NCBI GenBank assembly: GCA_022509025.1
Contig: JAFLUB010000010.1
Span: forward strand, 1 to 61,855
Length of the DNA: 61,855 bases
Source: Oscillospiraceae bacterium
GTDB lineage: Bacteria > Bacillota > Clostridia > UBA1381
Direction of reading: 5' to 3'
Shown: positions 1 through 61,855 of the stretch, in pieces
Position numbering within the stretch: position 1 is the stretch's first letter
Layout: the number at the start of each line of letters is the position of its first letter
Notes under the pieces: generated by a model
Databases searched by the model: none
The model's input: the letters and a program-made list of their open reading frames with translations, nothing else
What the model was told of the DNA's origin: nothing
Made by a program: the position numbers and the translations under genes

Positions 1-178
1 ACGGCGTTACCAAAGGCAAAGCCTTTGACGCCTGAGAGAGCATTGAATCATAACGCTGCGCACACGTTGCGTGCTTGCAATTATGATATAATAACCTCAC
101 GGCGTTACCAAAGGCAAAGCCTTTGACACCTGAGAGAGCATTGAATCATAACGCTACAGCAACGGTGCTGCCTTGCAG
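1..178 (+). repeat. Two tandem 98-bp R1 RNA-like repeat units
   Basis: Two copies of the same unit lie in tandem; the start ACGGCGTT recurs at 1 and 99. The first copy is cut by the window edge. The complete copy has an outer stem TTATGAT (81-87) with ATCATAA (145-151), an inner hairpin AAAGGC-AAA-GCCTTT, and the conserved stretch GCCTGAGAGAGCATTGA (GACACC instead of GACGCC at one position). Each copy is followed by a second small hairpin before TTGCA(A/G)TTATGAT. The same element occurs at 31638-31708 and, with a changed but still paired outer stem, at 19881-19935. I do not recognise a named RNA family. Confidence 0.75.
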
Positions 179-230
179 TTATGATAAATACATATTAACA
201 TTTATTAACTTTGTTGGGAGATGATATATT

Positions 231-668
231 ATGCTGCTTTCTACTGAGATTATCTTAAGAATTCTTTATTTTGTAGTTAATAGTATTATAGCTTATCCTA
301 AATATTTAATAGTTAAAAAAAAGTCAATTCTTACTACAGGAACAATTATTGATTTAAAGGATATAAAATATAAATATAATAAAAAAGCAAAAATAGTAGC
401 AAGAACCTATATTTACAATTTAGAAATCGATATTGAAGGGCAGAAAAGAATTACTGAATATTCAGAACATTTTTGGGGCGACGGTATCAACTCAATATTA
501 AATGGAACTTCGTTAGAAGTATTTTATAACAGTTCAGACAATACGGCGGTCAATGCAGTACGACTAAAAAAAGATATATGGGAATATCCTTTATATACAG
601 TAGTTATTGGTGTTGTTATTGCAATAGGATTGATCATTTCATATAATGTATTTTACAAAAAAGCATGA
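231..668 (+). CDS. Small DUF3592-like membrane protein, copy 1
   Basis: This 145-residue protein has a hydrophobic N-terminal segment (about residues 7-27), a small polar domain containing GTIIDLKDIKYKY and LEVFYNSSDNTAVNA, and a C-terminal membrane helix (about 120-140). That layout resembles DUF3592 proteins, whose function is unknown. It starts with ATG behind GGGAGATGATAT. A second copy at 31779-32204 is roughly three quarters identical by eye and has the same R1 repeat about 70-80 nt upstream, so gene and leader were duplicated together. The DNA is more AT-rich than most of the window, which suggests transferred or mobile DNA. The family assignment rests on architecture only. Confidence 0.6.
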   Translation: MLLSTEIILRILYFVVNSIIAYPKYLIVKKKSILTTGTIIDLKDIKYKYNKKAKIVARTYIYNLEIDIEGQKRITEYSEHFWGDGINSILNGTSLEVFYNSSDNTAVNAVRLKKDIWEYPLYTVVIGVVIAIGLIISYNVFYKKA

Positions 669-736
669 GTTAGTTTTATCCGGAAATACCCGCAGATTGA
701 CAGGTAATCCAAAACCATATAGAAAATAAAAATCGC

Positions 737-1051
737 AAATGCCCTGCACTCACATGAAAGTATGTGAGTGCAGGGCATTTCAGTGTGTAGACAGAGTCTA
801 CACACTGAGCAGACTTTGACAAATTAGGTCAGATTTCACGAAAAGAGAAAAGTAGGCGTACGTGGGTACGGTAAGGCTTATTTTCGTGAAAAGCGCATAA
901 CAGCGGTGTTTTTCGATAAAATACCGCTGTTAAATTTACTTAGTATAAAAATCACCTTGATATTGTAGATTGTAATATTGCGCGGTCTGGGCAATTTGTC
1001 GACAGTCTGAAATGCCCTGCACTCATATGAAAGTATGAGTGCAGGGCATTT
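737..1051. repeat. Hairpin-bounded intergenic element (two near-identical hairpins)
   Basis: A perfect 19-bp hairpin (arms 737-755 and 762-780, loop GAAAGT) and a 17-bp version of the same hairpin (1010-1026 and 1035-1051) bound this gene-free stretch. Between them lie another hairpin (CAGTGTGTAGAC / GTCTACACACTG), an inverted pair CAGACTTTGACAAATT (813-828) and AATTTGTCGACAGTCTG (993-1009), and stems TTTCACGAAAA/TTTTCGTGAAA and AACAGCGGT/ACCGCTGTT. The two end hairpins can terminate the converging genes at 668 and 1063, although their T-tracts are short. The whole could be a small non-autonomous mobile element. Confidence 0.6.
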
Positions 1052-1062
1052 GTTATGTTGAT

Positions 1063-4000
1063 TTATTCAAACTTTTTATAAGCCGGGGAGAATATCGGTT
1101 TCATATTCTTTATCGAATGCCATACAAACAGCTTAACACTGTCTTGTGATTCGAACTCCGAATTAAATTCCACAGTACCTGTTACAGGCAAGTCGGCTGT
1201 AACATTACCGATTGTCACAATCTTTACTTGCTTAACAGTGTCTTTGGAATCATACAGTGCAGCGATAAGTATAGGATTATCAATATCCTTATTGGAATTT
1301 AATTTGTAATCCACGCTTGCAGAGCCTGTTTCAGTAATTTCGAATACGTATTGAATATCAGGGATATCCGTAGGAACAGGTTCCGGTGTTTCACCGGTAT
1401 CGGGTGTCTCAGTAGCCGGCGGAGCTGTCACACCGGTTGTCGGTGTCGGTGTTGTCGGCTCATCTGTCACACCGGTTGTCGGTGTCGGTGTTGTAGGCTC
1501 ATCTGTTGCGCCGGTGGTCGGTGTTGCCGGCGGATCTACGTTTCCGCCTCCCGGTGTCGGACTCGGTGATTCCGACGGTTCCTGTGAAGGACTTTCCGTA
1601 GGCTCCGGTGTAGGAGCTATGGCGCCTTCAGTAAACTGTAATGCTGTTATTTTAGCTATACCGTTAGGATAGCCCCAACCCAGTGTGCTGCTGTTGGCAC
1701 GGTAGAAACCGAACTTTACCGCATTTACTTTGTCGCCTTCAGGAAGAGTATAATCAGTACAATCAGCAATGATATTATTATCAAACTTCAGATATTGCAC
1801 TGTGTTTGTACTTGTATCTGCTACCAGCTGTATATTTTTTGTAAATGTACCGTTGCTTCCGCTAAAGATGGCGTTTGCAGACCATGTGTTGCCCGCGTCC
1901 TTGCTCAACCAGACCTTATAGTCTTGTTTCCAACCAAGCCTCAGATTTGAGCCGAACTGTATATACTCGTAATGCTCAGTACCTGCGCCCACCTGACTGC
2001 CGAAATGCCAGTCCACATCATATGTCACGAGCGCTCCGTCAGTTATGTCGAATGTTTTCGTTGCATCATATGATGAACCGGGTTTTGTTGGGTTATATCT
2101 GATTCTGTTCTCTGTTGTGTCAACCTCAAGCCGTGCGGTATCTGTATTGGTCTGCGCCCAGTCTGACAGGTCGCTTGCTGACCATGCCGTATCTGAGGTT
2201 GTGCCCTTTTCATAGAGCGAATTACCGTAGCCTGTGGGAAGTTCCTCACGCATATAAGAAAGCAGCGAGATTGACGGTTTTACATAAATGCCGCCGTTTG
2301 TTTCATTATACGGATATGCCTCAGTATCGGGTTTGCCGTCGCTATCCTTTGTAGTATAGTATCTCAGACGCTTGAAATGCGCTCCGTTTAAGTCAAAGGT
2401 TGTTGTGTACTCATCGTACGGCTTTTCTGCGTCACGTCTGTCACCCTGTAAAGTAGCGACACATGTATCGGAATCATAGTCAAATTCAAGCTTCACATCC
2501 CAGCGCGTTGTACTTCTTCCGAACGGATTATTACTACCGTCAAGAACCTGCGTCCAGTCATTGCCTACATTCTGCGTCATTTCCGCGCCGATTGTACTCT
2601 GCGTCATCTGAGCTTTGTTCGTGTACGACTGCGAAAGTGTCAAAATGTTGTTTTCGTTCTCGTCAAGGAACTGAAGTCCAAACGTGTATTCATTTCCGTT
2701 CCAGTTCCACATGGTAGGTATTATACCTGTATCGGGGTTAGGAGTTGCTCCCGGTTCATTATGTATTCTCTGTCCGCCGGTATCAATTCTAAAATAAATA
2801 GTCGCCTTGTTATCCTCATATACTTCAAAGTCCTTATAGACTTCCGCGCCCGATTGAGCGTCTGTCTGTACTATACTTGCTGAATCAGCGGCACTTTTAT
2901 ATGTTGTTCCTTCGCTTTCTGCGCCGGTAACAAATGTATTTTCACCGGTTACGTCCTCGATGTTGCCGTTAAGCACGGTCACGATTACATCCTTTTCAAT
3001 TCCGCCGTCATTTGTTTTTGCGGTTATAATTGCAGAACCTATGCTGACTCCTGTTACGGTGCCGTTTGCGTTAACCGTGGCAACATTTTCATTGGACGAG
3101 GTCCATGTCAAACCCCTATCTGTAGCATTCTCCGGAACGACTGTCGCCGCGATTGTCTTTGAACCGCCGATGAAAACGGTCGTATCGCCATACGGAACAG
3201 TTAAACCGGTTACAGGAGTAGAATATACCTCAACCTGACATGTGGCTGAGAAAGTACCGTTTGTTGTATCGGGTGATGTTGCCGTAATGGTTGTTGTTCC
3301 GTTTTTGATACCTGTTATAACGCCGTTTGAAACTGTCGCAACTGTCGGGTCAGACGAACTCCAGTTCACTTTCTTAGATGCAGTGTCGGGGGTGATATTC
3401 GCAGTTATAATCGCCGTGCTGCCTTTTTCTACTTTTATACTGCTCTCTGATAGTGTAAGTCCCGTTACCGGGTCTTTTGCCGCCTTCGCCGGTTCTGTGA
3501 CGCTTGTAAACGCTGTTTCGGGAGCGAGATAGTTGAGTGTCTTTCCGCTCTCGTCTGTCGCAAGCGCAGCCGAACCTATGTAATAGCTCTGGTGCGGCGG
3601 CTGATTGTACGCAACATTCTGCCATGCGATTGCCGTTCTGTACTGACTATCATGCATAAGCGTGGTAAGTCTGTAATCCGACGGCAGGGTTGAAATGAAT
3701 ACTCTCAGAACAGGATTATCATTCGGTCCCTTGCCGTATGGCGCAATAATTTCCTCGCGCCAGTCACCTAAAATATCCGCGACAAGCGACGGTACATGCT
3801 TTGAGCTGTTATTTGATACTAACGGCAGATATCCGTTTCCGTCGTCGTAAAATCTTGTTGTATATCCTGTATCCGCATGATATTTTGCAAGCTGATTATC
3901 GTCAAGAATTTCACGGCTCAGATCGCCGTCCCAGTATACGAGGAAGTTTGTCATTGAACGCGAGCTTGTCGCCGGATGCGCTTTAAGTTCTTTTCCCGAA

Positions 4001-5676
4001 AGGGTAAACACATTTGCGTGTGAGCTTGACCATGCGAGAGCCATCGCGTCAGGATTGGTTTTTGCATATTCATCGTCTATATTATCCATAACGCCTCGAC
4101 CCGTGTCGCCGGACGCGCCCTTGCCCCAGATTGTTGTGTCGCCGCCTTTGCCGTTATACGGTCTGCGGAAGTTAGCGGCGTTCTTCTTATATCCTTCGGG
4201 ATCCTCTTTAACCGAGAACACCTCAAGATAACCGTCGTTGTCAAAATCGTTTACGTGCATTGCGTCACCGTGACCCAAACGCGTATTATCAATCATTGTT
4301 TTTCCGTCATCGTCAAGCGTCGCGCTGCCGTATACAATCTCGTCCTTACCATCGTTATCGACATCGGCTATTGTAAGGTTATGATTACCCTGTCCGTACA
4401 TTGTGCTTGATTTGTTTACGTTTCCGTTATGCTCCCAGCGAAGCGAAAGTGTTTCGCCGTCCCAGTCGTATGCGCGGATTACTGCCTTTGCGTAATAACC
4501 GCGGCACATGATAAGGCTCGGGTGAACGCCGTCAAGGTACGCAACGCCGCCAAGATAACGCTCGCTTCGGTTCGCCTTGCTGTCGCCCCAGTCGGAAAGC
4601 TTGCCGCGCGGAATGTAGTCCGTTGTCGCAAGCGCTTTACCTGTTTCACCGTCAAATATCGTCAGATACTCGGGACCTGTCGTATTCTTACCCGTTGCGC
4701 TGCCCTCTGTAACGTAAATATGCTCGTTATCTGTCGCTTTCCTTATAGCATCTGTGTCTCCGACATCTGTAACATAATTTCCAAGCGCGTCCTTCGTTCC
4801 GGGAGCGGTTTTTACTGCAAATTCCGCTTTACCGTCGCCGTCGAAATCGTATACCATGAAAGGCGAATAATGCTGTCCCGAAGTAACGTTGGGACCGAGG
4901 TTTATTCTCCACAACCGTGTACTTTTGACTACGTTATTATTGTCGCCGCTTCTTGTGTTTATGTCAAAATCATAAGCGTCAAAATATGTGTAACCCGTAT
5001 AGTCACTGCCCGCGCTGTCCTTTGAGTCGGTCGGGTCCCATTTGAGGATTATCTCATAATCGCCGTCGCCGTCAAGGTCGCCGACGCTCGCGTCATTCGC
5101 GCCGCCTTCCTTAGCCACGGAGCCGTCGCTTGTAAGCGTGTTGTGATAATATGACCATCTTCCGCCCGCGTTAATATAATCATCAGGCCTCTCGATAGGT
5201 ATGTCAAAATATGTATACGAGTTCTTTTCACTCGTTCCGTTATTGGCAAGACTGCCTCGCGCCGTTCTGTTGAAGTTAATCGGTGTTACAGCAGTGCAGA
5301 GGTCCTTACTCTTTCCCTGCGGGACTACCTGATATGTAGCTGTTCCCGAAGCGTTTGGGATAAAATAATTTGTCGCTCCGTCAGCTGCGGTTGTTGTCTT
5401 ATAATTGCCGTTCTCATAAATATCGAACGCCTGATTGGTAAGGCTTTCCGTACCCAAAAGACGCCATGTTAAATAAACGCCGTTTTTCGCCTGGTTCCCC
5501 GAATCAGCCGTTGTCTTAACCGCAACCAGTCCGCGGTCAAGTCTTTCCATTTCGCGCGCTGTCGTTTGATACTTCGGCGTTTTTACCTCTGCCGCGCTCA
5601 CCATTCCCGTGTACCCGGTAGAAAGTGTTGCCGCTATCGACATACACAATGCCATGCTGATTAATTTTCTTCTCAT
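1063..5676 (-). CDS. Secreted rhamnogalacturonan lyase, PL11 family, with Ig-like and C-terminal modules
   Basis: This 1537-residue protein carries a signal peptide (about 1-29, ending VSAAEV). Residues about 35-745 resemble PL11 rhamnogalacturonan lyases of the YesW/YesX type: an N-terminal RGLVAVKT segment, then a beta-propeller with calcium-type DxDGD loops such as GDLDGDGDYEI and VYDFDGDGKAEF. PL11 enzymes cleave the rhamnose-galacturonate backbone of pectin RG-I by beta-elimination. Two BIG2 bacterial Ig-like domains follow (about 755-905, each with WSSSDPTVATV-like motifs), then two lectin/LamG-like beta regions, a Pro/Thr-rich linker (about 1320-1410), and a C-terminal domain also seen in the proteins at 55490 and 59834. 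SD is AAGGAGAGGAG. I see no sortase motif or dockerin. It is unusually large for PL11 because of the added modules. Confidence 0.88.
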   Translation of the reverse strand: MRRKLISMALCMSIAATLSTGYTGMVSAAEVKTPKYQTTAREMERLDRGLVAVKTTADSGNQAKNGVYLTWRLLGTESLTNQAFDIYENGNYKTTTAADGATNYFIPNASGTATYQVVPQGKSKDLCTAVTPINFNRTARGSLANNGTSEKNSYTYFDIPIERPDDYINAGGRWSYYHNTLTSDGSVAKEGGANDASVGDLDGDGDYEIILKWDPTDSKDSAGSDYTGYTYFDAYDFDINTRSGDNNNVVKSTRLWRINLGPNVTSGQHYSPFMVYDFDGDGKAEFAVKTAPGTKDALGNYVTDVGDTDAIRKATDNEHIYVTEGSATGKNTTGPEYLTIFDGETGKALATTDYIPRGKLSDWGDSKANRSERYLGGVAYLDGVHPSLIMCRGYYAKAVIRAYDWDGETLSLRWEHNGNVNKSSTMYGQGNHNLTIADVDNDGKDEIVYGSATLDDDGKTMIDNTRLGHGDAMHVNDFDNDGYLEVFSVKEDPEGYKKNAANFRRPYNGKGGDTTIWGKGASGDTGRGVMDNIDDEYAKTNPDAMALAWSSSHANVFTLSGKELKAHPATSSRSMTNFLVYWDGDLSREILDDNQLAKYHADTGYTTRFYDDGNGYLPLVSNNSSKHVPSLVADILGDWREEIIAPYGKGPNDNPVLRVFISTLPSDYRLTTLMHDSQYRTAIAWQNVAYNQPPHQSYYIGSAALATDESGKTLNYLAPETAFTSVTEPAKAAKDPVTGLTLSESSIKVEKGSTAIITANITPDTASKKVNWSSSDPTVATVSNGVITGIKNGTTTITATSPDTTNGTFSATCQVEVYSTPVTGLTVPYGDTTVFIGGSKTIAATVVPENATDRGLTWTSSNENVATVNANGTVTGVSIGSAIITAKTNDGGIEKDVIVTVLNGNIEDVTGENTFVTGAESEGTTYKSAADSASIVQTDAQSGAEVYKDFEVYEDNKATIYFRIDTGGQRIHNEPGATPNPDTGIIPTMWNWNGNEYTFGLQFLDENENNILTLSQSYTNKAQMTQSTIGAEMTQNVGNDWTQVLDGSNNPFGRSTTRWDVKLEFDYDSDTCVATLQGDRRDAEKPYDEYTTTFDLNGAHFKRLRYYTTKDSDGKPDTEAYPYNETNGGIYVKPSISLLSYMREELPTGYGNSLYEKGTTSDTAWSASDLSDWAQTNTDTARLEVDTTENRIRYNPTKPGSSYDATKTFDITDGALVTYDVDWHFGSQVGAGTEHYEYIQFGSNLRLGWKQDYKVWLSKDAGNTWSANAIFSGSNGTFTKNIQLVADTSTNTVQYLKFDNNIIADCTDYTLPEGDKVNAVKFGFYRANSSTLGWGYPNGIAKITALQFTEGAIAPTPEPTESPSQEPSESPSPTPGGGNVDPPATPTTGATDEPTTPTPTTGVTDEPTTPTPTTGVTAPPATETPDTGETPEPVPTDIPDIQYVFEITETGSASVDYKLNSNKDIDNPILIAALYDSKDTVKQVKIVTIGNVTADLPVTGTVEFNSEFESQDSVKLFVWHSIKNMKPIFSPAYKKFE

Positions 5677-5724
5677 TTTCTCCTCTCCTTTTTGTCTGTA
5701 TTATACTATTATTTACCTTCTTTA

Positions 5725-5753
5725 ATTTTAACATATTATCATGATATAGTCAA
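5725..5753 (-). promoter_or_regulatory. Promoter of the PL11 lyase
   Basis: On the minus strand TTGACT (5748-5753) is followed after 17 nt by TAAAAT (5725-5730), leaving about 45 nt of leader before the start codon at 5676. Confidence 0.7.
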
Positions 5754-5818
5754 CATTCATCTGATATCCGGTTTTTTAGATTATATTGTAAAAAAAGTAA
5801 ATATTTAATAAAATTTGA

Positions 5819-5847
5819 TTGAAAAAAGGAATATGGTATGTTAAAAT
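5819..5847 (+). promoter_or_regulatory. Promoter of the purine permease
   Basis: TTGAAA (5819-5824) and TAAAAT (5842-5847) are 17 nt apart. The 5' UTR is only about 35 nt, too short for a purine riboswitch, and none is visible. Confidence 0.6.
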
Positions 5848-5885
5848 AAAATTACCCTAAAAAAATCAGAAAGGAAGAAAAAGGT

Positions 5886-7241
5886 ATGGAAAAATTATTC
5901 AAACTCAAGCAGAACGGCACCAACGTCAAAACAGAGTTGATTGCCGGTCTTACAACGTTCCTGTCAATGGTGTACATACTGGCGGTTAACCCGTCGATGC
6001 TCGCCGCTGCGGGTATGGAACCGGCCGCTGTGTTTACCGCAACAGCTGTGTCAGCGTTTATCGCCTGCGCGGTTATGGCGTTCTTCGCTAACTACCCGAT
6101 AGCGCTTGCGTCAGGTATGGGACTCAACGCGTATTTCGCGTACTCTGTATGTGTGCCTATGGCGGAAGCGGGAATTCAGGATCCTTGGCAGATTGCTCTG
6201 ACGGCGGTACTGGTTGAAGGTATAGTATTCATTATACTTTCACTCTTCAAGTTCAGGGAAACGCTTGTGAACAAGGTTCCCGCAAACCTTAAATACGGTA
6301 TATCAGCCGGTATAGGTCTGTTTATCGTAATCGTAGGCTTAAAGGGCGCGGGCATAGTTGTTGAGGACCCGTCAACACTTGTTGCTCTCGGCAGTATCGG
6401 AACTCCGCAGGTAGTTCTCGCGCTTGTAGGATTCCTGATTATTGCGGCTCTGCATCATTACAAGGTGCCCGGAGATATCCTTATCGGTATTCTCGCAACA
6501 TGGGTACTCGGTATGATTGCCCAGGCTTTAGGCTGGTACAAGGTTGATGTGGACGCGGGCGCATATTCACTGTTCCCGAGCTTTGCGGGCGGTATGCTTC
6601 CGGCAGCTCCGAATCTGTTCAAGTTCAATTTCAGCTATGTGACAAGTCATGTTATGGAATTTATAGTTATTGTATTCTCATTCCTGTTCGTTGACTTGTT
6701 TGATACTGTAGGAACAGTAATCGGCGTTGCGGATAAGGGCGGTTTGCTCGACAAGGAGGGTAATCTCCCGAGAGCGGGCGCAACTCTTATGGCTGACGCC
6801 GTTGGTACGGTTGCGGGCGCGTGTCTCGGCACATCAACCGTAACAAGCTACGTTGAAAGCAGCGCGGGCGTTGCCCAGGGCGGACGCACAGGACTTACCG
6901 CTCTTACAACAGGCGTATTGTTCGTGCTGGCGCTTGTTCTTTCACCGATATTCCTTGCAATACCGGGATTTGCAACAACTCCGGCGCTTATGTTTGTGGG
7001 ACTTCTGATGCTTTCATCTGTTAAGAAGATGACATTTGACGGTGATATCGCCGACGTTGTGAGCGGATTTATAGCAATTATCATGATGCCGTTCACATAT
7101 TCAATAGCTAACGGTATCATGTTCGGTATTCTCTCATGGGTAATTCTTAAGGTTTGCACAGGTAAGGCGAAGGAAATTCACCCTGTTATGTGGATTGCGA
7201 GCGCACTGTTCGTTCTGAGAATTATAACTCTTATTGCATGA
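5886..7241 (+). CDS. NCS2-type purine permease (AzgA/PbuG-like)
   Basis: The 451-residue polytopic membrane protein begins with MEKLFKLKQNGTNVKTEL and TTFLSMVYILAVNP, typical of the AzgA/PbuG/GhxP branch of proton-coupled adenine, guanine and hypoxanthine transporters. The family motifs ASGMGLNAYF and LFDTVGTVIGVADKGGLLD and the region SYVESSAGVAQGGRTGLTAL are present, and length is normal. The likely role is uptake of nucleobases for salvage, which fits the hpt gene at 34.2 kb. It is transcribed alone from its own promoter and ends at a strong bidirectional terminator. The exact base transported cannot be read from sequence alone. Confidence 0.9.
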   Translation: MEKLFKLKQNGTNVKTELIAGLTTFLSMVYILAVNPSMLAAAGMEPAAVFTATAVSAFIACAVMAFFANYPIALASGMGLNAYFAYSVCVPMAEAGIQDPWQIALTAVLVEGIVFIILSLFKFRETLVNKVPANLKYGISAGIGLFIVIVGLKGAGIVVEDPSTLVALGSIGTPQVVLALVGFLIIAALHHYKVPGDILIGILATWVLGMIAQALGWYKVDVDAGAYSLFPSFAGGMLPAAPNLFKFNFSYVTSHVMEFIVIVFSFLFVDLFDTVGTVIGVADKGGLLDKEGNLPRAGATLMADAVGTVAGACLGTSTVTSYVESSAGVAQGGRTGLTALTTGVLFVLALVLSPIFLAIPGFATTPALMFVGLLMLSSVKKMTFDGDIADVVSGFIAIIMMPFTYSIANGIMFGILSWVILKVCTGKAKEIHPVMWIASALFVLRIITLIA

Positions 7242-7261
7242 TAAACTTAATTCGTTAACTA

Positions 7262-7295
7262 AAAAAATCTCCGTCATTCACGACGGAGATTTTTT
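7262..7295. terminator. Bidirectional terminator between permease and galE
   Basis: The arms AAAAAATCTCCGTC and GACGGAGATTTTTT pair perfectly over 14 bp and provide a T-run on both strands, so both converging genes can end here. Confidence 0.9.
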
Positions 7296-7308
7296 AGTTA
7301 ATGAATTA

Positions 7309-8334
7309 TTAGCCTTCAAATCCGTTCGGGTGTCCCGACTGCCATCTCCAGCTATCTTCGCACATATCCTCTATGCCGTATTTAGCTTCCCATTCAAGCT
7401 CTGTGCGCGCCTTTTCGGGGTCTGCGTAGCACTCCGCGATATCGCCCGGTCTTCTCGGGTCAATCTGGTACGGAAGCTCCTTGCCGCAAGCCTTTGAGAA
7501 TGCTTCGATTATCTGCAATACGCTGTAGCCGTTACCGGTGCCGAGGTTATATATATGCACACCCTCTTTATCCGAGCAATGCTCAATCGCCTTGACATGT
7601 CCGACAGCAAGGTCAACAACGTGGATATAATCTCTCACGCCCGTACCGTCCGGAGTATCATAGTCGTTACCGAAAACGTGTACCTTCTCAAGCTTGCCGA
7701 CAGCCACCTGCGCAACGTAGGGAAGGAGGTTGTTGGGGATACCCTTCGGGTCTTCGCCCATTTTGCCGCTCTTGTGCGCGCCGATAGGGTTGAAGTAACG
7801 AAGAAGTGTTACCGACAGCTTCGGATTAGCCTTCTGCGCGTCTGTCAATATTCTTTCAATAAACAGCTTTGTTGTGCCGTACGGATTAGTTGTCAGAATT
7901 TTATCGCCCTTGTTGTCGCTTTCAACGATAGGCACTCTTTCCGGGTCGCCGTAAACAGTCGCTGACGATGAGAACACGATATTGTTACAGTCATGCTTCT
8001 CCATTGCCTGCATAAGATGCAGTGTACCGGTTATGTTGTTGTCATAGTATGTCAGCGGTATTCTTGTCGATTCTCCAACTGCTTTGAGTCCCGCAAAATG
8101 AATAACCGCGTCTATTTTGTTTTCTGCAAACACCTTTTCCGTTGCTTCATAATCGAGCAGGTCAACCTTATAGAACGGAAAATCCTTGCCTGTTATTTCC
8201 TTCACCGCGTCAAGACATTTCTCGCTTGCATTGTAAAGATTGTCGAGAACAATAATCTCGTAGCCCGCGTTCAATAGCTCCACGCAGGTATGGCTTCCGA
8301 TATAGCCTGCGCCGCCTGTCACCAATATTTTCAT
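7309..8334 (-). CDS. galE: UDP-glucose 4-epimerase
   Basis: This 341-residue extended SDR has the NAD-binding motif [11 protein letters not shown] at the N-terminus, the catalytic Ser/Thr region SSSATVYG and the YxxxK pair in [19 protein letters not shown] and the C-terminal [15 protein letters not shown] are typical of GalE. It interconverts UDP-glucose and UDP-galactose. In this cell it probably serves both galactose use (the GH112 enzyme at 14.2 kb releases galactose 1-phosphate) and surface polysaccharide synthesis. SD GGGAGGAAAGG lies just upstream of the ATG. It has the normal length, and no Leloir partner genes are adjacent. Confidence 0.95.
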
Positions 8335-8407
8335 AAACCTTTCCTCCCGTTATTTTAATTATACTTCTATTATATACCAATGAACGGTATTTTTCAATAC
8401 TGAAATA

Positions 8408-10816
8408 TCACTTCCCGAAAAATTCGTTTGCATAGTTTACAGATGACAGCGCATCGGGGCAGTATTTATCCGCGCCTATCATATCCGCGTATTCCTGCGT
8501 CAGCACCGCGCCGCCGACCCAGACCTTTACATTAAGTCCCGCCGCGCGGATAGCCTTTATCGTCTCCTCCATACTCACAACTGTGGTGGTCATCAGCGCG
8601 GAAAGACCGCACAGATGAATATCATTATCACGAAGCGCATTGACTATCACCTCAGGCGCGACGTCCTTACCCAGGTCATAGACCTCATAACCGTAGTTTT
8701 CCAAAAGTACCTTAACGATATTTTTGCCTATATCATGTATATCGCCCTTAACGGTAGCGACCGCGATTTTACCTCTGCTTTCCTGCTGTCCGCCTGTACT
8801 TTCGATATGTTTTTTTATCGCCTCAAATGCGTTTGCCGTGGTCTCCGCGCTCATCATAAGCTGCGGCAGGAACATTGTGCCTTTTTCAAATTCACGTCCG
8901 ACAACATTAAGAGCCGCGACAAGGATATTATTGATGATATCCATCGGCTCGGTTGTTTCAAGCTGTCTGACCGTTTCTGAGTATGCGCTGTCTTTAAGTC
9001 CTTTTACGATTATATCGAAAAGCGCGTTCACGTTTTCTGTTTTCTCCTCAGTCTGTGATTCGCGTGTAATGGTAGTCTGCGCTTTAGTGCCTGAGTATGC
9101 GTTCACGTAATCCTGACAGTCAGCGTCATAGCAGGATAAAGCCATAAACGCTCTGTATGTGTTAATCATAGTGTCAGCGCACGGGTTTATAATACAAGCG
9201 TCAAGACCGCTCATGAGCGCCAGAGCAAAGAATGTGCCGTTTATGATTTCACGGCGCGGCAGTCCGAAGGATATGTTTGACACGCCGAGAGTGGTGCATA
9301 CATTGAGCTTGTCCTTTATGCGTTTTAATGCTTTTATCGTTTCCGCTGATTCCTTTTGCTGCGCTGAAACGGTAAGAGTCAGCGCGTCCATCACGAGATT
9401 TTTTCTTTTAATGCCGTACTCCTGGGCGGCGGAACATATTTTCTCAGCTATTTTAACGCGGTCGTCCGCAGTCGGGGGAATGCCCTCCTCGTCAAGACAA
9501 AGACCGACAAGAACGCCGCCGTATTTTTTGACAATCGGCATTATAGCGCGAATACTTTCCTCCTTGCCGTTAACTGAATTTATCATCGGTTTACCGTTAT
9601 AAATCCTTAACGCCCTCTCTATCGTGGCAGGGTCAGAGCTGTCTATCTGCAACGGCAGATTAACGGCTGAGCTTATCGCCTTGACCGCCTTCTCCATCAT
9701 AGCGCATTCGTCTATCTCGGGAAGTCCCACGTTAACGTCAAGTATATGCGCGCCCGCGTCACGCTGAGCGAACGCTTCGCCTAAGATATAGTTTATGTCA
9801 CCCTCACGGAGAGCCTCTTTGAATTTCTTCTTGCCTGTAGGGTTAATACGCTCTCCGACGATAACAGGGCCATGCCCCAAAATAACAGTCTTTGAATATG
9901 ACGAAACAACTGTTATATTTTTTTCCTCAACAACCGGCGTATATTTTTCGCAGCATTCGCGAAGCGCGCGGATATGCCCGGGCGTGGTTCCGCAGCAGCC
10001 GCCTATAACAGACGCGCCCAGACGCGCTATTTCCTCGCACTGACGACCGAATTTTTCCGGGGTCACATTATACACTGTTTTACCGTTTTCTATCTGAGGC
10101 AGTCCCGCGTTCGGCTGCGCCATGATAGGAATAGAGGAAATTTCGGAAAGCTTTTTCATCATTCCGCTTATCTGGTCGGGACCCAGACCGCAGTTTATAC
10201 CAACGCAGTCAACCCCCAGCCCTTCCATGATTGCAGACATAACCGCCACATCGCCGCCTGTGAGCGTTTTGAAGCTTTCGTCAAAAGTCATGGTGCAGAA
10301 AACAGGCAGCGAGGTATTCTCCTTAACGGCAAGCGCCGCCGCCTTCGCTTCAAGCGTGTCGGACATAGTTTCAATTATAACTAAATCAACGCCGCATTTT
10401 TCCGCTGTAATTGCAATTTTTTTAAAAGCGTCATAGCATTCGTCGAAGGAAAGAGAACCGAGAGGTTCTAAAAGACTGCCGCACGGTCCCATATCAAAAG
10501 CGACAAATCTCGGCTTGTCCTCTGATTGGAATTTATTCACCGCCTTGCGCGCTATGCCGACAGCGGCGGCGATAATCATATCAATGCTTGTATCGGCGCT
10601 TAATTTTAAAGGATTCGCGCCAAAGGTGTTCGTGGTTATAATATCAGCGCCCGATTCAAGATATTCACAGTGTATTTTTTCTATAAGCTCCGGGTTATCT
10701 ATATTCAGAAGCTCCGGTATTTCTCCCGCTCCCATTCCGTTTTTCTGGAGCATTGTGCCCATTCCGCCGTCAAAAAATAACAGCTTCCTTCCAAGCAACT
10801 CGCGTATATCAGTCAT
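8408..10816 (-). CDS. metH: Cobalamin-dependent methionine synthase lacking the reactivation domain
   Basis: The 802-residue protein has three of the four MetH modules: homocysteine-binding barrel (about 1-300, zinc-ligand motifs GINCGLG and GGCCGTTP), methyltetrahydrofolate/pterin barrel (about 310-570, GERINPTGKK and LQIDSSDP), and cobalamin cap plus B12 domain (about 600-802, with the axial-ligand motif DIHDIGKN). The SAM-binding activation domain of E. coli MetH is absent, as in many anaerobes where reactivation is a separate protein. It transfers a methyl group from methyl-folate to homocysteine. metF at 36.4 kb would supply the methyl-folate. No B12 or SAM riboswitch is visible upstream. 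Confidence 0.92.
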   Translation of the reverse strand: MTDIRELLGRKLLFFDGGMGTMLQKNGMGAGEIPELLNIDNPELIEKIHCEYLESGADIITTNTFGANPLKLSADTSIDMIIAAAVGIARKAVNKFQSEDKPRFVAFDMGPCGSLLEPLGSLSFDECYDAFKKIAITAEKCGVDLVIIETMSDTLEAKAAALAVKENTSLPVFCTMTFDESFKTLTGGDVAVMSAIMEGLGVDCVGINCGLGPDQISGMMKKLSEISSIPIMAQPNAGLPQIENGKTVYNVTPEKFGRQCEEIARLGASVIGGCCGTTPGHIRALRECCEKYTPVVEEKNITVVSSYSKTVILGHGPVIVGERINPTGKKKFKEALREGDINYILGEAFAQRDAGAHILDVNVGLPEIDECAMMEKAVKAISSAVNLPLQIDSSDPATIERALRIYNGKPMINSVNGKEESIRAIMPIVKKYGGVLVGLCLDEEGIPPTADDRVKIAEKICSAAQEYGIKRKNLVMDALTLTVSAQQKESAETIKALKRIKDKLNVCTTLGVSNISFGLPRREIINGTFFALALMSGLDACIINPCADTMINTYRAFMALSCYDADCQDYVNAYSGTKAQTTITRESQTEEKTENVNALFDIIVKGLKDSAYSETVRQLETTEPMDIINNILVAALNVVGREFEKGTMFLPQLMMSAETTANAFEAIKKHIESTGGQQESRGKIAVATVKGDIHDIGKNIVKVLLENYGYEVYDLGKDVAPEVIVNALRDNDIHLCGLSALMTTTVVSMEETIKAIRAAGLNVKVWVGGAVLTQEYADMIGADKYCPDALSSVNYANEFFGK

Positions 10817-10999
10817 TTGCTTTGTCCTTTCATATCTATATTGTATTTATTCTATCATAGTTTTTCAGGATTTTCAATCAGATATGGATAAATTGTAGGG
10901 ATACCCCTACTCATGTCACAGGTGTATGACAGAGAGAACCGTCCCCGCAGTCAACCTTTATTACGCAGACAAATTTTAATTTATAAATAAGAAGAATTA

Positions 11000-11028
11000 T
11001 TGACTGTAAATTTTATTTATGTTAAAAT
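11000..11028 (+). promoter_or_regulatory. Promoter of the Hpt-domain/histidine kinase operon
   Basis: TTGACT (11000-11005) is followed after 17 nt by TAAAAT (11023-11028). Transcription would start near 11035, just before the R3 leader. The rest of the gene-free stretch 10817-10999 shows only a short AGAGAACCGTCCCC motif that also occurs at 45.59 kb. Confidence 0.7.
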
Positions 11029-11060
11029 TAGTTAAATACTATTTTAGGAAGCGAGAAATC

Positions 11061-11228
11061 AACGTGAACAATCACGTTAATCAGATTTAATTGCCCGTGC
11101 GAGTGTTTTCTCGCGTTGCATCGAAAACCGCGCATGGGCATAATATCCATTTAACGCCTTATCTGCCCACGATAAGGACGCTAAAACTTTCATTACTGTT
11201 TGTGGGCAGAAAGGCTATGGATATTAAC
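11061..11228 (+). promoter_or_regulatory. R3 structured leader, copy a
   Basis: The element opens with the hairpin AACGTGA (11061-11067)/TCACGTT (11072-11078). It continues with a long stem starting TGCCC-GTGCG and closing CGCGC-AT-GGGCA, then TAATATCCAT (11141-11150) pairing with ATGGATATTA (11217-11226) around an inner stem GCCTTATCTGCCCAC / GTGGGCAGAAAGGC. The inner stem contains the only ribosome-binding site (AGAAAGG), so translation of the next gene should depend on how this RNA folds. Other copies are at 48764-48930 and, on the minus strand, 34750-34992. Confidence 0.7.
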
Positions 11229-11585
11229 ATGAATTTAAAGGAATATTACGAACGTATTGAGGGCGATTACAGCGGAGTTGTTTCAAGGCTGATGAATGAG
11301 AAGCTGGTCATGAAATTTGTGATTAAATTTCTTGACGACACGAGCTTCGACCTGCTCTGTAAGTCGCTTGAAGAAGGTAATAATGAGGAAGCATTCCGCG
11401 CCGCTCATACTCTAAAGGGAATAGCGCAGAATCTGAGCTTTGACAAGTTCTATAAGTCAGTATATGAAATTACAGAAGAACTCCGAAACGGCGGCAGCGC
11501 CAATGAGGCAACATTTGAAAGGGTAAAGGCTGATTATCTGTATCTGTTTGAAACTACTGAGCAGCTCAGGGCAGATAACGAATAA
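11229..11585 (+). CDS. Hpt-domain phosphotransfer protein
   Basis: The 118-residue protein is a single histidine phosphotransfer domain. H60 in the motif AAHTLKGIAQNL is the expected phosphoryl acceptor, and the pattern of helices matches four-helix Hpt domains. It is 36 nt upstream of a hybrid histidine kinase with two receiver domains, so it probably relays phosphate from that kinase to an output regulator located elsewhere. I prefer the ATG at 11229. An in-frame ATG at 11217 lies inside the R3 stem only 2 nt after the SD, and the equivalent ATG in the hpt copy of the leader is out of frame. Confidence 0.85.
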   Translation: MNLKEYYERIEGDYSGVVSRLMNEKLVMKFVIKFLDDTSFDLLCKSLEEGNNEEAFRAAHTLKGIAQNLSFDKFYKSVYEITEELRNGGSANEATFERVKADYLYLFETTEQLRADNE

Positions 11586-11621
11586 CCAGAAGCTATATGA
11601 AAACAGAGGGGGAATTGAGAA

Positions 11622-14150
11622 ATGAAGAACAGAATAACACGATTTATATTTGTAAGCTTGATTTTTCTGTCTGTGCTTTGTATATTGGTATTTTCACTGA
11701 TGGCGCGGTATATGCACGATAAGAGCGGAGAAACAATAGATGAGATAGGCTCTGTTTATATGAAGGGCGTAGGCGAGCAGATACTGCTGAATTTTGAAAC
11801 CTCGATGGATTTGAGAATGTCACAGATGGAAGCGTGGTACAAAAATGAAACGCTTGACCCGCAAAATGACAGAGAATCCATGCGCAGCACATTTGCGTAC
11901 TTAGCCAAGGCGCGTGGATATTCAAACATTGGGTATTATTACGGCGGCAATGATTTTGATATGCTTTACGGAGATAAAATACAGATTAAAGACCATGACC
12001 AATTCCAGGGCATGCTTGAGGACGGGAATAGATGGATATCCATAGCGACCGATGCGAATGGTGAAAATCTTGCAATTTTGGGTGTTCCTATTGATTATAC
12101 AGACGGAAATAATCAAAAGGTGCTTGCGCTTACAGTGACCCTTTCCATGGATTACATAAGCCGTATATTTGCTATGGAGAAAGAGGATACTCTCGTTAAT
12201 TCCTATATTATTCTCCCGAACGGAAGCTTTGTGGTGCGTCATAATCAAGGAAATTACTTTGACAGTGTCCGTGAGCGGGGGGATAATAAGCTCCTTCAGT
12301 ATATAGATGATTTGGAAGCGGCTATGGAAGTCGGCGTTGATTACACCGGAGTTTTCGGTGAGAATGATGAAAGAATCAGGGTGTATTGCGCGGCTCTGGC
12401 ATATTCGGACTGGTATCTTGTGACAGCTATGCCTTTCGGAATGTTGAACGAAACTATAGACGGACTGAACCGTAGCCGTATGTTTTCGGCTCTCGGCGCG
12501 TGCGGAATAATTCTTCTTGCGTTCGTCTTTATATTCTTCGGCTACTTCCGTTTAACAAGGCAGCAGATAAGGGAGCTTGATAAGGCGCGTGATGACGCGG
12601 TCAGGGCTACAAAGGCAAAGACTGAATTCCTTTCAAATATGAGCCATGATATACGCACGCCTATGAACGCAATTGTGGGCATGACGGCGATTGCAACCGC
12701 GAATATAGACAACAAGGAACAGGTTAAAAATTGTCTCAGGAAGATAACTCTTTCGAGCCGGCATCTGCTTGGACTTATAAACGATGTACTGGATATGTCC
12801 AAAATAGAAAGCGGAAAAATGACGCTTAATATGGATAAGATTTCGCTAAGCGAGGTAATGGACGGTATTGTAAATATTGCCCAGCCGCAGGTTAAAGCCA
12901 AGGAGCAGCATTTTGATGTATTCATACATGATGTATCCCATGAAAATGTTATGAGTGACAGTGTACGTCTTAATCAGGTACTTTTAAATCTCATTTCAAA
13001 TGCGATAAAATTTACCCCTGAGAAAGGGAAGATACAGATTACGATGTATCAGGAGAAATCTCCCAAAGGCGATAACTTTATCAGAACGCATTTCATGATA
13101 AAGGATACGGGAATAGGCATGTCTCCCGAATTTTTAAAGAACGTATTTGAGTCATATGCCCGTGAGGACAGCGCGCGCGTCAGAAAAACAGAGGGCGCGG
13201 GCTTAGGTATGGCGATTACAAAATATATTGTTGACGCTATGGAAGGAGATATAACCGTTGAGAGCGAACAGGGACAGGGCACAGAGTTCCGTGTGATGAT
13301 TGATTTTGAAAAGGCTTCACAATACGAAGAAGAATTGATTCTGCCGGCTTGGAACATGCTTGTTGTTGATGACGATAAGATGCTTTGTGAAAGCGCGGTA
13401 TCGTCGCTTCGTGAAACGGGTGTGAATGCAGAGTGGACATTGGACGGTGAAAGCGCTGTTGAATTAATTGATAAAAGACATTCGGAAAATAACGACTATC
13501 ATATTATCCTGCTTGACTGGAAGCTTCCCGGAATGGACGGAATAGAAACGGCGCGCGCTATACACGACCATTTAGGTGTGGATATTCCTATTCTGCTTAT
13601 TTCCGCATATGATTGGGGAGATATTGAGGAGGAAGCAAAGGATGCAGGAATCAGCGGATTTATCCCGAAGCCGCTGTTTAAATCTACTCTATATAACGGC
13701 TTGAAGAGGTTTGCAGCTGTCTCTGAAATTAAGGAAGCCGAAATATATGAGAATGAAATAAGCTTTGAAGGCAAAAAAATCCTGATAGCGGAAGATAATG
13801 AGCTTAACTGGGAGATTGCAGAGGCTCTTTTATCAGGACTTGGAATAGAGCTGGAATGGGCGCAGAACGGTCAGATTTGTCTTGAGAAACTCAATGAGTC
13901 ACCGGAGGGGTATTATGACGCGATTCTGATGGACATAAGAATGCCTGTCATGACCGGGTATGAGGCTGCAAGCGCTATACGCAAAGAAAACAGAAAGGAT
14001 TCCGATATCCCGATAATCGCTATGACGGCGGACGCGTTCGCTGAGGACATCAAAAAATGTCTTGATTGCGGTATGAACGCGCATATCGCTAAACCGATTG
14101 ATATTCAGGAGGTTTCAAGAGTCCTGAATAAATATATAATGAAAAATTAA
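11622..14150 (+). CDS. Membrane hybrid sensor histidine kinase with two receiver domains
   Basis: The 842-residue protein has a first membrane helix (about 6-28), an extracellular sensor region of about 260 residues that looks like a Cache-type domain, and a second helix (about 290-312). HisKA follows with phospho-acceptor H342 in NMSHDIRTPMN, then the HATPase domain (NLISNAIKFT, DTGIGMS, GAGLGMAIT). Two receivers follow: the first with D632 in LLDWKLPGMDG, the second with D771 in LMDIRMPVMTG. No DNA-binding domain is present. With the Hpt protein just upstream it forms a multistep phosphorelay. The signal is unknown. A bidirectional terminator follows. Confidence 0.93.
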   Translation: MKNRITRFIFVSLIFLSVLCILVFSLMARYMHDKSGETIDEIGSVYMKGVGEQILLNFETSMDLRMSQMEAWYKNETLDPQNDRESMRSTFAYLAKARGYSNIGYYYGGNDFDMLYGDKIQIKDHDQFQGMLEDGNRWISIATDANGENLAILGVPIDYTDGNNQKVLALTVTLSMDYISRIFAMEKEDTLVNSYIILPNGSFVVRHNQGNYFDSVRERGDNKLLQYIDDLEAAMEVGVDYTGVFGENDERIRVYCAALAYSDWYLVTAMPFGMLNETIDGLNRSRMFSALGACGIILLAFVFIFFGYFRLTRQQIRELDKARDDAVRATKAKTEFLSNMSHDIRTPMNAIVGMTAIATANIDNKEQVKNCLRKITLSSRHLLGLINDVLDMSKIESGKMTLNMDKISLSEVMDGIVNIAQPQVKAKEQHFDVFIHDVSHENVMSDSVRLNQVLLNLISNAIKFTPEKGKIQITMYQEKSPKGDNFIRTHFMIKDTGIGMSPEFLKNVFESYAREDSARVRKTEGAGLGMAITKYIVDAMEGDITVESEQGQGTEFRVMIDFEKASQYEEELILPAWNMLVVDDDKMLCESAVSSLRETGVNAEWTLDGESAVELIDKRHSENNDYHIILLDWKLPGMDGIETARAIHDHLGVDIPILLISAYDWGDIEEEAKDAGISGFIPKPLFKSTLYNGLKRFAAVSEIKEAEIYENEISFEGKKILIAEDNELNWEIAEALLSGLGIELEWAQNGQICLEKLNESPEGYYDAILMDIRMPVMTGYEAASAIRKENRKDSDIPIIAMTADAFAEDIKKCLDCGMNAHIAKPIDIQEVSRVLNKYIMKN

Positions 14151-14161
14151 AGAGGATTGAA

Positions 14162-14205
14162 AAAAAATATCCGCCGCTGATAAATTTCAGCAGCGGATAT
14201 TTTTT
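14162..14205. terminator. Bidirectional terminator
   Basis: AAAAAATATCCGC-C-GCTGA pairs with TCAGC-A-GCGGATATTTTTT with one mismatch and gives T-runs on both strands, serving the kinase operon and the converging GH112 gene. Confidence 0.88.
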
Positions 14206-14206
14206 A

Positions 14207-16348
14207 CTATAACGTTATAATTTCCGTGTCAAACGCGTCAAGCGTTACAGTCTTGTCGCCGAACTCGGTTTTAACCGTTGTTGTCTGTTTTGTATCAGAG
14301 TTGTTTATAACAACAAGCTGCTTACCGTCAGGATAGTACGCGCATTCGCAGTACAGATTATCAGTGATATAGTTCTGGTCTGTGCCGACGCCTGTAGCAT
14401 TGAGGATGAGATTCATAAGCGTTCTTGTATTCTCCTCGTTTGTTACAAAGCTTGACATGTAAATGCCCTTACCAGCTCCGAACGGATGCATTGTAACGCA
14501 CGGAATACCGTCCTTTGACATTGCAACCTTAGTTTTCTCGTCCGTGAGATAAATACCCTTATTAACAGTAAATGAATCCTTATCCTTAACACACTGACAG
14601 CCTGTTTCTTCAAATGTGTATCTGCCGTGGCAGATTCTTGCGCCCGTGTCCTCGTCAACACCGAGAACGTGCGCCATCTTGAAGTATGTGTCATTACCGG
14701 GAACAGCCGAAGGCTCGTTAACACCGATGAATACGCCGCCGTCATGTACCCATTTGGTGAGCTTTTCAACAACCTCAGTGTCATTCCAGCTCTCTCCGCC
14801 TGACCATGCGCTGCCTGCCTTTCCGGCGTTTATAACAACATCGAACTTGTCAAGACCTTTTTCCTTCACATCATTAAAATCTATAAACTCGACATCGAAC
14901 GGCAGACCTGAAAGTGACTCGTTTATGTTTATGAGGTCAACCGTTGGGTTCTCATGATAGTGACCTGAGCATGTCCATGAACGTAAGCCTCCCCAGAAGG
15001 TGAGGACTGCAATTCTCGGTTTCAAAACATACGGCTTGCCGTGTGTATGGAATTCTCTTATCACTCTGAACTCATCAGCAATTTTTTCGATGTAGTCATT
15101 GAAATCAGGGAACGGCAGTGTCAGCGAAAGATATCCGCCCAGTCCGATTCTGTCAATCTTATCGCGGAGAAGTGCGCGGCGGACATTTTTCCAGTAGCCC
15201 TGCGCTTCTCTTGTCGGGTTTCCGCCCTCCATAAACGTCGGAGCGCCGCCAAGACCTGTCGGGAACAGATACGGGTGAAGTCTGATTTCATGAGTTTCAA
15301 CCGCGTCAACACCTGCGCAAAGACGTGTTTCAAATCCGTTGAACACGCACTTTATAAGACCGTCGAAACCAAAGTCCTTGAACCTCTTGCCCCATGGCTC
15401 AACGCCTACCCAGCTGTCATCATAGAATACATACGCCTTTTTACCGTAGCTGTGAACAAGGTCAACAAGCTGCTTACCGAAGTCAACAACAAAGTCATTC
15501 ACAAACTCCATCCAGTCAAGCTTTGACTTTGGCGCAGTCATATGTGTAACATGAAGATTACCTTTGTTAATAAAGTCCTCTGACGTAAGTCTGTAGCCGT
15601 ATTTTTTCTCAAATTCATTAAGCGCTAAAGGACTTACAGTGAAGTCATATGAACCCCAATCGGAGAAAAGCTGTCTGTTTCTTTCGTTTGAACCCCAAAT
15701 CCATACGAAGTTATAGAACATGGATGTGAAGCGCACAACAGTTGTTGCGGGATGTGTCTCACACCAGTTTTTAAGCCATGAAAGCATATATTCCTGAGTA
15801 CCCTTGTGACGCGGGTCAATCTGCATCAGATGCTCCTTATCCCAGTTGTTTGTGGTGTGGTTGTACATTGAAATCTCTTCCCATATTCTGTAGGCAAGGA
15901 AGTTAACGGTGTACTTGTGCCACGGTGTTATGCCGTTTATGGTAACAGTACCGTCAGCATATGTCCAGTCCTTAATCTCCTCATTCGTCGTTCTGTCGAA
16001 AACCTGCCAGTATGCCTTAGAGTCCTCGCTGTCATTTATAACGAACTGTTCCTTGAAAAAGTCTTTCATAAGGTCAATTTTAAGGCTGTCGCTCTCAGCA
16101 ACAACAGGATTAGTCATCAGAAACGTCTGCTGAAGCTTGTCCATGTTCTGCTTTGCCCATTCGTTATGGTCACGGATTATGCATATGGTTGAATAAATAC
16201 CGTAACCTGCATTTATAATTTCAGGAGAAAGCTCCGTACCGTCGGAATCTCTGATAACGTCAGCGCCCCATTTTTCTGCCATCTGAAGCGTTAATTCCTC
16301 ATAACCGCTTTCGCCCGGAAGTGTAAATCCCCCTTTTGTTTTTCCCAT
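14207..16348 (-). CDS. GH112 beta-galactosyl disaccharide phosphorylase
   Basis: The 713-residue intracellular protein (no signal peptide) matches GH112, which includes galacto-/lacto-N-biose phosphorylases and D-galactosyl-1,4-L-rhamnose phosphorylase. The motif VFYDDSWVGVEPWG puts acidic residues at D310/D311, close to the catalytic Asp of the bifidobacterial enzyme. Other family stretches are GYGIYSTICIIRDHNEWAKQN and VVRFTSMFYNFVWIWG. The enzyme splits a galactosyl disaccharide with phosphate, giving galactose 1-phosphate. Because the window encodes RG-I degradation, galactosyl-rhamnose from pectin side chains is a plausible substrate, but mucin-type disaccharides are not excluded. SD AAAGGAGAG. 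It is monocistronic. Confidence 0.88.
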   Translation of the reverse strand: MGKTKGGFTLPGESGYEELTLQMAEKWGADVIRDSDGTELSPEIINAGYGIYSTICIIRDHNEWAKQNMDKLQQTFLMTNPVVAESDSLKIDLMKDFFKEQFVINDSEDSKAYWQVFDRTTNEEIKDWTYADGTVTINGITPWHKYTVNFLAYRIWEEISMYNHTTNNWDKEHLMQIDPRHKGTQEYMLSWLKNWCETHPATTVVRFTSMFYNFVWIWGSNERNRQLFSDWGSYDFTVSPLALNEFEKKYGYRLTSEDFINKGNLHVTHMTAPKSKLDWMEFVNDFVVDFGKQLVDLVHSYGKKAYVFYDDSWVGVEPWGKRFKDFGFDGLIKCVFNGFETRLCAGVDAVETHEIRLHPYLFPTGLGGAPTFMEGGNPTREAQGYWKNVRRALLRDKIDRIGLGGYLSLTLPFPDFNDYIEKIADEFRVIREFHTHGKPYVLKPRIAVLTFWGGLRSWTCSGHYHENPTVDLININESLSGLPFDVEFIDFNDVKEKGLDKFDVVINAGKAGSAWSGGESWNDTEVVEKLTKWVHDGGVFIGVNEPSAVPGNDTYFKMAHVLGVDEDTGARICHGRYTFEETGCQCVKDKDSFTVNKGIYLTDEKTKVAMSKDGIPCVTMHPFGAGKGIYMSSFVTNEENTRTLMNLILNATGVGTDQNYITDNLYCECAYYPDGKQLVVINNSDTKQTTTVKTEFGDKTVTLDAFDTEIITL

Positions 16349-16420
16349 TTCGTTCTCTCCTTTGCAAATTTTTAAGTTTAAGAAGATTATACCATATGTC
16401 TACGAAAAAGTAAACAAAAA

Positions 16421-16441
16421 AATACGGCATATTACCGTATT
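16421..16441 (-). terminator. Terminator of the GDPD gene
   Basis: On the minus strand AATACGG and CCGTATT form a stem followed by a run of T (TTTTTTTG). It lies between the GDPD stop at 16459 and the GH112 start. Confidence 0.8.
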
Positions 16442-16458
16442 TTTGTGATAATTTTATA

Positions 16459-17349
16459 TCATTCATTTTCATTCAGCATATCATACTGAAGTTTTGCGGG
16501 GATTTCGTTTGTTACGACGAAGTCCGCGCCGTAGGCCAGGTATTCCTCGGCGATATTCTTATCGTCAACCGACCATACTCCGCAGTAAATATTCTGTTGG
16601 TGCAACGTATCTATTGCCGCCTTGTCAACCTGCGGATAGTTATACAGTACACCCCTGTTATCCGGAATCTGGGCAATATCGACCAGATTATCCGTATATG
16701 GCGCGGGAGCGTAGCCTATTGTCATAACCGGAATTTCAGAATTACGCGCACGGATTTCCATCACATCGTTTATGTTGCCGGTAATAATGCATCCCGAAGC
16801 CATACCGCTATTGTAAATCACATTCAGGAATTCATCATAATTTTGAATAGATTTTATTTCCACAACCGCGACACACCTGTATTTCAGGCATATTTCGAGG
16901 TATTCAGCGAACGTGGGTATTTTAAGGTTATCAATCAATTCAACGTTGTTGCCTCTGTCAATTTTAAATCCGCTGAGCTGTTCGAGAGAATAATCCGTGA
17001 CTAATCCTGTGCCGTTGGTAGTACGGTTCAGTTCTTCATCGTGCATGCATACAAACTGACCGTCTGTCGTTTCTGAAATGTCCGTTTCAATGCCCCAGAA
17101 GCCGTGTTTTCCTGCAAGCTCAAATGCCGGAATACTGTTTTCGGGAGCATAATTTGAATATCCTCTGTGAGCAACAAACCTTTCTCTGCCATCCTGCCAA
17201 ACGCCTGCTTCAAAAGTCTGTGCCGCGTTTGAATTGGTTGACGCGGTTACCGTACCGGATTTGTCATGTGGAGACAGTTTAAGCATAATCGGCGATATGA
17301 CAAAAAGCAGCAGCATGATAAACCATAGCTTTTTCCTTATATTATACAT
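16459..17349 (-). CDS. Membrane-anchored glycerophosphodiester phosphodiesterase
   Basis: The 296-residue protein has an N-terminal hydrophobic anchor or signal (about 8-27) followed by a GDPD domain. Diagnostic motifs are VAHRGYSNYAPENSIPAF near the start, IETDISETTDGQFVCMHDE with the catalytic/metal residues, and the late segment GVWSVDDKN. It should hydrolyse glycerophosphodiesters (lipid head groups or teichoic-acid-type polymers) outside the membrane. It lies 44 nt behind the 17394 gene and is probably co-transcribed with it. The start region holds three tandem repeats of an SD plus start unit (AAGG(A/G)AAAAGCTATG). The middle one gives this frame and the first opens only a two-codon frame. 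Confidence 0.88.
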   Translation of the reverse strand: MYNIRKKLWFIMLLLFVISPIMLKLSPHDKSGTVTASTNSNAAQTFEAGVWQDGRERFVAHRGYSNYAPENSIPAFELAGKHGFWGIETDISETTDGQFVCMHDEELNRTTNGTGLVTDYSLEQLSGFKIDRGNNVELIDNLKIPTFAEYLEICLKYRCVAVVEIKSIQNYDEFLNVIYNSGMASGCIITGNINDVMEIRARNSEIPVMTIGYAPAPYTDNLVDIAQIPDNRGVLYNYPQVDKAAIDTLHQQNIYCGVWSVDDKNIAEEYLAYGADFVVTNEIPAKLQYDMLNENE

Positions 17350-17393
17350 AGCTTTTTCCTTAATACATAGCTTTTCCCTTATATTATATACAG

Positions 17394-18356
17394 CTATTCT
17401 GTCCTGATAATAATCGCCTGAGCATCATTATCCCAATCGACAGCGAAGCCCGCCATATCAGCAATATCGCGGATTTTGAAATATGTGTTTCCGTTTATGT
17501 TATATGAAAGAAATTCTTTCGGTTCACCGTCCACATATACGGGAGCAGTGTTTTGTTCGACATTAATAGCAGCTTCGGTGCTTGAAAGCTCTCCGCCGAC
17601 AATGGTGTATTTTACACCTCTTGAAATAGATACTGCGCTCAGATTTTCATCCCATGCAATGTCAAACTTTGCCGTTGATGTACGCAAAATCATTGCTATG
17701 TCACGTATCTTAAAATAGTTGGAATCGTTTACAGTATAGCCTGAAACCTGAACCTCGGCGCCGTCAACAAGAAGCTTGGTGTGAGAGCTGCTTGCCGTGA
17801 GAGCATTCATAACCTCATATCCGTCTATAAATTCCTTTATTTTTGTTCTGTTCGGATAACCGTTTGTCAGGAAATCTTTGCTGTGCATATCAGCATAGGG
17901 GATTGTCTGATAAGAGCTTACGAATGATTTATTAATCTTCTCCGCTGTAAGCTTTTGTCCGTCAAATATCAGCTTGTAGTAATTTATTACTGAAGAGTAT
18001 CTTGGCACCTCGCGGCCGACAAATATAATTCTGTTGTTGTCATCGTAAACCGTGATATCGGTAAGACATTCGCCTATAATGTTTCCCGGCACCTCTATAG
18101 ATGAGATGGAGTTTCCGCTCATTGTAAAGCCCGCGCTTATACCTCCGTCAGCGCCTCCGCGCAAAACAAACGCTTCAGGCACACCGTTTTTATCCAGATC
18201 TGTCAGAACAATCTCGTTATATGACGGATCTGAGGACATCGTACGCATAAGTCTTGTGACAAAAGCCTCACGCCAGCTTTCCGCGGCGAAAGCGCTTGGC
18301 GCGCACGCAACACATATCATAGCCGCGGTAAGAGCAGCTGAAATTACCTTTTTCAT
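17394..18356 (-). CDS. Secreted protein with copper-amine-oxidase-N-like repeats
   Basis: The 320-residue protein starts at the ATG at 18356, 9 nt after AGAAAGGA, which gives a clean signal peptide (MKKVISAALTAAMICVACA, cleavage near AFAA). The middle part, VLTDLDKNGVPEAFVLRGG, resembles calcium-loop segments seen in secreted lipoproteins of Clostridia. The C-terminal half has two repeats with the signature NYFKIRDIA / TYFKIRDIADMAGFAVDWD, typical of the stalk-like Cu_amine_oxidN1 domain that often anchors or displays surface proteins. No enzymatic motif is visible and the function is unknown. An in-frame ATG 24 nt upstream overlaps the SD and is unlikely. Confidence 0.7.
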   Translation of the reverse strand: MKKVISAALTAAMICVACAPSAFAAESWREAFVTRLMRTMSSDPSYNEIVLTDLDKNGVPEAFVLRGGADGGISAGFTMSGNSISSIEVPGNIIGECLTDITVYDDNNRIIFVGREVPRYSSVINYYKLIFDGQKLTAEKINKSFVSSYQTIPYADMHSKDFLTNGYPNRTKIKEFIDGYEVMNALTASSSHTKLLVDGAEVQVSGYTVNDSNYFKIRDIAMILRTSTAKFDIAWDENLSAVSISRGVKYTIVGGELSSTEAAINVEQNTAPVYVDGEPKEFLSYNINGNTYFKIRDIADMAGFAVDWDNDAQAIIIRTE

Positions 18357-18732
18357 TTTATCTGTTCCTTTCTGAATCAAATGATTATTTCTAAAATTTA
18401 TTATCTGCTTTTGAATATACGTCTTTATTATACTAAATTTTTACCGATTTGTCAAATCCGGTCTTAGCATTCGCTATGCGAATGCGCAAGTATACGAGTC
18501 AAGCAAACGCCGGGATAAGTTTTTGCGTAGCAAAATATTTTCCAATTTGCGACAATGCGAAGCGTTGTGACGAAGTATACCGGTACGGTGTGCCGGAAAC
18601 GTAAACGACCTCTGCAACCGATACCGCCAAAATACAATTTACATCACAGCTAAAATTATTCCAAATAGCTTGCAATTTGATGTTAAATTCTGTATACTTA
18701 AAATAGGATAAGATATTGAAAGGACTGATAAT
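18357..18732. other. Hairpin-rich intergenic stretch
   Basis: No gene is visible here. The stretch 18470-18610 contains several short inverted repeats (CATTCGC/GCGAATG, CAATGCG/CGTTG, CCGG/CCGG) and an inverted pair around GTATAC (near 18491 and 18575). It may be a decayed repeat element. A likely promoter for the next gene follows. Confidence 0.5.
18677..18704 (+). promoter_or_regulatory. Likely promoter of the aldo/keto reductase
   Basis: TTGATG (18677-18682) and TAAAAT (18699-18704) are 16 nt apart and about 30 nt ahead of the start codon, which is preceded by GAAAGGA. Confidence 0.5.
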
Positions 18733-19839
18733 ATGAAATACAGAACACTTGCCGGAGAAAAGGTATCAGTGCTTGGATTCGGCTGTATGCGTTTTCCGAC
18801 CACAACCGGGAAGCCGAGTGACATAGATTTTGATAAATCTGCCGCTATGCTGAAGTTTGCCGTTGAAAACGGAGTGAACTATTTTGACAGCGCTTATGTT
18901 TATCATGACGAGAAAAGCGAACCGTTTATAGGCGAGGTTTTAAAGCCGTACCGCGACCGGATAAAGTTTGCCACAAAATGTCCCACATGGCGTATAAAAA
19001 GTGAGGACGATTTTGACACTATGCTTCGGGAACAGCTTAAGAGACTGCAAACAGATTATATAGACTTTTACCTTATGCACGCGCTTGACAAGGACCGCTT
19101 TGACAATATTGTTATGAAGTATAACATAATGGATAAGCTTAAAGAGGCAAAAGCGTCGGGAAAGATAAAGCATATAGGCTTCTCTTTCCATGACGACTGC
19201 GAAACCTTTAAGAGAATTATAGACGCAAGCCCGTTGTGGGAATTCTGTCAGATACAGTATAACTACATAAATCTCAATTATCAGGCAGGAACAGAGGGAC
19301 TCAGTTACGCTCGCAAAAAGGGACTTGACGTTATAATAATGGAGCCTCTGTTGGGTGGTAAGCTTGCCAATCCCGCTCCTCAGGTGGCAAAGACTCTTTC
19401 CGATGAGAAAACACCTGTTGAATGGGCGATGGATTTCCTCTGGAACAGGGAAGAGGTATCAGTTATACTGAGCGGTATGAGTACATTGGAACAGGTTCGG
19501 GACAACGTATCTTACGCGGACAGAGCGGAAATTGGAATGCTCACAAAGGAAAACCTTGACATGCTTCTTAAAACAAAGGAAGTATTTGACACAATGGCGA
19601 TTGTACCGTGTACACAATGCGCGTATTGTATGCCGTGTCCGTTCGGTCTGGATATTCCGAAAATATTTGAGGCTTATAATGCAACCGCTTCACGTGGTAT
19701 GGGCAGAGCAAAGGAAATTTACGCGGAGTTAACGGTCGGCGCAGATAAATGCAAAAAGTGCAAAAAATGTGAAAGCATTTGTCCGCAGAGCATTGAGATA
19801 AGCGCAAATATGACAAAAGCAGCCGAAATATTTAAGTAA
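18733..19839 (+). CDS. Aldo/keto reductase with C-terminal 4Fe-4S domain
   Basis: The 368-residue protein has an AKR barrel (about 1-280; GFGCMRFP near the start, FDSAYVYHDE with the catalytic Tyr, DFYLMHALD) followed by a ferredoxin-like tail. The tail holds cysteines in CTQCAYCMPCPFGLDIP and CKKCKKCESICPQSIEI, enough for two iron-sulfur clusters. This fused type is common in anaerobes, and the physiological substrate is generally unknown. Electrons may pass between the cluster domain and a nicotinamide or flavin site. It has its own promoter. The 3' end is only 8 nt before the strong promoter of the MBOAT gene. Confidence 0.85.
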   Translation: MKYRTLAGEKVSVLGFGCMRFPTTTGKPSDIDFDKSAAMLKFAVENGVNYFDSAYVYHDEKSEPFIGEVLKPYRDRIKFATKCPTWRIKSEDDFDTMLREQLKRLQTDYIDFYLMHALDKDRFDNIVMKYNIMDKLKEAKASGKIKHIGFSFHDDCETFKRIIDASPLWEFCQIQYNYINLNYQAGTEGLSYARKKGLDVIIMEPLLGGKLANPAPQVAKTLSDEKTPVEWAMDFLWNREEVSVILSGMSTLEQVRDNVSYADRAEIGMLTKENLDMLLKTKEVFDTMAIVPCTQCAYCMPCPFGLDIPKIFEAYNATASRGMGRAKEIYAELTVGADKCKKCKKCESICPQSIEISANMTKAAEIFK

Positions 19840-19847
19840 AAGTAGTT

Positions 19848-19876
19848 TTGACATATCCTCTCTTTTATGGTACAAT
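19848..19876 (+). promoter_or_regulatory. Strong promoter of the MBOAT-DHHW operon
   Basis: TTGACA (19848-19853) and TACAAT (19871-19876) are exactly 17 nt apart. Transcription would start around 19882, at the first bases of the R1 element. Confidence 0.85.
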
Positions 19877-19880
19877 GATT

Positions 19881-19941
19881 CTATGGCTTTTGCAAAAGTA
19901 AAATTTTTGACGCCTGAGAGAACATTGAGCCATAGAGGAGG
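19881..19941 (+). promoter_or_regulatory. R1 RNA element filling the MBOAT 5' UTR
   Basis: The stem CTATGGCT (19881-19888) / AGCCATAG (19928-19935) encloses a small A/T hairpin and GCCTGAGAGAACATTGA. The 3' arm runs directly into the ribosome-binding site AGGAGG (19936-19941). Compared with the copies at 81-151 and 31638-31708 the unpaired core is conserved while the outer stem changes on both sides and still pairs, as expected of a functional RNA. It starts at the predicted first transcribed base. Confidence 0.72.
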
Positions 19942-19950
19942 GGATGTTTT

Positions 19951-21339
19951 TTGGTATTTTCAAGTATTCTGTTTATCTGCATATTTTTACCGGCAGTACT
20001 TATTCTTTATAATTTATCAAAAAACATTACATATAAAAATACAATACTTGTCATCTCATCCCTTTTATTCTACGCGTGGGGTGAACCTATATGGGTAATT
20101 CTGCTCATATTCAGCGCGCTTGTAGACTATGTGAATGGACGGATTATTGATAAATATTACGCGCGCGGTCCGGCGAGAGCCGCGCTTATATCGTCGCTTG
20201 TAATAAATTTAGGACTTTTATGCGTCTTTAAATATTCCGGTTTCCTGACGGAAAATATAAATTCGCTTCTCGGCGTAAAAATTCCTGTGCCGAATATAGC
20301 GCTTCCGATAGGAATATCATTTTATACATTTCAGACGCTGTCATACACCATTGATATGTATCGCGGAAAAGTACGGGTACAGAAGTCATTTCTCAGTTTT
20401 CTCGCGTACGTTTCAATGTTTCCGCAGCTTGTGGCAGGACCCATTGTGCGTTACAGCACGATAAGTGAACAGCTTTCAGGAAGGAAAGTCACATTGGAGG
20501 ATTTCGCCTGCGGCATCCGCCGCTTTACCGCGGGACTATGCAAAAAGGTTATTCTGGCGAACAGCTCCGGCTCCGTTGCCGCAATGATTCTGGACAGCAC
20601 ACGGCTTACTGTCGCGTCATCGTGGTTCGGCATAGTAATGTTCTCATTCCAGATATACTTTGATTTCTCCGGCTATAGTGATATGGCTATCGGTATCGGA
20701 AAAATGCTCGGATTCGATTTCGGAGAGAATTTCAGGTATCCGTATGTTTCAAGGAGCATAACGGATTTCTGGCGCAGATGGCATATATCTCTTAGCTCAT
20801 TCTTCCGTGACTATGTATATATTCCACTCGGCGGAAACCGTTACAGACCTATCCTTAACATATTTATCGTATGGCTTTTAACAGGATTCTGGCACGGAGC
20901 AAGCTGGAATTTTATTTTATGGGGACTGTTTTACGGAATATTACTGTTTATAGAAAAAACTTTCTTTAAGGGTTGTCTGCAAAAAATGCCGCCTCCGTTC
21001 TGCTATATATACACACTGTTTCTTGTGGTATTGGGATGGGCGCTGTTCTATTTTATAGACTTAAATTCACTGTGGATGTTTTTAAACAGCGCGTTCGGAA
21101 AAGGAGTGGCGCTTTATGACCTCACATTTGTGTCAGTGTTCTGCACAAATGTGCGTCTGCTTGTACTTTGCGCTGTTGCGTCAACACCGCTGCCCGCAAT
21201 CATATATAACTTTTTCTGCAAAAAATCCAATGTATTTGCCGCTGTTTCGGGAGCCTTACTGGTCATAGCGGGAATGGGAATATGCTTTATGCTGCTTGTG
21301 GGACAAACATATAATCCGTTCTTGTATTTCAGATTTTAA
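19951..21339 (+). CDS. MBOAT-family O-acyltransferase (AlgI/PatA-like)
   Basis: The 462-residue polytopic membrane protein starts at a TTG, 9 nt after AGGAGG, giving the typical N-terminus MVFSSILFICIFLPAVLILY. Family motifs include YASFYTF-like ISFYTFQTLSYTIDMYRG, SYSDMAIGIGKMLGF and RRWHISLSSFFRDYVYIPLGGNR. The catalytic His is H315 in LTGFWHGASWNF. Such proteins move acetyl groups across the membrane onto polysaccharides. The next gene, a DHHW/AlgX-like protein 14 nt downstream, is the usual extracytoplasmic partner, so the pair should O-acetylate an exported or wall polymer. An ATG at 19944 is in another frame. Confidence 0.92.
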   Translation: MVFSSILFICIFLPAVLILYNLSKNITYKNTILVISSLLFYAWGEPIWVILLIFSALVDYVNGRIIDKYYARGPARAALISSLVINLGLLCVFKYSGFLTENINSLLGVKIPVPNIALPIGISFYTFQTLSYTIDMYRGKVRVQKSFLSFLAYVSMFPQLVAGPIVRYSTISEQLSGRKVTLEDFACGIRRFTAGLCKKVILANSSGSVAAMILDSTRLTVASSWFGIVMFSFQIYFDFSGYSDMAIGIGKMLGFDFGENFRYPYVSRSITDFWRRWHISLSSFFRDYVYIPLGGNRYRPILNIFIVWLLTGFWHGASWNFILWGLFYGILLFIEKTFFKGCLQKMPPPFCYIYTLFLVVLGWALFYFIDLNSLWMFLNSAFGKGVALYDLTFVSVFCTNVRLLVLCAVASTPLPAIIYNFFCKKSNVFAAVSGALLVIAGMGICFMLLVGQTYNPFLYFRF

Positions 21340-21353
21340 CGGAGGTGACACGC

Positions 21354-22538
21354 ATGAAAAATAAACTCGTGACAGGCGCTTTTATACTGATAATAGCCGC
21401 TTCTGTTTGCATGCTGCTTCTTCCGGCTGATAAGGAAAGCATTGAAAAGGAAAACAGAACGATGAATGAAATTCCCGAGTTTAACAAAGAAACAGTATTT
21501 TCGGGAGAATTTGAGACAGGATTTGAGAACTTTATCGGTGACAATGTTACGCTTCGCTCATTTTTTCTTGACGTAAGCAAATGGGTTGACGAAATAAAGG
21601 GTTTCACGCCCGATACCGGTAAAATCGTATCCACAACAAAGGATATAGGTACCGGAACAACACAGAAACAGACACTGCTCGTGGCGCATAATGCGGTTAT
21701 GGAAATGTTCATGCGAAATAGTGAGGAGGAGGAGATTTACGCGGAAGCGGTAAATCATTACGCGCGAAAGCTACCTGATAACGTCAATCTTTATAATATG
21801 ATTATTCCGACACAGCTCTCGTTCCAGGAGCCTATGTATAAAAATTTGCAGGATGATCAGCAGGAAGCAATAAAATCAATATATGACAGACTGGATAAAC
21901 GGGTAAAATCGGTTGATGCGTACGGCGCCCTGGAGGAGCATTCAGACGAATATATCTATTTCCGTACCGACCACCACTGGACACAGCTGGGAGCGTACTA
22001 TGCATACTGTGAATTTATGCGTAAGGCGGGCGGAAAAAGCGTAAAAAAAGAGGATTTTGAGATGAACACTATTCAGAATGTTCTCGGCTATCTCTATGAC
22101 AGAGCTGATTCGCCTGATGTTGATGTGCTGCCGGATAAAATAGAGTGGTATAATACAGACCCCAAAGAAAATATTGAGGTCGCTATGTATACGTTTGACG
22201 AGGATAACACACGCCACAGCTATAACGGAACTATGTTTGACAGAACAAAGGCAAGCTATCAGTTCTTCTTTGGCAGCGACCACGAATTTGTTGAAATGGT
22301 GAATAACGATATCCCGGACGGGAAGACGCTGGCGCTGTTGCGTGAATCATATTCAAACGTGCTTGCGCCATGGCTTATACAAAGCTATCATAAGGTGATA
22401 CTCATCGACCCGAGAGGCTTTAAAGGCGATTTTCAATATATCCTGGACAGTTATTCACCTGATGATGTGATGATAGTAAATTATATATTCACAACTAAAT
22501 TCCCGGATTACTGTAATCTGTTGGAGGCAATGTATTAA
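21354..22538 (+). CDS. DHHW-family (AlgX/AlgJ-like) extracytoplasmic acetylation protein
   Basis: The 394-residue protein has one N-terminal membrane/signal segment (about 6-24) and an SGNH-hydrolase-like body. The signature TDHHWTQLGAYYAY carries the Asp-His pair of the family (D206, H207). It likely accepts acetyl groups delivered by the upstream MBOAT protein and transfers them to a polysaccharide outside the cell. ATG at 21354 is chosen because it sits 8 nt after GGAGG; a GTG at 21345 would overlap the SD. Its stop codon lies in the left arm of the TTAACGTG/CACGTTAA inverted repeat that begins the next element. Confidence 0.85.
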   Translation: MKNKLVTGAFILIIAASVCMLLLPADKESIEKENRTMNEIPEFNKETVFSGEFETGFENFIGDNVTLRSFFLDVSKWVDEIKGFTPDTGKIVSTTKDIGTGTTQKQTLLVAHNAVMEMFMRNSEEEEIYAEAVNHYARKLPDNVNLYNMIIPTQLSFQEPMYKNLQDDQQEAIKSIYDRLDKRVKSVDAYGALEEHSDEYIYFRTDHHWTQLGAYYAYCEFMRKAGGKSVKKEDFEMNTIQNVLGYLYDRADSPDVDVLPDKIEWYNTDPKENIEVAMYTFDEDNTRHSYNGTMFDRTKASYQFFFGSDHEFVEMVNNDIPDGKTLALLRESYSNVLAPWLIQSYHKVILIDPRGFKGDFQYILDSYSPDDVMIVNYIFTTKFPDYCNLLEAMY

Positions 22539-22642
22539 CGTGAAAAATGAACGGCGCATCTCACCCTTTATCGGAACTTGAAGTATCCGTATACGGCTGC
22601 GTTCCTCAAAAGGGCAATCTGCTTGTTTATTTTCCACGTTAA
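22535..22642 (+). promoter_or_regulatory. Structured leader bounded by TTAACGTG / CACGTTAA
   Basis: The arms TTAACGTG (22535-22542) and CACGTTAA (22635-22642) enclose nested pairs ATGAAC/GTTTAT, CCCTTT/AAAGGG, GGAAC/GTTCC and CCGTATACGG. A 13-residue frame starts at the GTG at 22540 in the left arm. A 20-base part of this leader (TGAAAAATRAACGGCGCATC) recurs right after the element at 22649. The fold resembles other TTAACGTGA-bounded leaders in the window but the insert sequence is different. Confidence 0.55.
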
Positions 22643-22680
22643 AGAATATGAAAAATAAACGGCGCATCGTTAAAGTTTGT

Positions 22681-22706
22681 ACTGCTGCAAGGCAGCGAAA
22701 TGGAGG
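22681..22706 (+). promoter_or_regulatory. R2 hairpin plus ribosome-binding site, copy a (rarA)
   Basis: GCTGC (22684-22688), loop AAG, GCAGC (22692-22696), then GAAATGGAGGATTAA leading into the rarA start at 22714. The same 7-3-7 hairpin and following bases occur at 30293 and 48738 with compensating stem changes. Confidence 0.6.
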
Positions 22707-22713
22707 ATTAACC

Positions 22714-24030
22714 ATGGAACAGATAAATATGTTCGATGACAGAGAACGCAGCGCGCCGCTTGCAAGCCGCCTGCGTCCCGAAACGTTCGACGAGTATGTG
22801 GGACAGAAGCATCTTGTCGGCGAGGGTAAAATACTCAGACAGATGATTGAAAACGATAATATTTCATCCATGATTTTCTGGGGCCCGCCGGGTGTGGGCA
22901 AAACCACTCTGGCGCGGATAATAGCAAATCAGACAAAGGCTGATTTTGTTGAAATGAGCGCCGTAAATACCGGTGTCAGGGAAGTCAAGGAAATTATGAA
23001 TAACGCGGAGCTGTCGCGTCAGATGGGAATAAGAACGCTTCTCTTTACGGACGAGATTCACCGCTTCAATAAGGCGCAGCAGGATGCGTTTCTGCCTTAT
23101 GTGGAAAAGGGCAGTATCATTCTTGTAGGCGCGACAACGGAAAATCCGTCCTTTGAGCTTAACTCGGCTCTGCTTTCAAGGTGCAAGGTATTTATACTCA
23201 AGGCGCTCGATGAAGATGATTTGAAGGATATGCTCAGCCGTGCCGTGAAGAGTGATAAAGGCTTCGGTACTATGAATGTGCAGATAAGCGACGAACAGCT
23301 TGGGCTGATTGCCCGTTTTGCCAACGGTGACGCGCGCACGGCGCTTAACACGCTTGAGATGGCGGTTTTCAACGGCAAAGTAAATCCCGACGGCGGACTT
23401 TTGATAGATGATGAAACGCTTGCCCAGTGCATGAACAGGCGTTCTCTGCTCTATGATAAAAACGGTGAGGAGCATTATAACCTTATTTCCGCCCTGCATA
23501 AATCCATGCGAAACAGTGACCCCGATGCGGCGGTATACTGGATGCAGCGTATGCTCTACAGCGGCGATGAACCGCTGTATATCGCGCGGAGATTGATTCG
23601 CTTCGCAAGCGAGGATATCGGTATGGCGGACAGCAACGCTCTGACGTTGGCTGTGGCTGTATATCAGGCGTGTCATTTCCTGGGTATGCCTGAGTGTGAC
23701 GTGCATCTGACCCACGCGGTGGTGTATATGTCTATGGCGCCGAAATCAAACGCGCTTTATGTAGCGGGGAATGAATGTAAACGAGATATAAATGAAATGC
23801 CGGCGGAAGGTGTGCCATTGCAGATACGAAACGCGCCGACAAAGCTCATGAAGGAACTTGATTACGGTAAGGGTTATCAATATGCGCATGACACGGCGGA
23901 AAAGATTACAAAAATGAAGTGTCTGCCGGACTCACTCGTTAACAGGAGATATTACAGACCGACCACACAGGGCAGGGAGAAGGCAGTGAAGGAACGTCTG
24001 GAAAAAATACTGGAATGGAAAAATTCGTAA
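22714..24030 (+). CDS. rarA: Replication-associated recombination protein A (MgsA/RarA)
   Basis: This 438-residue AAA+ ATPase has Walker A GPPGVGKTTL, Walker B LLFTDEIHRF, and the RarA-specific start APLASRLRPETFDEYVGQ. The C-terminal region with SDPDAAVYWMQRML and EDIGMADSNAL matches the tetramerisation part of the family. It acts at stalled replication forks. The start at 22714 is 7 nt after GGAGG. An upstream in-frame ATG at 22648 would place the R2 hairpin inside the coding sequence and add residues not typical of the family. The gene sits behind two structured leader elements, which is unusual for it. Confidence 0.93.
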   Translation: MEQINMFDDRERSAPLASRLRPETFDEYVGQKHLVGEGKILRQMIENDNISSMIFWGPPGVGKTTLARIIANQTKADFVEMSAVNTGVREVKEIMNNAELSRQMGIRTLLFTDEIHRFNKAQQDAFLPYVEKGSIILVGATTENPSFELNSALLSRCKVFILKALDEDDLKDMLSRAVKSDKGFGTMNVQISDEQLGLIARFANGDARTALNTLEMAVFNGKVNPDGGLLIDDETLAQCMNRRSLLYDKNGEEHYNLISALHKSMRNSDPDAAVYWMQRMLYSGDEPLYIARRLIRFASEDIGMADSNALTLAVAVYQACHFLGMPECDVHLTHAVVYMSMAPKSNALYVAGNECKRDINEMPAEGVPLQIRNAPTKLMKELDYGKGYQYAHDTAEKITKMKCLPDSLVNRRYYRPTTQGREKAVKERLEKILEWKNS

Positions 24031-24113
24031 CAGGAGAAATTATAAAATGTCGGCAGATACGGATATATCTGCGGCGCATTATATTGAACTGTAAGTAATT
24101 TTCGGAGGAATTA

Positions 24114-24569
24114 ATGGAGATTAGTGAAGTTTTACAGACCTTGGGACATTATTGTTATATTGCTTTTTCCGGGCTTTGGAGCGGAATAAAATGGTTATGG
24201 GCAGTTCTCGGCGAATGGCTCGCATCTCTGCCGCTGCCGACCGCAATTAAGATATTCAGCAATGATTTTGCGAATAAATGTTTGTTTTTCGGGGTGATTG
24301 CGTTCTTGCTTATCATGAACATATGCGCGTTTTGCATGTTTGCCCGTGATAAGTCGTTGGCAAAACGCCGTGAACGCCGAATAAGCGAGAAAAAACTTAT
24401 GCGCGTATGCTTTTTCGGAGGCGCGATAGGCGGAATTATAGGTATGAACGCGTTCAGGCATAAGACCTTGAAGAAGAAGTTTTCTATCGGTGTACCGATA
24501 CTTTTCGTTTTGCAGCTTATTCTGGACAGCTTTATTCTCGGATTTTTAGGTTTTTGGACTTTTTTTTAA
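24114..24569 (+). CDS. DUF1294 membrane protein
   Basis: The 151-residue protein has an N-terminal extension with a hydrophobic segment, then membrane helices at about 58-80, 97-112 and 122-148. The DUF1294 signature is present: ARDKSLAKRRERRISEKKL followed by GGAIGGIIGMNAFRHKT. Function is unknown for the family. A 15-codon frame with a weak SD (24047-24094) precedes it and overlaps a small hairpin (GCAGATA/TATCTGC); this could be a leader but is not well supported. The N-terminal extension of about 50 residues makes it longer than the minimal family members. Confidence 0.75.
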   Translation: MEISEVLQTLGHYCYIAFSGLWSGIKWLWAVLGEWLASLPLPTAIKIFSNDFANKCLFFGVIAFLLIMNICAFCMFARDKSLAKRRERRISEKKLMRVCFFGGAIGGIIGMNAFRHKTLKKKFSIGVPILFVLQLILDSFILGFLGFWTFF

Positions 24570-24645
24570 AAAGGTATGGAAATTCTGAGCGGAATATGTT
24601 AAAATGGATATGTAGATATTTACACCTTGAAGGGAAGGTGAGGTT

Positions 24646-25023
24646 ATGGAATTAAAAGATATTTTATCTTCAGATGATAAATTGAGAATAATTCAGGAGC
24701 TTGTGCCCGGTAAGCAGATTACTCTTGCGCACGTTATAGCAAGCCCCGACCCTGTATTGTACACTAAGCTCGGACTTAATCCTGAGATTGATTTCGGACG
24801 CAGCGCAATCGGCATACTCACAATGAGTCCCGCCGAAACCGCGATTATTGCGGCGGATATCGCGACTAAAACATCAAATGTTGATTTAAGCTTTGTTGAC
24901 CGTTTCAGCGGCACGCTTATCATAACCGGTATGGTGGCGGACGTGGAAACGTCACTAAGGTCGATTATGGACTATTCCAAAAATACTCTTAAATTCACAG
25001 TCTGCGAACTGACAAAGACATGA
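24646..25023 (+). CDS. eutS: EutS-type bacterial microcompartment shell protein
   Basis: The 125-residue protein is a single permuted BMC domain of the EutS/PduU type: RIIQELVPGKQITLAHVIA near the start, ILTMSPAETAIIAADIATK in the middle and VDRFSGTLIITGMVADVE later. These proteins form hexamers in the shell of catabolic microcompartments. SD GGGAAGGTGAGG. It overlaps eutP by 4 nt, so the two are translationally coupled. No other shell or enzyme gene of a microcompartment is within this window, so this is an isolated shell-protein pair whose main locus must be elsewhere, if it exists. Confidence 0.9.
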   Translation: MELKDILSSDDKLRIIQELVPGKQITLAHVIASPDPVLYTKLGLNPEIDFGRSAIGILTMSPAETAIIAADIATKTSNVDLSFVDRFSGTLIITGMVADVETSLRSIMDYSKNTLKFTVCELTKT

Positions 25024-25478
25024 AGAAGATAATACTTGTTGGACGGAGCGAGTGCGGCAAGACAACGCTCACTCAGGCTTTGAAGGGTGAAAAGATACAC
25101 TATCATAAGACGCAGTATGTCAATCGTTTCGATGTTATAATAGACACGCCCGGTGAGTACATACAGACTAAAAATTTAGGCAACGCGCTTGCGATGTATA
25201 CATTTGAATCGGATGTTGTGGGACTTTTAATAAGCGCATTAGAGCCGTATTCACTGTATCCGCCGTGTGTGACGCCTGTGTGCAACAGACCGGTTATAGG
25301 TATCGTAACTCAGATAAATAATAAAAACGCCGATCCTGACAGGGCTGAACGTTGGCTTCGATTAGCCGGCTGTGAAACGGTGTTCCGCGTTGACTCCAAA
25401 ACAGGCGAAGGAGTCTGGAGAATAATAGACTATCTCCGCGAGGACGGCGACGTTCTCCCGTGGGAGGAAGATGAGTAA
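25020..25478 (+). CDS. eutP: EutP/PduV-type small GTPase
   Basis: The 152-residue P-loop protein has Walker A GRSECGKTTL, DTPGEY (switch II), and a late GIVTQINNKNAD segment in place of NKxD. The EutP signature VNRFDVIIDTPGEYI is clear. EutP/PduV proteins associate with microcompartments and have been linked to their movement or assembly. It starts inside the last codons of eutS (ATGA overlap). A strong terminator follows 12 nt downstream, closing a two-gene operon. Confidence 0.9.
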   Translation: MKKIILVGRSECGKTTLTQALKGEKIHYHKTQYVNRFDVIIDTPGEYIQTKNLGNALAMYTFESDVVGLLISALEPYSLYPPCVTPVCNRPVIGIVTQINNKNADPDRAERWLRLAGCETVFRVDSKTGEGVWRIIDYLREDGDVLPWEEDE

Positions 25479-25490
25479 AATTTAATATAA

Positions 25491-25517
25491 GGGGGTGTTG
25501 CGTTAAGCAACACCCCC
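25491..25517. terminator. Terminator after eutSP
   Basis: An 11-bp GC-rich stem GGGGGTGTTGC / GCAACACCCCC with loop GTTAA is followed by TTCTTTTT on the plus strand. The minus strand has an AT-rich tail and can also serve the converging SDR gene. Confidence 0.92.
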
Positions 25518-25531
25518 TTCTTTTTACAGTC

Positions 25532-26377
25532 TTAAACTCCGAAGTATGCTTGGAAGCCGCCGTCAACAGGTATCATAGCGCCTGTGACAAAGCCTGAAAG
25601 TGAGTCATCAGAGAGATACAGCATTGTTCCGACCAAGTCCTCGGGAACGCCGAAGCGATCCATCGGAGTGTGGCGAATAACCTTTTTTGAACGCTCCGTA
25701 AGTGAACCGTCCTCATTAAGGAGAAGCGACTTGTTCTGCTCTGTCTGGAACCAGCCGGGGGCAATCGCGTTCACGCGTATGCCGCTCTTTGCAAAGTGAA
25801 CTGCGAGCCATTCCGTAAAGTTTGCGATACCCGCTTTTGCCGCGCAGTACGCGCTGACCTTTGTCAGCGGATGATACGAGCCCATGGACGCAACGTTTAT
25901 AACTGTCGTGCCTTTTCTGCCAAGCATATCCGGCATAAACACCTGTGTCGGAATAAGCGTTCCGACAATATTCAAATCAAACACATAATTAAAATTCTCT
26001 TTTTCAAGGTCAAAGAATGAAACAACATCGGGATTTTCCATATCGCCGTCCTCGAAAAATTCCTTTGTTGTGTTGCCGCGCGGATGGTTGCCGCCGGCTC
26101 CGTTCACAAGTATATCAGCCTTGCCGAACGCTTCATTTACCGCTTTTTTTGCGTTTATCACGCTTTCCTTATCAATAACATCGCATTGAACGGCAAGTCC
26201 CTTGCCGCCGAGAGCGTTGATTTTGTCGCGTACCGCTTCAAGCTTTGAAAGAGTACGTCCGAGAACTGCGACATTCATGCCCTGCTCAGCGTAAGCATAC
26301 GCGAACGCGGAGCAAAGCACGCCGCTGCCGCCTGTGATTACGACTGTTTTACCTTTTAAATTGCTGAATTTGTCCAT
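25532..26377 (-). CDS. SDR oxidoreductase, UxuB-type D-mannonate dehydrogenase candidate
   Basis: The 281-residue classical SDR has TGGSGVLCSAFA for nucleotide binding, NGAGGNHPRGNTT, catalytic Ser in INVASMGSYHP and Tyr/Lys in SAYCAAKAG. The NGAGGNHP stretch and the insertion around it are typical of the SDR-type fructuronate reductase/mannonate dehydrogenase of Bacillota. In a pectin or glucuronate user it would reduce fructuronate to mannonate with NADH. No uxuA or uxaC lies next to it, so the assignment is by sequence type only. SD AAGGAGGATAAG. Confidence 0.75.
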   Translation of the reverse strand: MDKFSNLKGKTVVITGGSGVLCSAFAYAYAEQGMNVAVLGRTLSKLEAVRDKINALGGKGLAVQCDVIDKESVINAKKAVNEAFGKADILVNGAGGNHPRGNTTKEFFEDGDMENPDVVSFFDLEKENFNYVFDLNIVGTLIPTQVFMPDMLGRKGTTVINVASMGSYHPLTKVSAYCAAKAGIANFTEWLAVHFAKSGIRVNAIAPGWFQTEQNKSLLLNEDGSLTERSKKVIRHTPMDRFGVPEDLVGTMLYLSDDSLSGFVTGAMIPVDGGFQAYFGV

Positions 26378-26451
26378 TTCTTATCCTCCTTGTATATTTT
26401 TTTAATGCCTTTCTATGGTCTGCGCTAAATTGGTCAGCCACGTTATAATAT

Positions 26452-27522
26452 TTATCCTTCCGCGTTAGCAAGCTTAGCCGTCTGGTCGGCTGTAATAAGC
26501 GCGTCTATTATTTCGTCCATACTTCCGTCAAGCACCTGTTCCAGCTTATACAGAGTGAGGTTTATTCTGTGGTCGGTGACGCGGCTTTGCGGATAGTTAT
26601 ACGTTCTTATTCTTTCGCTTCTGTCTCCGCTGCCGACCTGTGATTTTCTTTCATCAGCGATTTCCTTATTGCGCTGCTCCTCCATAACCTCGAAAATTCT
26701 TGAACGCAGAATTTTCATCGCCTTATCCTTGTTCTTATGCTGTGATTTTTCGTCCTGACATGAAACAACAATACCTGTCGGCAGATGAGTGATACGCACG
26801 GCTGAGTCGGTTGTGTTAACGCACTGCCCGCCCGGACCTCCCGCGCGGAACACATCAATTCTTAAGTCGTTCTGGTTTATCTCAACCTCGACCTCCTCAA
26901 CCTCCGGAAGCACAGCCACAGTAACGGCTGAGGTGTGTATTCTTCCGCTTGATTCCGTTTCGGGAACACGCTGTACGCGGTGAACGCCGCTCTCAAATTT
27001 CAGACGGCTGTATGCGCCCTGCCCTTCTATCGAAAAGCTGACTTCCTTGTATCCGCCTATATCCGTGGGGTTTGAACTCAGAATATCTATTTTCCAGTTC
27101 TTTGTCTCAGCGTACATTGAGTACATTCTCATTAAATCAGCAGCGAAAAGCGCAGCCTCGTCTCCGCCTGTGCCGCCGCGGATTTCCATGATTACGTTCT
27201 TATCATCGTTAGGGTCTTTTGGAAGAAGCAGGATTTTAAGCTCCTCCTCCGCCTTTTCGATTGTTTCCTCAGCCTCTGCCATTTCAAGACGTATCATTTC
27301 CTCAAATTCCTTATCCTGGCCGGCTTCAAGCATTTCCTTATCATCTGCAAGAGTCTGTTTGGCTGACTTTAGTTCTCTGAATTTATCTATAATCGGCGTA
27401 AGATCGGAATGCTCCTTGCAGTATTTACGCCAGCTTTCCTGGTCGGCAATCACATCCGGGTCGCTTATCTTCTCCGATACGAGCGCAAATCGCTCCTCCA
27501 ATGCTTCAAGTTTGTCAAACAT
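26452..27522 (-). CDS. prfA: Peptide chain release factor 1
   Basis: The 356-residue protein has the GGQ motif in [19 protein letters not shown] and the C-terminal RNYPQ-like [12 protein letters not shown]. The anticodon-mimicking PET-type tripeptide occurs in [14 protein letters not shown], as in RF1 (UAA/UAG specific). Normal length. It starts after GGAG. prmC, the usual partner that methylates the GGQ glutamine, is not adjacent here. Confidence 0.96.
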
Positions 27523-27624
27523 AATAGACAGTCTCCATATTCTTCTTAATTATTTTCTGTTAAATATTTTATAATATTTTGTATTTGGTGTCAATAAAAT
27601 TCTTAAATATAGTTTAAATTTCAG

Positions 27625-27690
27625 TCACAAAATTTTACAATTTAACCACAAAAATTTTACAATTTTTAAACCTCAAAAACTTTACAATTT
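27625..27690. repeat. Three direct repeats upstream of the NlpC/P60 promoter
   Basis: The heptamer ACAATTT recurs at 27637, 27659 and 27684, each time inside CA(A)AAA-TTTTACAATTT. The spacing is about 22-25 bp, close to two helical turns. Read on the minus strand each unit starts TGTAAA and is followed at about 5 nt by TGTGG- or TGAGG-type sequence, reminiscent of WalR-type half sites but not a full match. Confidence 0.55.
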
Positions 27691-27694
27691 ACTA

Positions 27695-27723
27695 TAGACA
27701 ATCTCAAATGTTTTTGGTATAAT
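27695..27723 (+). promoter_or_regulatory. Promoter of the NlpC/P60 gene
   Basis: TAGACA (27695-27700) and TATAAT (27718-27723) are 17 nt apart. The upstream ATG at 27722 overlaps the -10 box and therefore cannot be the translation start. Confidence 0.75.
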
Positions 27724-27757
27724 GGAAGATGACTTTGTATGTACAGGGGTGATTTTA

Positions 27758-30256
27758 TTGAAAACACGTAAAAAAATATTATTATACGCATTAGCTGCTA
27801 TTTTAATGTTTTCTTTGAGTGCGCTCAGAATAGATATCCCGGTATCGGCAACGTCTCCTGTTCCTGAGGCTGAGGCGCTCACGAGAGCTGTAGAGCTTTA
27901 TGAGATGCTTTCAGGGAGCGAGCTGGAGATTCCTGAAGAGCTTCTTGATGAGGGCTTTCAGGATACAATGGTGAAATCGGTCATGCTCGGGTACATAAAT
28001 TTTGAGGATACGGAAGAATCTGTTCATGATACGAGTATAAGAAAACAGGATTTCATGTCAATCCTGTATAAAACGGTGATAAATTATAACGACAGCTATA
28101 CAATATATGAAGACGAAGCAGATGCGATTCTGAATAAATGCTATAACAACGCTTACATTGATGACGCGAATAAAACCGCATATGCGTTTATGATGAAGCA
28201 CGGAATAGCATCATCGGATTTTGGTACAAAACCAGATGATGTTCTGTCAAGAGAAGAGTGTGAAATGCTCATAAATAATGTGTATGACGCATTTGCAAGA
28301 AATATTACCATAACGGTAGGAGATAATGATATAACAGTCGGAGATAATGTTTCGGTTGTTCTTGACACACTGGGATTTCCGAACAGAATAGATGAAACCG
28401 AATACGGATTTGAATGGTATGTGTATAACTCTGACTATGAAACATTTTGCATGGTAGGTGTTGACGCGGGAAGAGTATGCGCGGTATTCTCAAACTGCGC
28501 GTCGTTCGATTTCAACGGAATAAGCTCGGGTGATGATTTTGCGCAGACCGCCGACTATATCGATAACCAGTGTTTCAGATTCTATATGGCTCCCGACGGA
28601 AGTGTGGACAGTATCATGTATAATCCGCGCAGCAGAGGACTCAATGACAGCGCTTCAATCAAACGTTCCAAATCAATGATAGTTCTTGACCTGATTAATG
28701 CCAATCGTGTGAAGCGCGGACGACATATATATGTTGAGAATTCCGATATGAGCGTTGACACATGGCTTTCAACGCTTACCTCAATGAGCGATAGAAGCTT
28801 CTCGGGCGATGTAACAACACAATCCGGATATGATGTTTTCTCGGTGTATCGTCAGCTTCTTGAGGCGGACAGTGAGGTGTTGGCTCAGGATACGGAGTAT
28901 ATAACTCCGGTGGGACTCAATTCGGTTACGGATATGTCGGGCGGAGTACGCACGAGTATAATGACAGATACGGAGGCTGAAGCAGAGCTGCCTGAGGAAA
29001 GCTTTGTGGAAATCATACCGGATGACTATTCTCTTAATGAGGTTGAGGAAGTCACGGTTCCCGTGATTATTTATCCACATGCCGCAAACGACTATGATGA
29101 GGGCGATGATATCGTAATAGAGCTTGAAGAGCAGGTATCAACCAAATATCATATTGAAATGTTTGATGTTGAAAACGATGCATACGCCGTGAATGAGTAC
29201 ATAACAACCGATGATACAAAAATAACATTACCTTCTGAGCTTTTCGTGGCGGGAAGAGACTATCGTCTGATATTAAGCTCTATAACTCCCGACGGCGAAG
29301 CGCTCAGCGCTGATGAAATGATTATAAGCTATGGCAGCGCGTATGATACGGGTGTGGAGATTACGGCGCCGTATAATAACGGAATACTTGACGGCGATGT
29401 CCTTGAAATAGAATGGACATCAGATAAATATCATGATTTCTACGTTGATTTATACAAGGATGAAGAGGGACTTATTGCAAGCAAGGTAGTGGAGAATAGT
29501 AACCATGCTGTGATAAACGGCGTTGCGCCGGGCAAATATTATCTTTATGTTACCGCTCTCAGACGCGGAACAGAAGTTGAAAAGGCTCAGGCTGTTGCGG
29601 CATTTGAGGCTAAACAACCGGATCCGGTGATTAATGAGATAATCCTGGATATAGATGATACATATTACTTTGTATATGAGGATGAAGAACTCGGATTACT
29701 GTACTTCTATGATGAAGAGATTATAGAAGTTGAAGAGAACGGTAAAACCGTCAAAAAGAAGAAGATACTGCAGAAGCAGGTCAAGTCAACAATAGGTTAC
29801 AGACAGCTTGCAAGACATCGTTCAATGCCTGTATCCACAACAGGTGATACGACTGTTACTCAGCATTACAGCACTCTTAGATATGACGAAACGATGGGTG
29901 GCGCTATTGTCAGAGAGGCGGAAAAGTACCTGGGAGTGCCTTACGTATGGGGCGGAACATCTCCGAACGGCTTTGACTGCAGCGGACTTGTTCAATATGT
30001 CTGCAACTCACTCGGCATAAGTGTTAACCGTGTGGCTGAGGATCAGTTCCTTAACGGAGTGGGCGTTAATCGTGACGAGCTTCAACCGGGTGACCTGATA
30101 TTCTTTGAAAACGGAGGATATATTCACCACGTAGGTATTTACGCAGGAGACGGTATGATGATTCACGCTCCGCACACTGGCGAAGTGGTTAAGTATCAGT
30201 CGATTGAAACGGATTACTACCGCAGAGAATATGCGGGCGCAAGACGTGTTTATTAA
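27758..30256 (+). CDS. Secreted NlpC/P60 cell-wall endopeptidase
   Basis: The 832-residue protein starts at a TTG after AGGGGTGA and has a signal peptide (KTRKKILLYALAAILMFS). An SLH-like helical region (about 50-175) and a CAP-associated-like domain (about 180-260, ITVGDNVSVVLDTLGFP) follow, then a long acidic region with a fibronectin/Ig-like part (about 440-620). The C-terminus is an NlpC/P60 domain (about 714-832). Its catalytic Cys is in FDCSGLVQY (near residue 739) and His in GYIHHVGIYAG; a second conserved polar position is in MIHAPHTG. It should cut peptide cross-links in peptidoglycan. The three direct repeats ahead of its promoter suggest dedicated regulation. Confidence 0.88.
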   Translation: MKTRKKILLYALAAILMFSLSALRIDIPVSATSPVPEAEALTRAVELYEMLSGSELEIPEELLDEGFQDTMVKSVMLGYINFEDTEESVHDTSIRKQDFMSILYKTVINYNDSYTIYEDEADAILNKCYNNAYIDDANKTAYAFMMKHGIASSDFGTKPDDVLSREECEMLINNVYDAFARNITITVGDNDITVGDNVSVVLDTLGFPNRIDETEYGFEWYVYNSDYETFCMVGVDAGRVCAVFSNCASFDFNGISSGDDFAQTADYIDNQCFRFYMAPDGSVDSIMYNPRSRGLNDSASIKRSKSMIVLDLINANRVKRGRHIYVENSDMSVDTWLSTLTSMSDRSFSGDVTTQSGYDVFSVYRQLLEADSEVLAQDTEYITPVGLNSVTDMSGGVRTSIMTDTEAEAELPEESFVEIIPDDYSLNEVEEVTVPVIIYPHAANDYDEGDDIVIELEEQVSTKYHIEMFDVENDAYAVNEYITTDDTKITLPSELFVAGRDYRLILSSITPDGEALSADEMIISYGSAYDTGVEITAPYNNGILDGDVLEIEWTSDKYHDFYVDLYKDEEGLIASKVVENSNHAVINGVAPGKYYLYVTALRRGTEVEKAQAVAAFEAKQPDPVINEIILDIDDTYYFVYEDEELGLLYFYDEEIIEVEENGKTVKKKKILQKQVKSTIGYRQLARHRSMPVSTTGDTTVTQHYSTLRYDETMGGAIVREAEKYLGVPYVWGGTSPNGFDCSGLVQYVCNSLGISVNRVAEDQFLNGVGVNRDELQPGDLIFFENGGYIHHVGIYAGDGMMIHAPHTGEVVKYQSIETDYYRREYAGARRVY

Positions 30257-30292
30257 TTTACGGAATGTTTCTTTTCTACGATAAAATTGGTA

Positions 30293-30316
30293 CCGCTGCA
30301 AGATGGCGGAATGGAG
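30293..30316 (+). promoter_or_regulatory. R2 hairpin plus ribosome-binding site, copy b
   Basis: CCGCTGC (30293-30299), loop AAG, ATGGCGG (30303-30309), then AATGGAGGGTTAAA into the ATG at 30324. The sequence from hairpin to start is nearly the same as at 22681 and 48738. Confidence 0.6.
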
Positions 30317-30323
30317 GGTTAAA

Positions 30324-30974
30324 ATGGCTGCAGAATTAAAGGCGTGTACGAAGGCGTCATACAGACGTAAAAGTACGGTTATAATAACGTTTGTTGTGTT
30401 GCTGTCGTGCTTTGCGCTCGTAATGATAATTTATAATCTGGTAAGGGAGAACTACCTGCTCTCGATTGCGTGGCTTATTGCCACAATCCTTGCGGGCACG
30501 TATGTTCTGATAAGAATAAATACGGTTTTCTCCACGTATATTATGACGGATAAGAGAAGTGTATATATAAAGAACTGGTCTAACGATTTTCTTCCGTATG
30601 ATTATGAAAACAAGATTAAAATTCTGAGCGAGTTCATTCCCGCAAAGACAAAGCTTGTGGAAGTTCCGATTGACGAGATAAGCTCTGTGCTTATAGGCAC
30701 AAAGAATTTTATTAAGAGAAATATCGAGCCGGATATGGAATTTATTGATAATATCAAAATGCTTGAAAAATCAAAGGATTTCTACAGAAAACGAACAATA
30801 TCAAGCATGGATATATTCTATGTTGAAACATATGACAGGGAATGCTATTATATACCTGTGGTTCAGTTTGATACGAAGGATATCATAAAGATTGTTCAGG
30901 CTATAATGCGCTTGAATCCGAATATGAATTTTAAATCAAGCAGCAGGGCATATAGAAAGCTTATGATTAAATAA
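30324..30974 (+). CDS. Two-helix membrane protein with PH-like domain, unknown function
   Basis: The 216-residue protein has two membrane helices (about 22-44 and 50-70) followed by a soluble domain rich in beta-strand pattern (YIMTDKRSVYIKNW, VEVPIDEISSVLIGTK), similar in layout to bacterial PH-like membrane proteins. I do not recognise the family with certainty. ATG at 30324 follows GGAGGG by 7 nt; an earlier in-frame start would lie in the R2 hairpin. A good terminator follows, so this gene stands alone or is read through from the NlpC gene 67 nt upstream. Confidence 0.7.
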   Translation: MAAELKACTKASYRRKSTVIITFVVLLSCFALVMIIYNLVRENYLLSIAWLIATILAGTYVLIRINTVFSTYIMTDKRSVYIKNWSNDFLPYDYENKIKILSEFIPAKTKLVEVPIDEISSVLIGTKNFIKRNIEPDMEFIDNIKMLEKSKDFYRKRTISSMDIFYVETYDRECYYIPVVQFDTKDIIKIVQAIMRLNPNMNFKSSSRAYRKLMIK

Positions 30975-30987
30975 ACGATTTTTGACG

Positions 30988-31009
30988 AAGCGTATCTTAT
31001 GATACGCTT
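30988..31009 (+). terminator. Terminator
   Basis: AAGCGTATC and GATACGCTT form a 9-bp stem with loop TTAT, followed by TTTTCT. Confidence 0.9.
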
Positions 31010-31103
31010 TTTCTATACCTGAAATTATAATTAAAAAAATATAAATTTGACGAAAGATTTGTGCTATGATTTGAATTATAAAAAGAAAGGAGAGTGATGG
31101 CTA

Positions 31104-31643
31104 ATGCAATGGGGTGAGAAATTTAATAATTCACTCACAAAGATTAAGCCGAAAGAGCAGAAAAAGAAAAACAGCAGTTTCTATGACGATTATCAGGCAA
31201 AGATGAAATAAGAGAATTGGCAATAGCAAATGGTGTGTATCATCCTAACACAGTCTTAACAAGCGGCGACAATGCAGCAGCACTTCCAGTGCCGAACAAG
31301 GCAAAAATGTATTTGAATGATATTGGATTGGGATTGAATAACGTATGGCTCAGCGTATTGCAAACGGCTGATATGCTTCAGCAAAAAACTCATATATATC
31401 TTAAGTGAAATGGCAAAGCAAGAAACAGGAGACAACAGACATATTAATATAGCGTTAGATTTAGTTCAGGCTGCATCTGACCCAACCGTTAAAGCGATAG
31501 AGTATTTAAAGGATATATATGAGAAAGTTGTAAAATCAGAACAAGAACAATCGACACAGATGCACTATCAGACTCCGGGAAAACTTGACGACTACATAGG
31601 ACAGGGAATCAACATAGTATTGAATTTTAACAAGCAATTATGA
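31104..31643 (+). pseudogene. Broken gene in three frame segments (unknown protein)
   Basis: A good SD (GGAGAG) precedes an ATG at 31104 that opens a 35-residue frame (MQWGEKFNNSLTKIKPKEQK and onward) ending at 31211. Protein-like sequence continues without a gap in another frame (DEIRELAIANGVYHPNTVL... to about 31400) and then returns to the first frame (ILSEMAKQETGDNRHINIAL... to 31643). The total length, 540 nt, is a multiple of three, so two compensating frameshifts near 31203 and 31385-31405 explain it. The 3' end runs into the R1 repeat. The intact protein would be about 180 residues with no family I recognise. A short real 35-residue protein cannot be ruled out. Confidence 0.55.
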
Positions 31644-31708
31644 TATAATAACCTCACGGCGTTACCAAAGGCAAAGCCTTTGATGCCTGAGAGAACATTG
31701 AATCATAA
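31638..31708 (+). repeat. R1 RNA-like repeat, upstream of the second DUF3592-like gene
   Basis: TTATGAT (31638-31644) pairs with ATCATAA (31702-31708) around AAAGGC-AAA-GCCTTT and GCCTGAGAGAACATTGA. It is followed by a CACACATGTTGCGTG-type hairpin as in the 1-178 repeats. The stop codon of the broken gene lies in its left arm. Confidence 0.72.
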
Positions 31709-31778
31709 CGCTTCACACATGTTGCGTGCTTGCAGTTACGATATAATACATATTGACTTAGTTGGGAGATGATATGTT

Positions 31779-32204
31779 ATGGGTATTTTGGGATTTATTT
31801 ATTTTGTAATTAATAGTATTATAGCTTATCCTAAGTATTTAATATTTAAAAAAAAGTCAACTCTTATGACAGGAACAATTATTGATTTAAAAGATATAAA
31901 ATATAAATATATTAAAATAGCAAAAGCAGTATACAAAACCTATATTTACAATTTAGAAATCGATATTGACGGGCAGAAAAGAATTGCTGAGTATTCAGAA
32001 AAAGTTTTAGGTGATGCTACTATTAGAATAAAATTAAAGGGGACTTCATTAGAAGTATTTTATAATAGTTCAGACAATACGGCGGTCAATGCAACACAAC
32101 TGAAAAAAAATATATGGGAATATCCTTTATATACAGTAGTTATTGGTGTTGTTATTGCAATAATGATAATCATTTTATATAATGTATGTTACAAAAATGC
32201 ATGA
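31779..32204 (+). CDS. Small DUF3592-like membrane protein, copy 2
   Basis: The 141-residue paralogue of the 231-668 gene has the same layout: N-terminal helix (FVINSIIAYPKYLIF), polar core (GTIIDLKDIKYKYIK, LEVFYNSSDNTAVNA) and C-terminal helix (PLYTVVIGVVIAIM). Identity is high in the core and at both ends and lower around residues 85-100. The similarity extends a few bases past the stop codon (GAGTT-GTTTTAT) and includes the upstream R1 repeat, marking the ends of the duplicated unit. SD GGGAGATGATA. The AT-rich context matches an acquired patch. Confidence 0.6.
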   Translation: MGILGFIYFVINSIIAYPKYLIFKKKSTLMTGTIIDLKDIKYKYIKIAKAVYKTYIYNLEIDIDGQKRIAEYSEKVLGDATIRIKLKGTSLEVFYNSSDNTAVNATQLKKNIWEYPLYTVVIGVVIAIMIIILYNVCYKNA

Positions 32205-32477
32205 GTTCGTTTTATATGTTTCCTTTGTAATCTCCGCTTGTGTTTTATCGGTCTGTATTTCCGTGACCGGTTCCGGGGCAGAAGTCGGACTTTGGAGCAG
32301 TGGGATTTTTGTCGGCGCGGCTGTTTCCTCTGTTATATGCGGCGATGTTGTTACTTTCGTTACGGGCGAAGCTGTCGGAAACTCTGTTTCAATCGGTATG
32401 TTGTTTTCAAAGCTGCACCCCGTCAGTATGCAGATTACAAATATAAATATTAAAATGCTGCTTTTAATTTTGTTCAT
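32175..32477 (-). CDS. Short putative lipoprotein, probably truncated
   Basis: The 100-residue frame starts at 32477 behind AGAGGTG and has a lipoprotein signal (MNKIKSSILIFIFVICILTGC, lipobox LTGC). The rest is a Thr/Pro-rich low-complexity tail (PTASPVTKVTTSP, PTKIPLLQSPTSAPEPVTE) with no domain. Its last 10 codons overlap the end of the duplicated DUF3592-like unit. This suggests that the original C-terminal domain was removed when that unit was inserted, leaving an anchor and linker only. Confidence 0.5.
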   Translation of the reverse strand: MNKIKSSILIFIFVICILTGCSFENNIPIETEFPTASPVTKVTTSPHITEETAAPTKIPLLQSPTSAPEPVTEIQTDKTQAEITKETYKTNSCIFVTYII

Positions 32478-32559
32478 CTTATAACACCTCTTAATTTTGT
32501 CGTTTACACAAAAAATGCGCTGCACGAAGCAACGCACTAAAAATACATTACTCCGTTTG

Positions 32560-32674
32560 CGCCAACAAACCTGATTTCGATATATGCATAAATGTATACG
32601 AAAAATAGAGTATGCATTTTTATCTTAATAAAAATGTATACATTAATGCATAAAAATATTCAGATTTGTTGGCG
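32560..32674. repeat. Long imperfect inverted repeat (about 115 bp)
   Basis: The outer arms CGCCAACAAACCTGA (32560-32574) and TCAGATTTGTTGGCG (32660-32674) pair, and inner arms ATGCATAAATGTATAC and GTATACATTAATGCAT pair again around a short AT-rich centre. It fills the gene-free stretch between the lipoprotein and the next gene. It could form a long hairpin in RNA, or be a small mobile element or paired operator. Nothing else is visible in 32478-32805. Confidence 0.65.
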
Positions 32675-32805
32675 AATATATATTATCACACTTTATCTTT
32701 GTTGTAAATAGAAATGATATTTTTTATGCCCGGCTGCGACATGACGATTAAAATTTTTGTATCGGTCATATAATAGATATATCAAAACGAAAGGTAGAGA
32801 TTACT

Positions 32806-33222
32806 ATGGGAAAGCTGTTAAAATACCTGTTCCTCATATCATTCGGTGGAATAGTATATATTCTTATTGAGCTTTTATGGCGCGGATATTCGCACTGGAG
32901 TATGTTTGTTCTCGGCGGAATGTGTTTTCTTTTGCTGGGGCTTATAAACGAAAAATACACCTGGGACATTCCTCTTACGATACAAATGCTCATAGGAACA
33001 TTTATAATCACCGTAATGGAATTTATCGCCGGGTGTATACTTAATTTATGGCTTGGACTCAATGTATGGAATTACCGGAATATGCCGTATAACATTCTCG
33101 GTCAGATTTGTCTGCCGTATATGATTTTATGGTTTTTCCTCAGTCCCGTGTGCATTATAGTGGACGATTATATCCGTCATATCTTTTTTGACGAGGAAAA
33201 GCCGCATTATAAGCTTTTTTAA
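32806..33222 (+). CDS. Putative ABC-transporter type IV membrane protein (PF06541-like)
   Basis: The 138-residue protein has four predicted helices and the features GGIVYILIELLWRGYSHWSMF and GCILNLWLGLNVWNYRNMPYN, with NILGQICLPY, typical of the small CmpB-like membrane family annotated as putative ABC-transporter type IV. Function is not established. It overlaps the converging AEC transporter gene by 4 bp. SD is AAAGGTAGAG. Confidence 0.75.
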   Translation: MGKLLKYLFLISFGGIVYILIELLWRGYSHWSMFVLGGMCFLLLGLINEKYTWDIPLTIQMLIGTFIITVMEFIAGCILNLWLGLNVWNYRNMPYNILGQICLPYMILWFFLSPVCIIVDDYIRHIFFDEEKPHYKLF

Positions 33223-34166
33223 AGCACATTCATCAGATAAAAGCACAGCGGTAGTGTGAGAAGCCCCAATATATGAGTTATAAACACTCCCTCCGCGCAA
33301 TACGGCACATCGGCGCCGTATTCCATGCCAAGCATCACAACCACCGTGGAAGTGGGCATTGCTGCCTGTAAAATAATAACCGCCTGCGCCGTGTCGCTGA
33401 GATTAAAGACACGCAGGATAAGAATAAGTATCACAGGCACTATAATCATTTTCACGGCTGTCAGAACGAACAGCCACAGCCTTGTATATATACGACGGAA
33501 GTCTACAGACGCGAGAGTTCCGCCTATAAAAAGCATGGAAAGATACGTTGTTGTGCCTCCTATTCCGCTCATTACATCGGCAACTATTCCGGTGAATTTA
33601 AGTCCCAGAGCCATCATAATAAACGCAGATGTGAAGGCTATTGTCCCTGGGTTTAAAAGCTTTTTAAGTCTTTCCTTAATCGGTATTTTTATGTTGTCCT
33701 CGCGGGTTTGTCCGAGAGTGTATACTCCCACAGTCCATAAAAACATATCATTTGCAAGCTCGTAAATTGCCGCGTAGAGAAGCCCTTCCGCGCCGTAGAG
33801 CGCCTGTATGAGAGGAAACGCCATAAACACCACATTGCCGAAGCACATCATGCACCGATACATCGGCGCTTTTGTTCCTCCGATTTTTCCGATTTTTGAT
33901 ATCGCCGCGCCTATAAGGTACAGCATAGCTATAACCAGTATCGATATCAACAGCACATGAATTGAATTTATCAGCTTCTCCCTGTCAAAATCAATACTTG
34001 TAAGCGATGTGATGACAAGTATCGGCAGAGTTACGCGAACTATTATTCGTGACAGTCCGTTTTTCTGCTCCTCTGTTATATATCCTGTCTTGACGCAGAC
34101 AAAGCCGATAAGCATGGCAAGTCCGAGCGTTAATATACTATGTATTATTGTTTCAAATCCCTGCAT
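33219..34166 (-). CDS. AEC (auxin efflux carrier) family transporter
   Basis: The 315-residue protein has about ten membrane helices and AEC-type features: an N-terminal FVCVKTGYITEEQKNGLSRIIVRVTLPILVI (broken helix with Pro) and the C-terminal QAAMPTSTVVVMLGMEYG. Members export organic acids or amino acids, and the substrate here is unknown. A TTAACGTGA/TCACGTT hairpin lies 13 nt before its start codon, where the ribosome-binding site would be. It is downstream of hpt on the same strand (46 nt) and may be co-transcribed. Confidence 0.88.
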   Translation of the reverse strand: MQGFETIIHSILTLGLAMLIGFVCVKTGYITEEQKNGLSRIIVRVTLPILVITSLTSIDFDREKLINSIHVLLISILVIAMLYLIGAAISKIGKIGGTKAPMYRCMMCFGNVVFMAFPLIQALYGAEGLLYAAIYELANDMFLWTVGVYTLGQTREDNIKIPIKERLKKLLNPGTIAFTSAFIMMALGLKFTGIVADVMSGIGGTTTYLSMLFIGGTLASVDFRRIYTRLWLFVLTAVKMIIVPVILILILRVFNLSDTAQAVIILQAAMPTSTVVVMLGMEYGADVPYCAEGVFITHILGLLTLPLCFYLMNVL

Positions 34167-34178
34167 AATAAAATCTAA

Positions 34179-34198
34179 TTAACGTGAGTTATCACGTT
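34179..34198 (-). promoter_or_regulatory. TTAACGTGA hairpin in front of the AEC gene
   Basis: TTAACGTGA (34179-34187) and TCACGTT (34192-34198) form a hairpin. On the minus strand the following TTAATTAGATTTTATT matches the first part of the R3 leader (TTAATCAGATTTAATT), so this is a shortened version of the same leader. A six-residue frame starts at a GTG within it, 7 nt after AAAGGA. Confidence 0.55.
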
Positions 34199-34212
34199 CA
34201 TATCCTTTCAGT

Positions 34213-34749
34213 TTAGTTCGTGTATACTTCTCTTTTAAGTATTCCTATGTACGGAAGCTGGCGGAATTTTTCAGCATAGTCCAATCCATAACCGACAACA
34301 AACTCATCGGGAATTTCAATTCCGGTATATTTAACGTCCACCTGAACCTCGCGTCTTGACGGCTTTGAAAGCAGCGTGCATATCTCCACATTCGCGCCTC
34401 TTTTTTGAAGGAGCTTAACAAGTGCGTTTAATGTATTACCGCTGTCGATTATATCCTCAGCGATTAATACATCTCTGCCGTTCAGATCAATCTGCGCGTC
34501 TTTGAGTATTTTTATCTCTCCTGAGGAAACACTGCCGCTTCCGTAGCTTGATACCTGCATGAATTCCAATGTCACATCCATGTTAAGCTTGCGCGCAAGA
34601 TCTGACGCGAAAACAGAACTGCCCTTTAAAATAATAAGCAGAACGAGGTTCTTTCCTTTGTAATCCTCATTTATGCGTTTTGCGAGATCGTTTACGGTTT
34701 TTCTAATCGTTTCCTCGTCAATAAGTATTTCTTTTACTGCGTCAATCAT
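34213..34749 (-). CDS. hpt: Hypoxanthine phosphoribosyltransferase
   Basis: The 178-residue type I PRTase has the PRPP-binding loop VLIAEDIIDSGNTLNALV and the early loop LLIILKGSSVFASDL. The flexible loop region MQVSSYGSGSVSSG and C-terminal EFVVGYGLDYAEKFR are also present. It converts hypoxanthine and guanine plus PRPP into IMP and GMP. ATG at 34749 is chosen; a TTG two codons upstream has better SD spacing (9 nt) and is possible. The 240-nt R3 leader upstream hides the SD in a stem. A link to purine or PRPP sensing is tempting but the same leader also precedes unrelated genes. Confidence 0.94.
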   Translation of the reverse strand: MIDAVKEILIDEETIRKTVNDLAKRINEDYKGKNLVLLIILKGSSVFASDLARKLNMDVTLEFMQVSSYGSGSVSSGEIKILKDAQIDLNGRDVLIAEDIIDSGNTLNALVKLLQKRGANVEICTLLSKPSRREVQVDVKYTGIEIPDEFVVGYGLDYAEKFRQLPYIGILKREVYTN

Positions 34750-34992
34750 AATCAATCACCATAGCCTTTCTGCCCGCAAATATATAGTAATTTAAACCAT
34801 TAACGCGCTTATTGTGGGCAGATAAGGCGTTAAGTGGTGATTATGCCCATGTGCGATTTTCGAAGCCTGCGAGAAAATAATCGCACGGGCAATTAAAATC
34901 CGCTTAACGTGATTGTGAAACAACAAGGCTCCGGGGAACCAGCGTGCAATTTATAATTGCATTAGCAGGTCGGGTTCTTATTTTCACGTTAA
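34750..34992 (-). promoter_or_regulatory. R3 structured leader, copy c (hpt), with 70-nt apical insert
   Basis: On the minus strand the first hairpin TTAACGTGA/TCACGTTAA (plus-strand 34984-34992 and 34904-34912) carries a long internal insert instead of 4-5 nt. The TGCCC-GTGCGA / TCGCAC-AT-GGGCA stem follows. The stem around the start changes on both sides compared with copies a and b: TAATCACCA (34835-34843) pairs with TGGTGATT (34754-34761), replacing TAATATCCAT/ATGGATATTA. This is covariation supporting the RNA fold. The SD AGAAAGG is again inside the CTGCCC/GGGCAG stem. Confidence 0.72.
34904..34987 (-). CDS. Possible 27-residue leader peptide of the hpt mRNA
   Basis: A GTG in the left arm of the leader hairpin lies 8 nt after GGAGG (plus-strand 34996-35000) and opens a 27-codon frame (MKIRTRPANA... 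ending ...SQSR) that stops in the right arm (TCA CGT TAA). The shorter leaders at 11061 and 48764 have equivalent frames of 8 and 5 residues starting at the same GTG. The SD is as good as that of real genes. The frame also folds (GCAATT/AATTGC, GAACC/GGTTC), so it may be RNA rather than peptide. Confidence 0.4.
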   Translation of the reverse strand: MKIRTRPANAIINCTLVPRSLVVSQSR

Positions 34993-35109
34993 GCTCCTCC
35001 CGTATAAAAAATATATATATACTATACCATATATTTCTGTATATTTTAAGAGAAAAAGTGAAAAAAAATCATTTTTTCGGAAAAAATATTATGTACGGAG
35101 GTGGTTAGT

Positions 35110-36360
35110 GTGAAAAAAATAATTATTTTGTTGTTTTTGATACTTATTTCTGCTACTTCGCACGCGTATGCCTCACCGCAATTTGACGAGGTGCTGTCAA
35201 GCGAGATTCAAGAATACGGAGTATTTGAAAACGGACAGGGAATTGTTTATGCGGGGGAAAATAATTTTCAGGACCGTGAATCGCTTCTGATAGTGCGCAT
35301 AGAACAGTCTGACGCGATATGTGAGGTGTATGATGACAGTGATGGAATACAGCTTACGGACAGTCTGAAAATACCGTTAGAAAAATCCTGCCGCCTTTCC
35401 TTAATAACGTACGGCGGCAGGGATTATCTTATGCTTTCAGGCGATACTGATAATTCAAAACAAATTTTTTCTGTTCAGAACGATTCTTTCATGAACGCGG
35501 CGGGGTTTGATTATGATACGATACAGGATATTGTGGGATATGAACAGGGTCAGGTAGTGCCGTATATTCCGGTAGAAAGAATATATAATTTCCTGAACTC
35601 TCTGAAAGAAAAAACAATTTCTTCCTATACATTTATAAACCGCGTAAACAGTATCGGGGATGAAGACGCGACCGCTATCAGGTCGGTTATCTCAGCCTGT
35701 GCTGATATAATGAGCTTCGATATAAAAAATTACGATTATGACACGATGTTTAAATACATCCTTTACACACACGAGAATTTCAGGATACTGACAGATATTT
35801 CCCCGTCCTCTTCCGGCAGTAGTTCTCTTGGCTATAATAATGTCTCAATAGTGAACAGCGACTATATAGACTATGTTTTAGAGAATATTTTCCGTATAAC
35901 TCCCGAAAAGCCTCCTGTCAACAATCTTTTAAGCCGCGGATTTTGCTATAGTGACGGTTACTATTACTATACCGGAGGATTTGATGTTTTTTTTGCAACA
36001 GAGTTTCGCGACCTTAAAGCCGTCTATGATATAGGCGGCGGGGTAATGTTTGTCATATTTTCCGATATTTACTATGAGGGCGGGAAAGAGGCTCCCGAAT
36101 ACAGCTTCGCTGTTCTTCAGAAAACAAGCGGCGGCTATTCTCTTTTGCGTCTCGGTATGGGAGAGAACCTTCCCACTCAGGCAGAAATAAGGCTTTATTC
36201 ACCGTTTTCCAACTATGGTAAACCGTTATGGAGCGAAGGAAAACCTTACGTGAACAGATGGAGAAATGACCTGCTCCTGCCCGTGCTGCTTCTCATCGTG
36301 TCTGTAGGTATAGTAGGACTTGTATGCAGTATAGTTGTCCTGCTGAGAATGAGAAGATAA
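35110..36360 (+). CDS. Secreted membrane-anchored protein of unknown function
   Basis: The 416-residue protein starts at a GTG, 8 nt after GGAGG, with a signal peptide (MKKIIILLFLILISATSHAYA). It ends with one membrane helix (about 388-411, LLLPVLLLIVSVGIVGLVC) and a short positively charged tail, so the body faces outside. The body has no motif I recognise. It contains a Ser/Gly-rich stretch (SPSSSGSSSLGYN) and many Tyr/Asp residues. It diverges from hpt and stands alone; the next gene converges 1 nt away. Confidence 0.65.
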   Translation: MKKIIILLFLILISATSHAYASPQFDEVLSSEIQEYGVFENGQGIVYAGENNFQDRESLLIVRIEQSDAICEVYDDSDGIQLTDSLKIPLEKSCRLSLITYGGRDYLMLSGDTDNSKQIFSVQNDSFMNAAGFDYDTIQDIVGYEQGQVVPYIPVERIYNFLNSLKEKTISSYTFINRVNSIGDEDATAIRSVISACADIMSFDIKNYDYDTMFKYILYTHENFRILTDISPSSSGSSSLGYNNVSIVNSDYIDYVLENIFRITPEKPPVNNLLSRGFCYSDGYYYYTGGFDVFFATEFRDLKAVYDIGGGVMFVIFSDIYYEGGKEAPEYSFAVLQKTSGGYSLLRLGMGENLPTQAEIRLYSPFSNYGKPLWSEGKPYVNRWRNDLLLPVLLLIVSVGIVGLVCSIVVLLRMRR

Positions 36361-36361
36361 C

Positions 36362-37228
36362 TTAAAATAAACTGTTTATCGCGCTGACAATTTTTTCGGC
36401 CGTTTCAGGCTTGTTCATTGTATACAGGTGTATGCCGTCAATGTCGTTTGACAATAAGTCAATAATCTGGTCAATCGCGTAAGCGATGCCCGCCTGCCTG
36501 AGCGCTTCGGGATTATCCTGATACTTGGCGAATATGCGCAGGAACTTTGACGGCATTGACGCGCCGCCTGAAAGCACCGCCATGCGGTTTATCTGACCGG
36601 CGCTTGTCAAAGGCATTATTCCAGCGTTTATAGGCACATTTATACCCTTCTGCGCTGCCTTATCACGGAATTTATAGAACTCATCGTTATCAAAGAACAT
36701 CTGAGTAACGAGGAAGTCAACGCCGGCGTCAACCTTGATTTTCAGATGTTCAATATCCGTGTCAATATCCGGTGAGTTGGGATGGCATTCCGGGTAGCAT
36801 GCTCCGCCCACGCAGAAGCCGCCGTGGTCTTTTATTGCCTTCGCAAGCTCGCTTGCGTATTTATATCCCGGGAACAGCTCACCCTCGAAGTCCTTTGGTC
36901 TGTCGCCGCGCAGAGCGAGTATATTTTTAATTCCGAGAGCCTTATATTCATCAAGCTTTTTTTGTATATCCTCTTTTGTGTTCGTTACGCATGTAAGATG
37001 CGCAAGCGACGGTATTGAAAGGTTGTCTTTCAGGTATGAAGCTATGTATGCTGTATTTTTAGAGTTACTGCCGCCCGCTCCGTATGTAACGCTCATATAG
37101 TCGATTGGCAGTGAAGACATTTTTTCCACCGCGGATAGAACGTCCCCAAGTCCTGAATCCTGCTTCGGCGGAAAAACCTCAAACGAAAGCACCGGTTTTT
37201 TGTCTGAAAAGATATCTTTAATAAACAT
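36362..37228 (-). CDS. metF: Methylenetetrahydrofolate reductase
   Basis: The 288-residue TIM-barrel flavoprotein has FEVFPPKQ at the start, SVTYGAGGS, HLTCV, NILALRGDRP and FLVTQMFFDN, all typical of MetF. It reduces methylene- to methyl-tetrahydrofolate, the methyl donor for the MetH at 8.4 kb. The start at 37228 follows AAGGAG by 11 nt; the longer frame to 37282 lacks an SD. Length is normal. Confidence 0.95.
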   Translation of the reverse strand: MFIKDIFSDKKPVLSFEVFPPKQDSGLGDVLSAVEKMSSLPIDYMSVTYGAGGSNSKNTAYIASYLKDNLSIPSLAHLTCVTNTKEDIQKKLDEYKALGIKNILALRGDRPKDFEGELFPGYKYASELAKAIKDHGGFCVGGACYPECHPNSPDIDTDIEHLKIKVDAGVDFLVTQMFFDNDEFYKFRDKAAQKGINVPINAGIMPLTSAGQINRMAVLSGGASMPSKFLRIFAKYQDNPEALRQAGIAYAIDQIIDLLSNDIDGIHLYTMNKPETAEKIVSAINSLF

Positions 37229-37359
37229 AGCGTTTGAATCTCCTTTTGTGAATCTGTAATATCTGTAATAGATGTTACTCATTATAGCATTTTCCCCTTA
37301 TAATAACAAGCGAATTTTAAAAAAACTTACGCATATCGTATAATTATAGCTATTAACTA

Positions 37360-37388
37360 TTGAAAAATTCTATTATTTGAGATATAAT
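37360..37388 (+). promoter_or_regulatory. Promoter of the ilvA-HD-recX-rimO-pgsA-hisIE run
   Basis: TTGAAA (37360-37365) and TATAAT (37383-37388) with a 17-nt spacer lie about 40 nt ahead of the ilvA start. It is the only clear promoter before the six closely spaced genes. Confidence 0.75.
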
Positions 37389-37427
37389 TAATAGAATAAG
37401 GAAATGTAACGAAAGGACTTTTATAAA

Positions 37428-38636
37428 ATGGATTTGGAGCTAAGAGAAATAGAGCGTGCCGCGAAGCGGCTTGAACCTACAATTCACAGAACAAAGATTG
37501 AATCATCAAAAACCTTTTCCGATATGACGGGAGGGGAGATATATCTTAAATTTGAAAATCAGCAGAAAACAGGCTCTTTCAAGATAAGAGGCGCGTCCAA
37601 TAAGATTGCGGCGCTTGTGGAAAGAGGCGAGATTAAGTCGGCTGTTGCGTCATCGGCGGGAAATCACGCGCAGGGCGTTGCATACGCTTCGCACGTTCAT
37701 AACATACCCGCGACGATAGTTATGCCCAAGTCAACGCCTATCGCAAAGGTAAGCGCAACAGAAGGCTACGGCGCGAAGGTTGTGCTTCACGGCGACTGCT
37801 ATGACGACGCTTATAACAAGGCGCGTGAGATACAGGAAAATGAGGGCGCGACCTTCCTGCACCCGTTTGACGACTTTGAAGTTATGGCGGGTCAGGGCAC
37901 GATAGGTATCGAAATTCTTGAGGATTTACCGACTGTTGATATGGTAATTGTACCGGCGGGCGGCGGCGGTCTCCTTGCCGGCGTTGCGGCGTGCATAAAG
38001 CAGATAAACCCGCGTGTGCAGATAGTCGGCGTACAGGCTGAAGGCGCTCCGGCTATATGTAAGTCGTATAACACAAAGAAAACGGTCGTTACCGACAGCG
38101 TGTCAACTATAGCTGACGGTATCGCCGTAAAAGCGCCGGGCGAACATACAATGGAAATTATAAACAAGTATGCGGACGCGGTTGTGACCGTTTCCGACGC
38201 GGAGATTTCCGAAGCTATTCTGCTCCTGTTGGAAAGAACGAAGCAGGTTGTTGAGCCTGCCGGCGCGACAACGCTTGCGGCAGTATTAAATAACAAGGTG
38301 GACGTTAAAGGAAAACGCGCCGTATGCGTTCTTTCAGGCGGTAATATAGACGTTAGCTTCATTCAGAGAATTATAGATTTAGGTCTTGTATCACGTGAGA
38401 GAAAGCTTAAATTCAGGACAACCCTTCTTGATATTCCGGGAAGTCTGGAGCATCTTTCAAAGGTATTATCCGAATCCAACGCGAATATTATAATGGTACA
38501 GTACGACCGCTGGAGCGCGGACCTTGACCCCAACGAGGCTATTATACATATAGCGTGCGAGGTAGGCGGCAAGGAACACGGTGATAGAACGGTCAAGTCA
38601 CTGGAAAAGCATGGATATAAGGTAATAAAGGAATAA
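37428..38636 (+). CDS. ilvA: Threonine ammonia-lyase with C-terminal ACT domain
   Basis: The 402-residue PLP enzyme has the lysine motif TGSFKIRGASNK, the glycine loop PAGGGGLLAG and SAGNHAQGVAYA. The C-terminal about 75 residues (LDIPGSLEHLSKVLSESNANI) form one ACT domain, as in short threonine dehydratases of Clostridia. It converts threonine to 2-oxobutanoate and ammonia. Whether it is biosynthetic or catabolic is not decided by sequence; the lone ACT domain suggests regulation by an amino acid. SD AAAGGAC. Confidence 0.92.
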   Translation: MDLELREIERAAKRLEPTIHRTKIESSKTFSDMTGGEIYLKFENQQKTGSFKIRGASNKIAALVERGEIKSAVASSAGNHAQGVAYASHVHNIPATIVMPKSTPIAKVSATEGYGAKVVLHGDCYDDAYNKAREIQENEGATFLHPFDDFEVMAGQGTIGIEILEDLPTVDMVIVPAGGGGLLAGVAACIKQINPRVQIVGVQAEGAPAICKSYNTKKTVVTDSVSTIADGIAVKAPGEHTMEIINKYADAVVTVSDAEISEAILLLLERTKQVVEPAGATTLAAVLNNKVDVKGKRAVCVLSGGNIDVSFIQRIIDLGLVSRERKLKFRTTLLDIPGSLEHLSKVLSESNANIIMVQYDRWSADLDPNEAIIHIACEVGGKEHGDRTVKSLEKHGYKVIKE

Positions 38637-38640
38637 GACT

Positions 38641-39828
38641 ATGATAAAAAAATCTCTTATCACGCTTATATATGAGGCTGCCTCAATTCAACGCTGGAAC
38701 GACCACATCCGTCCCTGGACGGGCTTTACCGAGCTTGACAAGCAGGCGCATAAGATGTTTTATGCCTATGTGCTTGCAAAATGCGAGGGCGATGAGGTTG
38801 ATATGCTCAGACTTATTGAGGGCGGTATATTTGAGTTTTTCCACAGAATTGTGGTCACGGATATCAAACCGCCTATCTATCATAAGCTTGTCAAAGAAAA
38901 GGGCACGCAGCTTGACGGTTGGGTACTTTCAGAGCTTCGCGACCGTATGGCTGACATAGGCGGCGGATTTTTTCAAAGAATGGAAATGTATTACAGTGAT
39001 AAGGATTATTCCGCGCTTGAAAAGAAAATCCTGAAAGCGGCGCATTACCATGCGAGTAACTGGGAATTTAAAATAATCTATCCGATGAACACCGAGACCT
39101 TCGGTATTGAGCAGGTAAAGCGTGAAATGGCTCAGGGTCTTGCCGCATGTGACACGTTCTCGGGCTTCCGTTATTTTGCCGGAAGCGAGTATCTTCAGCA
39201 GTTTCTGTCTCTTATCGGAAAACTCCGGTATCAGCAGAGATGGGCAAAGGCGGAGAGAATGCCGCAGACCTTTGTTATGGGGCATATGCTTGTTGTAGCG
39301 ATACTTTCGTATTTTATGACACTGGAACTTGATAATCCGTGTAAAAAGCGTCTTCAGAATAATTTCTTCGCGGGGCTGTTCCATGACCTTCCCGAGGTGC
39401 TTACGCGTGATATAGTTTCACCGGTTAAGAACGGTGTCCAAGGCTTAGACAGCATAATAAGCGAGATAGAGGACGAACAGATGCGCGAGGTTATATATCC
39501 GCTTCTGCCGCCGTCATGGCACGGCGAGATTGAGTATTATACTCAGCATGAGTTTGACTCGAAGATAATTAATGACGGCAAGGTTGAAACGGTAACCTCG
39601 GATATAATAAACGATAAATATAACGACGATAAATATAATCCCACTGACGGACAGATTATCCGCTGCTGCGACCATCTTTCAGCGTATATAGAGGCATATA
39701 TGTCGCTTTCATACGGAATTATGTCAGAGCAGATGATAGGCGGCTATGAGCATCTGAAGGAGCGGTACCGCGATAAGGTTGTCGGCGGGGTAGACTTTAG
39801 TGAACTATTCAACTACTTTAAATTATGA
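38641..39828 (+). CDS. HD-domain phosphohydrolase
   Basis: The 395-residue protein contains an HD metal-binding site: a first His in MGHMLVVAIL, HD in GLFHDLPEVLTRDIVSPVK, and a later Asp in CCDHLSAYIEA. The region resembles YfbR-type HD proteins acting on nucleotides, but the N-terminal 180 residues are not typical and the substrate is unknown. It starts 4 nt after ilvA and overlaps recX by 4 nt, so it is part of the operon. Confidence 0.8.
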   Translation: MIKKSLITLIYEAASIQRWNDHIRPWTGFTELDKQAHKMFYAYVLAKCEGDEVDMLRLIEGGIFEFFHRIVVTDIKPPIYHKLVKEKGTQLDGWVLSELRDRMADIGGGFFQRMEMYYSDKDYSALEKKILKAAHYHASNWEFKIIYPMNTETFGIEQVKREMAQGLAACDTFSGFRYFAGSEYLQQFLSLIGKLRYQQRWAKAERMPQTFVMGHMLVVAILSYFMTLELDNPCKKRLQNNFFAGLFHDLPEVLTRDIVSPVKNGVQGLDSIISEIEDEQMREVIYPLLPPSWHGEIEYYTQHEFDSKIINDGKVETVTSDIINDKYNDDKYNPTDGQIIRCCDHLSAYIEAYMSLSYGIMSEQMIGGYEHLKERYRDKVVGGVDFSELFNYFKL

Positions 39829-40310
39829 GATACAGAAAAACAGAACCAAAGGAACTAACCAAGGAACAGGCTAAGGATAAAGCTTTGCGGCTTCTGGAAT
39901 TCCGCTCACACAGTGAAAAAGAGCTTACTGATAAGCTCAAAAGGGCGGGAGCAAAGGAATTTGATATAGAGGAAATTCTTGAATTCTGCCGTAATTATGG
40001 CTTTGTGGACGATAAAAAATACGCCGCTGCGAAAGCGCGCGATTTGAAAAATCTGAAAAAATACGGCTTAAAGCGTATAAAGGCTGAGCTTTACAGCAAA
40101 GGCATAAGCGCCGAGGATATTGAGGAGGCGCTCCTGGAGCTTGACGATGACGAGGAGGAGGTTCTTCTCCCGCTCGTCAGAAAAAAGCTCGGCGGCGATT
40201 TCGAAAAGAAGAATATAGATAAATGCATACGGTATTTTTTGTATCGCGGCTATAGTTTCAGCGATATAAGAAACTGTATTGATGAAATAAAAACAGAGTA
40301 TGAGGAGTAA
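39825..40310 (+). CDS. recX: Regulatory protein RecX
   Basis: The 161-residue all-helical protein has the RecX signatures ALRLLEFRSHSEKELTDKL, FVDDKKYAAAKARDL and the repeated three-helix units, and it ends with YSFSDIRNCIDE. It modulates RecA filaments. It starts inside the end of the HD gene (ATGA overlap) and ends 4 nt before the rimO start, without recA nearby. Confidence 0.9.
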   Translation: MRYRKTEPKELTKEQAKDKALRLLEFRSHSEKELTDKLKRAGAKEFDIEEILEFCRNYGFVDDKKYAAAKARDLKNLKKYGLKRIKAELYSKGISAEDIEEALLELDDDEEEVLLPLVRKKLGGDFEKKNIDKCIRYFLYRGYSFSDIRNCIDEIKTEYEE

Positions 40311-40314
40311 AGGT

Positions 40315-41643
40315 ATGTATAACATCGGTCTTGTTTCGCTCGGATGCGCGAAGAATCAGACAGATGCCGAAATTATGCTCGGTATACTCGCTTCGGACGG
40401 ATTTAACATAACATATGACGCGTCGGAGGCGGATGTGATAATTGTGAACACCTGCGGCTTTATTGAACAGGCGAAGCAGGAATCAATAGACGCTATACTT
40501 GAAATGGCGCAGTATAAAGAGGATAGATGCAAGCTGCTTATCGCAACCGGCTGTCTTGCGGAACGCTACAGCGATGAAATCTTAAAAGAGCTTCCCGAGG
40601 TGGACGCTGTTTTAGGCACAGGCGACTATGACAAGATAGCAGAAGTAATAAGGGACGCGTTTAAGGGTGAAAAGGTAGTTATAAGCGGACATATAAACAG
40701 AACCCCTGAGGAAAGACTGCCGAGAATTCTGTCAACACCGTCATACACGGCGTATCTGAAAATTGCGGACGGCTGTGACAATAACTGTACTTATTGCGCT
40801 ATACCTCTGATACGCGGACATTACAGGAGCAGGAAAATTGAGGATATAGTGGACGAGGCTGAAACTTTAGCGGCAAACGGCGTTAAAGAAATAATATTGA
40901 TAGCTCAGGACACCTCGCGTTACGGCTCTGACATTTACGGCGAAAACTCACTGGACAAATTGCTTGAAAAATTAGTAGAGGTCGAGGGTATAGAATGGAT
41001 AAGAGTCCATTATTTCTATCCTGAGGCGATTACGGACAGCCTGATTGATGTAATGGCTAAGTATGATAAGATATGCAATTACATTGATATGCCCGTTCAG
41101 CACGGTAATAACTATATACTGCGCCGTATGGCGAGACGTACCACTCAGGAGCAGATGCGGGAAAGGATTAAAAAAATCCGCGAAAAAATGCCGGACTGTA
41201 CTATAAGAACCTCAATTATAGTCGGCTTCCCCGGTGAAACTGAAGAGCATTTTAACGACTTATATGAATTTGTCAAAGAGGTCAGGTTTGACAGAATGGG
41301 AGTGTTTACATATTCCAAGGAGGAGGATACTCCCGCCGCGTCATTCCCCGACCAGGTGGATGAAGAAACAAAGAATGAGCGTCTTGACGCGCTTATGAGA
41401 TTGCAGCAGGGTATTTCACATGAACTTAACAAGGAAAAGCTTGGTAAGACGATAGAGGTTATTGTCGAGGGCTATGATGAAGACAATTTCCTCTTTTACG
41501 GCAGAAGCCGTGGTGACAGCATAGATGTTGACGGAAAGGTATATTTTGCGTCCGAGGATGAAGTTAATGCAGGAGACATTATAAAGGTAAAAATCCTTGA
41601 CGCAGACAATTATGACCTCACAGGTCAAATGGAGGTAATTTAA
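40315..41643 (+). CDS. rimO: Ribosomal protein S12 methylthiotransferase
   Basis: The 442-residue protein has the three MTTase parts: the N-terminal domain with conserved Cys (SLGCAKNQTDAE, VNTCGFIEQAKQES, ATGCLAERY), a radical-SAM core with CDNNCTYCAIPLIRG, and a C-terminal TRAM domain (about 375-442). It adds a methylthio group to an Asp of S12 using two 4Fe-4S clusters. Start at 40315 follows GAGGAG. It overlaps pgsA by one base (TAATG). Confidence 0.95.
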   Translation: MYNIGLVSLGCAKNQTDAEIMLGILASDGFNITYDASEADVIIVNTCGFIEQAKQESIDAILEMAQYKEDRCKLLIATGCLAERYSDEILKELPEVDAVLGTGDYDKIAEVIRDAFKGEKVVISGHINRTPEERLPRILSTPSYTAYLKIADGCDNNCTYCAIPLIRGHYRSRKIEDIVDEAETLAANGVKEIILIAQDTSRYGSDIYGENSLDKLLEKLVEVEGIEWIRVHYFYPEAITDSLIDVMAKYDKICNYIDMPVQHGNNYILRRMARRTTQEQMRERIKKIREKMPDCTIRTSIIVGFPGETEEHFNDLYEFVKEVRFDRMGVFTYSKEEDTPAASFPDQVDEETKNERLDALMRLQQGISHELNKEKLGKTIEVIVEGYDEDNFLFYGRSRGDSIDVDGKVYFASEDEVNAGDIIKVKILDADNYDLTGQMEVI

Positions 41644-42200
41644 TGAATACTGCTAACAAACTCACGCTTGTAAGAGTAGCGCTGGTGCCTGTGTTTATGG
41701 CATTGCTGATGATTGATAATACGGTATGCAAATGGGCGGCTCTGGGAGTGTTTATACTCGCGTCAGTTACTGACGCGCTTGACGGTTACATTGCGCGGTC
41801 GCGCAATCAGATAACCACGTTCGGAAAATTCGTTGACCCGCTCGCGGATAAAATTTTAACAACCGCCGCATTTTTGGTATTCCTGGGTATGGGTGTGTAC
41901 AGACCTGTAAGCGGAACAATAGCGCTGATGGTTATTCTGACCCGCGAGTTTATGGTCGCGGGCGTGCGCCTTGCCGCAGTCGGCGAGGGTACGGTAATCG
42001 CGGCGAGTATGTGGGGTAAATTAAAGACTGTTATGCAGATGATTGCGATAATTATCACTATTATCCTTATCGCAATGTTCCCGGAACGTGTCGTAATACG
42101 GCTTGTGGTGGAGTTACTTTTGTGGGTAACAGTAGGCTTCACTGTAATATCGGGCGTGGAGTATCTGGCAAAGAACTGGCATTTAATGAAGTTAAAATAA
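41643..42200 (+). CDS. pgsA: CDP-diacylglycerol-glycerol-3-phosphate phosphatidyltransferase
   Basis: This 185-residue membrane enzyme has the CDP-alcohol phosphotransferase motif DALDGYIARSRNQITTFG (pattern DGxxARxxxxxxxxGxxxD), completed by KFVDPLADK. It makes phosphatidylglycerol phosphate. The start codon shares a base with the rimO stop, so translation is coupled; rimO-pgsA adjacency is common in Clostridia. Confidence 0.95.
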   Translation: MNTANKLTLVRVALVPVFMALLMIDNTVCKWAALGVFILASVTDALDGYIARSRNQITTFGKFVDPLADKILTTAAFLVFLGMGVYRPVSGTIALMVILTREFMVAGVRLAAVGEGTVIAASMWGKLKTVMQMIAIIITIILIAMFPERVVIRLVVELLLWVTVGFTVISGVEYLAKNWHLMKLK

Positions 42201-42244
42201 TTTAGAGCATTTTCTTCAAAAAAATAAGGAAAGGATATAATGTT

Positions 42245-42877
42245 ATGGAAGAAATTATAAACGTATTGAAATTTGACGCGAGCGGACTTATTCCCGCAGT
42301 TGTTCAGAATATAGAAACTAACGAGGTGCTCATGGTCGCATATATGAACGCTGATACTATAAAGAAAACTGTTGACACGGGCAGAGCCACATTCTGGTCA
42401 AGAAGCCGCGCCGAGGAATGGGTGAAAGGCGGCACATCCGGTAACTATATGTATGTTAAGGAAATACGCGTTGACTGTGACTGTGACTGTCTCATACTTC
42501 TTGTAAATCCCGCCGGTCCCGCGTGTCACACGGGTAACAGAACCTGTTTCTTCCGTAAGATTGAGGACGGTAAGATTGTCGAGGATAAGGAGAAACAGCA
42601 AAAATCAGATGTTTTCGCAAGAGAGCAAGCTGTTGTAATAGACAGAAAGGAAAATCCGGAAGAGGGCAGTTATACAAATTACCTGTTCGATAAGGGTGAG
42701 GATAAAATACTCAAAAAGGTCGGCGAGGAAGCGGCGGAGGTCGTTATCGCTGGCAAGAACCGCGATAAGAACGAGATAAGCTATGAGGTCGCGGATTTGA
42801 TATATCATCTTACTGTTATGCTTGTGGATAACGGCATGACATGGGAAGATATATACAAGGAAATGGAAAGAAGATAA
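42245..42877 (+). CDS. hisI: Bifunctional histidine biosynthesis protein HisIE
   Basis: The 210-residue fusion has the cyclohydrolase part (about 1-115: WSRSRAEEWVKGGTSGN and metal ligands in DCDCDCLILLVNPAGPACHTG) and the HisE pyrophosphohydrolase part (about 125-210: LFDKGEDKILKKVGEEAAEVVIA). It performs steps two and three of histidine synthesis. It is outside any his operon here, tagged onto the end of the ilvA-pgsA run. SD AAAGGATATAATG. Confidence 0.94.
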   Translation: MEEIINVLKFDASGLIPAVVQNIETNEVLMVAYMNADTIKKTVDTGRATFWSRSRAEEWVKGGTSGNYMYVKEIRVDCDCDCLILLVNPAGPACHTGNRTCFFRKIEDGKIVEDKEKQQKSDVFAREQAVVIDRKENPEEGSYTNYLFDKGEDKILKKVGEEAAEVVIAGKNRDKNEISYEVADLIYHLTVMLVDNGMTWEDIYKEMERR

Positions 42878-42880
42878 ACC

Positions 42881-42923
42881 GGGCTGCCCGATTTATCGCA
42901 GACCGTTTAAATGCAATCAGCCC
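42881..42923. repeat. Short stem element also found upstream of pnp
   Basis: GGGCTGCCCGATTTATCGCA and the distal CAATCAGCCC (closing CAGCCC 42918-42923) form a stem directly after the hisIE stop. A related copy lies at 45678-45789 with GGGACTGCCCAATTTAGCGC and TCAATCAGCCC. It has no T-run, so it is not a classical terminator. Confidence 0.5.
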
Positions 42924-42957
42924 ATCAAGACTGTTTCTTAAAAAGTCAGAAATTTTA

Positions 42958-42986
42958 TTGACAATATCATTTTATAGATATATAAT
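42958..42986 (+). promoter_or_regulatory. Antitoxin-RNA promoter, TA-like locus 1
   Basis: TTGACA (42958-42963), 17-nt spacer and TATAAT (42981-42986) form a consensus promoter with no protein-coding gene on this strand downstream; the transcript would run about 90 nt to the shared terminator. Confidence 0.8.
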
Positions 42987-42992
42987 ATAAAC

Positions 42993-43084
42993 AGAAAAAG
43001 GCAAGACCTCAAACGGTTAGCCGAGATATTTAGTTACAAAGTAACCGCAATCCGTTGGCTATTGGAGCGGTTACTTTGCTTTTA
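42993..43084 (+). ncRNA. Putative antisense (antitoxin) RNA, locus 1
   Basis: The predicted transcript starts near 42993, carries CGGTTAGCC (43014-43022) in a small hairpin, and ends at the stem CAAAGTAACCGC/GCGGTTACTTTG followed by CTTTT. Its 3' half is antisense to the end of the small peptide mRNA. GGUUAGCC occurs near the 5' part of both RNAs and is self-complementary with two G-U pairs, so the RNAs can also meet there. Confidence 0.6.
43037..43078. terminator. Shared bidirectional terminator, locus 1
   Basis: A 12-bp stem, arms 43037-43048 and 43067-43078, works for both convergent transcripts. The right arm contains the stop codon of the minus-strand peptide. Confidence 0.8.
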
Positions 43085-43154
43085 TAGCAAACGCTATTAA
43101 AATAATAATAACACAAAATGCTATTTTTAACACTTTTGAAATTATTTTTTTCAT
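43071..43154 (-). CDS. 27-residue hydrophobic peptide, type I toxin candidate (locus 1)
   Basis: An ATG at 43154 follows GGGAGGTGG with 9-nt spacing. The peptide begins MKKIISKVLKIAFCV, continues as an Ile/Leu-rich membrane helix and ends IKAK: positive ends around a single hydrophobic helix, the usual make-up of type I toxins. The leader is about 160 nt and contains GCCACC that can pair with the SD (GGTGGT), plus hairpin GAGTAT/ATACTC. The promoter is at 43323-43351. The first transcribed bases form TGTCGGA-ACAA-TCCGACA followed by TATTTTTT, a possible attenuator or 5' cap hairpin. The peptide does not match Fst, TxpA or BsrG patterns that I know. Confidence 0.6.
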   Translation of the reverse strand: MKKIISKVLKIAFCVIIILIAFAIKAK

Positions 43155-43322
43155 AGCAGACCACCTCCCTTTGAGTATTTCAGATTGACTGTTCGTCATA
43201 TACTCATAGGTGTAACTATGTACTGGTGGCTAACCGTCCGATTAAAAATCGTTTTCAGTCTTACCCTTTTACGCCTTGCTTAAGCAAGGGGAAAAAATAT
43301 GTCGGATTGTTCCGACAATGGT

Positions 43323-43351
43323 ATTGTATATCAGGATTTTTAGTATTTCAA
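43323..43351 (-). promoter_or_regulatory. Peptide promoter, TA-like locus 1
   Basis: On the minus strand TTGAAA (43346-43351) and TACAAT (43323-43328) are 17 nt apart, reading towards the peptide and towards the shared terminator. Confidence 0.75.
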
Positions 43352-43404
43352 TATATTTAACAAAAAATAATAGTTATGTAATAGTCCGTAATATAAATAA
43401 AAAG

Positions 43405-43447
43405 GAGCTGTGATAAAATGATTAAAAAAATCATTTTATCACGGCTC
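43405..43447 (-). terminator. Terminator of pnp
   Basis: GAGCCGTGATAAAATGA and its complement form a stem of about 17-19 bp with a T-rich loop, followed on the minus strand by CTTTTTATTT. Confidence 0.88.
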
Positions 43448-43462
43448 TTCTTAAAATACAAT

Positions 43463-45550
43463 TTATTCGTCGCCTTCGATAGCGTCCTTATGTGACAGTG
43501 AGATTTTGCCTGTCTTAGCGTCAACTTCCATGACTTTAACCTTGAGCCAATCGCCTTCCTTGACAACGTCCTCAACCTTTTCAACTCTGTGGTTTGCAAG
43601 CTTTGAGATGTGGCAGAGACCGTCCTTGCCCGGAAGAATTTCAACGAATGCTCCGAACGGCTGGATTGTCTTAACCAGACCGTTATATATCTCACCAACC
43701 TCAGGCTCCTTAACGATAGTCTCGATAGCGTCTCTTGCCGCTTTGCCTGATTCCTGGTCAACCGCGAAGATGTGGATTGTACCGTCATCCTCGATATCAA
43801 TCTTTGCGCCTGTTTCAGCGACAATCTTCTGGATAACCTTACCGCCCTGACCGATTACGTCACGAATCTTGTCAACGTCAATCTTCATTGTTTCAGCCTT
43901 AGGCGCATACGGTGAAAGCTCCTCACGCGGCGCAGGGATAGCCTTCAGGAGTATATCGTCTATGATATGATATCTCGCGTCTCTTGTCTTGCGGAGCGCT
44001 TCCTCAATAACGTCGTAGGGAAGACCGTCGTTCTTTATATCAACCTGAATAGATGTGATACCCTTCTTTGTTCCGGCAACCTTAAAGTCCATCTCGCCGT
44101 AGAAGTCCTCAAGACCCTGAATATCAACCATTGTCGTGAATCCGTCCTCGGTTGTTATAAGACCGCATGAGATACCGGCAACGGGAGCCTTAATCGGAAC
44201 GCCTGCCGCCATAAGTGAAAGAGTCGAACCGCAGACGCTGCCCTGTGATGTGGAACCGTTTGATGAAAGCACCTCTGATACCACTCTGATAGCGTAAGGG
44301 AAATCATCCTCTGACGGAAGCACAGGAACGAGTGAACGCTCCGCGAGAGCGCCGTGACCTATCTCACGTCTGCCCGGACCCCTTGAAGGTCTTGTTTCAC
44401 CAACTGAATATGACGGGAAGTTATAGTGATGGATATATCTCTTTTCCTCTTCCAAATCAATTCCGTCCAGTCTCTGATGCTCAGAGAGCGGAGCGAGAGT
44501 AGTGATAGAAAGCACCTGTGTCTGACCTCTTGTGAACATACCCGAACCGTGTGTTCTCGGCAGCAAATCAACCTCAGCGGCAAGCGGACGAATCTCGTCA
44601 AGACCTCTGCCGTCAACACGTCTGCCCTGAACTAACCATGCGCGAACGATTTCCTTCTGCATCTTGTAGAGGATTTCGCCTATCTGTTCATTGATATCGG
44701 GGTATTCTTCTTCAAGAGCCGGGATAAGCTCATCGGTTATAACGCCTATTCTCTCGTCACGGATATTCTTGTCGTCCGTGTCAAGCGCGTACTGTAATTT
44801 ATCAAATGCCATTTCCTTGATTTTATCATAAAGGTCATGGTCAACGTCATGTGATTCGTAAGTGAATTTCTCTTTACCAATTTCAGCCTGGATTCCGCTG
44901 ATGAAATCGCAGATTTCAATGATTGTCTTGTGCGCGAACTTGATACCCTCAAGCATAACGCTTTCCTCAACTTCGTTAGCGCCCGCCTCAATCATAACAA
45001 CCTTCTGCTTTGTTCCGGCAACGGTAACGAGCATTTCGCTCTTTTCTCTTTCTTCAACTGTCGGGTTGATAACATACTCGCCGTCTATAAGACCGAGCCA
45101 TACGCCGCCTATAGGACCGCTCCACGGCACGTCCGAAATTGAAATAGCGATTGACGTACCTATCATAGCCGCAACCTCGGGAGGGTTGTCCTGCTCAACT
45201 GAAAGTACCGTTGCAACAACCGATACATCGTTTCTCAGATCAGACGGGAAAAGAGGTCTTATCGGTCTGTCGATAACGCGGCTTGTGAGAATAGCCTTTT
45301 CAGACGGCTTACCCTCGCGCTTGATGTAACCGCCGGGGATTTTACCTACGGAATAAAGCTTTTCCTCATAGTCAACGCTCAATGGGAAGAAGTCTACGCC
45401 CTCTCTCGGTGTGCGTGATGCTGTTACGTTTACCATTACAACCGTGTCGCCGTAGCGGACAAGGCAGTGTCCGTTAGCAAGCTGAGCCATTTTGCCTGTC
45501 TCGACAATAAGCGGTCTGCCTGCAAGTGTTGTTTCGAATGTTTTAAACAT
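43463..45550 (-). CDS. pnp: Polyribonucleotide nucleotidyltransferase
   Basis: The 695-residue protein has two RNase PH domains (LVRYGDTVVMVNVTA; second core DFPYAIRVVSEVLSSNGSTSQGSVCG), then a KH domain (IRDVIGQGGKVIQKIVAETGA) and an S1 domain (VGEIYNGLVKTIQPFGAFVEI). It degrades RNA from the 3' end with phosphate. Start at 45550 (MFKTFETTLAGRP) follows AAGGAG with 9-nt spacing; the frame extends 64 codons upstream but that part is not family-like. It follows rpsO on the same strand, the usual rpsO-pnp order, but 324 nt of repeat-rich DNA and a terminator separate them. Confidence 0.96.
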   Translation of the reverse strand: MFKTFETTLAGRPLIVETGKMAQLANGHCLVRYGDTVVMVNVTASRTPREGVDFFPLSVDYEEKLYSVGKIPGGYIKREGKPSEKAILTSRVIDRPIRPLFPSDLRNDVSVVATVLSVEQDNPPEVAAMIGTSIAISISDVPWSGPIGGVWLGLIDGEYVINPTVEEREKSEMLVTVAGTKQKVVMIEAGANEVEESVMLEGIKFAHKTIIEICDFISGIQAEIGKEKFTYESHDVDHDLYDKIKEMAFDKLQYALDTDDKNIRDERIGVITDELIPALEEEYPDINEQIGEILYKMQKEIVRAWLVQGRRVDGRGLDEIRPLAAEVDLLPRTHGSGMFTRGQTQVLSITTLAPLSEHQRLDGIDLEEEKRYIHHYNFPSYSVGETRPSRGPGRREIGHGALAERSLVPVLPSEDDFPYAIRVVSEVLSSNGSTSQGSVCGSTLSLMAAGVPIKAPVAGISCGLITTEDGFTTMVDIQGLEDFYGEMDFKVAGTKKGITSIQVDIKNDGLPYDVIEEALRKTRDARYHIIDDILLKAIPAPREELSPYAPKAETMKIDVDKIRDVIGQGGKVIQKIVAETGAKIDIEDDGTIHIFAVDQESGKAARDAIETIVKEPEVGEIYNGLVKTIQPFGAFVEILPGKDGLCHISKLANHRVEKVEDVVKEGDWLKVKVMEVDAKTGKISLSHKDAIEGDE

Positions 45551-45831
45551 TTGTTTTTTCTCCTTTTTATTGTGTATTTGTGTTGTCAAGAGAACCGTCC
45601 CTATGACACCTGTCCCTATGACAATTCCTATGACAATCTTTTTGTTTTTGGAGATATGCTTTAGCAGATAAACACAAGGGACTGCCCAATTTAGCGCAGA
45701 GTACCCCTCTATGCCGTCGGGTGAGTTTTGTCCGTTCTGCATCTGAATTCAATCAGCCCGACGCAGCTATTGCTTAACACAACAGTCCCCTCTATTTATT
45801 TGCTAAACAAATATCTCCATAAATATATATA
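45551..45831. other. Gene-free repeat-rich spacer between rpsO and pnp
   Basis: The spacer contains tandem CTATGACA-type copies (CCGTCCCTATGACACCTGTCCCTATGACA) and an element bounded by GGGACTG (45678-45684) and CAGTCCC (45783-45789). That element's inner part (GCCCAATTTAGCGCAGA, TCAATCAGCCC) matches the 42881 element. A hydrophobic open frame on the minus strand continues in frame into pnp but has no start signal of its own. Confidence 0.5.
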
Positions 45832-45856
45832 GGCAAACGGGATAAACCCGTTTGCC
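45832..45856 (-). terminator. Terminator of rpsO
   Basis: GGCAAACGGG and CCCGTTTGCC form a 10-bp stem with loop TTTAT just after rpsO, followed on the minus strand by an AT-rich tail. Confidence 0.7.
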
Positions 45857-45874
45857 TTATAAGCTATATTAAAA

Positions 45875-46141
45875 TTACTTTCTAAGACCAAGCTTAGCAA
45901 CAAGGGCACGATATCTTTCGATATCCTGATCCTTAAGGTAATTCATAAGACCACGTCTCTTACCAACCATCATAAGAAGACCTCTTCTTGAATGGTGATC
46001 CTTCTTATGAACATTCAGATGGTCGTTGTTGAGATGGTTAATTCTCTCTGTGAGAAGAGCAATCTGCACCTCGGGAGAACCTGTGTCACCCTCATGAGTT
46101 GCAAACGTCTTGATAATCTCCGCCTTACGTTCCTTTGTCAT
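45875..46141 (-). CDS. rpsO: 30S ribosomal protein S15
   Basis: The 88-residue protein has the S15 hallmarks [39 protein letters not shown] and [14 protein letters not shown]. It binds 16S rRNA in the platform of the small subunit. SD is AGGAGGTGA. Normal length. Confidence 0.98.
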
Positions 46142-46258
46142 GATTTCACCTCCTATGATAAATCATCCCCCTGTGCCGGGATACCGTTGGTGATTCGGTT
46201 TTCTAAGCACGGGTTAAATTTGTAAACTGAAAAAATAATTTGATTTGCTGCAGAAAAA

Positions 46259-46471
46259 TTAGTTCTGCTTTGTTGTTCTGTTGAAACGTCTGTTGAACTT
46301 TTCAACACGTCCGCCTGTATCTACAAGCTTCTGCTTACCTGTGAAGAACGGGTGGCACTTTGAGCAGATTTCAACCTGGATATTCTCCTTTGTTGAACCT
46401 GTCGCGATTACCTCGCCGCAAGCACAAGTAATGGTAGTCTGCTTGTAATCAGGATGAATTCCTTCTTTCAC
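46259..46471 (-). CDS. rpmE: 50S ribosomal protein L31 (zinc form)
   Basis: The 70-residue protein starts at a GTG 9 nt after [26 protein letters not shown] is typical of L31, and the four cysteines of the zinc-binding C+ type are seen in CACG and CSKCHPFF. Confidence 0.97.
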
Positions 46472-46540
46472 TACCTCTTGCCTCCTTATAAAATTTTACG
46501 GTACAAAAAATACCATCATGTAGTATAACATATCACAATA

Positions 46541-47821
46541 CTATTTGCAAGTATTATTTTCTGTTTTCCTGAAATTTTTTCTGACCTCGCCCGCGAGGTA
46601 CAATGAACCACATACGCACACTACTGAGCCGCCGCCGGTTTCGGGCGCGGAGTATGTTAAGGCGCTTGTCGCGGCACTCAGAGCGGCATTTACCGCTTCT
46701 ACGGGATTATTATTCACAATAACAGGGATATTCATACTTTTTACGATATCCGAAATTCTGCCGGAGCTTACGCAACGCGGCATGTTAAGCTCTGTTGCCA
46801 CCACTGTTTTTGCAATCGGCGCAATGTGCCGTATACACGTTTCATAATCCTTATCCTCCATCATAGCCATAACGAGGACTATGGGACGGTCAAGGGACAG
46901 GAGTGATTCCCTGAGCGCGCGAATACCGTCTATATTGTGTCCGCCGTCTATGATGATATTGTCCGTGACAAATTCAAATCTTGCCGGCCATAGTACATTG
47001 CGAAGCCCTGCCAAAACGGCAGTTTCGGGAATGTTAAAGCCGTTTTGTCTTAATATCTCTATCGTTTCGAGCGCAACTGCCGCGTTCTGCGGCTGATAAG
47101 AGCCTTTAAGAGAGAGAAGATATTCCTTGCCCTTGTAGCTGAATCCGTTTTCAGTGTCCTCAGCTGTTTCGGCGATAATCAGGCGGGCATTTTTTTCTTC
47201 GGAGCATTTTTTTATTATTTTTTCCACATCGCCGTTCGGATATGAAACGACGGTGCCGCCATCGCGGATTATCCCGCATTTTTCGTACGCTATTTCTTCC
47301 ACGGTGTTTCCGAGATATTGCGTATGGTCAAGTCCTATCCGGCAAATCACGCTGACAAGGCTTCTGTCAATTACGTTTGTTGCGTCAAGTCTGCCGCCCA
47401 TGCCGGCTTCCAGAATGACTATATCGCATTTTTGTTCATATAAATATAGTAATGCCACAGCTGTCACGAATGCGAATTCTGAAACCAATGCGTCCCCTGT
47501 CTCCATAGCGCGCTTTACCCTTGCGGTGTAATCCGCAAGCTTATCGTCCGGGATATTTTCACCGTTTATCCGTATTCTTTCGTTGAACACCTCAAGGTAC
47601 GGAGACGTGAAAAGTCCTGTTCTGTATCCGCTTTCTTCTAAAATCCGCGCCGTCATAGCCGCAACGGAGCCTTTTCCGTTTGTTCCCGCTATGTGTACGT
47701 AACTCAGATTTTTCTGGGGATTCCCTAAGCTTTCAAGTAATCTTCTGAGATTTGCGTTACCTAAAGGGCGGCGGAATTTCGGTATTGAATGGATATAATT
47801 TAAAGCTTCTGTGTAATTCAT
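46541..47821 (-). CDS. folC: Folylpolyglutamate synthase / dihydrofolate synthase
   Basis: The 426-residue Mur-ligase-type enzyme has the ATP loop HIAGTNGKGSVAAMTARIL, the start SIPKFRRPLG, and EAGMGGRLDATNVI. It adds glutamate to folates. Start at 47821 is taken after GGAG; a TTG four codons upstream is within the SD. It fits with metF and metH in folate-linked one-carbon metabolism but is not in an operon with them. Confidence 0.94.
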   Translation of the reverse strand: MNYTEALNYIHSIPKFRRPLGNANLRRLLESLGNPQKNLSYVHIAGTNGKGSVAAMTARILEESGYRTGLFTSPYLEVFNERIRINGENIPDDKLADYTARVKRAMETGDALVSEFAFVTAVALLYLYEQKCDIVILEAGMGGRLDATNVIDRSLVSVICRIGLDHTQYLGNTVEEIAYEKCGIIRDGGTVVSYPNGDVEKIIKKCSEEKNARLIIAETAEDTENGFSYKGKEYLLSLKGSYQPQNAAVALETIEILRQNGFNIPETAVLAGLRNVLWPARFEFVTDNIIIDGGHNIDGIRALRESLLSLDRPIVLVMAMMEDKDYETCIRHIAPIAKTVVATELNMPRCVSSGRISDIVKSMNIPVIVNNNPVEAVNAALSAATSALTYSAPETGGGSVVCVCGSLYLAGEVRKNFRKTENNTCK

Positions 47822-47944
47822 AGTTATCTCCAAATGTATTATATATTTTCTACATTATAGTATAGTATTTTATCAGCAATAAGTCAAATTTAATCGGGGA
47901 GCAATATTTATAATGCCCGTAACAAAAAATTCATAAAAAATATA

Positions 47945-47973
47945 TTGATTTTTTTTGGGTTAAGTGGTATATT
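47945..47973 (+). promoter_or_regulatory. Promoter of the 48.0-kb repeat protein
   Basis: TTGATT (47945-47950), 17-nt spacer, TATATT (47968-47973), about 70 nt before the start codon. Confidence 0.55.
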
Positions 47974-48046
47974 GTATAAGATGATGTAAAATGCGGAATA
48001 TGTGTTTTATGTTTAAGAAACAAATGAAAGGAGATTATATAGTATT

Positions 48047-48718
48047 ATGAATGGAAAAAAGAAGGCATCTCAGTCTGATAAGCTGATTAATGTTGTTATC
48101 GCAGTTGTGGTTGCTGCATTTGTTGTTGTGGGAGTGTATGCGACATACGGAAAAATATCGACAAGCATAGAAGACAAGAAGATATTAAACGGCGAAAAAG
48201 AAGCAACGGTCGCTTATCTTGCGAAACAGTCCGGTATGTCTGTAGAGGACTACCTTGCGCAGTATGGTTTATCTCTTTCTGAAACAATAACAGAAAAGAC
48301 AACCGAAAGCGAAATGACAGATAACATGACAATAGAAAATTATCTGAAATATACAGGTATGGAACAGACAGCTGATGAAGTTATTGCTGACGCGGGTCTT
48401 ACGGAAACAGTCACAAAGGATACTCTCTGGAAAGATTTCTTCCCGCAAATGCCTGTAGGTATGGTATATGATCCGCAAACATTTGAACAGTATAAGACTC
48501 AGTTGAGCCTTGGTGACGATGTGACGATTGACATGCCTTACGGAGAATTTGAGAAGATTCTTGAAGAGCGTATAAATGCTCTGAATGAAGAAGCGAATGC
48601 TAATAAAGACGAAGCAACTGCCGATGCCGGCGAAGCGGCAGCGGATAATGCGGAAGCTCCGGCAGAGCAGCCTGCAGACGGCGGCGCTGAAAATGCCGAG
48701 GCACCTGCAGGCGAATAA
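48047..48718 (+). CDS. Single-pass membrane protein with YGL-type helical repeats (paralogue 1)
   Basis: The 223-residue protein has a short charged N-terminus, one membrane helix (about 13-33) and then three related helical modules: SGMSVEDYLAQYGLS, YTGMEQTADEVIADAGLTE, and QYKTQLSLGDDVTIDMPYGE. It ends in an Ala/Glu-rich tail. The downstream gene at 48931 has the same modules in the same order. The modules recur as G(M)-x-hydrophobic-acidic-(Y/F)L-x-x-YGL followed by a T-rich link. I do not know a named family. The body should lie outside the membrane. Confidence 0.65.
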   Translation: MNGKKKASQSDKLINVVIAVVVAAFVVVGVYATYGKISTSIEDKKILNGEKEATVAYLAKQSGMSVEDYLAQYGLSLSETITEKTTESEMTDNMTIENYLKYTGMEQTADEVIADAGLTETVTKDTLWKDFFPQMPVGMVYDPQTFEQYKTQLSLGDDVTIDMPYGEFEKILEERINALNEEANANKDEATADAGEAAADNAEAPAEQPADGGAENAEAPAGE

Positions 48719-48737
48719 AATCACATTAAAATTTACA

Positions 48738-48762
48738 CCGTTACAAGGTAGCGGAATGGAGG
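48738..48762 (+). promoter_or_regulatory. R2 hairpin plus ribosome-binding site, copy c
   Basis: CCGTTAC (48738-48744), loop AAG, GTAGCGG (48748-48754), then AATGGAGGATTAAC. Here the SD is followed after 6 nt by a GTG opening a five-codon frame (GTG AAA AAA TCA CGT TAA) in the first hairpin of the R3 leader, rather than by a normal gene. Confidence 0.6.
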
Positions 48763-48763
48763 A

Positions 48764-48930
48764 TTAACGTGAAAAAATCACGTTAATCAGATTTAATTGC
48801 CCGTGCGAGTATTTTCTCGCAGGCTTCGAAAACAGGCACATGGGCATAATATCCATTTAACGCCTTATCTGCCCGCGATAGGGACGTTAAGATTTTATTA
48901 TTTGTGGGCAGAAAGGCTATGGATATTAAT
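48764..48930 (+). promoter_or_regulatory. R3 structured leader, copy b
   Basis: TTAACGTGA (48764-48772)/TCACGTTAA (48778-48786), then the TGCCC-GTGC / GCAC-AT-GGGCA stem. TAATATCCAT (48847-48856) pairs with ATGGATATTA (48919-48928), enclosing CTGCCCGC/GTGGGCAG with the SD AGAAAGG. Nearly the same bases as copy a at the conserved core, different in loops. Confidence 0.7.
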
Positions 48931-49938
48931 ATGGACGAAGAAAAGAATTTAAACGAAGAAAATGAAGAGGTAACAGCTTCTCCCGAAGAACAGGCAGAAG
49001 AAGCGGCTGAAGATGTAACAGCTTCTCCTGAGGAAGAAATAGAAGAAGCGGTTGAAGAAGCGGTTGTAGCCGCTACCACTGAGGAAAACATTATTGATTC
49101 TGTTCAGAATGAGGATACGGAAGTACCCGCCACTGTTGAATCTCTGGAAGAAGAGCTTACAGAAGCTGCGGAGGAGACTACCGCTGAAACGATTGAAAAT
49201 TTTGCTCAATCAGATTCTTCAGACCCTGAAAGCCCGGTATTTGACGCGGTTGCGTCTGAAGCTGAGGTTGTTGACAGTAAACCTAAGTCAAAGAACGGCG
49301 CGGTGATTGCTATAATTATAGTGCTTGTTCTTGTGGTAGCGCTTATTGTTACAGGAGTTATCATGCTCAGCCCTATTCTGTTCAATAAATATAACAGAAT
49401 GGGTTATACAGATGTAAGCGGACGTACCGTAGGCGAGGTTGCCAAAGAAGTCGGAATGGATTATGACGAGTTCCTTGAATCATACGGTTTGCCGGAGGAT
49501 ATGCCTGCTAATACGACTGAAAGCGCGGCATACAACAATATCCCGCTTTCAAAAATGGCAGAAACATACGGTATGAGTGTTGATGAGATTAAGAAAATGC
49601 TTCAGATGCCTGATGAAGTGACTGATGATACGCCTTGGGGTGAGGCATTGGATAAGGTAACTCTCGGTGCTTACGTAGGCGAGGATTATCTGGAAGAATT
49701 CAAAGAATATTACGGACTGGGCGACGACGTAACAGTTGAAACACTCTGGGGTGAGGTAAGACAAACGGTCGAAGCAGTCCAGAAAAAGGAAATGAAAGAA
49801 TCAGAGAAGGAAGCCAAAGAGCTGGAGAAGCAAATGAAGAAGTCGGAGAAAGAAGCATCAAAGGAAAAAGATACAGATGCTGAGGAGGCATCTTCTCCTG
49901 AGGAATCGGCAGCTCCCGAAGCAACTCCCGCTTCATAA
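48931..49938 (+). CDS. Single-pass membrane protein with YGL-type helical repeats (paralogue 2)
   Basis: The 335-residue protein has a long acidic N-terminal region (about 1-115, Glu-rich with repeats such as TASPEE), a membrane helix (about 122-146, AIIIVLVLVVALIVTGVIM), and three helical modules like those of the 48047 gene (EVGMDYDEFLESYGLPED, ETYGMSVDEIKKMLQMPD, FKEYYGLGDDVTVETLWGE). It ends in a Lys/Glu-rich tail with coiled-coil character. The acidic part is probably cytoplasmic. I chose ATG at 48931 because the in-frame ATG at 48919 is buried in the R3 stem next to the SD. Function is unknown; tandem duplication is clear. Confidence 0.65.
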   Translation: MDEEKNLNEENEEVTASPEEQAEEAAEDVTASPEEEIEEAVEEAVVAATTEENIIDSVQNEDTEVPATVESLEEELTEAAEETTAETIENFAQSDSSDPESPVFDAVASEAEVVDSKPKSKNGAVIAIIIVLVLVVALIVTGVIMLSPILFNKYNRMGYTDVSGRTVGEVAKEVGMDYDEFLESYGLPEDMPANTTESAAYNNIPLSKMAETYGMSVDEIKKMLQMPDEVTDDTPWGEALDKVTLGAYVGEDYLEEFKEYYGLGDDVTVETLWGEVRQTVEAVQKKEMKESEKEAKELEKQMKKSEKEASKEKDTDAEEASSPEESAAPEATPAS

Positions 49939-49970
49939 GATACTAAGTAGTATAAAATTAAGCGTAAAAT

Positions 49971-50008
49971 AAATATCCACCCGTTGTTGGTACAGCGGGT
50001 GGATATTT
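49971..50008. terminator. Bidirectional terminator
   Basis: AAATATCCACCCG and CGGGTGGATATTT pair over 13 bp and are followed by TTGTTTTT on the plus strand; it also lies directly behind the converging phosphoglucomutase gene. Confidence 0.88.
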
Positions 50009-50020
50009 TTGTTTTTATAA

Positions 50021-51754
50021 TTACAGTCCGAATTGCTCCTTAACATCTGCAAGAACTTTTTCTATTGTAGCCTCCGCAGCCTCAAAGCTTTCAGCGAATG
50101 TGCCGAGATAAATCTTTATCTTAGGCTCCGTACCTGAAGGTCTGACGATGAAATATGTTTTGTCATCGGAAAGGTTATAACGGAGTACATTTGACTTCGG
50201 CAGACCGCTAAGCGGTGAAACTGAACCCTTTGTGTCCTTTATAGTCTGCGTCTGATAGTCGGTATAAAGAACTATGTCCATGCCGGCCGCTTTAACAGGC
50301 GGATTTTCACGAAGACCGGAAAGGAGATTTGCCATTTTCTCCATACCGTCCTTACCCGGCATTGTGAACGAAACAGTCTTTTCAGCATAATATCCGTAAT
50401 TTTTATATATGTCCATAAGCGCTTCATAAAGCGACTTACCCTTTGTCTTGTAGTATGCCGCCATTTCCGCGATAAGCATTGTCGCAACAACGCCGTCCTT
50501 ATCGCGCGCGTGAGTGCCTACCAGATATCCGTAACTCTCCTCAAAGCCGATGAGATATGTGTGATTCTTCTTCTCGGCAAACTCTGTCATCTTTTCACCG
50601 ATATACTTGAAGCCTGTAAGCACGTTCATTATCTCTATGCCGTATGACTTTGCGATTGCTGCCGCAAGCTCTGTTGTAACGATTGTTTTGATAACAACGC
50701 CGTTTTCCGGAAGAGTACCCTTTTCCTTCTTTGATTTAAGGATATATTCAACAAGCAGCGCGCCGGTCTGGTTACCTGTGAGAGTTCTGTAAACTCCGTC
50801 CGCGTCACGAACAACTATACCCACTCTGTCACAGTCAGGGTCAGTACCGATTATAACGTCAACATCGTTTTCCTTTGCCATCTTTATAGCGATTTCAAAG
50901 CCTTCCTTATCCTCAGGATTCGGGGATTTAACAGTCGGGAAGTTTCCGTCCTCAGTATCCTGCTCTTTAACCACAAGCACGTTCTTGAATCCCATTCTAT
51001 TTAACATTGCTTTTATCGGTCTTGAGCCTGTTCCGTGGAACGGCGTGTAAATAAGCTTGAATGTGTCAGCCACTGCGGTAACCGCTTCGGGGTTCTGCTG
51101 CTGTGTCTGGACAATATCAAGGAACTTTTCATCAAGCTCGCTTGAAACAATTTCCAAAAGTCCCTGCGCCTTCGCCTCGTCAAGCGAGATAAACTTAACA
51201 TCGTCAAATATATCATAGCTGTTTATAGCCTCAACCACAACGTCTGCCGCGTCGGGAGGAAGCTGTCCGCCGTCTGAGCCGTAAACCTTGTATCCGTTAT
51301 ACTCCTTCGGGTTGTGGCTTGCAGTAATCATAACGCCTGCCGCGCATCCAAGCTCTCTTATACCGAACGAAACCTCAGGAACTGAATGTACAATCGGGAA
51401 AAGATATGTCTTAACGCCTGCCGCGGTGAGTACCTTTGCCGTTTCTTCCGCAAATACGCGTGAGAAATTACGTGTGTCGTAACCGATAAGCACACCTTTC
51501 TTCGCCGCGTCAGCGCCCATTGAATTGACGTATTTTGCCACACCCTGACTTGCCTGACGCACATTATAGATATTGATTCTGTTTGTGCCCGCGCCAAGTA
51601 TTCCTCTCATGCCCGCTGTTCCGAACTCCAGCTCGCGGTAAAAGCGTTCCTCAATCTCTTTTTCATTGCCCTCTATGGCTTTAAGCTCCGCTTTTGTGTC
51701 GTCATCAACTACGGGATTAGTCAGCCAGCGGCTGTATGTCTCCTTATAACCCAT
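50021..51754 (-). CDS. Phosphoglucomutase / phosphomannomutase
   Basis: The 577-residue alpha-D-phosphohexomutase has the phosphoserine loop MITASHNPKEYNGYKVYG, metal-binding GTDPDCDRVGIVVRD, substrate loop IGFEESYGYL and phosphate-binding RPSGTEPKIKIYL. It matches the long PgcA type that interconverts glucose 6-phosphate and glucose 1-phosphate. It would connect galactose 1-phosphate and UDP-sugar use to glycolysis. Start at 51754 follows GGAGGG by 8 nt; a longer frame to 51820 starts with a Lys-rich segment and lacks an SD. Confidence 0.93.
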   Translation of the reverse strand: MGYKETYSRWLTNPVVDDDTKAELKAIEGNEKEIEERFYRELEFGTAGMRGILGAGTNRINIYNVRQASQGVAKYVNSMGADAAKKGVLIGYDTRNFSRVFAEETAKVLTAAGVKTYLFPIVHSVPEVSFGIRELGCAAGVMITASHNPKEYNGYKVYGSDGGQLPPDAADVVVEAINSYDIFDDVKFISLDEAKAQGLLEIVSSELDEKFLDIVQTQQQNPEAVTAVADTFKLIYTPFHGTGSRPIKAMLNRMGFKNVLVVKEQDTEDGNFPTVKSPNPEDKEGFEIAIKMAKENDVDVIIGTDPDCDRVGIVVRDADGVYRTLTGNQTGALLVEYILKSKKEKGTLPENGVVIKTIVTTELAAAIAKSYGIEIMNVLTGFKYIGEKMTEFAEKKNHTYLIGFEESYGYLVGTHARDKDGVVATMLIAEMAAYYKTKGKSLYEALMDIYKNYGYYAEKTVSFTMPGKDGMEKMANLLSGLRENPPVKAAGMDIVLYTDYQTQTIKDTKGSVSPLSGLPKSNVLRYNLSDDKTYFIVRPSGTEPKIKIYLGTFAESFEAAEATIEKVLADVKEQFGL

Positions 51755-51881
51755 TGGTAAAACCCTCCTTAATTTAATTTTATATAAATACAGTATACAA
51801 TATTTTCTTTTATTTTTCAATCAGTAATATGTAAAATTTAAAAGAAACTTATAGTATAAATTGACAAAAAAGTAGCAAAAC

Positions 51882-51910
51882 TTGACGAAAAAGAGAAATT
51901 GGTATACAAT
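51882..51910 (+). promoter_or_regulatory. Promoter of the mltG-trmR run
   Basis: TTGACG (51882-51887) and TACAAT (51905-51910) with a 17-nt spacer, about 30 nt before the mltG start. Confidence 0.75.
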
Positions 51911-51944
51911 AAACAAAATATGTCATAATCAGGAGGATATTCAT

Positions 51945-53027
51945 ATGGCAGTAAAAGTTAAACAAACAGGATACGGTAAATGGAAGATACCATTTATTAT
52001 AATTTTGGTAATAATAGTTTTATGTCTCGCGGGGGCGGGTATACTTTTAGAGGACAGTCTTAGTGTCAGCGTGCCGGATGGCAGCATCAGAATTGAGGTT
52101 GCCGATGGTGACAGTACGTCAGTGGTTGCCAATACGCTTTCTGACGCCGGTATTATAAAATACCCTGAGCTCTTTAAAATTCAGTCAAAGCTTGGTGGTT
52201 ATGATGGCAATATTAAGCCGGGTGCGGCTACGATTGAGGACGGTATGAGCTATGGCCAGATTCTTGATTTACTTATAACTTCGGGCCGCGAGATGAGGAA
52301 GGTAACGATTCCCGAGGGCTTTGATATAAGCCAGATAGCGGATAAGCTGAATAATGAAGGAGTAATAGGCTGGCGGGAGTTCTATGCGGCATTGAACCCC
52401 GAAGAGTATGACTATCCGTTCCTTAAGAATCTTCCTCAGCGTGACGGGGCGATGGAGGGATATCTTTTCCCTGCGACCTATGACATACCGCATAATATGT
52501 CAGCGCATGATATTATAGACCTTATGCTCTCCGCGTTTGACAGTCAGTTTACTGACGAATATTACAATCGTGCCTCAGAGCTTGGCATGACTGTGGACCA
52601 GGTTATAACCATGGCGTCAATAGTGGAAAGAGAGGCAGGCAGCGACAGCGAAATGCCGAAGGTTGCCGGAGTCTTCTATAACAGAAGAAACTCAGGCATG
52701 AAATTCCAGTCCTGCGCAACGGTGCAGTATATTCTCGGTGAAAGAAAGCCGGTTCTTTCAATCGCGGACACCCAGATTGATTCGCCGTATAATACATATA
52801 TTTATCCCGACTTCCCTATAGGTCCTATCTGTAATCCGGGCTTGGAAAGCATCAAAGCGGCGCTTTATCCTGAGGTTACCGAAGCGTATTATTTCGTGCT
52901 CGGTAAGGACGGCACACACATATTCTCGAATACATATGAAGAGCACCTTGCTGCTATGGGCTCTTCCGATCCGACTATGAGCGTTGACGGCAGTGCAATA
53001 GAAAATCAGGACAGCATGAAGCAGTAA
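51945..53027 (+). CDS. mltG: Endolytic murein transglycosylase MltG
   Basis: The 360-residue protein has one membrane helix (about 13-35), a LysM-like part and the MltG core. The catalytic Glu is in ITMASIVEREAGSDSEM; other family motifs are GVFYNRRNSGMKFQSCATVQYIL and SPYNTYIYPDFPIGPICNPG. It cuts nascent glycan strands. Start at 51945 follows AGGAGG with 8 nt. It begins the mltG-trmR-U32 order known from Bacillota (yrrL-yrrM-yrrN/O in B. subtilis). Confidence 0.94.
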   Translation: MAVKVKQTGYGKWKIPFIIILVIIVLCLAGAGILLEDSLSVSVPDGSIRIEVADGDSTSVVANTLSDAGIIKYPELFKIQSKLGGYDGNIKPGAATIEDGMSYGQILDLLITSGREMRKVTIPEGFDISQIADKLNNEGVIGWREFYAALNPEEYDYPFLKNLPQRDGAMEGYLFPATYDIPHNMSAHDIIDLMLSAFDSQFTDEYYNRASELGMTVDQVITMASIVEREAGSDSEMPKVAGVFYNRRNSGMKFQSCATVQYILGERKPVLSIADTQIDSPYNTYIYPDFPIGPICNPGLESIKAALYPEVTEAYYFVLGKDGTHIFSNTYEEHLAAMGSSDPTMSVDGSAIENQDSMKQ

Positions 53028-53050
53028 TATTTGCCGAAAGGAAAAGACTT

Positions 53051-53716
53051 ATGATTGAATATGATAAGGACGCTATAGTCCCTCCGTATATAACCGAATA
53101 CCTTCGCGCAAAAACTGTGCATACGGATGATTTTCTTCATGAGCTTGAAAAATATGCTGAAGAAAACAGTATCCCGGTTGTAGAGCCTGAAACGGCAAGG
53201 TTTTTGTCTGTAATGTGCAGAGCGGCAAAGCCTTTGAAAATTCTTGAGGTGGGATGCGCAATAGGCTATAGCGCCATAATTATGGCTAAAGCCGTTTCGG
53301 ACGAATGTGAAATCACTACGCTCGAATGTGATGAAAACATGGTCTGTATTGCAAGAGAGAATATAAAAAAAGCGGGATATGCCGAAAAAATATCGGTTAT
53401 CGAAGCTGACGCGAAGGACTATCTTTCATATATCGATGATGACGAGGTGTTTGATATTATATTCCTGGACGGACCTAAAGCGCACTATATCTATATGCTT
53501 GACGAGTGCGTGAGGCTTCTTAAAAAGGGCGGCATGATTATTTCTGATAATGTGCTATATAAGGGCATGACAGCCGATGATAATCATGTCGTAAGACGTA
53601 AAATCACGATTGTAAAGCGTCTCAGGCGGTATATTGATATGCTTATGGAGCATAAGGAGCTTGAAACCGCAATCCTGCCGCTTGGCGACGGTGTGACGGT
53701 TTCTGTGAAAAAATAA
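53051..53716 (+). CDS. trmR: tRNA 5-hydroxyuridine methyltransferase-type O-methyltransferase
   Basis: The 221-residue class I SAM-dependent methyltransferase of the catechol-OMT type has ILEVGCAIGYSAIIMA, ITTLECDENMV, and the metal-binding region DIIFLDGPKAHYIYM and GGMIISDNVLYKG. Its place 23 nt after mltG and before a U32 peptidase gene is that of B. subtilis yrrM, which methylates ho5U34 to mo5U34 in tRNA. The assignment to TrmR rests on this synteny and the normal length. Confidence 0.82.
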   Translation: MIEYDKDAIVPPYITEYLRAKTVHTDDFLHELEKYAEENSIPVVEPETARFLSVMCRAAKPLKILEVGCAIGYSAIIMAKAVSDECEITTLECDENMVCIARENIKKAGYAEKISVIEADAKDYLSYIDDDEVFDIIFLDGPKAHYIYMLDECVRLLKKGGMIISDNVLYKGMTADDNHVVRRKITIVKRLRRYIDMLMEHKELETAILPLGDGVTVSVKK

Positions 53717-53723
53717 AAAACAC

Positions 53724-53752
53724 TTGATTTTTTAAACAAAACTTGTTATAAT
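53724..53752 (+). promoter_or_regulatory. Antitoxin-RNA promoter, TA-like locus 2
   Basis: TTGATT (53724-53729), 17-nt spacer, TATAAT (53747-53752). The short transcript ends at the shared stem. Confidence 0.75.
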
Positions 53753-53758
53753 AAAAAC

Positions 53759-53855
53759 AGACACAGAGGTATGCCGTCAAACGGTTGCCTCAGTTGGTTT
53801 TAAGTAATCAATAAATAACCGTCACTGGGCAAGGAGCGACGGTTATTGTACTTTC
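53759..53855 (+). ncRNA. Putative antisense (antitoxin) RNA, locus 2
   Basis: The predicted RNA opens with a hairpin GAGG..GCCGT-CAA-ACGG..CCTC and ends in the stem AATAACCGTC/GACGGTTATT. CCGTCAAAC (53774-53782) is repeated directly at 53960-53968. Because the peptide mRNA is read from the other strand it carries GUUUGACGG, fully complementary to this RNA. This adds a second pairing site to the antisense overlap at the 3' ends. Confidence 0.6.
53814..53847. terminator. Shared bidirectional terminator, locus 2
   Basis: A 10-bp stem, arms 53814-53823 and 53838-53847. The right arm contains the stop codon of the minus-strand peptide, as in locus 1. The T-tracts are weak. Confidence 0.7.
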
Positions 53856-53914
53856 TGAGTAGTTATAATTAATATAACTATTATCATTGTAATAATTCTG
53901 ATAACTCGTTTCAT
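53843..53914 (-). CDS. 23-residue hydrophobic peptide, type I toxin candidate (locus 2)
   Basis: An ATG at 53914 lies 8 nt after GGAGG. The peptide begins MKRVIRIITMIIVILI and ends TTQKVQ, a basic start followed by one very hydrophobic stretch. The leader has hairpins CGCA-GATAC/GTAT-TGCG and CCTGCG/CGCAGG, and TCACC before the second hairpin can pair with GGTGA of the SD, closing it off. The promoter is at 53997-54025. Architecture, leader motif GGTTAGCC and position of the stop codon in the terminator are the same as locus 1 while the peptide sequence differs. Confidence 0.6.
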   Translation of the reverse strand: MKRVIRIITMIIVILIITTQKVQ

Positions 53915-53996
53915 ACAAGTCACCTCCTCGCCTGCGCGGTTTACGCAGGGTGAGGCTAACCGTCAAACTCGCAATACTTCTGTATCTGCGGGTTTG

Positions 53997-54025
53997 ATTT
54001 TATTACATTTTATGACAAAAAACAA
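53997..54025 (-). promoter_or_regulatory. Peptide promoter, TA-like locus 2
   Basis: On the minus strand TTGTTT (54020-54025) and TAAAAT (53997-54002) are 17 nt apart; weaker than the locus 1 promoter. Confidence 0.55.
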
Positions 54026-54069
54026 TAACAGGAATATTACATTTATTCTACAAATAAGGAACTAAAACC

Positions 54070-55293
54070 ATGAAAAAACCTGAACTTTTAGCTCCCGGCG
54101 GGAGTCTGGAAAAACTGAAAACGGCGATAGATTACGGCGCGGACGCGGTGTATATCGGCGGCGAGACGTTTTCTCTCCGTGTTGCGGCGGAAAACTTCTC
54201 GAAAGAGGATATGCTCGAGGGAATAAAATACGCTCATGACCGCGGCAAAAAGGTGTATCTTACAGCGAACATAATCCCGCATAACAGCGATATTGACGAA
54301 TTTGACGGCTTTGTCGATGAAATAAAGGATATGAACTTTGACGCTGTACTTATAGCTGATTTGGGACTTTTCGATATAATGCGCGAAAAAGCGCCGCATA
54401 TACCGATTCATGTAAGCACACAGGCGAATAACACAAACTACCGCTCAGCAATCGCATGGCATAAAATGGGTGCGACGCGTGTTGTGCTCGGACGTGAGAT
54501 GTCGTTTAAGGAAATAACTGAATTTCAAAAGAAGATTCCTGAGGATTTAGAGCTTGAAGCGTTTGTACACGGCGCGATGTGTATATCATATTCGGGACGA
54601 TGTCTGTTGTCAAATTACATGACGGGGCGCGACTCCAACATGGGCGCGTGCGCTCATCCGTGCCGGTGGAACTATAAGCTTGTGGAGGAAACACGTCCCG
54701 GAGAGTACATGGACGTGTTCGAAAACGAGCGCGGCACATTTATCTTTAACTCTAAGGACTTGTGTACAATCCGTCATATACCGGAGCTTGTGGGAAGCGG
54801 GATTGCGAGCCTTAAAATTGAGGGACGCGTCAAGACTTCCTATTATGTCGCGACGGTTGTGGGCGCGTATCGGCGCGAGATTGACAGATATTTTGCCGAC
54901 CCTGAGAATTATACGTTTAACGAGGCGGAATACGAGGAACTCTGCAAGGTGAGCCATAGACCGTATACAACCGGATTTTATTTCGGTAAGCCGGACGAAA
55001 ACGCGCAGGTGTATACGTCAAGCTCATATATCCGCGACTATGACCTTATCGGCATAGTCATGTCGTATGACGCAGAGATGGGCGAGGCAGTCGTTTCGCA
55101 GCGTAACCGCTTCTTTAAAGGCGATGAAGTTGAAATAATACAGCCGATGAAGCCGTTTTTCACGCAGACTGTTGACAGCCTGGCGGACGAAAAAGGACAG
55201 GAAATAGATGTCGCAAACCACGCGGAGCAGATAGTCAGGATAAAGACTGTAGAACCCGTGTGCGAGGGCGCGATGCTGAGAAAAAGACGGTAA
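54070..55293 (+). CDS. U32-family peptidase-like protein (TrhP/YrrO type)
   Basis: The 407-residue protein has the U32 signature EAFVHGAMCISYSGRCLLS followed by further conserved cysteines in GACAHPCRW, a TIM-barrel start PELLAPGGSLEKLKTAIDYGADAVYIGG and a C-terminal beta domain. In Bacillota the gene after mltG-trmR is a U32 protein (yrrN/yrrO, TrhP) needed for prephenate-dependent hydroxylation of U34 in tRNA, the step before TrmR. I infer that role here. Only one U32 gene is present rather than two, and TA-like locus 2 separates it from trmR. Confidence 0.85.
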   Translation: MKKPELLAPGGSLEKLKTAIDYGADAVYIGGETFSLRVAAENFSKEDMLEGIKYAHDRGKKVYLTANIIPHNSDIDEFDGFVDEIKDMNFDAVLIADLGLFDIMREKAPHIPIHVSTQANNTNYRSAIAWHKMGATRVVLGREMSFKEITEFQKKIPEDLELEAFVHGAMCISYSGRCLLSNYMTGRDSNMGACAHPCRWNYKLVEETRPGEYMDVFENERGTFIFNSKDLCTIRHIPELVGSGIASLKIEGRVKTSYYVATVVGAYRREIDRYFADPENYTFNEAEYEELCKVSHRPYTTGFYFGKPDENAQVYTSSSYIRDYDLIGIVMSYDAEMGEAVVSQRNRFFKGDEVEIIQPMKPFFTQTVDSLADEKGQEIDVANHAEQIVRIKTVEPVCEGAMLRKRR

Positions 55294-55299
55294 AGTAAT

Positions 55300-55379
55300 G
55301 ACCCGGTGAGTCTCCCTTCAATAATCCGAAGGATTTTTGAAGGGGGGAACCACGCAGAGCGTGGAGGAGGGTCTTTTTT
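55300..55379 (+). terminator. Complex terminator/repeat with two hairpins inside an outer stem
   Basis: GACCC (55300-55304) pairs with GGGTC (55369-55373), which is followed by TTTTTT. Inside are hairpins CCCTTCAA..GGATT-TTGAAGGG and CCACGC-AGA-GCGTGG. The three-way fold looks like a repeat-type element of Clostridia acting as terminator. Confidence 0.65.
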
Positions 55380-55411
55380 GTTAAAAAAATAGACAAAACA
55401 CCAAAAAAATG

Positions 55412-55441
55412 TTGACTTTGTTTTGTGTAATGTGATATGAT
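55412..55441 (+). promoter_or_regulatory. Promoter of the CE12-like esterase
   Basis: TTGACT (55412-55417), 18-nt spacer, TATGAT (55436-55441). Confidence 0.6.
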
Positions 55442-55489
55442 AATATTAACTTTATTGTGGGTAATTTTATCAGAAAAGGAGAGAAAATT

Positions 55490-58400
55490 ATGAACAAACA
55501 TTTAAAGAAGCTGCTTTGCGCATCGCTTTCACTTGCGATGGTAGCGGGCAGCATCGTACTTCCGACAGCTGCAAGCGCGGCGGAATGGTCGGCAGACGCG
55601 ACCTCGTGGAAATTCGACTTTGGTTCGGCAGAAAATGTTGCAGACGGTTACATAGCTGTTCCGGCCGACACGAAGTACACGGTGGCAGGAGGCTATGGCT
55701 TCCTTGGTCTTGAAAACGGCTATGCTACAAACTGGCTTGCAGACGGATTTGAAATGACGCAGGGCTATGACCTTGTGCTTGCAAACGGCGGTTCCGAATC
55801 GCCTGCGACAGCGGACGATGACTGGGTTGCGACAACCACAAGAACGGAAGCGGATCAGGACTATGTAAGTCCTATACGTTTCGCTATGACCGCAGAGAAA
55901 AACGGCTATTATAAGGTAAGGATTAACTTGAAGAAAGCAAATGCAGAAGAGGATGCGTATGTAAATCTGTTTACAGAGCGCCGTCATCAGCATTTATTGA
56001 ACAAGGCTATTCCTGATGAGGGTCTGGTTTACGAGGCTTCGATTCATGTACATAATTTGCAGGGAAAGAGCAACGGAGGTCATCCTGGAGACAACGCGGA
56101 TACTATGTTAAACATTGTTGCCGAGGGTAAAAATGTTGCGATTTCCTCAATAGAGGTTACCAAGACGGCGGCAGACAAGACATTGTTTATTCTAACAGAC
56201 TCGACAGGCTGTGAGCAGAGCGCGGCAATTCCGTACTTCCCGCTTGACCACTGTCAGGGTGTAGGCTCGGCGCTTGCAAAGTATCTCAGCAAAGACTGGG
56301 CTCTTGTAAACGAAGGCGAATCAGGTCTTGACAGCACCTCTTCAGGCCCCCACTTCAATAACTGCGTCAATGAAATAAAAGCAGGAGACTTTTTATGGTA
56401 TGAGTTCGGACATAATGACACAAGATCACAAGGTGTTACAGGCTACCTCAATACTCTTCAAAGCTATTATAATACTGTATCATCTAAAAACGCGTATCTT
56501 ATAGTTGCTGCACCTATTGAGCGTAAGCAGTCGTTCCAGTACCAAACCGACAACACATGGACCAAAACACTTGAGGAGTATGCGACAGCAGGCAAGAACT
56601 TTGTTGAGGAGCAGATTGCAGCGGGCAAGAAAAACATTGCATTTATTGATTTGAACGACCTGTCAATCGGAGTTCTTAACAGCATATCTCAGGAAATCAA
56701 TGAGAAATATGATTACGGATGGCTTTCGGGTAACTTCTATTATTTCCTGAACGACTACACACATCCGAACGATTACGGTGCAGACCAGTTTGCTAAGGCT
56801 GCGGTAGACGGCGCGAAAGCGACTATCGCCGCGGCAGCAGAAGCAGATGCGACTGCTTCTGTTAAGACGCAGGCAGAGGTTCTTTCGATGATTTTTGGGG
56901 ACACCAGAGCTGAGGAGGCTAACCGCGTACCCGAGTCAATTTATAAATTGGGCACAGTTCCCAACAGCGCATATCCGAAAGGACTTACAAAGGTTGTATA
57001 TTATGACTATCCGTGGCTCCTTAAAAAGGTAGAGTGGAATGAGGACGGAACCGCGAAGTCAATCGCGGCGGAGCCGGTTGACTGTGCTGATGAAACAATC
57101 CCATTCTCATACAGCCGCGGCAGAATTGATATATTTGATAAAGATGGAGAGAAGAAGGGTGCGGTAACAACTGATGAATTCTATGACAGATTATCCGCGT
57201 CCGGCGCTCTTACATTTAGTGATACCAGTGTTACATACGATGCTGATGCCGGTGATACATATAACGCGTACATGGTTGACGCTGACACACCGTCGACAGG
57301 CAAAATCGTGTCGAATACGCTTACGGAAAAAGATAATATAGATGTTAAAGAATATCTGTTACAGGGTAAACTTGGAACTGAGAATGTTGAGAATTTCGCA
57401 TCATACAGTGATGATTTGGCTGTAGGCGCGACCATTATAGGTACTAACAACTGGGAAGCTCCCGGCGGTGGCGAGTTCTCGTTAGGAAAGGAAGACGAAA
57501 CCTATTATGCTCATTATAAGTCAACAGGTTCAAGCACCTTCTATCCCGAAACTCCGTTCTATGGCAAAACAAAGGTATCATCAGGTCAGCTTCTTTGCAG
57601 ATTTGATATAAGATACATAGGCGGTACAGTAAGAATGTATTATACAGACGGCACGGCTCTTAACAACTGGCCGGCGACTGTTGCTCCTCTTACTATTGAT
57701 ACTACGGACGGCAATGTTACAGTTAAGCTGAACGGCGCTGAGGTAAATAAAATCAATGCCAACACATGGACTACGGTTCAGCTCGTAGTTGATTTGGACT
57801 ACGGAAAAGCAACAGCATCCGTAAACGGTAAATCCCTTGAAACCGATATAACAGGTTTACAGGGATTCGGCGCTCCCAAGCCCGCATCGCTTGGTATGCT
57901 TGCGTTCCACAGCCCGAACAATTCATCTGATGAGTTTGACATCACGAATATAACTATTGCGACTCTTAACACGGCTCCGCTTCCGGAGAAAACTGTTAAG
58001 GTAAAAGCAAATGACGCATCTATGGGTACAGTATCTGTTGGAGATGAAGATGATACAGAGCTGTCTGTTGCAAAGAATCAGGATGTAACAATCCACGCTG
58101 TTCCGGCTGACGGATATGAACTTTCAAGCTGGACAGATGCAGCCGGAAAAGAGTTTGCATTTGCTACTGACTACACATTCAGACTTTATGACGATATAGA
58201 GCTTACAGCAAACTTTAAAGCGAAGGAGAAGGACAAATACAATTATCTGTATCATGAAACCTTCAGAACTCTCACAACCGATACTCTTGCTGCCGATGGC
58301 TGGAAATCACCGAATCAGCAGGATGTACTGACCATAGAAACAGATAGTAATCCCGCACTGGAAAATTACCTGAGATTTGGTAAGAACGGCTCTACAAGAG

Positions 58401-59479
58401 GCGCGGAGAAAAAATTTAATGAAACGCCGTTTACACATGAGAGTGGTTTGGCATTCGGTATAAGCGCTAAGTTTAATAAGCCGAGCGGAGACCCGAATGA
58501 AATATCTATTCACAGCGGAAACCTTACATATGATAATGTAAACTGGGGAAGCACAGGCGGCCAGGTTATTCAGCTGAAGCAAGCAAATACCGGTGTAATA
58601 AGCTTGAACGGTACGGAAACAAAAATCCCTGACAATACATGGTTTAATGTTATTGCGCTGTGCGATTTTGATACTCACACAGCCAAAGTGCAGGTAACAT
58701 CTCTTGACGGTTCAACGGAATATTTCAATGACACAGTTGAAATGCCTGATAAAGCCGCAACCGGTATTAAGGGAATATATTTCGTATTCGGTAAAAACAG
58801 CGGCGGTGTTGTAAGCATGGACAATATCGAAATATTCCCGGCTGAAGAGTATGTAGAGCCTGCAGTTACTCACACAGTAACATTCACAGGCGCGAATGCG
58901 ACTGTAAAGGTAGACGGTGAGGCAGTCACAGAGCCTGTAACTGTTACAGAGGGTGACGATTTAAGCTTCACGGTAACTCCTGATGACGGCTATGAGTTAG
59001 TATCGGTTAAGGTGGGAAGCGACACACTTACCCCTGACGATGACGGCGTTTACACAATTACCGTAACAGCCAACACGACCGTTACAATCACGGTGAAAGC
59101 TGTAGAAGTTCCTTCGCCTTCACCGTCTCCTTCGCCTTCACCTTCACCATCTCCCGAGGTTTCGAACATTACTGTTGTTTCAGAGCCTGAGATAAAGACC
59201 GACGATGAAGGCAACAAGGAGATTGCCGTAACGGTTAAAAACGAAGGTGACGAGGCTTCGCCGATAGTTCTGATGATAGCGCGCTATGATGAAGAAACCG
59301 GCAGATTTATCGGACTTGTATTATCAAGCACGCAGAGTATAGACGCAAACGGCGAAATAGAGCTGACAGCGCCTGTTCCTGCAGAGAATGATTACAAGGC
59401 TATGCTTTGGAACGGCGTAAGCGGACTATATCCGATTATGGACGCTGTAACCAAAGATGAGTTGGAAGACAACGAATAA
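55490..59479 (+). CDS. Large secreted CE12-like rhamnogalacturonan acetylesterase with accessory domains
   Basis: The 1329-residue protein has a signal peptide (about 1-30, ending AASAAEW), an N-terminal beta domain, and an SGNH esterase domain (about 228-445). The nucleophile Ser is in FILTDSTGCE (near residue 237), Gly in NEGESGLDS, Asn in GHNDTRS, and the Asp/His pair in NDYTHPND (near 420). This matches CE12-type rhamnogalacturonan acetylesterases. After it come a LamG-like domain (about 640-825), an InlB-type repeat domain (about 833-905), a second LamG-like domain, a short Ig-like domain, a Ser/Pro repeat linker (about 1207-1223) and the C-terminal domain shared with the PL11 lyase. It should remove acetyl groups from RG-I so that lyases can act. 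SD AAAGGAGAG. Confidence 0.8.
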   Translation: MNKHLKKLLCASLSLAMVAGSIVLPTAASAAEWSADATSWKFDFGSAENVADGYIAVPADTKYTVAGGYGFLGLENGYATNWLADGFEMTQGYDLVLANGGSESPATADDDWVATTTRTEADQDYVSPIRFAMTAEKNGYYKVRINLKKANAEEDAYVNLFTERRHQHLLNKAIPDEGLVYEASIHVHNLQGKSNGGHPGDNADTMLNIVAEGKNVAISSIEVTKTAADKTLFILTDSTGCEQSAAIPYFPLDHCQGVGSALAKYLSKDWALVNEGESGLDSTSSGPHFNNCVNEIKAGDFLWYEFGHNDTRSQGVTGYLNTLQSYYNTVSSKNAYLIVAAPIERKQSFQYQTDNTWTKTLEEYATAGKNFVEEQIAAGKKNIAFIDLNDLSIGVLNSISQEINEKYDYGWLSGNFYYFLNDYTHPNDYGADQFAKAAVDGAKATIAAAAEADATASVKTQAEVLSMIFGDTRAEEANRVPESIYKLGTVPNSAYPKGLTKVVYYDYPWLLKKVEWNEDGTAKSIAAEPVDCADETIPFSYSRGRIDIFDKDGEKKGAVTTDEFYDRLSASGALTFSDTSVTYDADAGDTYNAYMVDADTPSTGKIVSNTLTEKDNIDVKEYLLQGKLGTENVENFASYSDDLAVGATIIGTNNWEAPGGGEFSLGKEDETYYAHYKSTGSSTFYPETPFYGKTKVSSGQLLCRFDIRYIGGTVRMYYTDGTALNNWPATVAPLTIDTTDGNVTVKLNGAEVNKINANTWTTVQLVVDLDYGKATASVNGKSLETDITGLQGFGAPKPASLGMLAFHSPNNSSDEFDITNITIATLNTAPLPEKTVKVKANDASMGTVSVGDEDDTELSVAKNQDVTIHAVPADGYELSSWTDAAGKEFAFATDYTFRLYDDIELTANFKAKEKDKYNYLYHETFRTLTTDTLAADGWKSPNQQDVLTIETDSNPALENYLRFGKNGSTRGAEKKFNETPFTHESGLAFGISAKFNKPSGDPNEISIHSGNLTYDNVNWGSTGGQVIQLKQANTGVISLNGTETKIPDNTWFNVIALCDFDTHTAKVQVTSLDGSTEYFNDTVEMPDKAATGIKGIYFVFGKNSGGVVSMDNIEIFPAEEYVEPAVTHTVTFTGANATVKVDGEAVTEPVTVTEGDDLSFTVTPDDGYELVSVKVGSDTLTPDDDGVYTITVTANTTVTITVKAVEVPSPSPSPSPSPSPSPEVSNITVVSEPEIKTDDEGNKEIAVTVKNEGDEASPIVLMIARYDEETGRFIGLVLSSTQSIDANGEIELTAPVPAENDYKAMLWNGVSGLYPIMDAVTKDELEDNE

Positions 59480-59489
59480 TAATAAACTC

Positions 59490-59517
59490 AGAAAAGACCG
59501 CTTCTGCGGTCTTTTCT
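59490..59517 (+). terminator. Terminator after the CE12-like esterase
   Basis: A 12-bp stem AGAAAAGACCGC/GCGGTCTTTTCT with loop TTCT; the T-rich right arm completes it. Confidence 0.85.
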
Positions 59518-59692
59518 GATGCCTTGATTCTGATACTGTTTTAGCGCTGTATTCACGCGGTTTTCATGATATTTCCAATTATATTTCCTGACATTTCCGC
59601 CATATCCAGACCATTCCGCAGTTTAGTAAAAATAGCTAAAAACACACACCAACCTTTGTATAATTTAACGACCTTTTTATTTATCAATTATA

Positions 59693-59721
59693 TTGCACAA
59701 ATTTTTAAATTGTGATACAAT
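59693..59721 (+). promoter_or_regulatory. Promoter and structured 5' UTR of the last gene
   Basis: TTGCAC (59693-59698) and TACAAT (59716-59721) are 17 nt apart. The 100-nt leader has hairpins ACCCG/CGGGT (near 59747-59776) and GGCTTA/TAAGCC. It is not similar to R1-R3. The stretch 59518-59692 holds nothing else that I can see. Confidence 0.7.
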
Positions 59722-59833
59722 ATATACCATGTAGACGAGTGTGTACCCGTGTAAAGTGCATGGATACGCGGGTTTGCATTCAAAAAAATATGGCTTAGGC
59801 ATAAGCCGAGAGAAAAGGAAAGGGAGAAAAGAA

Positions 59834-61855
59834 ATGAAAAGTAAAAAACTAATTTCATTACTTTGCGCTGCGGCTATGACCACATCCGTTTTTGCCGGAA
59901 TGGTTACAACTGCAAGCGCGGCAGACGATGTCTATACGTTCACAGATGGTTCAACCACAGGATGGACTATTGACAACGGTGGTTCTGTGTCAACTTCTGA
60001 CACTACTGGTGACGATACAGACCCGTATCTTGTGATTAAGGGCGGTGGAGCTGGTACACGTGCCGCAAGCTTTACATTACCTAAAGCTACTGGCAGCCAG
60101 TATGTTGTTGAGTTTGACTCATTAATCCACGGTTCTGACGGTATGAATAACGACAGTCACTATACGCAGCTTGCATTTGGACCTGCTGCTATGGCAAATC
60201 CGGTTGAAAGCGGATATGCTGTAATGATGAATGCTTTCAGAACAAATCGTACAGGCATTTATGTAAATGGCGGTGAAGAAGCTTATGACGTTCAGGACAA
60301 GTGGACGAGAACTCGTATCGAAGTTGACGGCACAAGCGCTAAGATTACGATGATTGACAAAAGCGGAACAATTATCGATGAGGACGAATACACAATTTCA
60401 GCTTCAAATGTTGCTAAGATAAGCGCAAGAGTTGCTCGTGGAGACGGTCCGACACCTGGAGACGGTGCAGACCCGGGTTATGTATTCCTTGACAATGTAC
60501 ATATCTACAACGGCACAGCTGAAGGCGCTCTTACAGCAGACGGTTTAAGAGGTGAGGCTGCAGTTGCAACTCCATATCCAGAGCCTGAGACAAAGGTTGC
60601 TGCTCCGGCACTGGTTGTTCCGGAAGGCATAACACCGGTTGTAGATCAGAACTTCAGTGCAAGCTTTAACCAGGCAATGGGTGCTGAAGAGGCTACATAT
60701 ACAGATCTTACAGGTCTTTCAATTCACTTTGGTGGCAGATCTGATAATGGTGCTGATGGTGACCCTGCAACATATGCTGCAACAAGTGAGTATGCTAAAG
60801 GCGATAAGACATTAGAACTCACAGGAGGCAGATATTCAAATCAGGGTAGGGGTCCTCGTGTATGGGCTACAGAGAAGTTATCTCCGAGCGGAGACAATTC
60901 TGCTGTTATGGCATTTGCTGCTAACCTTACATCTTTAGTTGCAGGCGGCGCAGGCAGACTGTATATCTTAGGTACAGACCTGCAGGCAGGCGATACTAAG
61001 GACGGCGCTTACAATCAGGTAATGGCTGTTCTTGCTACAGATGATTATGAGTATTCAGAAGGCGAAGGCGACAGCCTTGTAATTAAGGTAGATCCTTATA
61101 CATGGTACAAAGTAGGCGTTGTTGTTTCAGGCGATAAGTACAGAGTTTATGTTGCAGAGGCAGGCGAGGCTTGGCCGACAAGCGCACAGATTCAGAGAGA
61201 TCACGTTGGTCAAGGTGCTTCAAGCATTGGCGCAGTTGATTTAACAACTCCTTATCTTGCTGTAACATCAGCAGATAGCAAGGGTGGAACAACCAATCCG
61301 AACGTAAGAATTGATAACCTTCTTGCATACACAGGTTCAGCTGAAGAACCGAGATATCTCCTTCCGTCAGAGGGTGAGGTTGTAGAGCCTACACCTGGTG
61401 CAGTTGAGATGCACAAAGTATCAATTGCTGATTCTGCTGATGGTACAAAAGTAACAATCAAAGATATAGATGGCGCAGAAGAAGATGCGTATGATGGCGT
61501 ATTTATCCATGCTAAATATGCCGATGGTCGTCTTACATCGGTTAAGTCATATCCTGCAAAGGGTATCACAGCAGCAGGTATTGATGTAACTGTTGCTGCA
61601 GATGATGCGATTGCTTTAGGCGACACACTTATGGTATGGAGCGGTCTTGATACAATGGTTCCATACGGAAAAGACACAGCTAAGAATTCAAGCGTAAAAG
61701 AGTATGCAGTAAAGATTGGTTCGCTTACAGGCGGTTCAGTCGTTGCTAAGCCTGCTAATGCTGAGGAAGGCGCAACTGTTGAATTGACAGTTACTGCAAA
61801 TGATGGTTATGAATATGTAGATGGTTCATTGAAGGTAATGAATGGTACAACAGAG
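59834..61855 (+). CDS. Large secreted protein with LamG-like domains, cut by the window end
   Basis: The frame is open for 674 codons to the last base. It has a signal peptide (MKSKKLISLLCAAAMTTSVF, cleavage near ASAAD), a first beta-rich domain (about 35-235, YTFTDGSTTGWTIDNGG), and a second LamG-like domain (about 270-505). Next comes a segment (about 530-600) that matches the shared C-terminal-type domain (IHAKYADGRLTSVKSY ... DTLMVWSGLDTMVPYG). An InlB-type repeat begins at about 620. The catalytic domain, if any, lies beyond the window. Codon choice is richer in GCT/GTT/ACA than neighbouring genes, which may mean high expression or a different origin. Confidence 0.75.
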   Translation, partial: MKSKKLISLLCAAAMTTSVFAGMVTTASAADDVYTFTDGSTTGWTIDNGGSVSTSDTTGDDTDPYLVIKGGGAGTRAASFTLPKATGSQYVVEFDSLIHGSDGMNNDSHYTQLAFGPAAMANPVESGYAVMMNAFRTNRTGIYVNGGEEAYDVQDKWTRTRIEVDGTSAKITMIDKSGTIIDEDEYTISASNVAKISARVARGDGPTPGDGADPGYVFLDNVHIYNGTAEGALTADGLRGEAAVATPYPEPETKVAAPALVVPEGITPVVDQNFSASFNQAMGAEEATYTDLTGLSIHFGGRSDNGADGDPATYAATSEYAKGDKTLELTGGRYSNQGRGPRVWATEKLSPSGDNSAVMAFAANLTSLVAGGAGRLYILGTDLQAGDTKDGAYNQVMAVLATDDYEYSEGEGDSLVIKVDPYTWYKVGVVVSGDKYRVYVAEAGEAWPTSAQIQRDHVGQGASSIGAVDLTTPYLAVTSADSKGGTTNPNVRIDNLLAYTGSAEEPRYLLPSEGEVVEPTPGAVEMHKVSIADSADGTKVTIKDIDGAEEDAYDGVFIHAKYADGRLTSVKSYPAKGITAAGIDVTVAADDAIALGDTLMVWSGLDTMVPYGKDTAKNSSVKEYAVKIGSLTGGSVVAKPANAEEGATVELTVTANDGYEYVDGSLKVMNGTTE

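Follow-up and report, generated by a model that had tools for sequence, protein, structure and literature searches.

Convergent membrane-peptide and antisense-RNA genes in Clostridia: a probable, as yet unnamed family of type I toxin–antitoxin modules

What lies in the 353 nt that separate an O-methyltransferase gene (53051–53716) from a U32/TrhP-like gene (54070–55293) of an Oscillospiraceae bacterium? The gap, with mltG upstream, lies in a window of 61,855 nucleotides (the whole stretch of DNA that was analysed) and holds an element, locus 2 (53717–54069), which a first-pass annotation made from the letters alone had described as the second of two loci with the same architecture. The product of the first gene matches the Pfam model Methyltransf_3, that of an O-methyltransferase; no model match confirmed the name trmR given to it in that annotation, and the TrhP label of the second gene comes from a sub-cut-off NCBIfam match. 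The two products may perhaps catalyse two steps of one tRNA wobble modification. Locus 2 separates the two genes (window 53051–55293) and may uncouple their transcription.

Locus 2 is laid out as a convergent pair, a minus-strand peptide mRNA and a plus-strand antisense RNA, with the following predicted features.

53724–53752, plus strand: promoter of the antisense RNA, TTGATT-17-TATAAT, 10/12, extended TG (promoter scan; -10 region conserved in orthologues)
53759–53852, plus strand: predicted antisense (antitoxin-like) RNA with 5′ hairpin, linker and terminator hairpin, start and end putative (fold z -3.9)
53766–53791, plus strand: 5′ hairpin of the antisense RNA, GAGGUAUGCCGUCAAACGGUUGCCUC, 26 nt (folding, orthologue alignment)
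53774–53782, plus strand: CCGTCAAAC, first copy of a repeat (exact-match search)
53814–53847, read from both sides: shared terminator hairpin, its stem including the stop codon (terminator scan; covariation across copies)
53843–53914, minus strand: ORF MKRVIRIITMIIVILIITTQKVQ, 23 codons and the stop TAA at 53845–53843 (ORF list; open in nine orthologues)
53923–53927, minus strand: Shine–Dalgarno (SD) sequence GGAGG, 8 nt before the ATG and largely paired with a CCUC-containing stretch upstream (sequence and folding)
53952–53968, minus strand: mRNA leader GUUUGACGGUUAGCCUC, with the second repeat copy, the GGUUAGCC motif and the anti-SD CCUC (sequence, orthologue comparison)
53971–53989, minus strand: 5′-end hairpin of the peptide mRNA, GCAGAUACAGAAGUAUUGC (orthologue comparison, folding)
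53997–54025, minus strand: promoter of the peptide mRNA, TTGTTT-17-TAAAAT, weak (sequence; -10 invariant in orthologues)

Much of this layout had been noticed at first pass, and the two promoters, the shared terminator containing the stop codon and the GGAGG ahead of a 23-residue hydrophobic ORF were all recovered. The minus-strand promoter (54025–53997) matches at 8/12 and is absent from the scan list; its TAAAAT box is invariant in the orthologues, three of which (L048, L054 and L061) have TTGACA 17 nt upstream of it. The TAA of the ORF (coding 53914–53846) falls inside the terminator stem, and the predicted antisense RNA, about 95 nt long, reads into this terminator, which is common to both RNAs. 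Chance hairpins are ruled out at locus 2 by the fold z-scores against shuffles (-3.9 for the antisense RNA and -7.4 for most of the mRNA), by DNA relatives in the genus and by conservation among orthologues.

A 9-bp direct repeat had also been reported, and was said to make the 5′ regions of the two RNAs complementary. The repeat is present, with CCGTCAAAC at 53774 and 53960 and no other exact copy in the window, and the 5′ regions are indeed complementary, but the pairing (GAGGUAUGCCGUCAAAC against GUUUGACGGUUAGCCUC) runs to about 17 nt, two positions being mismatched, rather than to 9. The repeat is not, however, strictly conserved: its pairing is perfect Watson–Crick in two of the nine orthologues, extends to nine pairs in six of nine when G–U is allowed, and reaches 8/9 in L048 and L184 and 7/9 in L061.

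Locus 1 (42958–43351) follows the same plan between hisIE and pnp.

42958–42986, plus strand: antisense promoter, perfect TTGACA-17-TATAAT (promoter scan)
42992–43080, plus strand: predicted antisense RNA (match to covariance model R1, introduced below, E 1.3e-14; the sequence is in the R1 training set)
43071–43154, minus strand: ORF MKKIISKVLKIAFCVIIILIAFAIKAK with its stop in the terminator (ORF and terminator analysis)
43301–43316, minus strand: 5′-end hairpin of the mRNA, GTCGGAACAATCCGAC (sequence, folding)
43323–43351, minus strand: mRNA promoter, TTGAAA-17-TACAAT (promoter scan)

The leader motif that had been claimed for both loci, CGGTTAGCC, is found at 53954 (minus), 43228 (minus) and 43014 (plus), and its four matches in the window compare with 0.31 expected; the fourth, at 56917, lies inside a long ORF (55457–59479). 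An exact search of the window found no CCGTCAAAC repeat in locus 1. The two loci had been presented as independent instances of one plan, and the common plan and the diverged peptides stand, but the loci proved to be homologous and not independent. The genes adjoining locus 1 are hisIE and pnp (window 43463–45742), the latter encoding polynucleotide phosphorylase, an RNA decay enzyme.

A DNA search with locus 1 gave many partial matches, several of them limited to the antisense 5′ hairpin and the -10 box at 97.5% identity. The structure-aware search for further copies that had been proposed was carried out with a covariance model, R1, built from 26 antisense sequences (alignment A2), and found many across Clostridia; at locus 2 it matches 53760–53852 with an E of 7.5e-10, this sequence too being in its training set. 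In A2 the terminator has 97.7% of its cells paired and seven of its ten pairs changed on both sides, and for the whole two-hairpin structure 0/500 shuffles reached the observed covariation score, a score that relatedness can inflate and to which any terminator would be expected to contribute covariation. The 5′ hairpin is only 83% paired in A2 because two sub-types sit in another register.

R1 matches occur in 15 of 16 genomes of the genus at E≤1e-3, the best per genome being 5.6e-7 or lower in all 15, and most of these genomes had supplied training sequences. They occur in at least 52/95 genomes of the order (E≤1e-4), at least 40/291 of the class (E≤1e-6) and at least 2/398 of a phylum sample (E≤1e-7), one of these two being the window's own genome; the shares are minimum values that allow no strict comparison, since some genomes are in more than one sample and fewer candidates per genome were scored in the larger searches. 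The window's own genome has two clear copies, loci 1 and 2, plus one weak match, and as many as 12 matches occur in a single genome (G017). R1 is far more sensitive than the peptide as a protein query, which in the genus gave matches at E≤10 in 3/16 genomes, its own included. Relatives of the convergent peptide/antisense unit, as recognised by these searches, occur in many gut Clostridia and in some phages.

A set of copies was assembled from 105 R1 matches in 86 loci, less eight rows (six duplicates and two weak extras), plus the 26 training loci, and comprises 122 distinct entries, still counting the pair L174/L054 from the same genome. A hydrophobic ORF of 16–45 aa with its stop at the terminator is present in 94 of the 122, at one fixed position in 78 of these, and 28 copies have no recognisable ORF. 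Shuffling the upstream DNA left a mean of 2.5 and a maximum of 5 ORF-bearing copies, and copies that combine such an ORF with an SD of 4 nt or more number 75, as against a mean of 0.25 after shuffling. That the plan and not chance is conserved, as had been argued at first pass from two loci, is thus borne out across the copies, as is the pairing in the terminator, which covaries; the exact 9-bp repeat is the part that did not hold, occurring in 2/9 orthologues.

Most of the peptides are 21–27 aa long, with Lys or Arg within the last four residues in 91/94, and their stop codons are TAA (68), TAG (23) and TGA (3). The main types are MDNEYIISFMIILLLLVISIKK, MEYVYIMIYIITLIVLIITIKK, xxKYIxRI..KVR/KVK, the locus-1 type and the locus-2 type. 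Coding constraint is clear in two of these groups, with pN/pS of 0.28 for the MDNEYIISFMIILLLLVISIKK type (13 sequences) and 0.13 for the MEYVYIMIYIITLIVLIITIKK type (10 sequences) against 0.76–2.24 in other frames, and weak in three: the locus-2 type (0.45, seven sequences; other frames 0.73 and 0.71), the KYI type (0.57; other frames 0.45 and 1.14) and the locus-1 type (0.56, four sequences; other frames 0.59 and 0.71). The KYI and locus-1 types are unconvincing as coding when taken alone, because their values are near or above those of other frames. Among lysine codons AAA makes up 128/140 in the last five codons and 60/80 in the first six, which fits the terminal lysine codons doubling as the U-tract of the antisense terminator, although an AT-rich codon bias may play a part. 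More distant is the type seen in L239 (MLDVFTLFFMLALALSINIACWIIIYYITKK) and, as a near copy, in L240, which has the same chassis but a longer peptide.

The position of locus 2 within the mltG–methyltransferase–U32 cluster, noted at first pass, is confirmed by the gene models and recurs in other genomes. Three near full-length relatives, from three other species, came out of a DNA search of the genus at 72–77% identity, and the same two genes flank these and the copies in L054, L061, L180, L184 and L185. L174 and L054 being one genome, the element has this site in nine distinct genomes, the window's included, and these span at least three genera (g1, g4 and g8). The ORF, whose interruption in related strains with the RNA structure kept had been named in advance as a refuting result, is open in the nine orthologues. 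The parts that vary least are the leader GACGGTTAGCC, the TAAAAT box, the terminator carrying the stop codon, and the antisense hairpin together with its -10 region. The site is not always occupied. Among 21 U32 loci the methyltransferase gene is upstream on the same strand in 11 and elsewhere or out of reach in the other ten; five of the 11 have the element, five (L049, L050, L062, L065 and L067) a spacer of 17–29 nt, and L051, with a gap of 1518 nt, was counted in neither class. A second survey, which overlaps the first in part, started from 67 family genomes with a U32 match, and in the 30 with fetched loci the methyltransferase gene is directly upstream in 14, six with the element (L219 being scored as occupied on the basis of L184) and eight with a gap of 20–100 nt.

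RNA features were compared in 83 copies, that is, the 96 entries with the leader motif less ten doubtful ones set aside by hand and three without an ORF. The antisense promoter is a perfect 12/12 (TTGACA/TATAAT) in 71 of them, with a mean of 11.7 against 8.0 for shuffled DNA, and the mRNA promoter has a mean of 10.3 in 80 copies against 8.2. In the canonical type the mRNA leader and the antisense 5′ hairpin carry the same arms (GGyAAGAC ... GGUUAUGCC), and the two can therefore pair in trans, with a predicted mean of -19.8 kcal/mol versus -15.0 for shuffled hairpins and a better value than these in 82/83. This pairing was rejected as a source of locus specificity, since cognate and non-cognate energies are equal (-19.8 and -19.9 kcal/mol; -21.5 and -21.5 among orthologues), and the leader of locus 1 is even predicted to pair better with the antisense hairpin of locus 2 (-20.0 kcal/mol) than with its own (-15.6). 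Because the leaders do not discriminate, the terminator is the predicted source of specificity: with terminators included, the cofold gain of loci 1 and 2 is -53.5 and -54.1 kcal/mol with their own antisense RNAs and -3.6 and -3.4 when crossed, figures that state a prediction and not a test, as the complementarity is given by the overlap.

The leader may also act on the mRNA that carries it. Where the SD is 4 nt or longer (69 entries), its mean probability of pairing with the stretch that directly follows the leader motif is 0.56 versus 0.12 in controls, and the SD is more paired than the control in 58/69, though paired above 0.8 in only 10/69. Its pairing is 0.99 at locus 2 and 0.26–0.79 in the orthologues; at locus 1 it is 0.65, but the partner there is not the stretch after the leader motif (0.001). 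When the leader of locus 2 is occupied in the model, part of the SD is freed, the opposite of simple repression, and it is possible that antisense repression would work by blocking at the stop codon or by duplex cleavage.

From these features we would propose that the minus-strand RNA is the mRNA of a short membrane peptide, presumably toxic when made, which would be silenced in two ways. The mRNA's own leader would tend to hide the SD, as sequence and folding suggest, and a short antisense RNA from the stronger promoter would bind the mRNA at both ends. At one end the terminators of the two RNAs, predicted to be fully complementary, would cover the stop codon and should confer locus specificity; at the other, the 5′ hairpins have common arms, such that the 5′ arm of each RNA could pair with the 3′ arm of the other. 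Should the antisense RNA be the less stable of the two, translation would be released once the locus or its transcription was lost.

Copies are also present in viral contigs. A pattern search found the exact canonical hairpin in five of them and one further hairpin pattern at four matches, while the pattern of the locus-2 antisense hairpin had no match in viral contigs. In L205 and L203 (viral) a complete copy with its own peptide sits between the tape-measure gene and the gene that follows it, for which the PHROG matches are to endolysin or to entries of unknown function; in L203 a tail-protein gene comes after that. A DNA search with one viral-contig copy gave one 45-nt match in phages and none in plasmids; tblastn of two peptides against phages and of one against plasmids gave no useful match, weak evidence given the low-complexity filter and short queries.

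Several variants depart from the basic plan. In 13 of 19 copies without an SD an overlapping out-of-frame ORF that has one begins 16–28 nt upstream, usually with KSKH or a similar stretch close to its start; members of this branch are L043, L073, L080, L084, L125, L156, L157, L162, L168, L175, L181 and L199. Elsewhere antisense copies are close-set, with ORF-less extras beside an ORF-bearing one (L138:1235-1485, L166:731-951 and L173:420-810), and at G240:C1:2362171-2363733 five R1 matches stand in a row, about 330–400 nt apart. Six loci (L069, L076, L077, L079, L085 and L086) keep the antisense gene and terminator with the upstream peptide-gene part apparently replaced or missing, which suggests orphan antitoxin-like RNAs or decayed copies.

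What, then, is the unit for? Loci 1 and 2 are probably members of a single family, so far unnamed, of type I toxin–antitoxin modules in Clostridia, some chromosomal and others phage-borne. The same RNA mechanism could instead control a membrane peptide that serves regulation or signalling, and a stable site between two genes in at least three genera, together with multiple copies and distinct peptide types, two under clear constraint, would accord with this; we consider it unlikely, as the copies on viral contigs, the strong antisense promoter, the tendency to a masked SD and the tandem antisense extras suit a toxin better. The plus-strand promoter of locus 2 is directed at the U32 gene and the plus-strand U-tract is poor, so that read-through could drive that gene and the element could be a cis-regulatory insert of promoter plus attenuator with an incidental peptide, but its homologues stand in other contexts (locus 1 at hisIE–pnp, others in phage tail clusters) and the ORF is open in all nine orthologues, which makes such an insert highly improbable. 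Least probable of these readings is a non-functional mobile palindrome (REP/MITE-like) spreading by copying. The high copy number in some genomes, the close-set copies and the ORF-less copies speak for it; the covariation, the constraint on coding seen in two peptide groups and the site shared by nine genomes speak against it.

With the type I reading preferred, we lean, less firmly, towards a wider superfamily found mainly in Clostridia, in which one RNA chassis (twin self-complementary 5′ hairpins and a stop-codon terminator) would serve several unrelated membrane peptides, with lysine codons used as a U-tract, one mok-like branch and tandem antisense copies as spare antitoxins. If this is true, a sizeable share of the sampled Clostridia genomes hold unannotated RNA-controlled membrane-peptide loci, often in several copies. 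With the leader hairpin shared and the terminators locus-specific, cross-talk of antitoxins between paralogous type I modules can be put to a direct test.

Representative peptides, five to nine per library, gave nothing over cut-off in Pfam, NCBIfam or PADLOC (best sub-cut-off values 0.066 in Pfam and 0.034 in NCBIfam) and no PHROG at E below 0.2; ordinary annotation would miss such peptides, most being 21–27 aa and those searched matching no library model. Rfam gave no gathering-score match in the window and four matches in six other loci, all below the gathering score, the best loose one, mir-232 (E 2.6e-4), lying outside the element and STnc240 (E 0.079) overlapping the L185 terminator. One earlier study is said to have described novel type I families. 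A literature search of listings and available text found no description of this one; thousands of structured RNA candidates are reported in the available text of PMC8040213 and may include it.

The general traits of type I modules, a hydrophobic peptide with a charged C terminus and a complementary antisense gene with a stronger promoter, can be read from the sequence of these loci. In hok/mok-sok the peptide is coupled to the overlapping mok frame and the antisense RNA meets the mRNA at its leader; a subset of the Clostridia copies likewise starts the peptide inside an overlapping out-of-frame ORF with its own SD, whereas here the antisense RNA would meet the mRNA at the 3′ end and not the leader. 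The Firmicute modules txpA-RatA and bsrG-SR4 have a 3′ overlap, as these loci do, and longer peptides; six of the peptides here had no match over cut-off among Pfam or NCBIfam models. Experimental type I modules of clostridia come mainly from C. difficile, with predictions in others, according to the available part of a review (PMC6563280). The modules CD2517.1-RCd8, CD2907.1-RCd9, CD0956.2-RCd10 and CD0977.1-RCd11 are, in the available descriptions (PMC6563280, PMC7699646), alike in belonging to Clostridia, in their convergent toxin and antisense genes, several in prophage, and in a hydrophobic peptide with a basic tail; a difference, on these descriptions, is that the named peptides are 34–53 aa long.

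With par of pAD1 (Fst/RNA I-RNA II; Fst/Ldr family), as far as the available text of PMC7472228 describes it, the likeness extends to convergent RNAs at one bidirectional terminator, a second complementary region, a 5′-end helix, an SD masked by a leader stem and a small membrane peptide. The convergent promoters and shared terminator are recognisable in the Clostridia loci by sequence, and SD sequestration by folding, with the reservation given above that few SDs are strongly paired. The second region differs: the par direct repeats DRa and DRb cover the SD and start site, whereas here both RNAs have a common hairpin, self-complementary and situated upstream of the SD, and the single 9-bp repeat, also upstream, is exact in 2/9 orthologues and has no counterpart in locus 1. 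The placing of the stop codon within the terminator stem may be a further difference. Membership of the Fst toxins was rejected, as the [PDST]xxxG motif occurs in 0/94 peptides and none of six scanned peptides matched PF13955 (Fst_toxin) in Pfam; that model also exceeded its cut-off in 0/16 genus genomes and likewise in 0/14 control genomes, a search with no positive control. Since the architecture matches and the peptides do not carry the Fst motif, we class these loci as a new type I family, par/Fst-like in its predicted working but not a member of that group.
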